Shown here piece after piece: positions 1 to 37,238 of a DNA stretch of 37,238 bases. The stretch comes from a virus: the IMG/VR virus record IMGVR_UViG_3300044846_000543, positions 1 through 37,238 of that record. One strand, written 5' to 3'. The position numbers were made by a program, and so were the translations under genes. Positions within the stretch are counted from its first letter, which is position 1. The number at the start of each line of letters is the position of its first letter. Under the pieces are notes generated by a model. The model saw only the letters and a list, made by a program, of their open reading frames with translations. It was not told where the DNA came from and did no database searches.

Positions 1-63
1 CAGATCAAGAATCGTAGGGGTACTCTTTTGCCAAATGGAGTCTTCCAGAAGGATATTACTTAG
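1..63 (+). CDS. mazG: MazG-like pyrophosphohydrolase, C-terminal fragment (second copy)
   Basis: From base 1 the frame reads QIKNRRGTLLPNGVFQKDIT and stops at TAG 61-63. This is the same C-terminus as the full MazG-like gene at 36821-37129, which ends QKEIT. It differs by one silent change (CCA/CCC) and one Asp/Glu change. It is the gene broken by the window edge, not a pseudogene; the complete copy lies at the other end. Confidence 0.85.
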   Translation, partial: QIKNRRGTLLPNGVFQKDIT

Positions 64-172
64 CAAGTAAGTAAAGACCCACGTTTGAGAAAGCATAACC
101 CGCATACACAATAGCCATGTGTGGGTTATCTTTCCAAAGCTGTTCACCAGCAATATAGGCGTAAATAGCCCC
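1..172. repeat. Left copy of imperfect terminal redundancy
   Basis: Bases 1-172 align without gaps to 37067-37238 with 9 mismatches (about 95% identity). The copies carry the same gene ends: the mazG 3' end on plus and the small membrane ORF on minus. True phage direct terminal repeats are normally identical, so the mismatches, nearly all silent, point to a circular assembly closed on two strain variants. Subtracting one copy gives a unit of 37,066 bp. Confidence 0.9.
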
Positions 173-199
173 TGTAAGTATGATTAGCCAAGCACTCAA
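56..199 (-). CDS. 47-aa membrane microprotein
   Basis: This unrecognised microprotein starts at TTG (197-199), overlapping the TGA of the metallophosphoesterase as TTGA, with an AGGTG Shine-Dalgarno a few bases upstream. The product begins LSAWLIILTGAIYAYIAG and ends YAFSNVGLYLLAK. It has two hydrophobic stretches (about residues 2-18 and 29-46) around a short polar EQLWKDN link, which suggests a membrane hairpin. The truncated variant copy at 37122-37238 differs at seven bases, all silent, which is strong evidence for selection on this frame. As the last gene of the late operon it converges with mazG and overlaps its stop. Confidence 0.75.
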   Translation of the reverse strand: MSAWLIILTGAIYAYIAGEQLWKDNPHMAIVYAGYAFSNVGLYLLAK

Positions 200-1182
200 A
201 ATGCACCTACATCAATTACTTCACCCCTAAACTGAATCTGATCCTCATCAAATTTATGGACGAGTTCAGGCCACAATAGCTTGCCATTAAAGAAGTTCAG
301 CACCGCAAAACCTGATCTGTGGTTGTTTGGATTTATCTCAGCATAAGTAAATTGTGGGCCATCTGTCTCAGCCAGAGTCCCTGTATCTACCCCGTATCTA
401 ATGCCGTTGTAGTCGTTAAATGGCGTGACTTTAAGGCTATGCAAGTGTCCAGTTACGATTGACACACCAGCGTTAACTGTATTGTTGTGAGTAGCATGAA
501 CACCACCCTTGTATCGGTGCTTGATAATCACATCTTCGGTAGGCCATACCGCCCAACAGAATTCCCAATCCAAGAAATGGTCTGTCAGCTTAAAACCTAA
601 TACTTCTTTAAATTGTGGTGCGTGTTGCGCTAATCTGTTGCCAAACCTAACATCGTGATTACCCCATGTAAACAGGAGCTTTACATTGTGCCTTGCTGCT
701 TTAGCTACTTCTTCTATCTCACCCAATGCACCCTGACAAGCCTTTAGTTCTTGGATAACAGTAGTCGCTGGTTGTTCAGTTACGTCATGGCGTGATATAG
801 ACGCACCATCAAACGCATCTCCGTTACAGATAATAGCTTTGGGTTTGAACTCTTGGATAGCCCACAAAAGCCCTTTAAATGCTGTTGTTCGTTGACCAGG
901 TATGAAGTGAGCATCTGAGAAGACTATGACAGTCCCATCTAGGATGCCAAGTTCTACTTGCTTTAAAGGGGAGAAAGACTTAGGTCTGTTTTTGTTATAC
1001 AAATCACCTCGATGGTCTTTCGCATTGAGGGTCATGTTGTATTCTTTTTCAATCCACCTTCTACGCAAATGGATTGCCCTGTTATTTATACCAAGGTGTT
1101 CTGCCATTCTTTGTGCGGATTGAAGTTGACCCCACAACTGGATGAACTCCATGTCAGTACAGGTTTCATTATGAGCGCCCAT
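196..1182 (-). CDS. Metallophosphoesterase with N-terminal HTH-like segment
   Basis: A calcineurin-like metallophosphoesterase of 328 residues. The two-metal site is complete: SDAH (D90, H92), GDAFD (D122, D125), GNHD (N175, H176), a histidine pair in GVHATH (H229, H232) and GHLH (H246, H248). Residues about 20-48 (AQRMAEHLGINNRAIHLRRR) look like a helix-turn-helix, so nucleic acid may be the substrate or the targeting partner; this is inference. Start chosen at ATG 1182 after an AAGGA site, overlapping the HExxH gene by 14 bases. It is the second-last gene of the late operon and coupled to the 47-aa ORF. The substrate is unknown; family members cleave phosphomono- or diesters. Confidence 0.85.
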   Translation of the reverse strand: MGAHNETCTDMEFIQLWGQLQSAQRMAEHLGINNRAIHLRRRWIEKEYNMTLNAKDHRGDLYNKNRPKSFSPLKQVELGILDGTVIVFSDAHFIPGQRTTAFKGLLWAIQEFKPKAIICNGDAFDGASISRHDVTEQPATTVIQELKACQGALGEIEEVAKAARHNVKLLFTWGNHDVRFGNRLAQHAPQFKEVLGFKLTDHFLDWEFCWAVWPTEDVIIKHRYKGGVHATHNNTVNAGVSIVTGHLHSLKVTPFNDYNGIRYGVDTGTLAETDGPQFTYAEINPNNHRSGFAVLNFFNGKLLWPELVHKFDEDQIQFRGEVIDVGAF

Positions 1183-1543
1183 TGGAATCCTTAGACAGTA
1201 ACTTTTCTAAAAGGTTAATGACTCTATGCTCTTGCATCTCTATCTCATCTTGAGATGATTTAGGGTCTTGTGCCACAGTCATTAAATCGTGTAGGAATAC
1301 ATGAAGCAACTCATGTAAAGCAGTCTGATCCAGAGACTCAGGTGTGATCTTTTCAGCACCAAAATCACCTAGTCTGTAAGTAGCCAATCGAGCAGAAGTA
1401 TTAAACTCAACAGAAGCCATAGCAGCTTTAGCTGGTTTACTTCCTTTTTCAATTCTCCAATCACCCAGACTAAGCACTTGTTGCCACTTTCTGACACTTT
1501 GTGCGAAAAGTTGTGAATGTTCTGGCGTAGGAATGTTAGACAT
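1169..1543 (-). CDS. Putative HExxH zinc metallopeptidase-like protein
   Basis: A 124-residue protein with a zinc-metallopeptidase-like helix ALHELLHVFLHD (H77, E78, H81), followed by a Gln/Glu/His-rich segment (EIEMQEHRVINLLEKLL) that could supply a third ligand. The N-terminal half has the short alternating strands expected of a minimal peptidase fold. No signal peptide is visible, so it would act in the cytoplasm. It lies between the endolysin and the metallophosphoesterase. Whether it is active, and on what, cannot be told from the sequence. Confidence 0.6.
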   Translation of the reverse strand: MSNIPTPEHSQLFAQSVRKWQQVLSLGDWRIEKGSKPAKAAMASVEFNTSARLATYRLGDFGAEKITPESLDQTALHELLHVFLHDLMTVAQDPKSSQDEIEMQEHRVINLLEKLLSKDSNGRS

Positions 1544-1578
1544 TTCAACACCTTATACAAGATTTGTGACAATTTAAT

Positions 1579-2082
1579 TTAAGATAAGAACAAAGCCACT
1601 TCTGCTTTGCGTCTTTTGACAAGCCCCGAGACTTCCTTACCACCCGCTTTTGTCCACATCATAAAAGCCTCTGCCGCACCCTCCCAATCACCACGATTGA
1701 CCTTCATGCGAATGGTTGACCTCTGGTAGTTCCCTAGCCCTGCGTTGTACGCAAAAGAGACAACAGAGTCGAATTTGCTTTGATGACTAGCAAGATTAGG
1801 AGAAAGTCGAAGAACACCACGCTCAAAAGTATTGATGTCAACCTTGAACAGATTGACCAGTTCATCTTTAGACCAGACACGATTGTCTTCCCCTTTTAGT
1901 TGATAGTCAGACCTGATAAGCCCTGTGTAACCCTCTTTACGCACGTTTGGGAGGCTTAATTGGTCAGCATACATAGCGTGACCCCACCCAACTGTCCAAA
2001 TGGCAGCAGAACACCGATAAGGCTTGTTTCTGTAGCCTTCAAAGAAGTGCATCAAGTCCTCACCAGCTTTGCTGACTTTCAT
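1579..2082 (-). CDS. Endolysin, T4-type lysozyme (GH24)
   Basis: A 167-residue muramidase of glycoside hydrolase family 24 that cleaves the MurNAc-GlcNAc bond of peptidoglycan. The family signature E-x8-[D/C]-x5-T is present as E15 (FFEGYR), C24 and T30 (TVGWGH), so this is the Cys variant of the catalytic triad. FAYNAGLGNYQRST and the C-terminal KRRKAEVALF are typical of the fold. No signal peptide or SAR domain is present, so export needs a holin. The ATG overlaps the stop of the upstream holin gene (ATGA, 2079-2082), which couples translation of the two lysis genes. Confidence 0.92.
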   Translation of the reverse strand: MKVSKAGEDLMHFFEGYRNKPYRCSAAIWTVGWGHAMYADQLSLPNVRKEGYTGLIRSDYQLKGEDNRVWSKDELVNLFKVDINTFERGVLRLSPNLASHQSKFDSVVSFAYNAGLGNYQRSTIRMKVNRGDWEGAAEAFMMWTKAGGKEVSGLVKRRKAEVALFLS

Positions 2083-2582
2083 TTCTTAGCCCATGAACGT
2101 GAGCCAAACCAAAAACCAATAATTCCTCCAAGCATTGCCATTTCATCGCTAGAGAAAATAACGTCAGTAATCCTAATCAAATCATCCATGTTGTTAACTA
2201 AACTAGGACGAGAGTAAACGTAATAGGCAATCCATGCGTTAATTGCACATAACTCAAAGATAAAGATGTAAGTCACAATAGGTCTTACAGTGCCAACAAA
2301 GTTGACCACCCAAGTGCTTGCTCTTTCCATGATTTTCTCATCATGCTTCAAAGCGGCCTCAGTCATCTGGGCATCTGTTTGCATGGCAATTTGATCTGTG
2401 CGGATTTCCTCCATACGCTCTTGAGCCTTAAACCCTTGAGCCATCATCTGTAGTTGAAGTTCTACCTGAACACGAGCCAAAGCTAACTCATGTTTTTGGT
2501 CATCTTTGTTCTGGAAAAAGTCTAGGAGTTTAGGCAGTCCAGAAATTAGCAAACCACCAAGTGTAGAAAATAGAGATAGCAT
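2079..2582 (-). CDS. Holin, three-TM GTA-release type
   Basis: A 167-residue membrane protein resembling the 'holin of 3TMs, for gene-transfer release' family. It has an N-terminal hydrophobic helix (about 3-22), a long charged helical segment (about 25-90), a central hydrophobic region from NFVGTVRPIVTYIFIFEL to WIAYYVYS (about 93-125), and a C-terminal helix MLGGIIGFWFGSRSWAKK. It is expected to permeabilise the inner membrane and release the adjacent lysozyme. The coupled order holin then endolysin supports the call. Its ATG shares a base with the TAA of the small upstream membrane gene (TAATG). Confidence 0.78.
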   Translation of the reverse strand: MLSLFSTLGGLLISGLPKLLDFFQNKDDQKHELALARVQVELQLQMMAQGFKAQERMEEIRTDQIAMQTDAQMTEAALKHDEKIMERASTWVVNFVGTVRPIVTYIFIFELCAINAWIAYYVYSRPSLVNNMDDLIRITDVIFSSDEMAMLGGIIGFWFGSRSWAKK

Positions 2583-2731
2583 TACAGTCCAATCTTTCCA
2601 AGTAGGAGATTAACAATTTTGTCCGACAAATCGTCAGGCAAAAACTTCAGAAAACCAAGGGCGTATAAAGCCACACATCCGTAAACGAATATCTTTAGGC
2701 ATAGGTCAAAGGTCTTTTGGTACTCATTCAT
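2582..2731 (-). CDS. Small lysis-cluster membrane protein, 49 aa
   Basis: An unrecognised short gene. The start ATG at 2731 overlaps the TGA of the upstream gene (ATGA, 2728-2731) and the TAA overlaps the holin ATG (TAATG), so it is locked into the operon on both sides. The product begins MNEYQKTFDLCLKIF, has one hydrophobic segment (IFVYGCVALYALGFLKFL) and an amphipathic C-terminal helix. An in-frame ATG three codons upstream is possible but lacks the overlap. Position and topology suggest a holin partner, antiholin or inner-membrane spanin component; none can be proved. Confidence 0.7.
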   Translation of the reverse strand: MNEYQKTFDLCLKIFVYGCVALYALGFLKFLPDDLSDKIVNLLLGKIGL

Positions 2732-3231
2732 CTGCCACATCTACGAGTAGTTGCACAGAATTCCATCAACTCATTTACACCAACAAAGACTAGAAACAGA
2801 ACAAAAAAGATTCCACCTATTGCCAAACCAATCTCTAGTTGTTCTTGCTCTTTCTGTTTAGCTTCTTTCTCTGCTTTCTTTAATGCGCTTATCTCTTTAG
2901 CATCTGCCAAGTCCATCTCTGCTTGACGGGCTTTAATCTTGTTCCAAACGTCAATCTTGCCTGTCTGCATGAAGAGCATCTTTAACTCTTCCTCAAATGC
3001 TCTGGCTTGTTCTAGCGCCATCTCAATCTGCAAGGCTGTTCCCATATTGGAACCTTTGCCAGATTGCTTGGCCTGAAGCATGGCCTTGGTAGCAGTTGAC
3101 TTGGCATCGAAAAGTTTGCCAATCATGGGCGCAAGTGAGCCTAGGTCTTGGGCAACACCCGCTGCCTTCTTGACCATGCTGATTGCTGACTGTATGCCAG
3201 CTAGAGCCGTTAATGGGTCAATGGGGATCAT
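2728..3231 (-). CDS. Coiled-coil protein with C-terminal transmembrane segment
   Basis: A 167-residue protein not matched to a named family. Residues 1-45 are mildly hydrophobic and Ala/Gly-rich. Residues about 65-130 are strongly helical and charged (MALEQARAFEEEL, EISALKKAEKEAKQKEQEQ), likely a coiled coil. A transmembrane helix follows (about 132-152, IGLAIGGIFFVLFLVFVGV), with a short Cys- and Arg-rich tail. It sits between the HNH gene and the small lysis genes with 4-base overlaps on both sides. Lysis accessory or internal virion protein are both plausible. Confidence 0.6.
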   Translation of the reverse strand: MIPIDPLTALAGIQSAISMVKKAAGVAQDLGSLAPMIGKLFDAKSTATKAMLQAKQSGKGSNMGTALQIEMALEQARAFEEELKMLFMQTGKIDVWNKIKARQAEMDLADAKEISALKKAEKEAKQKEQEQLEIGLAIGGIFFVLFLVFVGVNELMEFCATTRRCGR

Positions 3232-3716
3232 GCAACCTCTGGCAAGTTGTAATACTTAGCTTCACCATCTTTTCTTGCTACTACTGCATCCTCTAAATTT
3301 TTGTAGTAACCAAGCCATTTATTCTTTTTGTTTACTTTGACAAATACAGTCCAACAATTATGACTTTTAATCCACGACACACCTATGTGACCACTTTTGT
3401 TATGGCTTGGCAATGAAATGTTTTGTGCGTTATCTGTAGTATTTACATCACGCAAATTACAAAGTCTGTTGTCATTTCTAATTTTATTTTTATGGTCTAT
3501 GTATTTATTTGGAAAACTTCCATAAACATAAAGCCAAATCAATCTATGCACACTATAGGAAGTGCCATTTATCTTTACTGTGTAATAGCCGTGACCATTA
3601 AGTGCTTTTGCCTCTTGCCAAGGTTTAACATTTCGCCCATTACTATTACGCCAAAGTAGCATCCCACTTTCAGCATCATAGTGAAACAACTTTTTAACTG
3701 TCTCTTGGTCAATCAT
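3228..3716 (-). CDS. HNH homing-type endonuclease with AP2-like domain
   Basis: A 162-residue free-standing HNH nuclease. The core runs from VHRLIWLYVYGSFPN to YIDHKNKIRNDNRLCNLRDV and NAQN, the standard HNH_3-type arrangement (H57, the IDHKN histidine, and the Asn-rich helix). The C-terminal half (HIGVSWIKSHNCWTVFVKV, then WLGYYKNLEDAVVARKD) has the AP2/ERF-type DNA-binding pattern common in phage homing nucleases. It sits inside the lysis cluster with ATGA overlaps on both sides, so it has been accommodated without breaking neighbours. The DNA target is unknown. Confidence 0.88.
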   Translation of the reverse strand: MIDQETVKKLFHYDAESGMLLWRNSNGRNVKPWQEAKALNGHGYYTVKINGTSYSVHRLIWLYVYGSFPNKYIDHKNKIRNDNRLCNLRDVNTTDNAQNISLPSHNKSGHIGVSWIKSHNCWTVFVKVNKKNKWLGYYKNLEDAVVARKDGEAKYYNLPEVA

Positions 3717-3865
3717 TTTTTCTCAACCTTTTGCCACTCAAGGCATACTACCTTTCGGTTGTAAACATCACCTGTCCATGCCCACCTGACACAACGATAT
3801 TCAGTTTTGTCTTTACTAGATGCCACCAATGTAAACAACATTGATGACATTAGTAACCATTTCAC
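3713..3865 (-). CDS. Small secreted-type protein, 50 aa
   Basis: The start GTG overlaps the stop TGA of the 30-aa gene as GTGA (3862-3865), and its stop overlaps the HNH start as ATGA, fixing both ends. The product has a short hydrophobic N-terminus (KWLLMSSMLFTLVASS) like a signal peptide or anchor, then a polar body with two cysteines (YRCVRWAWTGDVYNRKVVCLEW), which could form a disulfide in the periplasm. Small periplasmic proteins in this position often assist lysis, but there is no lipobox, so it is not a classical o-spanin. I half-recognise the Cys/Trp body as a recurrent phage small protein of unknown function. Confidence 0.65.
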   Translation of the reverse strand: MKWLLMSSMLFTLVASSKDKTEYRCVRWAWTGDVYNRKVVCLEWQKVEKK

Positions 3866-3954
3866 GGGAAAGCCCAAATTATTATGTAACTACAAAACAC
3901 AATGAAGGCAGAAAAACAGACTGCAGCAAAGAATGCAAGCAGCCAGTCTTTCAT
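3862..3954 (-). CDS. 30-aa single-span membrane peptide
   Basis: A tiny ORF starting at ATG one base after the TAA of the transglycosylase gene and ending in a GTGA overlap with the next gene. The product is MKDWLLAFFAAVCFSAFIVF followed by CSYIIIWAFP, almost entirely hydrophobic after MKDW. It should be a single membrane helix with little outside the bilayer. Coupling on both sides argues that it is translated. Pinholin-like or lysis-regulatory roles are possible but unproven. Confidence 0.55.
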   Translation of the reverse strand: MKDWLLAFFAAVCFSAFIVFCSYIIIWAFP

Positions 3955-3955
3955 G

Positions 3956-6157
3956 TTATCTAGGGAGCAAGAATCGGTCAGTACCATACTCAGGCAACTG
4001 CCCTAATCCATAGTTAGTCAATGGATCTGAGGTAATTCTGTTTAGCAGACCAGGCATTTGTTGTTGCGAACTAGGCAACATATTGCGTTGAAACATTGGA
4101 GATACTGCAACAGAACGCAATGTAGGTCTTGTAGCTGCACTCAACAAAACAGCAGGGTTTCCAGATGCAGCACTAGCGATACCTGCGGTTCCAATATCCA
4201 AAGGACTAAAGCCTGGAACACTACCAATTCTTGCCACATTTTGGAAAGCACTTGGATATGCACCTGCGGCATTTGCCAAAGTTTGTAATTCGGCAGGAAC
4301 AATCTTTCCTTTTCTAGCAAGCGTTCCTAAATCAGCACCAGATACATTTCCAGTAGTTGCATTCAATGCTTTTTCAATCGTATAACTTTTTGCAATATCC
4401 TCACGGGCTTGCTTAAAGTTTTTCATTACATCTGGTTGATTGAAGTTTGTTAAGTTACGCTCGGCAAGGGCTTCTAGTTGTTTAGCAGCAAACTTTTGCG
4501 CTCTACCAAGATCTTTATCTCTAGCATTAGCAAGAGGAGATGAGTTTGTTTGTGCGCTATCTCTAAGTCTTTTAATTGACTCAACCAACTCATCCCCGTT
4601 AAAGTTCATTTGCTTCAAATTATTCAACAGTTTTAATTCTGCTGATACATCTAAAGCCTTCATGTTTTGCAATCTAGCCGTCTCTTTGTTAAGTTCTGCA
4701 AAAAACGACTTGTCTGCATAATAAGTTGGATTAGCTCTTAAAGCATCGTATGCCAAACCTTTTTCAGCTCTAAATTGTTGCAATACTTGTGGTGTAATTT
4801 CAACATCAGGACCCAACTTTAAAGCTTTACGAGCTTGTTCATTAACCAATTGCTGATTCTTAACGGAAGCAATCTGGCTTGTCTGTTGTTTACCAGATAT
4901 ACCCTCAATAATTCTATTTAACATTGAAGGATTAACTTGTGTCGGAGGCAATGTAGCGCCTTCAGCAATAGCACGTTCAGCAACCAACTGAGCTTGAGTC
5001 AGATTAGCTTGTCCTCTTGGTGTAGTTAATGCACTAACAGTAGCAGTAGGAGCAGTTAGCAAACCGCCTACAGCCGCTTCATTCATCATTTGAGCAGGGT
5101 TAATAGTGCCAGTAGTGGCTTGTTGTGCAGCGGCAGATGTAAGTGCAGCAGTAGCACCACCAGTACCAATGTTCTGCGCCAAAGCAACAGTTCTAGGAGC
5201 CATTTGTGCAAGTGCATTTGGTGTGGCAGAAACAATAGATTTTTGAATAGCACCAGGCAACAACAAAGTAGCAGGATCAACAATACCAGTACCCAAACCA
5301 CCAACCAATAGACCTGGACGCTCTGTAGCCACCTTATAAGTGCCTTTTAAGATGTCGCTAATTGATTGAGTTGGGACAGGAGTTGGTTGTGGTTTAGTGC
5401 GATCAATGCCAAGGTATTCATCTGACAAACCAAGCGCACTTAAACCACCCTTAATGCCTTGAGACATCAAATTAGCAGTACCACTAATTAACTGTCCAGT
5501 AGTAGTCTTGCCACGCAATACATCTAATGGGTTAAAGCTTGCGGCAACATCTTGTTGGAACTGAGTCTTAGGCTGAAATGCTTGTTGTCTAACACTCTGC
5601 ATAAATTCAGCAGGACTAGGTGCGGCTTGTGTTTGTTGTACTCGTTGTTGAACTTGTTTTTGTGAACCAGTAAACGGCACAAAATCATCAGTTTCTACAG
5701 TTTGAGTAGGCGCTTGAGTTGCTGTACCTTGTCCGAAAGGAACAAACTCATCATCACTTGTAGATTTAGCCATAAAGTTTTTAACCTTTTGAATATAGTT
5801 TTGTGTTTCTTTAAATGGTGGAATACCGCCATACTTGTCTACATTACCTAACCCTGCGTTATATGCAGCAAGAACCAAATCTGGGTTATCGTATCTTTGT
5901 GATAACTGGCTTAGATACTTAACACCACCTCGGATGTTATCTTTCCATTCCATCCTGTTAACACCAAGATCTTTGGCAGTAGTAGCCATCAACTGCATAG
6001 GACCATAGGCACGATCACCAGTTTTAGTCTTTGGTCCAATAGCATTGAAAGCACCACCAGACTCTGTATCTACTACGCCTTGCACTAAAGAAAGAGGAAC
6101 ACCTTGACGCTCTGCCTCTTGAGCAGCAAAAGCAAAGATTTCGTCTTTAGTCGCCAT
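3956..6157 (-). CDS. Virion-associated lytic transglycosylase / internal ejection protein
   Basis: A 733-residue protein. Residues 1-130 form a soluble lytic transglycosylase (SLT) domain with catalytic Glu E32 in VDTESGG, the GPMQLM motif (about 52-57) and AAYNAG (about 97-102). After a Gln/Thr/Pro-rich linker comes a long helical, Ala- and Gln-rich body with a hydrophobic segment near GLLVGGLGTGIVDPATLLL. Such fusions are carried inside short-tailed phage heads and ejected at infection to open peptidoglycan locally. It follows two other putative ejection genes; the start shares one base with the upstream TAA. Confidence 0.85.
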   Translation of the reverse strand: MATKDEIFAFAAQEAERQGVPLSLVQGVVDTESGGAFNAIGPKTKTGDRAYGPMQLMATTAKDLGVNRMEWKDNIRGGVKYLSQLSQRYDNPDLVLAAYNAGLGNVDKYGGIPPFKETQNYIQKVKNFMAKSTSDDEFVPFGQGTATQAPTQTVETDDFVPFTGSQKQVQQRVQQTQAAPSPAEFMQSVRQQAFQPKTQFQQDVAASFNPLDVLRGKTTTGQLISGTANLMSQGIKGGLSALGLSDEYLGIDRTKPQPTPVPTQSISDILKGTYKVATERPGLLVGGLGTGIVDPATLLLPGAIQKSIVSATPNALAQMAPRTVALAQNIGTGGATAALTSAAAQQATTGTINPAQMMNEAAVGGLLTAPTATVSALTTPRGQANLTQAQLVAERAIAEGATLPPTQVNPSMLNRIIEGISGKQQTSQIASVKNQQLVNEQARKALKLGPDVEITPQVLQQFRAEKGLAYDALRANPTYYADKSFFAELNKETARLQNMKALDVSAELKLLNNLKQMNFNGDELVESIKRLRDSAQTNSSPLANARDKDLGRAQKFAAKQLEALAERNLTNFNQPDVMKNFKQAREDIAKSYTIEKALNATTGNVSGADLGTLARKGKIVPAELQTLANAAGAYPSAFQNVARIGSVPGFSPLDIGTAGIASAASGNPAVLLSAATRPTLRSVAVSPMFQRNMLPSSQQQMPGLLNRITSDPLTNYGLGQLPEYGTDRFLLPR

Positions 6158-7734
6158 TATTGACCTATGCGATAGATTGAACCATCAGGACGTTTAATTA
6201 AAAACTCACCTGATTTTTTACCAGTACCGAATGTAAATCCTGCGGGAAGCACAGGCTTTCCTTGAGCGCCACCTTGATTCCAAGCATTAACTTGTTCAGT
6301 AAGGAACTGGTTGAATTTTGGATGACTAAAAACTGGTTTATTGTCAGGAGAACTTTGCCATGCTGTATTTATCTTGCCAGGATCACCTCTATAGGCTTCA
6401 ACAAACTGATTCTTAGCAACGTCTTTATCAGCAAGTGCAACTTCAAAGGCGGCAGCCATTCTTGTTGAAGAAGCAGGATCTGTTATAGATGCGTAGCTTT
6501 TCTCAATCGTTGTAGCGTCTAAGTTACTGGCAGCACCTTTTTGCATTGCAGTCTTTTCTAGCTGTGCTGTCTTAATCATCTGAGTCATGCGGGTTACATC
6601 AGTAATGTCCTGCTCAAATAGTTTTCCAACACCTGGGATTGCATTCATATAACTGTAAACACCTGCCTGCAAACCAGTTAATTTATTGTTGTTAACTTGT
6701 GTTGCAAGGTCATACAGTTGTTCAGCAGCAATCTTACGTCCACTAGCGCTATTTGCAGACTCTAAGCTGTTCTTAGAAAAATCTAAGAATCGAGCATTGG
6801 TTGCGGCATCTAGTGTTTGTTGCGCTGGAGAAGCTTTAGCTACTGCGCCAATAGCAGCGCCACCAGTTGGTGCTACAGGCTGACCTGCGGTTGGACGCTG
6901 AGTAAGCAATGCAGATCTAGGAACAAAATATTCTGTTCCATCTGCACCTACAACTCTTTCTACTTGAGCACCTGCTTGAGCAATAGCTTTAGCACTTTCA
7001 ATTGCGCCAACTGCTTCTGTAGCGCCAGGTATTGCCATCTGCTGAATTGCACCAGTAGGTCCAACTCCAAGCATAGTGTTAGGAGAAACTTCTGGAGCCT
7101 TAGTCATCAACTGAGACATCATGTAGTTCTGCACAGGATTAGCCGCATACTGTCCTGTAGCAAGATTTAGTTGTTGTTGAATACCATCTTTTGAAGTTGG
7201 GACTGAGCCAACAACATTTCCACTTGCATCAACACGAAGATCGCCTACAAACTTAGGCTGCATAGCAGTTAAGGTTTCACGAATCTGTGGTTGTGCAGGG
7301 TTTCCTACCAAACGTAATGACTCAGTTAATGCTTTCTGATAGTCAATGGGTTGATTAATTAACTGTGGCTCTACTCGGCCTGATGGTGCGCCTAGCTTAT
7401 TTGCTAAAGCGTATGGGCTAGATAAATCTGGTTCTCTACCCAAAGTGGCATTTAGTGCTTTTCTAGTTGCTTGTGCTTCAGTAGGAGCAAATCTACTTGT
7501 AAAACCTGCAAGTTCATCTTGCTGACGTTGAGCAATTTGAGAATCACGAATCATCTTCTGCATATTCAAAGCAGTAGCAGGGATGTCCGAGGCTGACTTA
7601 AACCCAACACCAGGATCACCACTCAACAAACTACCAATCAAAAATTGCTGAGTAGCCTGTTTTTGCATTGCTTGTTTTTCAGCATCAGACAAGCCCGTCA
7701 ATGCGGCATCAGATAACAACCCAAGATTAAACAT
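6157..7734 (-). CDS. Putative internal virion / ejection protein
   Basis: A 525-residue protein without a recognised domain. It begins MFNLGLLSDAALTGLSDAEK and is rich in Ala, Gln and Thr with long helical predictions. The C-terminus ends with a compact strand pattern (FTFGTGKKSGEFLIKRPDGS, then IYRIGQ) that could be a small beta domain. Its place between two other large helical proteins and the transglycosylase matches the block of three ejection proteins of podoviruses. The role is inferred from position only. Confidence 0.55.
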   Translation of the reverse strand: MFNLGLLSDAALTGLSDAEKQAMQKQATQQFLIGSLLSGDPGVGFKSASDIPATALNMQKMIRDSQIAQRQQDELAGFTSRFAPTEAQATRKALNATLGREPDLSSPYALANKLGAPSGRVEPQLINQPIDYQKALTESLRLVGNPAQPQIRETLTAMQPKFVGDLRVDASGNVVGSVPTSKDGIQQQLNLATGQYAANPVQNYMMSQLMTKAPEVSPNTMLGVGPTGAIQQMAIPGATEAVGAIESAKAIAQAGAQVERVVGADGTEYFVPRSALLTQRPTAGQPVAPTGGAAIGAVAKASPAQQTLDAATNARFLDFSKNSLESANSASGRKIAAEQLYDLATQVNNNKLTGLQAGVYSYMNAIPGVGKLFEQDITDVTRMTQMIKTAQLEKTAMQKGAASNLDATTIEKSYASITDPASSTRMAAAFEVALADKDVAKNQFVEAYRGDPGKINTAWQSSPDNKPVFSHPKFNQFLTEQVNAWNQGGAQGKPVLPAGFTFGTGKKSGEFLIKRPDGSIYRIGQ

Positions 7735-7743
7735 ATAAATTCC

Positions 7744-9078
7744 TTATCTGAATAGACCAAACAAACCTTGGCCTGATGAAGAACTCTGTTGCATACCAGA
7801 ACCACCAGCAACATTAATACCCATTGCTTGATTGAGAATCTGCTGTTGCTCCAAAGGAAGATTGCGAATTGCATCCAACTGTTGTTGAGTGAATCCTTGT
7901 TGCAACAACCCTTGGTCACGCATTTGATTGGCTTGAGCAAAGCCAAGGTTTTGCAAGTTAGTGGCAGCACTAGCAAGTTGATTTGCAGCTACTGTTCTTT
8001 GCTGATTGGCTTGTAATCCTGCACCTTGATTTGCCAAATTAGATTGCAAGAAGTTTTGTGCATTAGCCAAAGCAATTTGATTTTGAGCAGCTTGGTTTGC
8101 AAGGTTAGCTTGTTGTTGGTTTTGCGTATTAAGCTGACCAACATTAAAGTCATAACCTTGATTAGCTAGATTGGCTCTTAACATTGCCTCTTGATTAGCT
8201 TGTGATGCAGTCAAACCAGTTGCTTGATTAGCACGAGCCGCTTCCAAGGCCGCTTGCTGATTAGCCAAACCAAACTGACCAGCTAATTGCAAGGACTGCT
8301 GAGTTGTCGCTAAGTCTTGAGCTTGGTTAAGTTGTTGTGACTGCATCTGACGAGCCAAATCTGCTTCAGAAGCACGTTGCGCTGCTTCATAAGCTTGAGC
8401 ATTTTGTTGAGCAATTAATCGAGCCGCATTCTCTCCAAACGCACGATTAGTTTCTGCTTCTGCAACACCTTGTCGTGATCCACCAAAGGCTTTAGCCGCA
8501 GTAGCTTGAGCCGCAGTCTGTTGTTGTTGCAATTGGCGTGAACGCTCTAAATCTTGCAAGCTTTGATCTGTGACAGCCCTAGTAAATGGATTCATGTATT
8601 GTTCAATGTTCTGATTCAAGAATGAACCAGCACTAATATCACGAATATTTGCACGAGCTTCTGGCGCAATTTGCCTTAATGCTTCTGAGGCAACATTAGC
8701 ACCAGAAACACGATCTGCCGCAATGCGCTCTGCAGCAAGACGTTCTGCAGCAACATCACGAACTGCACCACGCCCCAACTGAGCCGCTGGAGACAAAGCG
8801 GCTTGCACATCACGAGATGCTACTTGTTGTGGCTGATATGCGGCTTGTTGTCTTAGTAAATTAGCCGCTTCACCAGCATACAAAGTTGGTGCGCTTAGTG
8901 GACTAGCGTACAGTCTATTTAAATTAAAAGCTTGTTGTTGGTCAGCATTAAACCCTGCAAATTGACGAGGTCCTAAGTTAGACGCTACATTTTCTGCGCT
9001 TTGATAATTTTTTAAATATAGATCACGCAGTGCAGGATCTAATTGCGATGAACTTTCGCTTGAGCCGCCTAGAGACAT
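7744..9078 (-). CDS. Gln/Ala/Asn-rich putative ejection (DNA transfer) protein
   Basis: A 444-residue protein with start ATG at 9078 (AGGGG site, one base after the upstream TAA); an ATG 12 codons earlier overlaps the previous gene and has no clear site. The N-terminus (LDPALRDLYLKNYQSAENVA) is followed by extended low-complexity helix dominated by Gln, Ala and Asn (recurring LANQ and NQ motifs around 230-400), then a Ser-rich tail ending GLFGLFR. I take it to be a long coiled or extended helical virion protein. Gene order suggests ejection with its two downstream neighbours. Confidence 0.55.
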   Translation of the reverse strand: MSLGGSSESSSQLDPALRDLYLKNYQSAENVASNLGPRQFAGFNADQQQAFNLNRLYASPLSAPTLYAGEAANLLRQQAAYQPQQVASRDVQAALSPAAQLGRGAVRDVAAERLAAERIAADRVSGANVASEALRQIAPEARANIRDISAGSFLNQNIEQYMNPFTRAVTDQSLQDLERSRQLQQQQTAAQATAAKAFGGSRQGVAEAETNRAFGENAARLIAQQNAQAYEAAQRASEADLARQMQSQQLNQAQDLATTQQSLQLAGQFGLANQQAALEAARANQATGLTASQANQEAMLRANLANQGYDFNVGQLNTQNQQQANLANQAAQNQIALANAQNFLQSNLANQGAGLQANQQRTVAANQLASAATNLQNLGFAQANQMRDQGLLQQGFTQQQLDAIRNLPLEQQQILNQAMGINVAGGSGMQQSSSSGQGLFGLFR

Positions 9079-9079
9079 A

Positions 9080-9550
9080 TTATTCCCCTTGTATCCATTT
9101 AATTGCATCATCATGTGACGTAAAATAACGCCACATTTCCGTACTAGTTTCTCTCATTGCTTCTTGTCCTCTAAGCAATAAGACTATCATTGGTGCTATT
9201 TGTAATGAAATAATACGCAATGTGAGCGCATAGGCTCTGTCATTAGTATTACCATTTTCAAGTTCTACAGAGTCTTGCCAAGCATTTATACTCTGGATCA
9301 CTAAAGGCATTAAAAATGACCTATTAGCGTTAAAGAACTCATTTGTAGGTAGCGTCACCAAAGCGTTCCAAAAGACAGCATCTATCTCTTTACGACTAGG
9401 CTCTTTATCTTTATCTACTAAGTCATCCCATAACTCAGCAATACTTGATAAAGCCACTAAAAAGTCTACAGCACTTTGGTTGCCACCAAACCATTCTAAC
9501 AGTTTGGCATTTCTTATCTCACGCCATTCGTTAGTATCATGTTCTATCAT
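9080..9550 (-). CDS. Conserved-looking hypothetical protein
   Basis: A 156-residue protein, mostly helical and acidic, with a distinctive N-terminal block (RNAKLLEWFGGNQSAVDFL, then SSIAELWDDLVD) and a hydrophobic helix near 115-128 (IISLQIAPMIVLLLRG). No catalytic motif is seen. It lies between the tail hub and the ejection block. A virion or tail assembly factor is likely by position; the biochemical function is unknown. Confidence 0.6.
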   Translation of the reverse strand: MIEHDTNEWREIRNAKLLEWFGGNQSAVDFLVALSSIAELWDDLVDKDKEPSRKEIDAVFWNALVTLPTNEFFNANRSFLMPLVIQSINAWQDSVELENGNTNDRAYALTLRIISLQIAPMIVLLLRGQEAMRETSTEMWRYFTSHDDAIKWIQGE

Positions 9551-9577
9551 AATATTTATACAAGAAAATAGCTAGTT

Positions 9578-11053
9578 TTACCGAAAACTGCCAAGTTTCC
9601 CATCAAATCTAATAGTTCCAAGACGCCAATCAGATAGGGTATTTCCTTCTATTTTGACTGCAATTTGCCTACCAGTAATTCTCAGAGAAGTAGGATTAAC
9701 CATTGTGTATGGTCCATAACTATATTCTGTGCTTGTTGGATAGAACTTGGTACTAAATCTAGCCTTAACATCACCTAAGTTCTTTTCATCAGGAACTAAT
9801 CCTGTCAAACTAATTGTTCTGTCTCCATTACCTATCTCTATTGGTCCTGACTCAGCAAATAATGTCTGACCATCATAGTCAAAGCCAACTTCATGCTCAT
9901 AAACATATCCGTCTGTAGAAACCATAAGTGGATTATTGAAGATGCCACGATCTGTACCGCAAGTACGAGCTAATGTGCCAATAGCCCAATGATTCTCACG
10001 ATAATTGTAGGAAACGTAAGAATCTATTTCATTAGATGCAGAACTTGGATAAAACCACCAAATTTCTCCAAATGTAGAGTTGTGAACACAATATACTTTT
10101 GATTGCTGTGTAGCATTCATATTACTGAACACGTAATCAGCCACATCTGATGTTAATGGCTTTACAAAACCATCATATATCCAGAATCCTGACCCAGACA
10201 TCCAAATACAGGCATTATCAATAGTTGCTACTGCTTGCTTAGAAATAACACCACAACCCGTCCCTACACGTTCAAAACTATAGATAAATGGAGGACCAAT
10301 GTATGTGGCAGTATGCACATCAACATCAGTAAACAAGATAGTAGCGCCTCGAATGCGTTTAGCGCATTGCAAAGAGCCAACTGTAGTTAACTCAAAGTCT
10401 CCAGCTTGGTTGGTGGCAGCAGGAGTCCATACAGTATTGTTTTCTTGGTCACACCATTGAACTTTACGAGGATTCCCACCTGCTCCTAATGCAAACAAGA
10501 ATCGTTCTTGAGTGACAATCAAACCAGTACAGCTAGTTGGTGCGTTAGTAATGGCAGCCGCATCATTTGCGTTATTTAATTGCCATTCAAGCAACTTACC
10601 ATCTTTCGATGAACAGGCCACCAAGTACTCACCAAAGGTATCTAAACTCCAAGTTGTGGCAGGTATGATTGATCCTAAGTCTGGTCTAGCAACACCATAG
10701 GCAGAAGATCCATAAAATCCATAACCATAACCAATCTTTACTATGGCATCTGCATCTCCAACAGTAAAAGTTGCAGGAGTAATGTCTGTCAATGCACCCG
10801 ATTCACTCATTGCATAAAGCTTGGAATGCGTACCAATTCCAATTCTACGAGTAGACGTATTGTCTTTCCAGTTTAACAAGCCCCTAGCCATGCCAGACAA
10901 TTGGTTAGTAGACCGCTTACGCCATCCACCTACTGGACGTATAGTATTTTCGTACCAACGTACCAAATTTGAGCCGTTCCAACGCCCTTTAGACTGATAT
11001 TCAGTCCCATTTTTGTATACGCCTGGAGGAATTTGTAGTGGAATGTAAGCCAT
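9578..11053 (-). CDS. Tail hub / gp10-like DNA stabilisation protein
   Basis: A 491-residue, beta-rich protein. It starts MAYIPLQIPPGVYKNGTEYQSKGRW, with the characteristic opening and Trp-rich repeats (RWYENTIRPVGGWRKRS and similar blades) of the 'phage stabilisation protein' family, which includes P22 gp10. That family forms a beta-propeller closing the portal channel below the adaptor. Later segments (GDFELTTVGSLQCAKRIRGA, WWFYPSSASNEIDSYVSYN) fit propeller blades. With the adaptor gene upstream this supports a short, non-contractile tail. The assignment is by motif recognition; residue-level equivalence is not established. Confidence 0.7.
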   Translation of the reverse strand: MAYIPLQIPPGVYKNGTEYQSKGRWNGSNLVRWYENTIRPVGGWRKRSTNQLSGMARGLLNWKDNTSTRRIGIGTHSKLYAMSESGALTDITPATFTVGDADAIVKIGYGYGFYGSSAYGVARPDLGSIIPATTWSLDTFGEYLVACSSKDGKLLEWQLNNANDAAAITNAPTSCTGLIVTQERFLFALGAGGNPRKVQWCDQENNTVWTPAATNQAGDFELTTVGSLQCAKRIRGATILFTDVDVHTATYIGPPFIYSFERVGTGCGVISKQAVATIDNACIWMSGSGFWIYDGFVKPLTSDVADYVFSNMNATQQSKVYCVHNSTFGEIWWFYPSSASNEIDSYVSYNYRENHWAIGTLARTCGTDRGIFNNPLMVSTDGYVYEHEVGFDYDGQTLFAESGPIEIGNGDRTISLTGLVPDEKNLGDVKARFSTKFYPTSTEYSYGPYTMVNPTSLRITGRQIAVKIEGNTLSDWRLGTIRFDGKLGSFR

Positions 11054-11062
11054 ATCTGCATT

Positions 11063-11719
11063 CTATAGCGTAGGTAGGTTAGACACAAAGCTTATTGTAG
11101 CAATTACAGATGGAATTGATGGTCTAGTTGGTGTTGAACTCGCAACGTAATGTTCAATATATGCCCCAACGTCACTTGTTCTCCAAACAATTTCAACATA
11201 ATCATTTGCATTTAAATCAACAAAGAAATTTAAAGCACAAATAGTATGAAATGGATCTCCTGCGGATTTTCTTTGAGCTAACCCATATCTACTGTTAGAT
11301 TTGTCTATGTTTGTGCCATTTTTTCTAAACCAAATGTCTATATCTTGAGAATTATTGGTTGTATTTACTAATTGCATAGAAAACTGAATGTTATAAATTC
11401 CTGAGTCTGTAACATTAAGTCTTGAGCTGTTTGATAAAGTGACCCCATTTGCGAAATCAGTTGTATCAAAAGTTATAGGGTAAGCAGTCGTTGTGTCGGC
11501 AGCAATCTGATCTGTTCCATCTTGAAAAGCCCCGTAAGGATTATTCAAGTACTTGCCACCCCTTGGGCCAATGACAGACTGTATCGAATTTACTAACTTG
11601 GTAAAAAACAACCTCAAAAGTCCATTGTTTTGATTCTGGACACTTTGAGAGTAGACGGCTCCTGATGTACCCAAAGAAGGTATAGCAGGGATGTCTAATT
11701 GTTGCTTTACATTAGCCAT
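11063..11719 (-). CDS. Structural protein with TNF/C1q-like beta-sandwich
   Basis: A 218-residue protein. The first 60 residues are polar and probably attach it to the virion. From about 65 (FQDGTDQIAADTTTAYPITF) to the end it has the strand pattern of a TNF/C1q-like jelly roll: repeated short strands such as SGIYNIQFSMQL, DIDIWFRKNGTNID and NDYVEIVW. Such domains usually trimerise and serve as head decorations or fibre tips. It lies beside the tail hub. The ATG shares one base with the stop of the XhlA-like gene. Confidence 0.55.
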   Translation of the reverse strand: MANVKQQLDIPAIPSLGTSGAVYSQSVQNQNNGLLRLFFTKLVNSIQSVIGPRGGKYLNNPYGAFQDGTDQIAADTTTAYPITFDTTDFANGVTLSNSSRLNVTDSGIYNIQFSMQLVNTTNNSQDIDIWFRKNGTNIDKSNSRYGLAQRKSAGDPFHTICALNFFVDLNANDYVEIVWRTSDVGAYIEHYVASSTPTRPSIPSVIATISFVSNLPTL

Positions 11720-11946
11720 TACTTTTTAATCAAAGTTTGCCAAACAGCACCAGCAGCCATGATTAGACCAGCCACCCACAAAATAGGCTTGGCAGCAGAG
11801 GCTATCCACCCCAAGACTTTAAAAGCCCCATCAAGAGCCTTTATAGCCTCTACCAGACCTTTAGTGTTTTGGTCTATGTTATCTACCTTGGTTTCAACTT
11901 CAACCAATCTGTCGTAGATTTGCTTATGGGTGACTTCGTTTTCCAT
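11719..11946 (-). CDS. XhlA-like small membrane protein
   Basis: A 75-residue protein with an N-terminal coiled coil (EVTHKQIYDRLVEVETKVDN) and a hydrophobic C-terminal segment (about 45-70, VLGWIASAAKPILWVAGLIM) ending in KK. This is the layout of haemolysin XhlA-like phage proteins, membrane-associated and often cited as holin accessories. It lies far from the endolysin, among tail genes, so a virion-assembly role is also possible. No catalytic residues are expected. Confidence 0.55.
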   Translation of the reverse strand: MENEVTHKQIYDRLVEVETKVDNIDQNTKGLVEAIKALDGAFKVLGWIASAAKPILWVAGLIMAAGAVWQTLIKK

Positions 11947-11949
11947 TAC

Positions 11950-12096
11950 TCACTCCGTTGGTGCGTCTTTAGGTAACTGAGTTTCTGCTTGCTCTTTGAT
12001 TTTAAGAATCAGAGGCCATACACCAGACTTGCTTGGCAATTCACCAAGAGTCTGCAATACAAAGTTAATCTCGTTAACGTCTAGTTCTAGCTTCAT
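11950..12096 (-). CDS. Small hypothetical protein, 48 aa
   Basis: Start chosen at ATG 12096 because it overlaps the upstream TGA as ATGA (12093-12096); the frame extends upstream but without such a signal. The product MKLELDVNEINFVLQTLGEL then PSKSGVWPLILKIKEQAETQL looks like a short helix-strand-helix with an amphipathic C-terminal helix. Proteins of this look recur in tailed phages near fibre genes. The function is unknown. Confidence 0.6.
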   Translation of the reverse strand: MKLELDVNEINFVLQTLGELPSKSGVWPLILKIKEQAETQLPKDAPTE

Positions 12097-12308
12097 GCTG
12101 ATGCCGCCTGAAGTGGTGTTAAATCTTCTGTTGTCCAATAGTCTTTAGCCAACATAATGACCAAATGCTCTTTATTGCGTGACAAGCAATCAGCCCAATC
12201 AGCATCAGTCATATCCTCTGGCTGTCCTGCATTAATCAGATTTACTGAGTCCATTGCGGCAGAGTAGTGCTTGGCAATTTGTTCTGCGGTGATAGTTTCA
12301 GTAGTCAT
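12093..12308 (-). CDS. Small hypothetical acidic protein
   Basis: A 71-residue helical protein (TAEQIAKHYSAAMDSVNLIN, then MTDADWADCLSRNKEHLVIML), starting just downstream of the tail-fibre stop after a GGAAA-type site. No family is recognised. Its place directly after the fibre gene would suit a fibre chaperone or assembly factor, but the fibre already carries its own C-terminal chaperone domain, so this is weak. Confidence 0.6.
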   Translation of the reverse strand: MTTETITAEQIAKHYSAAMDSVNLINAGQPEDMTDADWADCLSRNKEHLVIMLAKDYWTTEDLTPLQAASA

Positions 12309-12317
12309 GGTTTTCCT

Positions 12318-14417
12318 TTAGTTAGCTTCAAGTTGTGCTACACGAGCACGGAGGGTTTGCAATTCTTTTAACAGTACGACAGTCAGGCGTTCATATTGGA
12401 AGCCTTCAACTTCACCTGCTTCGTTGCGTGTAACCAGTTCTTCAAATCCAGCTTCAGCGGCTTCGTCAGCAATCAAACCTAGATGGTCTTTAGTCTGGTC
12501 ATCGTTTTCGCACTTGGACTTGTAGCGCACAGGGCGAAGCAAGTTAATGTCCATTTCCTCAAGATTACGAATATCTTGCTTGTATTTCAAAGCTGAAGTT
12601 GAACGATTGATTGTCCCACTTGCCGCAATCATCATGTTGGCTGCACTTGCAGTCGTAGAAGCATATATTTCAGCAGAAACCCAAGTACCACCTGCGGTGC
12701 TGTAAAACAAACGTGGATTCCCATCCCCATCAGACAGCACGATGTAGTTGCTTGCTGTGCGAATGTCTAGGCTACCTTGGTTGCCGTTGTATGTACCAAG
12801 TATGGTGTTTTTAGCGCCAGTAGTAATAAGATAACCAGCACCCGCACCAATAAGCGTGTTGCTAGAACTTGTTAACGCATTTCCAGCATACTGCCCCACC
12901 AAAGTGTTATAAGCGCCAGTTACATTTGTATACCCCGCCTGATAACCTACAGCAGTGTTGTTAGATGCTGTGGTGTTGGCTTGAAGTGCAGATTCACCTA
13001 AAGAAGTATTTGAAGAACCAGTAGTATTGAAATAATTGGCGTATCGACCAATTGCTGTGTTACTTGTGCCAGTTGTGTTTGTAAATGCCGCTTGTGTACC
13101 GACAAAAGTGTTATTGCTTGCAGTTGTATTTTTACCTGCTTGATAACCAACAAAAGTGTGTTCTGCGCCAGTTACATTTGCATACCCCGCCTGATAACCT
13201 ACAGCAGTATTGTTAGATGCTGTGGTGTTGGAGAGCAAAGCCTGTTGTCCAATTGCGGTATTGTTACTTCCAGTAGTGTTAGCATACAAAGCACCGCCAG
13301 TAGAACCATAAAGCGCACCGCCTAAAGCAACGTTTTGAGTTCCGCTTGTGTTTGAAGCAAGTGCGGCAAAACCTACAGCCGTGTTGTTAGATGCAGTGTT
13401 TGCACCAAGGGCAAGGTCACCAATAGCAACAATCGCATTGCCAGTAGTACTTGTTTTACCTGCTTCGCGACCAATAAATACGTTTTGTGCGCCCGTGGTG
13501 TTTGCATACCCCGCCTGATAACCCACAGCAGTGTTGTTAGATGCTGTGGTGTTGGAGGTGAGGGCTTGCAAACCAACGGCTGTGTTGTTGCTTCCAGTGG
13601 TGTTTCCAGACAAAGCCAAAACACCAAGCATAGAGTTATAAATGCCAGTTGTAGTTGCTGCACCCGCAGAGTCGCCAACAGCCGTATTTCCCGCGCCTGT
13701 ACTTACTTTTAAGGCCTCAAATCCAATAGCAGTAACTGAGTTTGATGTTGTGTTTGATAAAGCGGCATTGCGACCCAAAGCAGTGTTACCCGACCCTGTC
13801 GTGTTAGCCGCCAAAGCACTCGCACCCACCGCAGTATTGTTAGCCACAGCACCTGCACCACGGCCTACTGTTAGACCTTGAACAACTGCACCACCAGTTA
13901 AGGTAGAGACACCAGTTACTCCGAGAGTTGTAGATGCTGTAAGTGAAGTAAATGCGCCAGTATTAGCTGTAGTAGCACCAACAGTACCATTGATGTTAAT
14001 AGAAGCAGTACCTGTAAGGTTAGTTACAGTACCGCTAGAGGGTGTACCTAATGCACCATTGAACAATACTGGCGCACCAGCAGAGCCTGTATTAACCGCT
14101 AGAGCAGTAGCAATGCCAGTTCCCAAGCCTGATACACCTGTGCTGATAGGCAAGCCTGTAGCGTTTGTTAAGGTTGCGCTAGTGGGTGTTCCAAGGATAG
14201 GTGTGACTAGAGTGGGGCTTGTTGATAAAACATTATTGCCAGAGCCTGTGCTTGTGCCAACACCAGTGCCTCCTTTAGTGACCTTCAGCAATGGACCTGC
14301 ATCAAACAGTGCATCAATGCTGTCCAGATCAGTATTGATCTTTGTTCCCCAGGTATCAGTGGATGCACCGACTTCGGGTTTTACAAGTGCTAGATTTGTG
14401 GTTGTTGTATCAGCCAT
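12318..14417 (-). CDS. Tail fibre with YadA-head-like repeats and S74 chaperone domain
   Basis: A 699-residue receptor-binding fibre. The N-terminus ([20 protein letters not shown]) is a common virion-attachment start. Residues about 45-165 are Gly/Thr-rich collagen-like strands. Residues about 180-550 consist of many repeats of the type [17 protein letters not shown], resembling the left-handed trimeric roll of YadA adhesin heads. The last ~95 residues are an intramolecular chaperone of the peptidase S74 family, with a Ser-Lys pair (S608, K613) spaced as in endosialidases. Self-cleavage before S608 would release the mature trimer. A C-terminal heptad ([20 protein letters not shown]) forms the chaperone coiled coil. 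Confidence 0.88.
12930..13555. repeat. Three near-identical 50-bp repeats in the fibre gene
   Basis: A 50-bp unit beginning ATACCCCGCCTGATAACC occurs at 12930-12979, 13182-13231 and 13506-13555. The second and third copies each differ from the first at one base. Spacings are 252 and 324 bp, both multiples of three, so recombination between copies would remove or add whole repeat units while keeping the fibre frame open. Shorter related units fill the rest of 12870-13870. Confidence 0.85.
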
Positions 14418-14425
14418 TTTTCACC

Positions 14426-15187
14426 TCATGCGGCAATTTGCCAAGATTCACTATTATCCGCAACATCAGTCCAAGTTTCACTTGAATCGCTAATTGCAGT
14501 CCATGTTTCAGATACGTCTGTAATTTGTGTCCAAGTCTCATCAGTATCATTAATTCCTGTCCAAGTCTCAGATACATCGCTTTCAGCAAGCCACTTTTGA
14601 TTACCAGAAACACTCATGCTTGATACGCAAGCAATACTCAAAGAACCAGTCTGCTTTCTTTGACTACCAACAGTCATGCTACTAGATGCAACTATCGGAA
14701 AGTTAGCATTAGCAATAACTTGAGATCCAACAACCAATGTTGAAGAATCAGCAACAGTCATTGTTGCAAAAGCAACCCTTACACCATTAACAACTAATGT
14801 ACTAGCATCAGTAGTAGTTAAAGCACCAATAGCAACACGACTTGCTGACACAGAAACAGTGCTAGAACTAGAAATAGCAGACGCACCTATTGCAACCCTT
14901 GTTGCAGATGCAGTAACAGAGCTAGAACTAGAAATTGATGCCGCGCCTATCGCCAATCTGTTAGCAGATACCGCTACAGAACTTGATGCTACTATTGCAA
15001 ACCCACCTGTTTTAACAACATTAGCCGCAACCGCTACAGAACTAGCATCAGAAACAGCTACAGCACCTATACAGATGCGTGTAGCCGCCAGTGTCATGGT
15101 ACTGGTATCGGAAATGGCTAAAGCGCCAAGGCTTACACCATAGGAGTAATTTCCTTGTCCGTATGGGCCAGAACCATAGGCAGCCAT
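14426..15187 (-). CDS. Repeat-built structural protein (9 x 20 aa + 5 x 10 aa)
   Basis: A 253-residue protein that decomposes exactly. Residues 1-17 form a Gly/Tyr-rich head (MAAYGSGPYGQGNYSYG). Residues 18-197 are nine 20-residue repeats, e.g. VAIGASAISSSSTVSVSASR. Residues 198-203 are a KWLAES link. Residues 204-253 are five 10-residue repeats of the form DVSETWTGIN. The 20-mers alternate small and beta-branched residues with a mid-repeat Ser/Asp turn, which suggests a beta-solenoid rod. The Trp decapeptides could bind carbohydrate or fold as a distal tip. It lies between the fibre and a beta-rich tail protein and is presumably part of the adsorption apparatus. Confidence 0.7.
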   Translation of the reverse strand: MAAYGSGPYGQGNYSYGVSLGALAISDTSTMTLAATRICIGAVAVSDASSVAVAANVVKTGGFAIVASSSVAVSANRLAIGAASISSSSSVTASATRVAIGASAISSSSTVSVSASRVAIGALTTTDASTLVVNGVRVAFATMTVADSSTLVVGSQVIANANFPIVASSSMTVGSQRKQTGSLSIACVSSMSVSGNQKWLAESDVSETWTGINDTDETWTQITDVSETWTAISDSSETWTDVADNSESWQIAA

Positions 15188-15188
15188 A

Positions 15189-15584
15189 TTAGGTCAATGT
15201 AATTGTTAAGCTAGATGCAGGGATACGGAACACATCGCCATCGTTAATTACGCGAGATGTGGTCAAAGGAGCCCAAGCAAGCAGATTTCCACTAGTACTT
15301 GCATCAAAAATACCCGCCCAACCAATTGTTCCCCAATTACCACCAGAGGCGGCAGCAAACTCAATTGCGGCAGCATTGGTAAAAGTAGTAGCCGTTCCAC
15401 TACCAGATATTGTTCCAGTAACTACACGGGCATAACCATTACCTGTAACTTCTGTGCCACCACCAGTATCGCTAGGTGCGGCAGTAAATAAACCAACATA
15501 CCAAGCTGTTGGGCGTGTTGCCGAACCCGTTGTAAACAAGTACGTCAATACTAGATTTTCTGTGTAATCGCTAAAAGATGACAT
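15189..15584 (-). CDS. Small beta-rich tail/fibre protein
   Basis: A 131-residue protein starting MSSFSDYTENLVLTYLFTTG, followed by TAWYVGLFTAAPSDTGGGTE and YARVVTG. This pattern recurs in many phage and prophage minor tail proteins. The rest is small-residue and strand-rich (NWGTIGWAGIFDASTSGNLL, then RIPASSLTITL). It probably belongs to the tail tip or fibre attachment. No enzymatic motif is present. The family is recognised by pattern; the exact role is unknown. Confidence 0.65.
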   Translation of the reverse strand: MSSFSDYTENLVLTYLFTTGSATRPTAWYVGLFTAAPSDTGGGTEVTGNGYARVVTGTISGSGTATTFTNAAAIEFAAASGGNWGTIGWAGIFDASTSGNLLAWAPLTTSRVINDGDVFRIPASSLTITLT

Positions 15585-15587
15585 TTT

Positions 15588-16208
15588 TTATCCTAAAGAT
15601 CGGGCGCGAACAATAGGTGTAGAAGCAACAGAAGCCCTTTGATCTGCTATTTCTATGTCGCCAATGGAATTTGAATATAACGAACTCCATACGGCAAGAC
15701 GTTCATCGTCTTTCAAATATGGAGATGCCTCAAGCAATGCACCATATAAGTACAAGTCTGGGGCGTAAGCAAGAAGCCAGTTGCTTGTGTTTGAATCACT
15801 TAACGCAGGAATCTTACCATAATAAGTTAATTCTCCCGTATATCCAGTATCAGGAGTTGGAATCACTTGAATTTGAGTTCCAATAATTGTGTAAAACTGA
15901 GGTTTTCCAGTTGAAATATACTGAGTTGCAGATCCATAGTCACCTTGATTTTGAGTGACATACTGCAAATAAGTAATTGGATTTGTATTCAGTTGGAACT
16001 CTTTAGCCTGTAAGAAATCAGCAGGAAAGGCAAAATATTGAGTATCCAAAGTGGCAGTAGCCCTCTTTACCATTTGGCGAACACGCAATTTACGATTAAA
16101 TTTTGCTTCTGCCAAAGTAATAAATGAGGGGATAATTGAAGTCAGGTCATCCCGATTAAGATAATCAGCTATGGTTGTCTTCAATCCACTAAAGGTATCA
16201 AGTGCCAT
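15588..16208 (-). CDS. Head-to-tail adaptor protein (SU10/P22 gp4-like)
   Basis: A 206-residue protein. The N-terminal helices (TFSGLKTTIADYLNRDDLTS, then FITLAEAKFNRKLRVRQM) and the PADFLQAKEF and YYGKIPALSDSN segments match the phage adaptor family that binds beneath the portal ring. A late helical block (WLLAYAPDLYLYGALLEA) completes the typical layout. It lies between capsid and tail genes, as expected. It overlaps the glycosyltransferase gene by 11 bases. The remote link to P22 gp4 is inference. Confidence 0.75.
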   Translation of the reverse strand: MALDTFSGLKTTIADYLNRDDLTSIIPSFITLAEAKFNRKLRVRQMVKRATATLDTQYFAFPADFLQAKEFQLNTNPITYLQYVTQNQGDYGSATQYISTGKPQFYTIIGTQIQVIPTPDTGYTGELTYYGKIPALSDSNTSNWLLAYAPDLYLYGALLEASPYLKDDERLAVWSSLYSNSIGDIEIADQRASVASTPIVRARSLG

Positions 16209-16863
16209 TTTCTACATCCCTACACATTAATGTGTGTTCATGTTTGTACTCAAATGTGCCAATATGATGGATCTGTTTTGAGAGATCCTGGTCAACATAA
16301 GTTTTATGTCCGTTCTGGGCGGCTCTACGGCAAAACCATACATCTTCACCAATGTAGTCTTCCGCAGCAGGAACCCAAGGGATAGCAAACCAAGGATATT
16401 CCATAGATTTGTAGACTTCGGATTTAACGAGCATTACACCCATTCCGCAGTAGTCTACTTCAACAAGTCCTGTTGAATCGTCCTCAGTATATACCCGATT
16501 GATAAAAGTTGCATCCATATCTGGGGTATTTTTTTTCACAGCAATCGGCTCCGTAGGGAATCTACGCTTGGCATAGTTTCCACAAACAATACCCGTGTCA
16601 TGTTTTAACAAGCGAATGATGGAATCTTTTGGAAACCGCATATCGCTATCTAGCCACAGGGTATGGGTGCACTCAGCTTCAATAGCATCCCTAGCCAAAT
16701 CCTGACGTTGTGCTGACAACAAAGTGCCAGAGCTAGTGTAGATCACTACTTTGTGATTTGTTGTACCTACAGTAAACCCAACTAGTCTGGCTAAATCAAA
16801 AGCAAATCCAGAGTTAACAAAATCCCGTGTTGGAACCAAAATTCCAATGGTCTTACTATCCAT
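16198..16863 (-). CDS. Glycosyltransferase family 2-like protein
   Basis: A 221-residue GT-A fold enzyme. The N-terminal strand (IGILVPTRDFV) is followed by a TLWLDSDMRFP segment carrying the DxD metal/nucleotide-sugar motif (D72-D74). GIVCGNYAKRR, CGMGVMLVKSEV (acceptor side) and GEDVWFCRRAAQNG (ED-type acidic motif) follow, with a His-rich end (IHHIGTFEYKHEH). It would transfer a sugar from a nucleotide donor. It sits inside the head-tail operon, which suggests a virion protein or a late host surface target. Donor and acceptor are unknown. Confidence 0.82.
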   Translation of the reverse strand: MDSKTIGILVPTRDFVNSGFAFDLARLVGFTVGTTNHKVVIYTSSGTLLSAQRQDLARDAIEAECTHTLWLDSDMRFPKDSIIRLLKHDTGIVCGNYAKRRFPTEPIAVKKNTPDMDATFINRVYTEDDSTGLVEVDYCGMGVMLVKSEVYKSMEYPWFAIPWVPAAEDYIGEDVWFCRRAAQNGHKTYVDQDLSKQIHHIGTFEYKHEHTLMCRDVENGT

Positions 16864-17177
16864 TAAACTTCTCCAGGTCTTGTGCGAAATGCACGATTAT
16901 CAGGGTCATTAAGCCATCGTTTCATGTAGGCTTGATCGTCAAGCTTACCTTCTGCCTTCATTTGATAATACAAAGCCATAGGAATGGATGCAACATGGTG
17001 CATATCACCCTTCCAATTAGCCTTCTCATCAAACGAATTAAATCGTTCTTTGTTTGCTTCTACTACATTTGTAGCGTCAATAATTGTCTGAATGGTTGCC
17101 TCATCTTTTTCAGCATCGTAATGCCAAACTTTTTGAGTCCCCATCTCTAGGTTTGTATCAAAGATTTTTGTAGTCAT
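16863..17177 (-). CDS. Conserved-looking hypothetical protein after the capsid gene
   Basis: A 104-residue protein with blocks KANWKGDMHHVASIPMALYY and LNDPDNRAFRTRPG. The latter resembles short proteins that follow capsid genes in several podovirus groups. No enzyme motif is seen. The ATG at 17177 follows directly on the T-run of a terminator hairpin and has no Shine-Dalgarno sequence, so expression may be low or depend on readthrough. An internal ATG at codon 12 also lacks a good site. Confidence 0.6.
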   Translation of the reverse strand: MTTKIFDTNLEMGTQKVWHYDAEKDEATIQTIIDATNVVEANKERFNSFDEKANWKGDMHHVASIPMALYYQMKAEGKLDDQAYMKRWLNDPDNRAFRTRPGEV

Positions 17178-17206
17178 AAAAAAAAGGGTGGGTTATTAGC
17201 CCACCC
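17178..17206 (-). terminator. Rho-independent terminator after the major capsid gene
   Basis: On the minus strand GGGTGGG, a 7-nt loop and CCCACCC are followed by eight T. The hairpin starts 13 bases beyond the capsid stop codon. A 7-bp GC-rich stem plus uninterrupted T-run is a textbook intrinsic terminator. Because further late genes lie downstream, it probably attenuates the operon so that capsid protein is made in excess. Confidence 0.88.
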
Positions 17207-17218
17207 AGTTGTTTCAGA

Positions 17219-18199
17219 TTAGGTCTGAATTGTTGAGTTCAGGTCATAGACAGCGCCATGAGCCTTCTCGTTCTTGATCTTCAAGCCCCACTCACACAAG
17301 AGCATACGCTTCTCGGCATCACCTGTCTTAGCCAGTTCAACTGTCTGGAAGGGACGCAGATAAGCAACTGATGCGTACTCAGGATCAAGCACAAAAACAT
17401 CACGCTCACGTTGGAACCTGTTGGCAACAATGCTCACGTTACCGAAATCGGAAACATAAACATCTGCCGCGCCAATGATAGTTGAAGGTTTAGCACCTGT
17501 AACATTGAAACGCTGACCAGCAATGCCAGCCATCTTAGACAAGTTCTGCTTGTTAACAGGACCAGCCATAACGATAGATGGGTTGCCACCTTCTGTCCAC
17601 ACCTTCTGAATTACGTCTTTCAGCAATGCTTCGCTGAATGAACGCAAGTTAGTAGTTGTGGCATCAGTACGAGCCGCATCAGGGATAGTGGTGTATGAAG
17701 GATCAGAACCACCAGAACCTTCGCTAGTATTGGTCTTCAAGAAGGCCAACAAAGCGCCTGATTTACGGGCAGATGACGTAGAACCAGCGGCAGCGGCTTG
17801 GTTAGCCAACATTGTGGCCTCCATGTCGCGCTTAATTTCCGCAGATTTTTTAGCCATTTGGTAACTCAATTCAGAGCGACGACCTGCCTTGTCAACCGCC
17901 TCCAATGTACCAGCAATGATTACATCCTTACGGCTAATCTGGGTGTAGTTGCCCAAACGAACTGTAGCTGTAACTGCTGTGAAAGAGGTGATGTCATCGC
18001 CCTCGATCTGTGCATTAGTTGTGATTGCAGCAGCCAAATCATCAGTCTGCCATTCAAAGAAAGTGTTGGTGACGTTCTCACGACCAACATTGCTCATGAA
18101 TGGAGTCTCTTCTGGAGAGATCTGATAAATGACGTTTGAAAGATCTTCCCGTACACCCTTTGCGTCAAAGCGGGTGTAGGTGTTTGTAATAGCAGCCAT
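17219..18199 (-). CDS. Major capsid protein (SU10-like, HK97 fold)
   Basis: A 326-residue protein with features of the SU10 major head protein family. It has the N-terminal block RFDAKGVREDLSNVIYQISP then EETPFMSNVGRE, the NYTQISRKDVIIAGT strand, and an A-domain-like C-terminal half (PSIVMAGPVNKQNLSKMAG, ADVYVSDFGNVSIVANR). A terminal RMLLCEWGLKIKNEKAHGAV strand pair follows. No long N-terminal delta domain is present, consistent with a separate scaffold gene upstream. It is preceded by an AAGGA site and followed by a strong terminator. Confidence 0.9.
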   Translation of the reverse strand: MAAITNTYTRFDAKGVREDLSNVIYQISPEETPFMSNVGRENVTNTFFEWQTDDLAAAITTNAQIEGDDITSFTAVTATVRLGNYTQISRKDVIIAGTLEAVDKAGRRSELSYQMAKKSAEIKRDMEATMLANQAAAAGSTSSARKSGALLAFLKTNTSEGSGGSDPSYTTIPDAARTDATTTNLRSFSEALLKDVIQKVWTEGGNPSIVMAGPVNKQNLSKMAGIAGQRFNVTGAKPSTIIGAADVYVSDFGNVSIVANRFQRERDVFVLDPEYASVAYLRPFQTVELAKTGDAEKRMLLCEWGLKIKNEKAHGAVYDLNSTIQT

Positions 18200-18208
18200 G
18201 TTAATTCC

Positions 18209-19195
18209 TTAAATAAATTTCTCGAAAAGGGATGCGGCATCTCTGACGCTTCCAGTTTGTGCAAGACGCTTTTTTGCGTTATTTATATCACTCGACTTAG
18301 AACTCACACTACCTGCTGAACCAGGAGTGACCATCTTCGGGGCTTTTTTAATCTTTGCTTGGAATTCTGGACGCTTACTCATCATCTGGTCATACTTCCA
18401 CGCCTTATGGAGTGCAAGCAATGCCCGTGAATCCGTAATGCCGTTCAGCTCCTGCTCTGAAAAGCCTAAATTCTGACCATACTCTAACAAAGCTTTGCCT
18501 TCTGCCTTGGCTTTTTCAGGAGAACTCCATTCTGGAATTTTCTCTTTCAACCGAGACACCTCGGTAGCCATGATTTGTTGCATCGTCTTTTGTAGTTCAG
18601 CTTGACGCATTTGATTCAGACGCTCTTGCTCTGCTTGTACCGCATATACTTGTTGTTGCCTACGCTGATGTGATGTCCATTGACGGGCATACTCAGTTGG
18701 GTCTTCAACTTCTAAACGATTCCAATCAGGCTCTTGCGGCTGAAGCTCTTGCAGTTTCTGCTGTAATTGTCCTAATATCTGAGAGTATTGTTCACGCTCT
18801 CCACGTACTTGCTGAAACTCAGACTCGACTAATTTGCGCTCTTCTGCTAGTTTCTGCGTTTTCCGTGTGTAGTCAGCTTCACGTTGATAACCTCGGATCA
18901 GTTCATCCTTTGGGACTTCGATTTCTTTGCCATCAACTTTGACGACAAACTTCTCATCCCTAGGAGCTTCTTCTTCGTACTCTTCGTCTTCGCCTTCTAC
19001 TTCCTCTGAAGCTTCCGCTACTTCGTCTTGCGTCTCCGTAGCTTCCAATTCATCAGACTCAGGTTCGGGTTGCCCCTCCTCTGGTTGCGCCTCTGCACCA
19101 GTGTCAACACCCTCTAGAGTGTCTAGCATAGTAGCAAAACTTTGCGCTGCTTGATTAACTGTAATCGAACCGACTGCGTTTGCGTTATCGGACAT
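18209..19195 (-). CDS. Scaffolding protein
   Basis: A 328-residue protein. Residues about 25-85 are extremely acidic (Glu/Asp/Pro-rich), residues about 110-235 are helical and Gln/Glu-rich coiled coil, and the C-terminus is basic (FQAKIKKAPKM, ending AKKRLAQTGSVRDAASLFEK). Acidic body plus basic C-terminal hook is typical of phage scaffolds that bind the capsid protein. Its place between portal and capsid genes agrees. Start taken as ATG 19195 with an AGAGGTG site; a GTG two codons upstream lies inside that site. Confidence 0.85.
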   Translation of the reverse strand: MSDNANAVGSITVNQAAQSFATMLDTLEGVDTGAEAQPEEGQPEPESDELEATETQDEVAEASEEVEGEDEEYEEEAPRDEKFVVKVDGKEIEVPKDELIRGYQREADYTRKTQKLAEERKLVESEFQQVRGEREQYSQILGQLQQKLQELQPQEPDWNRLEVEDPTEYARQWTSHQRRQQQVYAVQAEQERLNQMRQAELQKTMQQIMATEVSRLKEKIPEWSSPEKAKAEGKALLEYGQNLGFSEQELNGITDSRALLALHKAWKYDQMMSKRPEFQAKIKKAPKMVTPGSAGSVSSKSSDINNAKKRLAQTGSVRDAASLFEKFI

Positions 19196-19215
19196 ATTCA
19201 CCTCTTAGTTAAAAA

Positions 19216-19488
19216 TCATTTGGTTGGTGGTCTTCCACGCCTACGAACAAGGGCAACTTCTGCCATCTTGCCTGTATCCATTACAGATCTAAGTTTCAAT
19301 CTTAGAATATCAACTGTTGTCAGAAGCAAGTAAGCTTGCTCTCTAACTGGTCCTTCCATTAGTTTGGAAGAACGAATCTCACGATAACAATCGTCTTCAA
19401 TTCTTTTGAGCATTTCATTGAGAAGTTCATCCTCAAGTAGAAGTCTTGCTCTGTCTCCTCTTGCGAGGTTAATTTCTAGATCGTCCAT
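19216..19488 (-). CDS. Small hypothetical protein between portal and scaffold
   Basis: A 90-residue, highly charged helical protein starting MDDLEINLARGDRARLLLED and ending in a basic RRRGRPPTK tail with an AT-hook-like GRP. Short helical proteins with an N-terminal 'LARGxRAR' block recur next to portal genes in tailed phages. Association with portal, scaffold or packaged DNA is possible. It starts one base upstream of the portal stop region and is clearly part of the head operon. Confidence 0.7.
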   Translation of the reverse strand: MDDLEINLARGDRARLLLEDELLNEMLKRIEDDCYREIRSSKLMEGPVREQAYLLLTTVDILRLKLRSVMDTGKMAEVALVRRRGRPPTK

Positions 19489-21642
19489 TTACATCATTGG
19501 TTGGGGCTGTTGAGGGACTTGCGTCTGATTCATTGCAGCTTGTTGTCGGATTAATTCTCGGTCTGTATTCATTGCGGCATTAATCTCCGCACTTTGAATT
19601 TGTACACCATATTTCAATTCTAGCTCATATCTACGCAAAATACCATCTTGTTCAATTTTATCTCGCTCACGATCATCATCCATAATCATTTTCTGACGCT
19701 GTAAATCCAATTCAGCCGCTTTCTTTTCAATATCAGCCTGAATCGATTGGGCTTGGACTTGAGCAAGAACTTCCTCTGGAGATAGCTTTGGAGGAGGTGG
19801 AGTTGGCAATTGGAAGTCAACAGGCAACTGGTTAAAGTAATTCTGTGAATCCTTAATACCTGCCAACTGAAGCATCTTGGTCAATGTGTTTGTGTACTGT
19901 GGCAAAGTAACAATAGGATTATTAGGTCCTGTTTCTTTAATCAGCATTTCCTGACGCATAGCGACTTGATTCAGAATATTGATTCTGTCTTCAAGAGTGC
20001 CATCACCTACGCCCACATTAACAATGACATCCATATTGGCATCCCAAGAACGGGGGTCAATAGGAACGAATGTATTACGCAAACGAACCATACGGGCTTT
20101 ATCTTGGTTCTCAATAACAAGCTTCAAGATACCAGTAAACAACTTACGCAAACCAGTTTCAGCAAAGATACGGGCAATCATCTCAATATGCTGATGGGCA
20201 GCGTTCACAGTCGCTGATACTGCGGCCTTGGTAGTGCTTTGCAATGCGTCTGCATCCAAGCCAGAGGCGGCCTTAGAAATGCCTGTACGGGTCTGTTTGA
20301 TGTCATCCAAGTAGTCAAGCATTGGGAACGCTGCCTGACCAACAAATGGAGTAGTAAACGGCTGAACCATACCTGGCGCTCTCATGCGAATTACAGCACC
20401 AACTTCTGTATTAAGGACGTCTTCCATGTTGGCTTGTCCTTCTACGATGGCTGTACGTGGATGGATCGACTGAGCCAAAGAGTCTAGGATGCCACGTTGG
20501 ACATTGGACTTGATACGCTGAATATCCATCACTACGTCAGCAGGGCACATACCAAAAAAGGTATGGGGTTCTGGATCTGGGCAGAAGTCAGCAAACTGTC
20601 TTCCATCAACAATTTCATTGCGGATAACTTTGTTGCCAGTACCTACTGTGCAAATCCTACGCATCTCAGCAATGCCATCGCCATCAAAGTCTACCTTTAA
20701 ATAGCCTTCAATGTAGAGAACACTCTTGCTAGATGGATCACCATTGTTTGCAGTACTGATAACGGCAAATGGATTACGGGCTTGATACTCTTCGTTGTTA
20801 TCAAAGTCATTACCATTACCAGCAACCTCAACCATCTCATCGTAGTCATAGCCCATTGCGACTAGATCTGAAACAGTCTTCATAGCCCTGTGGCCTACAA
20901 AAGTAGCCTCATCAATGGACTTTGCTCTGCGGTCAATCAGGAACTCTTCTGGGGGTAGAGCTTCAATCTTTACTTTGCCAGTTTTAATTCTGCGCTTGAT
21001 CTCCACATCGTACATCATGAGTGGTGGAATCATAATGCCTTGGGCATCATTCATTGGCTGAGTGCCAGGCACTGGATACTCACGCACTGCAGAAATCTCG
21101 ATGTCTGGGTCTTGAGTCAAAAACATCATTGTCTGCTCATCAAGCATAGAGAACGACTCTGCTTTAACCTCTACAGACTCATCCCACCAGTACTTAACAA
21201 TACCGACTTTGCGTACTAAAGCATCCTTAAATGCTGAATGGAGAATCTTAAAACCTTGGTTATCACGCTTGAAAATAAAGTCTACATAGTCTGTAGCTTG
21301 TTCAGCATTCTGAACATCTTCTGGTCCTTGGGGTGCGAATTCAACCACACGCTCTGGACCAAAGAAAATACGCATCAGGCTTGGCAATATGCCTTGTACA
21401 GTATCACGTACATCCATTGATACTACTTGTGAACGGCCTTCTTCTTCGTCACCAAAGAGTTGTCCATAATAGTATTCAGTAGCCAATGCACGATTGCCAC
21501 CAATGTCATCATCTATGAAAGAAATAGCATCATAAATTTCAGCAGAGATAACGCCTTGAAGTTGCTCTTCAGACATGACCTCATCTTCTTGCATCTCACC
21601 TTGCAAGGTTTCAGCCATCAACATTGGGTTTTCTTGTTTCAT
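19489..21642 (-). CDS. Portal protein (SU10-like)
   Basis: A 717-residue portal. The N-terminal block (YDAISFIDDDIGGNRALATE, then YYYGQLFGDEEEGRSQVVS) and VRDTVQGILPSLMRIFFG are diagnostic of this portal group. Middle segments (KIEALPPEEFLIDRRAKSID, GYDYDEMVEVAGNG, FFGMCPADVVMDIQRIKSN) and a Gln-rich helical barrel-like C-terminus follow. Twelve copies would form the ring through which DNA is packaged and ejected. A strong AAGGAATAAAA leader precedes the ATG. The length matches large SU10/P22-type portals. Confidence 0.9.
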   Translation of the reverse strand: MKQENPMLMAETLQGEMQEDEVMSEEQLQGVISAEIYDAISFIDDDIGGNRALATEYYYGQLFGDEEEGRSQVVSMDVRDTVQGILPSLMRIFFGPERVVEFAPQGPEDVQNAEQATDYVDFIFKRDNQGFKILHSAFKDALVRKVGIVKYWWDESVEVKAESFSMLDEQTMMFLTQDPDIEISAVREYPVPGTQPMNDAQGIMIPPLMMYDVEIKRRIKTGKVKIEALPPEEFLIDRRAKSIDEATFVGHRAMKTVSDLVAMGYDYDEMVEVAGNGNDFDNNEEYQARNPFAVISTANNGDPSSKSVLYIEGYLKVDFDGDGIAEMRRICTVGTGNKVIRNEIVDGRQFADFCPDPEPHTFFGMCPADVVMDIQRIKSNVQRGILDSLAQSIHPRTAIVEGQANMEDVLNTEVGAVIRMRAPGMVQPFTTPFVGQAAFPMLDYLDDIKQTRTGISKAASGLDADALQSTTKAAVSATVNAAHQHIEMIARIFAETGLRKLFTGILKLVIENQDKARMVRLRNTFVPIDPRSWDANMDVIVNVGVGDGTLEDRINILNQVAMRQEMLIKETGPNNPIVTLPQYTNTLTKMLQLAGIKDSQNYFNQLPVDFQLPTPPPPKLSPEEVLAQVQAQSIQADIEKKAAELDLQRQKMIMDDDRERDKIEQDGILRRYELELKYGVQIQSAEINAAMNTDRELIRQQAAMNQTQVPQQPQPMM

Positions 21643-21651
21643 TTTTATTCC

Positions 21652-22161
21652 TTATCGTGAGCCAATGTAGGGAAGAAGTCCCTGTGATGCTCCACCATAA
21701 CCTTGGAGTAGTGACGGAATGCCACCAACATAGTTGTTAGCCATACCACCACCCATACGAAATTGTTGGGGAGCCATCATCTGCTCATCTTGTTGACCTT
21801 GTGGGCTAAACGAATATTTGTATGCGCTTGACAACATATCGCCAGCGGTAGAGTTAGGATTGGTAAATGTATTGTAGGCTTCCATAGAAGGAGCCATTGT
21901 TTGGTTGACAGCATTACCCGCAAGATTTCCCATTTGTTGCCCAAATGACATTGGAGGTGGAGCCATTTGTGCTGGTTCTATCAACTGTAAAAGCCCAGGA
22001 GTTGGCATACCCTGTGGCATTGATAATGAAGCATCAATTGTTGGCGCTGCTAATGATGTAGCCATCTCTGGCGCTAGTGTTGCTGTTGATGCTGCTTCTG
22101 CTGCTGCGGCTGCTTCTGCCAATGCCGCCTCTTCTGCCAATGCCGCAATTATTTCAATCAT
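21652..22161 (-). CDS. Low-complexity hypothetical protein upstream of portal
   Basis: A 169-residue protein with an Ala/Glu-rich N-terminal helix (residues 1-35), then a Met/Pro/Gln/Gly-rich, probably disordered remainder (LQLIEPAQMAPPPMSFGQQM, later GGGMANNYVGGIPSLLQGYG). No family is recognised. It overlaps the upstream cysteine-rich gene by 4 bases. A minor virion or assembly component is likely from position only. Confidence 0.55.
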   Translation of the reverse strand: MIEIIAALAEEAALAEAAAAAEAASTATLAPEMATSLAAPTIDASLSMPQGMPTPGLLQLIEPAQMAPPPMSFGQQMGNLAGNAVNQTMAPSMEAYNTFTNPNSTAGDMLSSAYKYSFSPQGQQDEQMMAPQQFRMGGGMANNYVGGIPSLLQGYGGASQGLLPYIGSR

Positions 22162-22595
22162 GACTCATCCTCTATGTCGTATTCGGTCTTAGCCATCATC
22201 AACATATTTTGCTGATTCTTGGTCATTTTCTTGGTTATTGGGCCACCAGATAACCATGCTGAACAAGTACGCTCACCTGCACACTTAAAGTCAAACAACT
22301 CGCAATAACCAAGATTTGCTGCGCCTTGGACATCTTTAGCAAAGCCATCAGTCTCTTCATCAATACCTTTTAGGATGCAGTCAAGCATCTCAGGAGTTTG
22401 GATAAAGGCAGCGCAGTTACCGCATCGCATCTCTTGAACTTCATCAATAGATACTGTCCACATATTAGCAAGGTTCTGCCAGTACTCTTCGTTATCTTCT
22501 TCTGGGTTAGCAGGACCATAGTCAACATTCTTGATCGCCCAATTACGATTCTTTAAGTTGAACTTGATGTCATAGGTTGCGGTTGGGCAGTTCAT
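22158..22595 (-). CDS. Cysteine-rich hypothetical protein, possible metal/Fe-S binder
   Basis: A 145-residue protein with eight cysteines, six of them clustered: MRCGNCAAF (about 57-60), MLDC, LGYCELFDFKCAG and RTCSAW. The CxxC...C...C...C...C spacing suggests a small zinc or iron-sulfur fold. Proteins with this GNCAAF / YCELFDFKC pattern recur in phage head gene clusters; I know of no assigned function. Whether it enters the virion is unknown. It overlaps its neighbours by 4 bases on both sides. Confidence 0.65.
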   Translation of the reverse strand: MNCPTATYDIKFNLKNRNWAIKNVDYGPANPEEDNEEYWQNLANMWTVSIDEVQEMRCGNCAAFIQTPEMLDCILKGIDEETDGFAKDVQGAANLGYCELFDFKCAGERTCSAWLSGGPITKKMTKNQQNMLMMAKTEYDIEDES

Positions 22596-22879
22596 TTTTT
22601 ATTCCTTGCAGAAATAGCTTTAGCCTTCGCTCTAGCATCTGCTTTACTGCTTGCACCCCACGCATTGAGGCTTAGAAGCAATCTAGTTGGCTTTCCATCT
22701 TTATACTCAGGACCATCGTTTCCCGCCATCCTTGCAAGGAAACTAGCTCTACGTGGATTATCTCCAGACTTGACGGGCGCTTTAATGTCTTGGCCTTGTG
22801 CTTTTAAACTTGCACGACCTTTAGCATTCAACCCACCTTTGGGGTTTTGCCCTTCTTTTCTAGTCCACGCTGCGCTCAT
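22592..22879 (-). CDS. Small basic phage protein
   Basis: A 95-residue strongly basic protein: WTRKEGQNPKGGLNAKGRAS, NPRRASFLARM, KDGKPTRLLLSLNAWGASS, KADARAKAKAISARNKK. I recognise the pattern (WTRKEGxNPxGGLNxKGR, RRxSFxARM, LxLxAWG) as a widespread small phage protein of unknown function. The charge suggests DNA or RNA contact, perhaps during packaging. Two further small basic genes follow at 23.2-23.5 kb. Confidence 0.75.
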   Translation of the reverse strand: MSAAWTRKEGQNPKGGLNAKGRASLKAQGQDIKAPVKSGDNPRRASFLARMAGNDGPEYKDGKPTRLLLSLNAWGASSKADARAKAKAISARNKK

Positions 22880-23194
22880 TTAGATGATTTGCGTAATTGA
22901 AACGTCAGTAGCTGTAGCGCCACGGATGACGGCTACTTTACTGCCGCCAGCAACTTTAATAAACTCTACTGAGTTAGCGGGAAGCATTGCACTTGTGGTC
23001 AATGTAGCAGTTGGATTAGTACCAATCTCAAAGTGACATTGCGCTGCACTACCATTTGCCAATCGAATGATTGTGCAATCAGAAGCAATTGCTGTTGACT
23101 GAGCACTAGTACCAGTAACAGTCATCACTTGGGTTGTTCCCAAAGCAAAGATTTGGGTTAGTTGACCATGGTCATCACGGGCTAATCTGCTCAT
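22880..23194 (-). CDS. Small beta-rich hypothetical protein
   Basis: A 104-residue protein rich in Thr, Ala and Ile with alternating short strands (TQVMTVTGTSAQSTAIASD, then CTIIRLANGSAAQCHFEIG, later EFIKVAGGSKVAVIRG). The likely fold is a small beta sandwich. By position (between terminase and portal) it may be a head decoration or completion protein. No motif proves this. Confidence 0.6.
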   Translation of the reverse strand: MSRLARDDHGQLTQIFALGTTQVMTVTGTSAQSTAIASDCTIIRLANGSAAQCHFEIGTNPTATLTTSAMLPANSVEFIKVAGGSKVAVIRGATATDVSITQII

Positions 23195-23211
23195 ATAAGT
23201 TCTCCAGTTAG

Positions 23212-23358
23212 TTACTTTTTCTTAGCAGTTTTAGCTGCTTGCTTAAAATCTTTAGCAGTTGGCGCACCTTTAGTGCCAGGCTTTCGCATCTTTTCTTTAG
23301 AGCCAGCTTTAATTCGTTCTTGTTTGGCATTGATATTGGCATAAAGTCCAGCTTTCAT
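23212..23358 (-). CDS. 48-aa lysine-rich protein
   Basis: A short gene whose ATG overlaps the upstream TGA as ATGA (23355-23358). The product MKAGLYANINAKQERIKAGS then KEKMRKPGTKGAPTAKDF and KQAAKTAKKK is about one third basic and matches a recurrent tailed-phage mini-protein pattern (MKAGLYANI...KMRKPGxKGAPT...F..AAKTAK). Probably nucleic-acid binding. Function unknown. Confidence 0.8.
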   Translation of the reverse strand: MKAGLYANINAKQERIKAGSKEKMRKPGTKGAPTAKDFKQAAKTAKKK

Positions 23359-23540
23359 TTTTTGCTCCGATTAGTTGCAGTTCTACCACCACGTTTGGGC
23401 ATAGAACGGGACTCGCTCATTGCGATAGCGACAGCTTGGTCACGGGATTTAACCTTGTCACCAGAGGAAGACTTGAGCTTGCCTCGCTTGTATTCGCCCA
23501 TTACCTTGCCAATTTTCTTGGCTGCTTCATCCATTTTCAT
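23355..23540 (-). CDS. DUF6496-like small basic protein
   Basis: A 61-residue protein from ATG 23540 (GGAG site, 6-7 bases upstream); an upstream in-frame extension into the terminator region is not supported. The pattern KVMGEYKRGKLKSSSGDKV, then SRDQAVAIAMSESR is what I know as DUF6496: a K(V)M-E-K-GKLKSSSG segment followed by a QAIAIAxSE helix. Function unknown; it is common in phage and environmental bacterial genomes. It is the first gene after the terminase terminator. Confidence 0.72.
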   Translation of the reverse strand: MKMDEAAKKIGKVMGEYKRGKLKSSSGDKVKSRDQAVAIAMSESRSMPKRGGRTATNRSKK

Positions 23541-23577
23541 AGGAATCTCCAATATAGGTTTCGCAATACTACCATAA

Positions 23578-23611
23578 ATAAAAAAAAGAGCCACTTTTTT
23601 AGGGTGGCTCT
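23578..23611 (-). terminator. Intrinsic terminator after terminase large subunit
   Basis: On the minus strand AGAGCCAC, a 9-nt loop (CCTAAAAAA) and GTGGCTCT are followed by a run of T. The 8-bp stem lies about 16 bases beyond the terminase stop. It should lower transcription from the terminase genes into the head genes, or mark the boundary of two late transcripts. No obvious promoter was seen immediately downstream of it. Confidence 0.82.
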
Positions 23612-23626
23612 AAATGGCAACGGCAA

Positions 23627-25021
23627 TCAGACCAATCCTCGAATCAACCTTTTGATCGGTTTACCCCAAGACAAGTTAGACCCCCAAGAGATGGTGGCGG
23701 CATCTGAGGCAAATGTCAAGACAAAAGCATCAGCCATGTCGGGAGATTTCAAACCCCGTCTACGAATATCATCTTTGGATTCAATCTTTATCTTGCCATT
23801 AGATGTAAAGGTGTACCTTACAGTTGCAAGTTCAGCAATGAAGTCTTCGTTATTGGGTATCTTGCAGTCCCGCTTTTCTAGCCAAGCCTTGGTTTTGTGC
23901 CATAGTTCCGCACGAAGATTTAGATACGTACCACCCATTGCGGGGCTTTCGGACACGTTAATACCACGACAGGGAAGTTTTAGTTCTCTGAGTCGGTCAA
24001 CAACACCTGCTCCTAGGCCAATGGAGTCAACCAGAATCTCTGCGGGTCTACTCTTGTGGTCACAGGCTTCGTATTGGGCGACTACCGCACCTGTTAACTG
24101 CATCAGATCGAGGTTCCTCCACCTCTCAAGAGTGTGTACAACATTAGACTGACGTTTACATAGAACTGAAGAATCGGAGCCAAAACGAGCCACATCGAGT
24201 CCCCAAATGATCGGAGCGTCTTCATAAGCTCTTGTATCCCTGTGTTTAGCAGACTCAAGCAGTTCCATAGGAATAATCGTGTCATCATCGCTCCTTGGGA
24301 ATTCACCTAGAACCCTGATCCGATAGGCATTACTTTCCTCGCCATAGCGGGATTTCATGTCTTCAACGTACTCTTTACTTACCCTAGTAGAGTCAATACA
24401 GGATACTCTCTTTGTCCACCACTCATCTTTGAGCCTGTTATGGGTGTCAAAGAAGAAGCCAGAAGACCTAACTGGATTGCCTAGCAAGATGGTCAAAGCA
24501 TTATGGCCTGACATAGAACCCGCAGCAGCCTCGAATACTGCCTCTGGGACACCAGAAGCCTCATCCGCAACCAACATGACGTTCTCAGAGTGAACACCTT
24601 GTAGGGCTTCAGGTTGTTCAGCACGAGAAGTCCTTGCAGAGATAAATGCCTCGGTAGCGGAAGCCTTGAGTTCTATCCTCTCTTGTTTGACATCGAGTAA
24701 GTCTTGGATAGGTTGGGGCAGTTCTTTGACCCACCTTTTAAGCTCGGCAAACAAAGCATCATAAAGTTGGGCAGAAGTAGGGGCGGTCACCACGACTTTG
24801 ACGGGATACCTGGTCAACAAGAACCAAAGCATTGCCCATGAAGCGGTGGTTGACTTTCCGACTCCGTGACCAGAACGAATACTAATCTTTCGCTCACCAG
24901 AGGCTACAGCGTTAAGAAAGTCTTGTTGCCAATCATCAGGCTCTACCCCTAAGACCTCTTTAACGAACAGAACAGGGTCATTCCTGTATAGGGTAATGAA
25001 CTGGATAAATGGGTTATTCAT
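23627..25021 (-). CDS. terL: Terminase large subunit
   Basis: A 464-residue packaging motor. The ATPase domain has Walker A SGHGVGKST (50-58) and Walker B VMLVADEA (148-155, D153 E154), then the coupling stretch LTILLGNP. The RNase H-like nuclease domain shows acidic residues in IIWGLDVARFG (D276), ILVDSIGLG (D332) and SPDMADAF near the C-terminus. It docks on the portal and cuts concatemeric DNA. It overlaps the small subunit by 8 bases. Gene order TerS-TerL-portal-scaffold-capsid is canonical. Confidence 0.95.
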   Translation of the reverse strand: MNNPFIQFITLYRNDPVLFVKEVLGVEPDDWQQDFLNAVASGERKISIRSGHGVGKSTTASWAMLWFLLTRYPVKVVVTAPTSAQLYDALFAELKRWVKELPQPIQDLLDVKQERIELKASATEAFISARTSRAEQPEALQGVHSENVMLVADEASGVPEAVFEAAAGSMSGHNALTILLGNPVRSSGFFFDTHNRLKDEWWTKRVSCIDSTRVSKEYVEDMKSRYGEESNAYRIRVLGEFPRSDDDTIIPMELLESAKHRDTRAYEDAPIIWGLDVARFGSDSSVLCKRQSNVVHTLERWRNLDLMQLTGAVVAQYEACDHKSRPAEILVDSIGLGAGVVDRLRELKLPCRGINVSESPAMGGTYLNLRAELWHKTKAWLEKRDCKIPNNEDFIAELATVRYTFTSNGKIKIESKDDIRRRGLKSPDMADAFVLTFASDAATISWGSNLSWGKPIKRLIRGLV

Positions 25022-25457
25022 TGTTTTCCAGTATTACATCAGCCTTACCCATGTGCTTTAGTGCTTGGAGGTGTAGATCACCTAAAGAGATATTGACTTG
25101 GGTCTTGGCAGTGTCTCCGTAGTTCTCAGGATCAAGCTTAGAGGCCATCCACTTCCTAGTATCAACTTGGAGTCTGGCTTTGTTAACTCCACTGTTACTT
25201 GTCTCATCTGCTTGGTCAGCAATGTCTAAAGCCTCTTCTGCCAGTTTCTCAGCCTTTAGCTTACGAGCAGCGAGTACCGCATCTCTACGCTCATCAGTAT
25301 GGTTTATCCAAAAAGAAAGCATGGGCCTAGAACACTCTATGAACTCTGCCAAGCGTCCTATAGTCATTCCTTGGCTAATGTGTGCCGTTACGAACTCTAT
25401 CCCTCCAAGCTCTTCTATTTTCTTCTCCAACGCTCTCCTCATAGGAAATCCTGCCAT
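25014..25457 (-). CDS. terS: Terminase small subunit
   Basis: A 147-residue protein from ATG 25457, chosen for its strong AAGGAG site; an upstream in-frame ATG is nine codons away. The N-terminal part (EKKIEELGGIEFVTAHISQG, then IGRLAEFIECSRPMLSFWI) is a helix-turn-helix for pac-site recognition. The middle (DERRDAVLAARKLKAEKLAE) is a helical oligomerisation segment of the Sf6-type small terminase. The C-terminus would contact the large subunit. It is the first gene of the late operon. Confidence 0.85.
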   Translation of the reverse strand: MAGFPMRRALEKKIEELGGIEFVTAHISQGMTIGRLAEFIECSRPMLSFWINHTDERRDAVLAARKLKAEKLAEEALDIADQADETSNSGVNKARLQVDTRKWMASKLDPENYGDTAKTQVNISLGDLHLQALKHMGKADVILENNE

Positions 25458-25621
25458 ATCTTCTCCTTGATTTAATGGATACAAATTCTAAACTATAAAA
25501 AATTTTTTTGGAGGGTTATCTTTGTCCTGATAGGGGGTGGGTGGGGGTCTATCTTTTTAATGCTATGGCGATTTGTGTTTATGTCCCCTGTCACAGCGCC
25601 CCTCGGTTTATCGATAGGGGG

Positions 25622-25775
25622 GGGTAAACCCTTACTGGTAAACCATACCCTTACGTACTAACCCTTAAGGGTAAACCCCTAGGTAGAAACCCTGGTTAGG
25701 GTAAACCCTACTGTATGTCGGTCCAGTACTGTATGCCCATCCAGCTCCTGGGGTAAACCCTAATAGGGTAAACCC
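25622..25775. repeat. Five GGGTAAACCC inverted-repeat elements
   Basis: Perfect 10-mers GGGTAAACCC (arms GGGT/ACCC around AA) lie at 25622-25631, 25669-25678, 25699-25708, 25751-25760 and 25766-25775, with degenerate copies between (e.g. GGTAAACCA at 25637). Repeated short sites near the genome's main divergence point resemble iterons of a replication origin or an operator array. A sixth perfect copy, inverted, lies at 29486-29495. Confidence 0.85.
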
Positions 25776-25788
25776 TTGGTCCTGAGGT

Positions 25789-25805
25789 TATGCATTTTTT
25801 GCATA
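25789..25805. repeat. Inverted repeat TATGCA-N5-TGCATA
   Basis: A perfect 6-bp inverted repeat around TTTTT, directly after the last GGGTAAACCC element. It may be a dimeric operator or part of an AT-rich origin segment. The T-run is inside the loop and not after the stem, so it is not a terminator. Confidence 0.55.
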
Positions 25806-25982
25806 GTTTGTCTCAGATGCGCAAAGGGATTATGTAGAGGGATGTCTAAAGGGTTTCTAAATGTTTGTTTAATGCATATCTAACCTAATGCTCTAACCCT
25901 TGCCATCCCTATGTAATCCTCTTGTATATCCCCTATATAAAGAGAAGCCTTTGTTATGGGTTATCCCTTCTTTTCTTTTCTT

Positions 25983-26002
25983 AATTGTAGCTACAAAATC
26001 AA
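25983..26002. promoter_or_regulatory. Operator-like site, copy 1 (TTGTAGCTACAA)
   Basis: The 20-mer AATTGTAGCTACAAAATCAA contains the perfect 12-bp palindrome TTGTAGCTACAA (25985-25996). It matches the site at 30380-30399 at 19 of 20 positions. One copy lies upstream of the early operon, the other directly upstream of a ribbon-helix-helix regulator gene. A shared DNA-binding protein is the likely reader. Confidence 0.65.
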
Positions 26003-26077
26003 ACTGAATACTCAGGTTCTAAGGGTAACTACTCATAGGGTTTTGGAGCTATCAATGGAATCAATGACTTACGAGAC

Positions 26078-26105
26078 TTGGCACGATTCTTTCGTGCTAT
26101 ATATG
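26078..26105 (+). promoter_or_regulatory. Sigma70-like early promoter with internal operator
   Basis: TTGGCA (26078-26083, 5/6 to the -35 consensus) is spaced 16 bp from TATATG (26100-26105). Between and overlapping them lies a perfect inverted repeat GCACGA-TTCTT-TCGTGC (26081-26097). A dimeric repressor bound there would block polymerase. The predicted start near 26112 precedes the 31-aa ORF and the whole early operon. Confidence 0.6.
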
Positions 26106-26157
26106 TGAGAGGGTAGATTTTTAGCCTCTCTTTCATCAACTCTTAATAGGCTTACAT

Positions 26158-26253
26158 ATGAACGATAACCACAAAGACATCCTAACCGCCATCTTGGTAG
26201 GTCTAACCCTCTGTGCGGGTTTGCTTGCTTACTTTGATATTCTCACTAAATAA
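26158..26253 (+). CDS. 31-aa membrane peptide, first gene of early operon
   Basis: A short ORF beginning MNDNHKDILTAILVGLTLCA and ending GLLAYFDILTK. It has one hydrophobic helix flanked by polar ends, so a single-span inner-membrane peptide. The start follows the TAATAGGC(T/G)TACA leader seen before other early genes, with AGG about 7 bases upstream. Function unknown; a superinfection-exclusion or host-takeover role is conceivable, as for other early membrane peptides. Confidence 0.55.
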   Translation: MNDNHKDILTAILVGLTLCAGLLAYFDILTK

Positions 26254-26288
26254 TCTTTTTCTTTTCTTTTTTAATAGGCGTACACAAA

Positions 26289-26780
26289 ATGACTTACACA
26301 ATCAAAAACCTTAAGACTTGGAACACATGGGATGGAGGAGGCTACTCATGCACTCTCTACTGTGATGGCGAGAAGATCGCCTTAGTTCTTAATGAAGGCA
26401 TGGGAGGCGAAACCCGAATAATGACTTTAGATGTCAACTCTCCCAAAGTAGAAATCGATGGCTATTATGATAAAGAGGCAGATATACAGTTTCGCCAATG
26501 GGTTACCCCTAATTATGCGAAGCTTGATGCATTCTGCAAAACCCTTCCAAAATGGGATTGTTTAGGCGAGATGATGCATATGGATGCAGCCCTATACATT
26601 GAAGAATTAATTAGCGAAACCAATTATCAAAAGAAGCTAAATAATGCAAAGAAGAGAGGTACACCATTTAAAGTAGAAGGAGATGATAAATACACATTTA
26701 GTGTATTAAACACATTAGATCAAAAGGTAGTTATTAACTATCTTGAAAAGAATCACCCCAATAAATATCAATTAATCTAA
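26289..26780 (+). CDS. Early hypothetical protein, 163 aa
   Basis: Unrecognised. It has a strand-rich N-terminal half (TYTIKNLKTWNTWDGGGYSC, then TLYCDGEKIALVLNEGMGG) and a helical Lys/Asn-rich C-terminal half. It starts after the shared TTTAATAGGCGTACA leader. Codon use is AT-rich like the rest of the early block. It may act early on host functions; nothing in the sequence says how. Confidence 0.65.
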   Translation: MTYTIKNLKTWNTWDGGGYSCTLYCDGEKIALVLNEGMGGETRIMTLDVNSPKVEIDGYYDKEADIQFRQWVTPNYAKLDAFCKTLPKWDCLGEMMHMDAALYIEELISETNYQKKLNNAKKRGTPFKVEGDDKYTFSVLNTLDQKVVINYLEKNHPNKYQLI

Positions 26781-26792
26781 AAGGCGTACATC

Positions 26793-26990
26793 ATGGAAAA
26801 ACTAACTATTACCATCCAAATAGATAAAGCATACGGAGGATTTCTTTTCTATCCAATATGCGAGAAGGCTAAAACATTTGCAAAGCTTACCAAAACCAAA
26901 ACCTTATCATATGATGCAATCAAGCATATTAAAGAATTAGGTTATGAGGTAGTTTCTAAAGATCTGAGTTATGAGGTAGATGCAATATGA
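26793..26990 (+). CDS. Early hypothetical protein, 65 aa
   Basis: A 65-residue basic alpha/beta protein (MEKLTITIQIDKAYGGFLFY, then LSYDAIKHIKELGYEVVSKD). The leader AAAGGCGTACATC upstream is another copy of the early-gene leader. The stop overlaps the next start (ATGA). Function unknown. Confidence 0.6.
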   Translation: MEKLTITIQIDKAYGGFLFYPICEKAKTFAKLTKTKTLSYDAIKHIKELGYEVVSKDLSYEVDAI

Positions 26991-27247
26991 CTAAACCTAA
27001 ACAACATCCAAAGCTTTTAAATGAATTTATGCTTTATGAAGGATTAGAAGAGATTAATGCGGTTTTTGGGATATTAATCGCATTTAGGGCATATATTAAA
27101 AGTGATACCTTCCATAAATATCATGCAGAAATGGTACTTGATTCAATTACACAATTATTAGGTAGTGGCACACAAATAATAGAAGAGTGGATGCAAATTG
27201 AAGATGTAGCAGAAACTGAAGAGGAGAATAAAAATGTGGAAGGCTAA
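26987..27247 (+). CDS. Early hypothetical protein, 86 aa
   Basis: An 86-residue, largely helical protein (LLNEFMLYEGLEEINAVFGI, YHAEMVLDSITQLLGSG) with an acidic C-terminus (EDVAETEEENKN). It starts at a 4-base overlap with the previous gene and overlaps the next by 14 bases. Unrecognised. Confidence 0.6.
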   Translation: MTKPKQHPKLLNEFMLYEGLEEINAVFGILIAFRAYIKSDTFHKYHAEMVLDSITQLLGSGTQIIEEWMQIEDVAETEEENKNVEG

Positions 27248-27467
27248 ATTAGACTCTTGGAATTTCTCTTTTGAGGCATACCATGAAGAGGAAATGCTTT
27301 GCATTGAGCATTTAAAGCTTGGATTAAATAATCATGCAAAACAATATAATCTTGAAAAAGACTGGTGGCATGAATATGCAGGAGATATTTATACAGTTGA
27401 AATCAACTTGGGAACACCTTCATTCAATTCATGTTACAGAGACAATGAATTGATTCCAAATAAATAA
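27234..27467 (+). CDS. Early hypothetical protein, 77 aa
   Basis: A 77-residue protein rich in Trp, His and Tyr (MWKAKLDSWNFSFEAYHEEE, then EKDWWHEYAGDIYTVEINLG). Its start lies within the end of the upstream gene after a GAGGAG site. No known family. Gene spacing indicates the same transcript. Confidence 0.6.
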   Translation: MWKAKLDSWNFSFEAYHEEEMLCIEHLKLGLNNHAKQYNLEKDWWHEYAGDIYTVEINLGTPSFNSCYRDNELIPNK

Positions 27468-27489
27468 ACAACATTTAATAGGCGTGAAT

Positions 27490-28248
27490 ATGTATAACCC
27501 TTACAAATCAATCATTAAAAAAGATGGCTTGATCTATAAAAAGCTTTTGGGAACCGCATCAACGAAGACAATTAAAGGGGAGAAGATGGGTTTCCTAACC
27601 GCTATCCTCTACCTAACCCCTAACGATGATCTATGCCCCCTTGCAAAGCTTGCAGGATGCATGGAAGGATGCCTCTACACATCAGGAAGAGGCGCATTTA
27701 ATAGCGTGCAGCAGGCGAGAAAATCAAAAACTGAGTTTTGGTACACACAACAAAAAAGCTTTTTGTTTTCTCTTTGTGCAGATATTTGGACATTGAGAGA
27801 AAAGGCACAAAAGAATAATCAGAAACTATTAGTGCGACTAAATGGCACCAGCGATATTGCTTGGGAAAATTTTGAGATTATTCCAAATAGGACAATATTT
27901 AGTTTATTTCCTGATGTCCAATTCTATGATTACACAAAGCATCCCTCTAGAAAATTGGAAGGCAAAACTGTAGGCAATTATGATCTAACCTTTTCATTCT
28001 CAAGCATTACCCCAAAGCCAATATCTATAAAGGGATTGACTAACCCGAATAATTCCAGAGTGGCGGTAGTCTTTCAAAAGAAGGAAGATATTCCCTCAAG
28101 CTTTAGATCTTGGGAGGTTATTGATGGGGATGATTCTGATGTAAGACATATTGAGCCGAAAAATGTAGTTGTGGCTTTATATGCTAAAGGTAAGGCTAAA
28201 AAGGATCAATCGGGTTTTGTTCAAATTAAAGGGGTTCATTATGAATAA
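27490..28248 (+). CDS. GP88-family phage protein (possible Fe-S/radical-SAM-like)
   Basis: A 252-residue protein matching the phage 'Gene product 88' (GP88) pattern: MGFLTAILYLTPNDDLCPLA, KLAGCMEGCLYTSGRGAFNS, KLLVRLNGTSDIAWE, FPDVQFYDYTKHPSR and YDLTFSFSS. Three cysteines (C49, C57, C61) form a possible cluster site at the N-side of what looks like an alpha/beta barrel. The role is not established; an iron-sulfur enzyme is inference. ATG 27490 is preferred over an upstream GTG because the GTG lies inside the AGGCGTGA leader. It is the only recognised gene of the early operon. Confidence 0.75.
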   Translation: MYNPYKSIIKKDGLIYKKLLGTASTKTIKGEKMGFLTAILYLTPNDDLCPLAKLAGCMEGCLYTSGRGAFNSVQQARKSKTEFWYTQQKSFLFSLCADIWTLREKAQKNNQKLLVRLNGTSDIAWENFEIIPNRTIFSLFPDVQFYDYTKHPSRKLEGKTVGNYDLTFSFSSITPKPISIKGLTNPNNSRVAVVFQKKEDIPSSFRSWEVIDGDDSDVRHIEPKNVVVALYAKGKAKKDQSGFVQIKGVHYE

Positions 28249-28435
28249 GTTTTCACATATTAAAGATTTCTTTACTGATGATATTGGCGCAGGGAATATT
28301 TTGGATGTATTTACATTACAAGATGGATCTGTCATCGTAATAAATGATGAATATCTAGGTCACTATAAATCAATTGATGATTTTGATGGTGGAGAAGATC
28401 AATTAAATGGTTTTTATTTAAAGGGTTCAAAATGA
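28241..28435 (+). CDS. Early hypothetical protein, 64 aa
   Basis: Start chosen at ATG 28241 (AAAGGGG site; 8-base overlap with the GP88 gene); a longer upstream frame would read through GP88. The product MNKFSHIKDFFTDDIGAGNI then LDVFTLQDGSVIVINDEYLG is an acidic, beta-rich small protein. Unrecognised. Confidence 0.6.
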   Translation: MNKFSHIKDFFTDDIGAGNILDVFTLQDGSVIVINDEYLGHYKSIDDFDGGEDQLNGFYLKGSK

Positions 28436-28623
28436 ATAACATTAGATACTTAAGAGATTACCTTGCAGATATGTATATTGAAATGGAATCAAATTCTTTT
28501 ACTGTAGAGATATTCTCAGAATATTATGGTTTAGATGAAGAGGATGGAGAAAACCTTTTAAAACTGGCAAAGAAATGTTATGAGCAAAGAGTAGATTTTT
28601 TAACAGATATTGAGGAGAAATAA
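28432..28623 (+). CDS. Early hypothetical protein, 63 aa
   Basis: A 63-residue acidic helical protein (MNNIRYLRDYLADMYIEMES, then YYGLDEEDGENLLKLAKKC). ATGA overlap with the previous gene. Its layout resembles a small phage inhibitor or adaptor; no family is known to me. Confidence 0.58.
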   Translation: MNNIRYLRDYLADMYIEMESNSFTVEIFSEYYGLDEEDGENLLKLAKKCYEQRVDFLTDIEEK

Positions 28624-28625
28624 AA

Positions 28626-28796
28626 ATGCACGATATTAAAGAACAAATTAACATTATCTGGGAAGCTTTATGTGCTTACAGAGAGGATTTAATCCCCGAA
28701 GGAGATGAGCAATTTGATGAGATTTGGGGTGATATATGTACCGCTATGGCGGTCATTCAAGAAGATCTAGGCGTATCAGAGGAGGTAGACAAATGA
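28626..28796 (+). CDS. Early hypothetical protein, 56 aa
   Basis: A short gene with an AGGAG site 8 bases before ATG 28626 and a TGA that overlaps the next start (ATGA 28793-28796). The product MHDIKEQINIIWEALCAYRE then DLIPEGDEQFDEIWGDICTA is strongly acidic and helical, perhaps a DNA-mimic-like protein. Unrecognised. Confidence 0.65.
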   Translation: MHDIKEQINIIWEALCAYREDLIPEGDEQFDEIWGDICTAMAVIQEDLGVSEEVDK

Positions 28797-29044
28797 TGAA
28801 GGCATGGCATTACATGACTAACGAAGATGTCAGAAACCTAGCGGAGCAAGCCCTAGATGAAGCTTGCAAGCACATCCAAGATATCATTGGGGTACACAGT
28901 GGAGATGTGGCAGGGATCTACTTCTCTGGCAACAATAAGGATGCCATAGAGGCGGTTCTGATGCGTTACATCAACCTAGAATTAAGCTTCAGAGACTCAG
29001 AAATTAAAGAATTATTGGGAGAGAATAATAATGCAGCACAATGA
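28793..29044 (+). CDS. Early hypothetical protein, 83 aa
   Basis: Start at ATG 28793, set by an AGGAGGT site seven bases upstream and the ATGA overlap. An upstream extension with an Arg/Gly-rich stretch belongs to the shadow of the previous gene. The product (TNEDVRNLAEQALDEACKHI, DAIEAVLMRYINLELSFRDS) is a two-helix protein with no recognised family. Confidence 0.6.
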   Translation: MMKAWHYMTNEDVRNLAEQALDEACKHIQDIIGVHSGDVAGIYFSGNNKDAIEAVLMRYINLELSFRDSEIKELLGENNNAAQ

Positions 29045-29216
29045 AATGGGACAAATGAAGGGGGCTATTGGGGTTTTATTATTGGATGCCTCTGATATGT
29101 ATGAGGTAATAGATGAGGGTGATTGTGTATATTGGGTTCAATCTTTAGACGATCCTGATTCAAAACCTCTCTGTATTTCACCCTCTCAGTTTTGGCAATT
29201 ATTACCTTCTCTTTGA
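29031..29216 (+). CDS. Early hypothetical protein, 61 aa
   Basis: A 61-residue acidic protein (GAIGVLLLDASDMYEVIDEG, then DCVYWVQSLDDPDSKPLCIS). It starts 14 bases inside the previous gene after a GGGAG site and is the last gene of the early operon, just before a hairpin terminator. Function unknown. Confidence 0.58.
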   Translation: MQHNEMGQMKGAIGVLLLDASDMYEVIDEGDCVYWVQSLDDPDSKPLCISPSQFWQLLPSL

Positions 29217-29228
29217 TTAGGTGATCCA

Positions 29229-29256
29229 CAAAAAGGGGCTAAAAACCCCTTTCTTT
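29229..29256 (+). terminator. Hairpin terminator closing the early operon
   Basis: AAAGGGG, a 7-nt loop (CTAAAAA) and CCCCTTT, followed by a T-rich tail. The opposite strand also ends in T5 after the stem, so it could stop transcripts from both sides. It lies just after the last rightward early gene and before a long non-coding stretch. Confidence 0.72.
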
Positions 29257-29590
29257 GGGTTTCTTAAGTTAGTTGGCGCTTACTTCATGGGATCAATGAT
29301 TTAAGACATTTTTTGTAGTTGATGCATACCTACCATTGAAAAACGAAAAAGTAAGCTAAAAAAGCCCTTAAAATTGATTTTAGGCACAATCTGGGCCATG
29401 ACTCACGCACCAGTTTTTGCTGCTAAGTTAGTGAGTGCTAACTAACATCGATGATGTAAGTGAGTGCTAACTTACAAAATACTAAGGGTTTACCCTAATC
29501 GAGGACCATTTTACAAAAAAGTGGCATTTACTTTTTAGAAAGTCAAGTTAACCAATTTTTGAAAGTTCAAAGTTTTTGAAACTTTTGGAA
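29257..29590. promoter_or_regulatory. Non-coding stretch with twin operator-like repeats
   Basis: Between two convergent operons; no convincing gene. The 13-mer AGTGAGTGCTAAC occurs at 29430-29442 and 29459-29471, each inside its own inverted repeat: AGTTAG/CTAACT at 29426-29443 and GTAAGT/ACTTAC at 29456-29475. Between them is ACATCGATGATGT, also symmetric. Spacing of 29 bp is close to three helical turns. A GGGTTTACCC element follows at 29486. Upstream are AT-rich inverted repeats (around 29365-29395). Confidence 0.6.
29486..29495 (-). promoter_or_regulatory. Sixth GGGTAAACCC element (inverted)
   Basis: The plus strand reads GGGTTTACCC, the exact reverse complement of the five elements at 25.6-25.8 kb. 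It is followed by TAATCGAG. A related AGGGACTTACCCTAATC occurs in the small gap near 31430-31447. Isolated copies suggest a protein-binding site and not only a replication iteron. Confidence 0.6.
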
Positions 29591-29875
29591 TTAGAAAGCA
29601 TTTTTATTTTCAGCCCTGGTAGACAAAAGTCTCATTATTGTGATGTTCAGGGCTTCAATCTGATCCATCTTTTTTATGTGCCACATACGTCTCTGCCCAT
29701 GCCATCCTAGGGTTGGATTTGTATGGCAATCTTTGCACAGGGCTATGCAGGTGTACTGAAGCCCTTGCTTGTAGTGGTGAGCTTCTGATGGTCCTGACGC
29801 ATCACATACTGAACAAGGAAGTGACTTGACCAAAGCTAGGTGCAGTCTTTCCTTTGCGTTCAGCTTATTGTTCAT
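29591..29875 (-). CDS. HNH-type nuclease / zinc-binding phage protein
   Basis: A 94-residue protein with CSVCDASGPSEAHHYKQG (C21, C24, H33, H34) and LCKDCHTNP (C47, C50, H51), plus WHGQRRMW (H59). This is the layout of small beta-beta-alpha-metal nucleases of the phage recombination/NinG-Ref type. It may cut branched DNA or act in DNA metabolism. It is the last gene of the leftward replication operon and overlaps the previous gene by 4 bases. Confidence 0.7.
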   Translation of the reverse strand: MNNKLNAKERLHLALVKSLPCSVCDASGPSEAHHYKQGLQYTCIALCKDCHTNPTLGWHGQRRMWHIKKMDQIEALNITIMRLLSTRAENKNAF

Positions 29876-30198
29876 TGGGTTGCCCTGACTTCCATTCTGG
29901 CTGAGTACTGGTTAGTTCTCCAGACCTCAATCCTTGCTTGGGCAGCGGTCATAAGCCAGCGATACTTCTCTTCTTTTTCTACGGCAGCTCTTATGCCCTC
30001 TAGCACTTCAATGTATTCCTCATGGGCATAGGCAAAGGTTTCTTGTTTACCCAGAACTTCCGTCCCTGCCTGGCTCATCAGGTGAGCCTTCTTGGACTTG
30101 CGGAACTCCTCCAAGTACAGGCGCTCTGACTTCGCTTGGGCGTACAAGGGTGCGGTGTCGATCAAATACTGAATTGCTTTGTCGGGGCTGCTCTCCAT
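29872..30198 (-). CDS. Conserved-looking helical hypothetical protein
   Basis: A 108-residue all-helical protein (DTAPLYAQAKSERLYLEEFR, then KSKKAHLM; later YIEVLEGIRAAVEKEEKYRW). I recognise the LIDTAPxYAxAKxxRxYLEEFRKSKKA block from other phages, without a known function. The start ATG 30198 has a GGAG site 8 bases upstream. Its first 152 bases also encode the tail of the ribbon-helix-helix gene in another frame. Confidence 0.72.
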   Translation of the reverse strand: MESSPDKAIQYLIDTAPLYAQAKSERLYLEEFRKSKKAHLMSQAGTEVLGKQETFAYAHEEYIEVLEGIRAAVEKEEKYRWLMTAAQARIEVWRTNQYSARMEVRATQ

Positions 30199-30373
30199 GA
30201 ATCAATCTCCAATGCTTCTCTGCTAAACGTCTTATTCCTTCGGACAAGGAACCATTCCCTGCCAAGGTCAATGCTTGCTCATGGATAGGCGCTACCCTTG
30301 CTCGGATAGTCCTACCTTCTTCGCTGATCTTCTTGCGACCAGCGCCTTTTCTTGAACCGCCACGTTGTTTCAT
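30047..30373 (-). CDS. Ribbon-helix-helix-like regulator with overprinted tail
   Basis: A 108-residue protein. Residues 1-15 are basic (RGGSRKGAGRKK), then strand RTIRARV (21-27) and helices HEQALTLAGN and SLSEGIRRLAEKHW, a ribbon-helix-helix pattern. Residues ~59-108 overlap the next gene and look unconstrained (Pro/Gly/Arg-rich). No Shine-Dalgarno precedes the ATG. Instead TATAAT lies 7 bases upstream, so the transcript may be leaderless. The TAGCTACAA site spans this promoter, suggesting autoregulation. Confidence 0.7.
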   Translation of the reverse strand: MKQRGGSRKGAGRKKISEEGRTIRARVAPIHEQALTLAGNGSLSEGIRRLAEKHWRLIHGEQPRQSNSVFDRHRTLVRPSEVRAPVLGGVPQVQEGSPDEPGRDGSSG

Positions 30374-30379
30374 GGCTTG

Positions 30380-30399
30380 AATTATAGCTACAAAATCAA
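30380..30399. promoter_or_regulatory. Operator-like site, copy 2, with leaderless promoter
   Basis: AATTATAGCTACAAAATCAA matches the 25983-26002 site at 19/20. On the minus strand it contains TATAAT (30386-30381), placing the start of transcription at or next to the ATG at 30373. No convincing -35 was found, so activation or a weak promoter is likely. It overlaps the stop codon of the upstream methyltransferase gene. Confidence 0.6.
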
Positions 30400-30908
30400 T
30401 TCTTTATGGCTTTTAGTACAAACCTAATGTCATCATCCTCTTCTTGAAAGACAGTTTTAAAGTCTGCTTTGTAGATATTTCTGAAGTCGGACATAGGTGT
30501 TCTGCCTACCTGACGCTTGTACTCATCTTGGGATAGAAATACAAGTTGTTCGAGTTGCATGATTCTTGTATGGCTTGGATCGCCATAAGCCCAGACTGAG
30601 TTTCTTGATGGACAAGTCGCAAGGAAGTGACCATTTGGCTTAAGAAGTCTCCAGAATTCTGAGAACTGAGCAAAGAATAGTTTGTAGTCCCCCTGTTGAC
30701 CAAGATGTTCTAGCACCTGATAAGCATGAATTTCATCAAACTCATTATCTTTAAATGGCAAAGGTAGACTCATCAAGTCCCAATAAACGTCAGGATTGTG
30801 GTCAGCGTTGTAATCCAAGGTAGTTAAGTTATCAAAGGTTGGCGTTCCATCTACAGCCATTTTTTTGATGTGATTAGATCCGCAACCAATTAAAAGTTCT
30901 TTTTTCAT
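30396..30908 (-). CDS. Class I SAM-dependent methyltransferase
   Basis: A 170-residue protein from ATG 30908, two bases after the previous stop. It has motif I LLIGCGSN, an acidic residue after strand 2 (TTLDYNADHNPDVYWDL), a LPFKDNEFDEIHAYQVLEHL block (motifs III-IV region) and FWRLLKPNGHFLATCPS (motif VI-like). The fold is Methyltransf_11/25-like. The substrate cannot be told; small molecule, sugar or nucleic acid are all possible. It is separate from the C5 DNA methyltransferase two kilobases away. Confidence 0.82.
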   Translation of the reverse strand: MKKELLIGCGSNHIKKMAVDGTPTFDNLTTLDYNADHNPDVYWDLMSLPLPFKDNEFDEIHAYQVLEHLGQQGDYKLFFAQFSEFWRLLKPNGHFLATCPSRNSVWAYGDPSHTRIMQLEQLVFLSQDEYKRQVGRTPMSDFRNIYKADFKTVFQEEDDDIRFVLKAIKN

Positions 30909-30910
30909 GT

Positions 30911-31144
30911 TTAAGGCAATGGAAATGTTTTCATGTTGCGTACAAAACAAGCAAAGGATTCAGCAGTAGTGCCAAAGGCTTTCATCTTGTCAAACTCTTT
31001 GGCTACCTCATCAAGTACTTGGTTTCTTTGGGATGGAGAGACAAACACCTCAAAATGGTAAGGCTGACCCTTAATCAAGTTTTCATGCTCAATCCGATCA
31101 AACTCATCATCTTCATCTGTTTTCATGCTTGTTACTTCAGTCAT
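30911..31144 (-). CDS. Hypothetical protein, 77 aa
   Basis: A 77-residue acidic protein with an HFEVFVSPSQRNQVLDEVAK segment and FACFVRNMKTF end. It overlaps the upstream gene by 4 bases. No family recognised; it is part of the replication and regulation operon. Confidence 0.58.
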   Translation of the reverse strand: MTEVTSMKTDEDDEFDRIEHENLIKGQPYHFEVFVSPSQRNQVLDEVAKEFDKMKAFGTTAESFACFVRNMKTFPLP

Positions 31145-31377
31145 ACGTCTTCAGTTTTGTAGTTCAACTTGTGGCTCTGGAACCGCATGGCTCCTTCCAT
31201 TTCTAACTCTTTAAACTGCTCATCAGAGATAAGGCCAACAACATTGCGTCCCTCAAACCAAATCTCTTTGATTGATTCGTTGTATGTTGTCTCGCCATCA
31301 AACTCATATTCGTAAACAACTGTCACTACTTCGCTACCTGCTCCAGTAGTTGTGTCAAATTCCCAAGTGCTTTCCAT
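31141..31377 (-). CDS. Hypothetical protein, 78 aa
   Basis: A 78-residue acidic, beta-rich protein (SEVVTVVYEYEFDGETTYNE, then IKEIWFEGRNVVGLISDEQF). Unrecognised. It starts after a 64-base gap behind RusA containing a TAGGGACTTACCCTAATC element, so a regulatory site may sit just upstream of it. Confidence 0.58.
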   Translation of the reverse strand: MESTWEFDTTTGAGSEVVTVVYEYEFDGETTYNESIKEIWFEGRNVVGLISDEQFKELEMEGAMRFQSHKLNYKTEDV

Positions 31378-31441
31378 GATTTACTCCTGTTTAAAAGCTT
31401 TATTTTCTATATTTTTACGTTGTTGAACATAGGGACTTACC

Positions 31442-31870
31442 CTAATCTAGGCATTCTTTTACGCAAATATCAACACCAGGCAGACTCGAATAAACCTTCG
31501 TAACGTGGATGTTTATGATCTGCGAGTCGTCATGGTAAACAACCCCGTTCATGCCATCTTCTACGCTCTTAAGGATATTGCTTGCGTCAGGCTTCTTGGT
31601 TGGTTTCTCTGACCCGTTATCAATGGCTTCTAACCGCTTTTTAGTGCATGACTTAGGGATTGGCACTCGAATATAGAGATAAAGGCTAACAGGGGTTCCC
31701 AATGGTTCAGACGCACCCATTGCCTCAATTGCAGCTTCTTTGATTAAGGCTTCGTAGGTTCTTGTCTTCTCAGGAGTGTATGTGCTGACAAAATTACCCC
31801 TCTTGACGTATCTAGCCCTTTGTTTGCCAACAGGGTTAGCGTCTACTTTAAAAGTCACCATAAAGGTCAT
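31442..31870 (-). CDS. rusA: RusA-like Holliday junction resolvase
   Basis: A 142-residue enzyme from ATG 31870 (ATGA overlap with the methyltransferase stop). It has the RusA pattern: N-terminal strand FKVDANPVGKQRARYVKRG, middle KPDASNILKSVEDGMNGVVY (D95, N98, K101, D105) and HDDSQIINIHVTKVY (D114/D115). The acidic residues coordinate magnesium to cut four-way junctions during replication and recombination. Partners with ERF in the opposite arm. An upstream in-frame extension is unlikely. Confidence 0.88.
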   Translation of the reverse strand: MTFMVTFKVDANPVGKQRARYVKRGNFVSTYTPEKTRTYEALIKEAAIEAMGASEPLGTPVSLYLYIRVPIPKSCTKKRLEAIDNGSEKPTKKPDASNILKSVEDGMNGVVYHDDSQIINIHVTKVYSSLPGVDICVKECLD

Positions 31871-32967
31871 TTTAGGATTCTCCATGCGGTAGCTGCACAC
31901 AAGGGGACTTGTCCATTACCAATGGCTTTAAGTCTGTCCACCCTAGCGTCCACCCCATGAGCCACTCTACCCAAGTCGGGTTCAGCTGCCCACCAGGCGC
32001 TGTCGGAGGCGTAAAAGTTTTGCTCTTCGTTGCGCCCCTTTCTACTGCGTAATCCAACCTGTCTCTTAGTTGCCCCGTCTGTCCTGCTCCCTTGTAGTCT
32101 GTTGAGCATGGAGTCGGAAACTTCTCCCTCTCCAGTTGCGCTACCGCACTCACCAGAGATACTTGATGAATCTTTTTTGCCATCAACTCCGCACTCATTG
32201 GACCCCTCTTCCCATCCCAAGCATTCGGAGTCGGAAACATTCTCCTGCCCACTATTGTTTCCAAGTTGGGATTCCTCTTTTCGTCCCATGCTGACTCTGG
32301 AGTTATCGTTGATGCCATTGCTGAACAACTGCGAGGAGTCGGAAACATCTCCTTCGGTGGCGGGTAGACTACTTGCTCCCTCAGAGTGGAGTGGGTTGTC
32401 CTGCCCTTCCTGTTGTTCTGATATTGTCGTTCCAAGGCTTCTGGATTTCTTGCGGGTAGTCCATCCATTACTGTTGGAGTGAGCCACAATCCAGATTCTG
32501 TCCCTTTGGTGGTTTGCACCAACGTCTTTTGCTCCCACAATTCCCCATTTCGCATCAAACCCCATTGAGGATAAGTCTCCGAGAACGGCTCCAAGTCCCC
32601 TAGAAACGAGCATTGGTGAGTTCTCCACATAGACGTACTCTGGTCCCACTTCGCAAATGATCCTCGCCATTTGTCTCCACATTCCTGATCGCTCTCCATC
32701 AAGTCCATCTCCTTTTCCTGCAATGGAAATGTCTTGACAAGGAAATCCTCCCGAAATGACTTGAGCAACTCCTCTCCAAGGTCTGCCGTCAAAGGTTTGA
32801 ACGTCATCCCAAATCGGGAAACTCGGGAGAAGGCCGTCATTTTGTCGGGCGGCAAGTACGCAAGCTGCGTATGGCTCCCATTCAACGGCACAGACTGTTC
32901 TCCATCCGAGAAGTTGTCCACCAAGTATTCCTCCACCAGCGCCTGCGAATAAAGCCAACTCATTCAA
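31867..32967 (-). CDS. dcm: DNA (cytosine-5) methyltransferase
   Basis: A 366-residue C5 methyltransferase. It has motif I FAGAGGG (7-13), motif IV GGFPCQDI with catalytic C77, motif VI VENSP (E115), motif VIII QRDRIWIVA (154-162) and motifs IX-X VDRLKAIGNGQVP with AATAW at the C-terminus. The region between (about 165-320), where target recognition normally lies, is Ser/Gly/Asn-rich with recurring V(S)DS. It likely protects phage DNA or blocks host restriction. The entire gene is overprinted in the +1 frame by a second long ORF. Confidence 0.88.
   Translation of the reverse strand: MNELALFAGAGGGILGGQLLGWRTVCAVEWEPYAACVLAARQNDGLLPSFPIWDDVQTFDGRPWRGVAQVISGGFPCQDISIAGKGDGLDGERSGMWRQMARIICEVGPEYVYVENSPMLVSRGLGAVLGDLSSMGFDAKWGIVGAKDVGANHQRDRIWIVAHSNSNGWTTRKKSRSLGTTISEQQEGQDNPLHSEGASSLPATEGDVSDSSQLFSNGINDNSRVSMGRKEESQLGNNSGQENVSDSECLGWEEGSNECGVDGKKDSSSISGECGSATGEGEVSDSMLNRLQGSRTDGATKRQVGLRSRKGRNEEQNFYASDSAWWAAEPDLGRVAHGVDARVDRLKAIGNGQVPLCAATAWRILK
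31872..32963 (-). CDS. Overprinted 363-codon ORF inside dcm
   Basis: A second open frame on the same strand, starting 4 bases after the dcm ATG and ending one base before the RusA ATG. It reads MSWLYSQALVEEYLVDNFSD, has MFPTP/KFPTP/WLTPT repeats, and ends GGQLNPTWVEWLMGWTLGWT DLK. I recognise both this start and the LNPxWVEWLMGxPxGWTDL ending from entries in many phage and prophage genomes. The dcm VSDS repeats and these FPTP repeats are the same DNA. Openness over 363 codons is unlikely by chance, but the two frames share composition constraints, so expression is not proved. Confidence 0.5.
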   Translation of the reverse strand: MSWLYSQALVEEYLVDNFSDGEQSVPLNGSHTQLAYLPPDKMTAFSRVSRFGMTFKPLTADLGEELLKSFREDFLVKTFPLQEKEMDLMESDQECGDKWRGSFAKWDQSTSMWRTHQCSFLGDLEPFSETYPQWGLMRNGELWEQKTLVQTTKGTESGLWLTPTVMDGLPARNPEALERQYQNNRKGRTTHSTLREQVVYPPPKEMFPTPRSCSAMASTITPESAWDEKRNPNLETIVGRRMFPTPNAWDGKRGPMSAELMAKKIHQVSLVSAVAQLEREKFPTPCSTDYKGAGQTGQLRDRLDYAVERGATKSKTFTPPTAPGGQLNPTWVEWLMGWTLGWTDLKPLVMDKSPCVQLPHGES

Positions 32968-33172
32968 TTTGTCCTTCTTTCATTCTTGACATATAGGTCC
33001 TGACTCGATCTCTTGCGCCTGATCCATAAACCTTTTCGCAACGCTCAAGCCTGGCACGAACAAAATCGTTATCTCTGTTTGATTGCCAAGTTCGGTATAT
33101 TTCCCTTGCTTCGGCTTTCTCCAGAACAACTCTGTCTCCTGCATTGGATATGTTTTTTCTGCTATACGCCAT
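32960..33172 (-). CDS. Small hypothetical protein, 70 aa
   Basis: A 70-residue basic helical protein (AEAREIYRTWQSNRDNDFVR, then LERCEKVYGSGARDRVRTYM). It overlaps the dcm start by 8 bases. Possibly nucleic-acid binding given Arg content and neighbours. Unrecognised. Confidence 0.62.
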   Translation of the reverse strand: MAYSRKNISNAGDRVVLEKAEAREIYRTWQSNRDNDFVRARLERCEKVYGSGARDRVRTYMSRMKEGQIE

Positions 33173-33183
33173 TGGTATATACC

Positions 33184-33291
33184 CTAGTCCAAGTCACCAG
33201 TAAGTTCTAATGCTTGATTGATTAGACGTACGGGATATGGTACGCCTTCCTTGACTCTGTCTAGCAGTCTCATGGCTTCAAAATAGTTCAA
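33184..33291 (-). CDS. 35-aa microprotein with TTG start
   Basis: TTG (33289-33291) overlaps the TGA of the replication gene as TTGA, with an AGGAG site six bases upstream inside that gene. The product LNYFEAMRLLDRVKEGVPYP then VRLINQALELTGDL has the shape of a small helical phage protein pattern I know (VRxGxPxPxxxINxALxxTGDL). It may help the adjacent DUF1376 protein. An internal ATG at codon 7 is the alternative start. Confidence 0.62.
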   Translation of the reverse strand: MNYFEAMRLLDRVKEGVPYPVRLINQALELTGDLD

Positions 33292-34040
33292 GCTTTTCTC
33301 CTGAAAGAATTAAGAATTTCTCGCTCTGCCGCTGTTGGAGGGCGAGTTGTTTTTTCATCAGCCTTGATCTTCTCAAGCGCAGGGTCAGGCTCATTTGATG
33401 GCGCAACTGTGAGCCTCACAACATCATAGGGATTCGGCTTAACAGCTTTAGTGTTGCGTACCCAATTACGCCATGTTGCATCCCAATCAAGCTTCACACC
33501 CTTTTGACCTGCTTGGGCAATCCAATAATCTTTGAACTGTTCAGCAACCTGACGCACATCTAGGTCAGGTCTTTCCTTAGTAGCCCAATCTCCCATTGAT
33601 TTACTAAGAAACCAGTCTTGAGATAGGCGTGAGCCTTTCTTGCTCTTCTCTTTTGTGTTATGTGTAATAGGTAATGTGTTATGTGTAGCATTGCTATCGG
33701 ATTGCGTTGGCAATGCGTTCGCATTCTTCTTACCCCATCTAGCCTTGGCAGAGGCACTAGCCTTCTCTGATTTAATGCCAACTTTAAGCAATTCCTGAAT
33801 AACTCTGAGATTAATCCACCCATCTTCTCTCAATTCAAAGTATTCGTTTAATACGATTCCAATGCTTTCGCTATGCGTTCGCATACGAATTTGTCTAGCA
33901 ATCTCATCTAGGTCTACTGGAAGTGGTTTTTCATGCAAGTAAGACCAATCAAGCATCCTGCGAAAAGCAAGATCTTCAATCTCGGAAAGGTGCATGGTGT
34001 GACTGTTGTAGTCACCAATATTAAATTGGTAATAGTGCAT
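33288..34040 (-). CDS. DUF1376-type replication protein
   Basis: A 250-residue protein. The N-terminus (MHYYQFNIGDYNSHTMHLSE, then DLAFRRMLDWSYLHEKPLP) is the DUF1376/YdaU winged-helix domain that takes the place of lambda O-type initiators in many phages. A Lys/Ser-rich linker follows, then a second domain (WDATWRNWVRNT and neighbours), the typical C-terminal segment of phage replisome organisers. It probably binds the origin and recruits the host helicase. ATG 34040 is chosen because family members begin MHYYQFNIGDY; a TTG six codons upstream is possible. Confidence 0.85.
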   Translation of the reverse strand: MHYYQFNIGDYNSHTMHLSEIEDLAFRRMLDWSYLHEKPLPVDLDEIARQIRMRTHSESIGIVLNEYFELREDGWINLRVIQELLKVGIKSEKASASAKARWGKKNANALPTQSDSNATHNTLPITHNTKEKSKKGSRLSQDWFLSKSMGDWATKERPDLDVRQVAEQFKDYWIAQAGQKGVKLDWDATWRNWVRNTKAVKPNPYDVVRLTVAPSNEPDPALEKIKADEKTTRPPTAAEREILNSFRRKA

Positions 34041-34082
34041 AGCTGTCTCATGTTCCAATTCTCCCTAAAAGAAACTGCGGCA

Positions 34083-34125
34083 GGAGGGGAGACTTCTCTT
34101 TTCGGTGGGATAATTACTCCCCACC
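34083..34125 (-). promoter_or_regulatory. Possible alternative-hairpin leader of the replication gene
   Basis: In the minus-strand leader before the DUF1376 gene, GGTGGGGAG (34125-34117) can pair with CCCACC (34109-34104), giving a 6-bp hairpin. It can instead pair with CTCCCCTCC (34091-34083), giving eight pairs and one mismatch. The two folds exclude each other, as in attenuators or riboregulators. No T-run follows either stem, so effects on translation or RNA stability are more likely than termination. Confidence 0.35.
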
Positions 34126-34148
34126 TAGCCGTGTTTCAAAACATTGTA

Positions 34149-34511
34149 TCAAATAAATTGATTATTTGTAATTTCATTTGTTGGTTGTCTGCCAAGCAAT
34201 CTGACGGCCTGGGCGTTCATATTCGCATATTCAGACTTAGTGAAGATGCCTTTAGCGTTTCTAATGTCAAACGGGTTCAGCAGATCACGAGGCTCTTCAG
34301 CCTTTTCAGCCTCAATCATATGTGGCTCTAACGTGTACTGAGAAACCCAAGAACGTCCTAACTTAATTTTGCCAATTTTTAGTTTTTTCTTGTAACTCAT
34401 CTTTGTGCAACAAGCTGCAATGGATAGTCTTGGGATGCCAGTTAAGTCTTCTATTTGGTAGGACGTTAGTGGTCCATTTTGTAGGCATCTGATAACTGCT
34501 TCTTGGGTCAT
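34149..34511 (-). CDS. Winged-helix DNA-binding protein
   Basis: A 120-residue protein from ATG 34511 (AGGAA site; ATGA overlap with the upstream gene). Residues 1-40 (MTQEAVIRCLQNGPLTSYQI, then EDLTGIPRLSIAACCTKMSY) are a helix-turn-helix, followed by a KLGRSWVSQYTL wing. The C-terminus is polar. It could control the leftward replication operon, where it is the second gene, or bind origin DNA. Confidence 0.7.
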   Translation of the reverse strand: MTQEAVIRCLQNGPLTSYQIEDLTGIPRLSIAACCTKMSYKKKLKIGKIKLGRSWVSQYTLEPHMIEAEKAEEPRDLLNPFDIRNAKGIFTKSEYANMNAQAVRLLGRQPTNEITNNQFI

Positions 34512-34687
34512 TGGTAAAGTTCCTGAATGTTGATGGGGCGGTTTATGTGGTTTTCTATTGTTCTGCAAAGCAAAGCGGTCACTGCGGCATTGAAGTCCTC
34601 TGGTTCGGTTACGTAAGCATTAGCCATTGTGATTGCGTAATCAAGCAATGTTTCTGCACAAGTTTGTTCAATTTGTTCGATGTTCAT
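34508..34687 (-). CDS. 59-aa acidic helical protein, first gene of leftward operon
   Basis: A short gene whose TGA overlaps the next ATG (34508-34511). The product MNIEQIEQTCAETLLDYAIT then MANAYVTEPEDFNAAVTALL is helical and acidic. The leader TAGGCTACTCACATG resembles the AGGCxTACA leader of the rightward early genes. Unrecognised. Confidence 0.65.
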   Translation of the reverse strand: MNIEQIEQTCAETLLDYAITMANAYVTEPEDFNAAVTALLCRTIENHINRPINIQELYQ

Positions 34688-34810
34688 GTGAGTAGCCTAG
34701 CATGATAAAAAAGTTGCGTAAATTAGGGAAAACCCCTATGTAAATTCAGGAATGTATGTGGCACATTATGGGTGTGGGCAAACAGTAACCCACGCTTAAC
34801 AGGAGTAAAT
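34688..34810. promoter_or_regulatory. Divergent promoter region at 34.7 kb
   Basis: A 123-base gap between divergent operons. TTGCGT and TATGTA are 17 bp apart on plus; TATCAT (5/6 to the -10 consensus) lies on minus with only a weak -35. An inverted element TTAGGGAAAACCCCTA (GGGAAAACCC at 34726-34735), close to the GGGTAAACCC elements of the central region, sits inside both possible promoters. A single regulator could thus control both arms. Confidence 0.5.
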
Positions 34811-35011
34811 ATGCCGATTCTTAATGGGAAAAAGGTTGTAGACCTAGAAGTAGATGGAGTAGATAGCACAGACTTTCCAGATTTCTGTGATGCATACTTT
34901 TCAGGTGGATGCTATGAAGATGGAACGCCATTGACAGAAGATGAGTTGAATAAGCTCACCGATCTGGCGGGTGATGTTCTGTGGACAATGGCTTATGAAA
35001 GTTTCCACTAA
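34811..35011 (+). CDS. Hypothetical protein, 66 aa
   Basis: A 66-residue acidic protein from ATG 34811 (AACAGGAG site); a longer frame reaches upstream into the promoter. Blocks: VDLEVDGVDSTDFPDFCDAY, then FSGGCYEDGTPLTEDELNKL. It is the first gene of the recombination operon. The pattern of acidic loops and a C-terminal helix recurs in small phage proteins; no function is known. Confidence 0.68.
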   Translation: MPILNGKKVVDLEVDGVDSTDFPDFCDAYFSGGCYEDGTPLTEDELNKLTDLAGDVLWTMAYESFH

Positions 35012-35193
35012 TGAAAACACTATTTGAACAGTATTCTGAACACTTTTCAGACATACACTACTGCCCTTACTGCCTGGCAATCAAAGGGGATAAAATAGTT
35101 TGCTGCCAGGAAGCAGACTTTATCGAGTTCAAGGATTTATATCCTGAACAACAAAAAGAGATTATTCAACAAGAGTTAGACGATAATTTTTAA
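35011..35193 (+). CDS. Small cysteine-containing hypothetical protein
   Basis: A 60-residue protein with CPYCLAIKGDKIVCCQEADF, a CxxC...CC arrangement that may bind one zinc. Acidic C-terminus. It shares one base with the previous stop. Unrecognised; probably a helper of the downstream recombination genes. Confidence 0.62.
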   Translation: MKTLFEQYSEHFSDIHYCPYCLAIKGDKIVCCQEADFIEFKDLYPEQQKEIIQQELDDNF

Positions 35194-35202
35194 GGAAATA
35201 TC

Positions 35203-35820
35203 ATGGGTGTACATAAAAAACTGATGGAAGCAAGGATTGCCTTGCAAGCGGCTCCACTAAAAAAGTCAGGCCACAACAAGTTTGCGGGGTATCAATACTT
35301 TGAACTTGGAGACTTTTTACCTACAATTAACCAAATCTTCTACAAAGTAGGTTTGTGCGGTGTAGTGTCATTTGACAAGGAGCTGGCTACTCTGTGCATT
35401 ACAGATACAGATGATGGCTCACAGATCGTTCTGACAAGCCCTATGGCAGAAGCTAACCTAAAGGGTTGCCATCCAATTCAAAACCTAGGGGCTGTAGAAA
35501 CGTACACTAGAAGATACCTATGGGTATCAGCAATGGAGATTGTTGAGCATGATGCACTTGATTCTTCTCCTCCAGTAAGAGAAGAGAAGCAAGCCCCTGT
35601 GATTACACCAACACAAGGTGCAATGGATAGCATCCCAGAAGATGAGCAGAATTATCTCAGAGAGTTAGCAATGGAGTTGATTGCTATCTGTGAGAAGGAA
35701 GAACCTAAGACAGCTTGGGTAAAGTTGGAATCAGAGAACCTAGATAGCGAACAAAAAGTCGCTCTATGGACTTTGCTTCCTAGTAAAGTAAGAAGTGCAT
35801 TAAAGAATGCGAAAGGTTAA
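35203..35820 (+). CDS. erf: ERF-family single-strand annealing recombinase
   Basis: A 205-residue protein with the ERF pattern: [20 protein letters not shown] then [20 protein letters not shown] at the N-terminus and [20 protein letters not shown], the ERF-specific Gly-(A/S)-x-x-(T/S)-Y-x-R-R-Y motif, near residues 100-112. Family members anneal complementary single strands for phage recombination. The C-terminal third is helical and acidic. The downstream SSB-like protein and RusA are natural partners. Confidence 0.82.
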
Positions 35821-35821
35821 T

Positions 35822-36067
35822 ATGGAAAAGCGTGATAACTCTGGTGTTCTGTTTAAGAACGATAAGAAAGAAATACCAAACCACCCCGATTACAAGGGCA
35901 ACATCACAGTAAATGGTCAGGACTTCTGGCTATCTGCTTGGATCAAAGAGGGTAAAGGTGGCAAGTTTATGGGCTTGGCATTGTCTCCAAAGGATCAACA
36001 AGCTCCACAAAAAGCAAAACCCAAGAGTTCAGGCTTTGATGATATGCCTGATGACATTCCATTTTGA
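35822..36067 (+). CDS. SSB-like protein with acidic C-terminal tip
   Basis: An 81-residue protein from ATG 35822 (AAAGG site), one base after the ERF stop. The body ([20 protein letters not shown], then [20 protein letters not shown]) resembles a minimal OB-like domain of the DUF736 type. The tail [16 protein letters not shown] copies the acidic, Phe-terminated tip by which bacterial SSB recruits repair and replication proteins. Single-strand binding is inferred. Its place after ERF fits. Confidence 0.72.
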
Positions 36068-36081
36068 GTTAATATAACCAC

Positions 36082-36137
36082 GGGGGGAGAGCTGTGCAAA
36101 GGATTTTCCTAGCTTGCAGACGAGCAGTTTTCCCTCC
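36082..36137 (+). ncRNA. Highly structured RNA element between SSB-like and wHTH genes
   Basis: In the 88-base intercistronic gap, GGGGGGAGAGCTG (36082-36094) pairs fully with CAGTTTTCCCTCC (36125-36137): 13 contiguous pairs, four of them G-U. Inside, TGCAA/TTGCA (36095-36099 / 36114-36118) and AGGA/TCCT (36100-36103 / 36107-36110) close on a TTT loop. Unpaired bases (AGC, GACGAG) lie only on the 3' side. It ends 7 bases before the next gene's leader (TAATAGGAG). It has no T-run. A cis-regulatory RNA, processing site or small RNA is likely. Confidence 0.6.
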
Positions 36138-36155
36138 ACCTAATAGGAGTTAATG

Positions 36156-36494
36156 ATGAGTTTACTAACGAGCGTGTATTTTAAAGATACCTTTAACAGA
36201 CTCTTTGGTTCAGAGCCAAAGATGATGGTCAGGACCACAGATCCAGACACAAGCATGGATGCTGCTGATAGGGTTGACTCAACAACACTTGAGCAACAGG
36301 TCTATGAAGTTATAGCCAAGCATCCTGACGGGTGCATTGCAGAGGAAGTTATGTCTTACTTCCCCAATCATGGAGTACAAACAATTAGTCCACGATTTGC
36401 ACCGCTACTTCGCAAGGGTCTTATAGAAGACACAGGCGAAAGACGCAAGGCTGCTACAGGCCATTCTCAACGTGTTTTGAAAGCAATTAAATGA
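36156..36494 (+). CDS. Winged-helix-like phage protein
   Basis: A 112-residue protein. The segment RTTDPDTSMDAADRVDSTTL, then EQQVYEVIAKHPDGCIAEEV and ISPRFAPLLRKGLIEDTGER is a recurrent phage winged-helix pattern. ATG 36156 has better spacing (6 bases) to AGGAG than the ATG one codon earlier. Likely DNA binding; possibly controls late switching or replication. Follows the structured RNA element. Confidence 0.72.
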   Translation: MSLLTSVYFKDTFNRLFGSEPKMMVRTTDPDTSMDAADRVDSTTLEQQVYEVIAKHPDGCIAEEVMSYFPNHGVQTISPRFAPLLRKGLIEDTGERRKAATGHSQRVLKAIK

Positions 36495-36673
36495 TAGAAA
36501 AACCCCCGTATTCAAAGATCAGTTATCCATCTATGCCAAACAAAGATTTCAAATGGGAATCAGGTTCGGATGTCCAAGCTATTTGGAGAAAGCATGGATG
36601 GACTCCACCCTCAGAGAAAATGCTTCCACCACCACCAGAGAAATATCAAGAACCTTTAAGGAGAGTGAGATGA
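36491..36673 (+). CDS. Small proline-rich protein, 60 aa
   Basis: A 60-residue protein with a KWESGSDVQAIWRKHGWTPP block and a Pro-rich end (PPPPEKYQEPLRRVR). The 'VQAxWRxxGWTPPSE' pattern is seen in many small phage proteins of unknown function. It overlaps both neighbours by 4 bases (ATGA). Confidence 0.7.
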   Translation: MIEKPPYSKISYPSMPNKDFKWESGSDVQAIWRKHGWTPPSEKMLPPPPEKYQEPLRRVR

Positions 36674-36840
36674 CTAAAGATTTGCATGAAACTTCAATGA
36701 AAGAAGTGCAAAAAATTCAACCTGAATGGCAAGGTCTTACAGAAGAGGAGTTTGTTTACTTTTGCTCTTATGTTGACCATGACACTCTTAGCCAAATTGA
36801 AAATGTTTTAAGGGATAAAAATGAGTTACGCAGCAGTTGA
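36670..36840 (+). CDS. Hypothetical protein, 56 aa
   Basis: Starts at ATG 36670 in an ATGA overlap; a longer frame upstream is the shadow of the proline-rich gene. The product (IQPEWQGLTEEEFVYFCSYV, then DHDTLSQIENVLRDKNELRS) is a small acidic helical protein. It overlaps mazG by 20 bases. Function unknown. Confidence 0.62.
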   Translation: MTKDLHETSMKEVQKIQPEWQGLTEEEFVYFCSYVDHDTLSQIENVLRDKNELRSS

Positions 36841-37129
36841 AATCAAAATAATCCAATGGGCAGAAGCCCGTAAGATTATTCCTAACAGTACACCAGACGT
36901 TCAGCTTCTCAAAGCAATGTCAGAGATGGGAGAACTAGCAGATGCCACGATTAAACATGACAAAGAAGCTGTTATTGACGCTGTTGGTGATGTCATGGTC
37001 TGTCTTATTAACTACTGCGCTCTTCAGGACATACATCTGGTAGACTGCATGGAAGTTGCATACGATCAGATCAAGAATCGTAGGGGTACTCTTTTGCCCA
37101 ATGGAGTCTTCCAGAAGGAAATTACTTAG
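36821..37129 (+). CDS. mazG: MazG-like nucleotide pyrophosphohydrolase
   Basis: A 102-residue all-helical protein. EMGELADA (E35, E38) and EAVIDAVGDVMVCLINYC (E49, D53, D57) reproduce the MazG-type ExxE...ExxD metal site that hydrolyses nucleoside triphosphates to monophosphate and pyrophosphate. Phage members may clean up altered nucleotides or affect (p)ppGpp signals. It is the last gene of the recombination operon. The stop overlaps the convergent membrane ORF on the other strand. Confidence 0.8.
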   Translation: MSYAAVEIKIIQWAEARKIIPNSTPDVQLLKAMSEMGELADATIKHDKEAVIDAVGDVMVCLINYCALQDIHLVDCMEVAYDQIKNRRGTLLPNGVFQKEIT

Positions 37130-37238
37130 CCAGTAAGTACAGTCCGACATTTGAGAAAGCATAACCCGCATAGACAATAGCCATGTGTGGGTTATCTTTC
37201 CAAAGCTGTTCACCAGCAATGTAGGCGTAAATAGCCCC
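37067..37238. repeat. Right copy of imperfect terminal redundancy
   Basis: Same locus as bases 1-172, without indels and with nine substitutions. The window therefore runs slightly more than once around the circle. Confidence 0.9.
37122..37238 (-). CDS. 47-aa membrane microprotein, truncated second copy
   Basis: Residues 10-47 of the microprotein at 56-199, cut by the window end. All seven base differences from the first copy are silent (e.g. AAC/AAT, GTG/GTC, GGT/GGA, CTT/CTG, TAT/TAC), so the encoded residues are identical. Not a separate gene in the circular genome. Confidence 0.8.
   Translation of the reverse strand, partial: GAIYAYIAGEQLWKDNPHMAIVYAGYAFSNVGLYLLAK

Follow-up and report, generated by a model that had tools for sequence, protein, structure and literature searches.

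Our analysis provides evidence for a conserved intergenic hub of quasi-palindromic AGGGTAAACCCT sites in an uncultured phage group. We put at about even the chances that these sites are operators for a host-encoded regulator, most likely from Burkholderiales, and that occupancy of the hub ties phage transcription to the state of the host. That the sites belong to a host regulator is in itself probable, judging by where the motif recurs, and control of transcription as their purpose is a tentative proposition, somewhat short of even. The motif is a real, conserved, operator-like site, given its presence in 58 of 58 relatives and the intergenic position of every exact copy in the window, by which we mean the whole analysed stretch of 37,238 nucleotides.

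The array and its setting in the phage genome

The window is a 37.2-kb IMG/VR phage contig with a portal protein (phrog_1216) that also has relatives in Bruynoghevirus LUZ24. By TerL the closest named phage is Sinorhizobium phage phiM5 (56%); IMG/VR holds hundreds of uncultured relatives, and several of the complete ones are circles opened at varied positions. The terminase genes terS and terL run leftward from 25457, a rightward block of mostly uncharacterised genes occupies 26289-29216, and a replication/recombination block encodes RusA, a DUF1376/primosomal protein and an Erf-like protein. The gene for the small terminase subunit, terS, is the first late gene (25014-25457, - strand); its ATG at 25457 follows AGGAGAAG, and the ORF tool placed the start at a TTG at 25484. 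The hub is mosaic, has the array as its main element and lies at the boundary of the late (packaging/structural) and early modules.

A motif search of the window returned five exact copies of GGGTAAACCC at 25622, 25669, 25699, 25751 and 25766, all on the + strand, so that the five perfect copies in 154 bp claimed by the original prediction are all in place. The array (25622-25775) has the extended core AGGGTAAACCCT, a palindrome of AGGG and CCCT around a 4-base centre, and site-to-site spacings of 47, 30, 52 and 15 bp. A degenerate further copy, TGGTAAACCA (25636-25645, + strand), had been overlooked before. A run of eight G (25617-25624, + strand) abuts the first site, and a G or C tract of at least 7 also abuts the array in many other lineages.

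The sixth exact copy, reported as inverted, is indeed found on the - strand at 29486-29495; it stands alone between convergent operons, flanked by the ends of genes 29031-29216 (+) and 29591-29875 (-). The near copy GGGAAAACCC lies at the early divergent promoter, as had been described (34726-34735, + strand). The copy at 29486 is not in a control region of divergent genes, a correction to the original prediction. The looser copy reported at about 31430 corresponds to AGGGACTTACCCT (31431-31443, + strand), upstream of gene 31141-31377 (-), and is a weak member of the motif because its centre has 5 bases instead of the 4 of the other copies. At up to one mismatch the window holds 8 sites, whereas 100 shuffles averaged 1.07 and never exceeded 5. 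The six exact copies and the one at 34726 are all intergenic, and the motif is thus not as frequent within genes as in the control regions.

The best-conserved element of the hub is TTTTTTATAGTTTAGAATTTGTA (25480-25502, - strand), located just upstream of the terS ribosome-binding site and almost invariant in 50 relatives. It is conserved far above the array, the copies of which are no better conserved than the remaining hub sequence. TTTTTTATAGTTTAGAATTTGTA is probably the terS promoter region, and the array sits more than 100 bp away from it. A plain promoter scan returned no promoter above chance in the window hub, and a search for RNA elements in 25450-29700 returned one sub-threshold match only. 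In the near-complete relatives G001 and G008 both contig ends fall inside the hub, which may reflect strain variation there or a nearby physical end.

The convergent region holds a second type of site as well, with two copies of GTGAGTGCTAAC at 29431-29471. Two to four GTGAGTGCTAAC-like sites occur in the convergent regions of seven relatives (G001-G005, G007, G008), and G005 has GTGAGTACTCAC, the consensus of the E. coli nucleoid occlusion protein SlmA (PMC3116907). SlmA is encoded in four of eight Burkholderiales genomes tested. A reading as CIRCE/HrcA half-sites was dropped, the 12-bp sites being closer to the SlmA consensus.

Conservation of the array and its relation to the terminase

Comparison of the intergenic regions of relatives located the array upstream of terS in all 58 genomes (a set that counts the window itself). 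In total, 166 exact copies fall within 520 bp upstream of terS, with at least one per genome, against 0.55 expected. Copy number ranges from 1 to 6 per relative, and the spacings cluster at about 15, 23-25, 29-30, 33 and 47-52 bp. Within a smaller set of nine genomes (the window and eight relatives) the hub holds 24 of 32 exact sites, and the intercopy spacing outside the window is 12-56 bp. Sites are hence concentrated in few regions, far above chance. The solitary copies are also kept: in most complete relatives the one at 29486 has a counterpart, in one or the other orientation, some 100 bp beyond the stop codon of the 29591 gene, and GGGAAAACCC or GGATAAACCC recurs at the early divergent promoter of relatives. 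One relative (G006) is without the entire rightward block, yet its hub keeps one site together with LexA boxes; the hub is therefore not there for that operon. The array was not found in distant relatives sharing the structural module (C72C1, MW202711 and the first 8 kb of phiM5).

Repeated sites next to terS may also be read as a packaging or replication element, i.e. a terminase-binding (cosB/pac-like) site or an origin of replication, and we consider this very unlikely. The window lineage, L170, L188 and L191 do have the array beside terS, the distant relative phiM5 has a terminal repeat directly upstream of its terminase gene, and the G or C tracts noted above abut the array in many lineages. 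The motif, however, does not track terS. In L170, L188 and L191 both TerS and TerL are unrelated to those of the window while early genes are common, and a site pair is situated about 110-130 bp upstream of that other terS. Six further relatives (L099, L102, L109, L111, L135, L050) keep the array despite about 700 bp of extra DNA before terS, and G013 and G014 carry it without a TerS of the window type. In these two and in L148 at least two copies lie between convergent genes. Phages with unrelated terminases and few common genes thus have the array independently, and it is neither specific to one TerS type nor bound to a place beside terS. Moreover, LexA and Fur-like boxes, which accompany the array in relatives (see below), would not be expected in a terminase site. 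A TerS-binding, cosB-like array was accordingly dropped as the main reading, since the motif also occurs with unrelated TerS.

The suggestion that the array itself is the origin fares no better. Regular iterons near an initiator gene are not present: the spacings are uneven, and about 8 kb separate the array from the initiator-like gene (33288-34058). A cumulative GC-skew minimum does fall near 25.9 kb as anticipated, but an equal one falls at 34 kb. The skew is uninformative on the origin because both minima mark switches of gene direction, and an origin call from GC skew was abandoned.

Occurrences of the paired motif in coding DNA of two phage groups (L145 and L139) were left out of the support because they are probably lineage-specific protein repeats. 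An unrelated phage contig (L164, 7784-13770) carries about 14 palindromic AGGG-N4-CCCT sites, mostly intergenic, including four identical copies at an exact 36-bp spacing.

Burkholderiales promoters and host-type regulator boxes

The reading we prefer, sites for a host regulator, draws on the occurrence of the same 12-mer in bacterial chromosomes. A scan of 84,980 species (one genome per species) returned head-to-tail paired sites at 44 places, 12 of them in Betaproteobacteria, mostly Burkholderiales; L289, one of the 12, is a phage-like contig from a betaproteobacterial MAG. Across 151 genomes of the Rhodoferax family we count about 150 occurrences of the 12-mer versus about 15 of its reversed control, and in a class-wide sample about 30 versus about 15 (all approximate counts). 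The chromosomal sites lie upstream of genes and often overlap the promoter -10 box (AGGGTTTACCCTATAAT). In Paraburkholderia and Alcaligenaceae, for instance, TAGGGTTTACCCTATAAT is a site running into the -10 box upstream of DUF1127-like small proteins, and other sites precede a CoA-transferase (Rhodoferax) and acetyltransferases (gene names were read from translations). We infer that AGGGTAAACCCT is an operator used by a Burkholderiales regulator. A literature search by title recognised no published bacterial operator matching the motif. Against 300 Burkholderiales-order genomes the window TerL reaches no more than 36% identity.

As an observation in its own right, AGGGTTTACCCT is found at promoters of DUF1127-like, acetyltransferase, CoA-transferase and dehydrogenase genes (L293, L294, L297, L315, L316, L364, L371, L374 and similar chromosomal loci) and may represent a Burkholderiales regulon that appears to be undescribed.

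The hub of relatives carries, in addition, host-type boxes for known regulators. The LexA box CTGT-N8-ACAG occurs 37 times in 27 of the 58 hub regions, against 0.45 expected. Among 45 distinct LexA boxes near arrays the centre is variable and the outer two bases on each side are mostly TA...TA, flanks left free in the query. Each of the five perfect LexA boxes in the nine-genome set falls inside the hub, and in L148, L160, L170, L188 and L206 such boxes are interspersed with the sites or flank them. In Burkholderiales this box is also found ahead of the SOS genes imuA, recA, umuD and dnaE2, with zero control hits; the relatives' phage DNA thus contains LexA boxes of host type. At the place where relatives have perfect boxes, the window carries two LexA-like ones on the + strand, CTGTATGTCGGTCCAG (25711-25726) and CTGTATGCCCATCCAG (25729-25744), each with a single mismatch.

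Fur-like boxes such as AATGCGAATCATTCTCATT are present at the hub of 14 (strict pattern) to 29 (looser pattern) of the 58 relatives, none being expected. Matching boxes in Burkholderiales are found at iron genes, among them those of a TonB-type receptor, hemP, bfd and a siderophore-interacting protein; the strictest Fur-like pattern gave zero hits in 15 Burkholderiales genomes. No Fur-like box was found in the window, where the palindrome TATGCATTTTTTGCATA (25789-25805) occupies the place that a Fur-like box takes in many relatives. Judged by the boxes recognised, the multi-regulator hub is a property of the group, and in the window only its AGGGTAAACCCT part is strong.

Further palindromes occur nearby. 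TATGCA-N5-TGCATA was considered as a host box and dropped, being not enriched in 15 Burkholderiales genomes. The hubs of L142, L149, L155, L160, L174 and L178 have a common palindrome ACCGACCGGTCGGT, followed in most by TAATTAA; it sits between the TATGCA-like palindrome and the array and looks like another regulator box.

The original prediction had proposed genome-wide operators for a phage-encoded regulator or initiator. Its first half stands, i.e. a conserved operator-like site at several places, and its second, a phage-encoded binder, is not supported. The candidates would be either of two proteins acting at several of the phage's own control points: gp30047 (30047-30373, - strand), a small protein with an N-terminus resembling ribbon-helix-helix (RHH) proteins, and the HTH-like gp34149. 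Several control points of the phage do have the sites, complete relatives keep gp30047 at 85-99% conservation, and RHH-like proteins are encoded in several array-bearing contigs, with L170 and L188 having them next to the array. While the operator stays conserved, however, the strand by which these proteins would read DNA varies, and the structure model of gp30047 is poor (mean pLDDT 63.5, pTM 0.34). The RHH-like protein was set aside as a less likely binder for its non-conserved presumed reading strand and weak fold model, and gp34149 was not detected in G014. The 12-mer also stands at Burkholderiales promoters, is common to phages with unrelated terminases, and in relatives lies beside host-type LexA and Fur-like boxes. 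A phage-encoded regulator is less likely than one supplied by the host, and we regard it as decidedly improbable.

Possible transcription control or titration, and known systems

Should the host regulator bind the hub, together with LexA and Fur in many relatives, occupancy would make phage transcription at the late/early boundary depend on the state of the host. The late programme would thereby be held back or released, as in phages with CtrA-dependent 'lytic deferment'. The host would most likely be a member of Burkholderiales, and the direction of the effect could be either. That the window lineage, L170, L188 and L191 have the array just upstream of terS, and that near copies sit at the early divergent promoter, fits control.

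A simple operator is less favoured because there is no recognisable promoter in the hub, because the terS promoter region is more than 100 bp away, and because the placement is convergent in some lineages; the same three features favour a titration or structural role. A hub that acts as decoy would control no phage promoter at all. Multiplying phage genomes would soak up the host regulator (in relatives also LexA and Fur) and derepress or disturb host programmes. The convergent setting of the array in G013, G014 and L148, where L148 also has a LexA box within it, and the outcome of the promoter scan would suit such a decoy, as would several different host boxes in one place and a copy number and order that vary freely. 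In contrast, the terS-proximal arrays and the near copies at the early divergent promoter fit control, and LexA is usually abundant in cells and would be titrated poorly by one or two sites per genome. We consider the decoy unlikely. Its extended form, a mobile, mosaic, promoter-independent sponge that titrates LexA, Fur, the AGGGTAAACCCT regulator and perhaps others and is exchanged among phages with unrelated terminases, seems to us similarly doubtful.

Our preferred scenario remains control by a host regulator. The sites found here suggest that the phage reads or captures the host's own gene regulators, and a hub combining several of them appears to be common to a large uncultured phage group and to phages whose terminases are unrelated. 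That phages read the host state via the host regulators CtrA, Spo0A and LexA is already known. New, if true, would be a hub common to phages with unrelated terminases that joins an apparently undescribed Burkholderiales operator to LexA and Fur-like boxes. Metagenomic phages could then be assigned to hosts by a sequence signature, a seemingly undescribed Burkholderiales regulon would become accessible, and a link of infection timing to DNA damage and iron status could be put to the test.

The stoperators of mycobacteriophage L5 are comparable in being short operators repeated at several positions of a single phage genome. They are scattered and bound by a phage repressor, whereas the present sites are concentrated and are found in host promoters too. 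The R sites of phage lambda cosB likewise form a set of short repeats directly upstream of the gene for the small terminase subunit, but the present motif persists with unrelated TerS and, in G013 and G014, without a TerS of the window type.

Among phages with sites for host regulators, the virulent Bacillus phage phi29 has sites for the host master regulator Spo0A (Meijer et al. 2005, as cited in PMC9437464); there, by that account, host group and regulator are different, and the association with promoters has been shown experimentally. GIL01, CTX and other phages use host LexA (Fornelos et al. 2016, as cited in PMC9437464). They share with our relatives LexA boxes in phage DNA, here confined to one region in complete relatives. 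As summarised in that source, the known sites are in antirepressor, co-repressor or lytic gene promoters, none of which we recognised here, and the window's own boxes carry one mismatch each.

The closest parallel is provided by the CtrA-site clusters of Alphaproteobacteria phages, for which 'lytic deferment' has been described (Mascolo et al. 2022, PMC9437464). In phage vB_StuS_MMDA13 of that study, the CtrA sites occupy the space between two divergently oriented gene blocks, where imperfect direct repeats of 12 bp occur (PMC9437464). For members of that group, experiments demonstrated both binding and regulation by CtrA (PMC9437464), so that their regulator is named and its binding established, in contrast to our case, which is built from the sites themselves, combines several host boxes and has a convergent placement in some lineages. 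Common to both systems is a dense intergenic cluster of sites, in our case for a putative host regulator, in several unrelated phage lineages.
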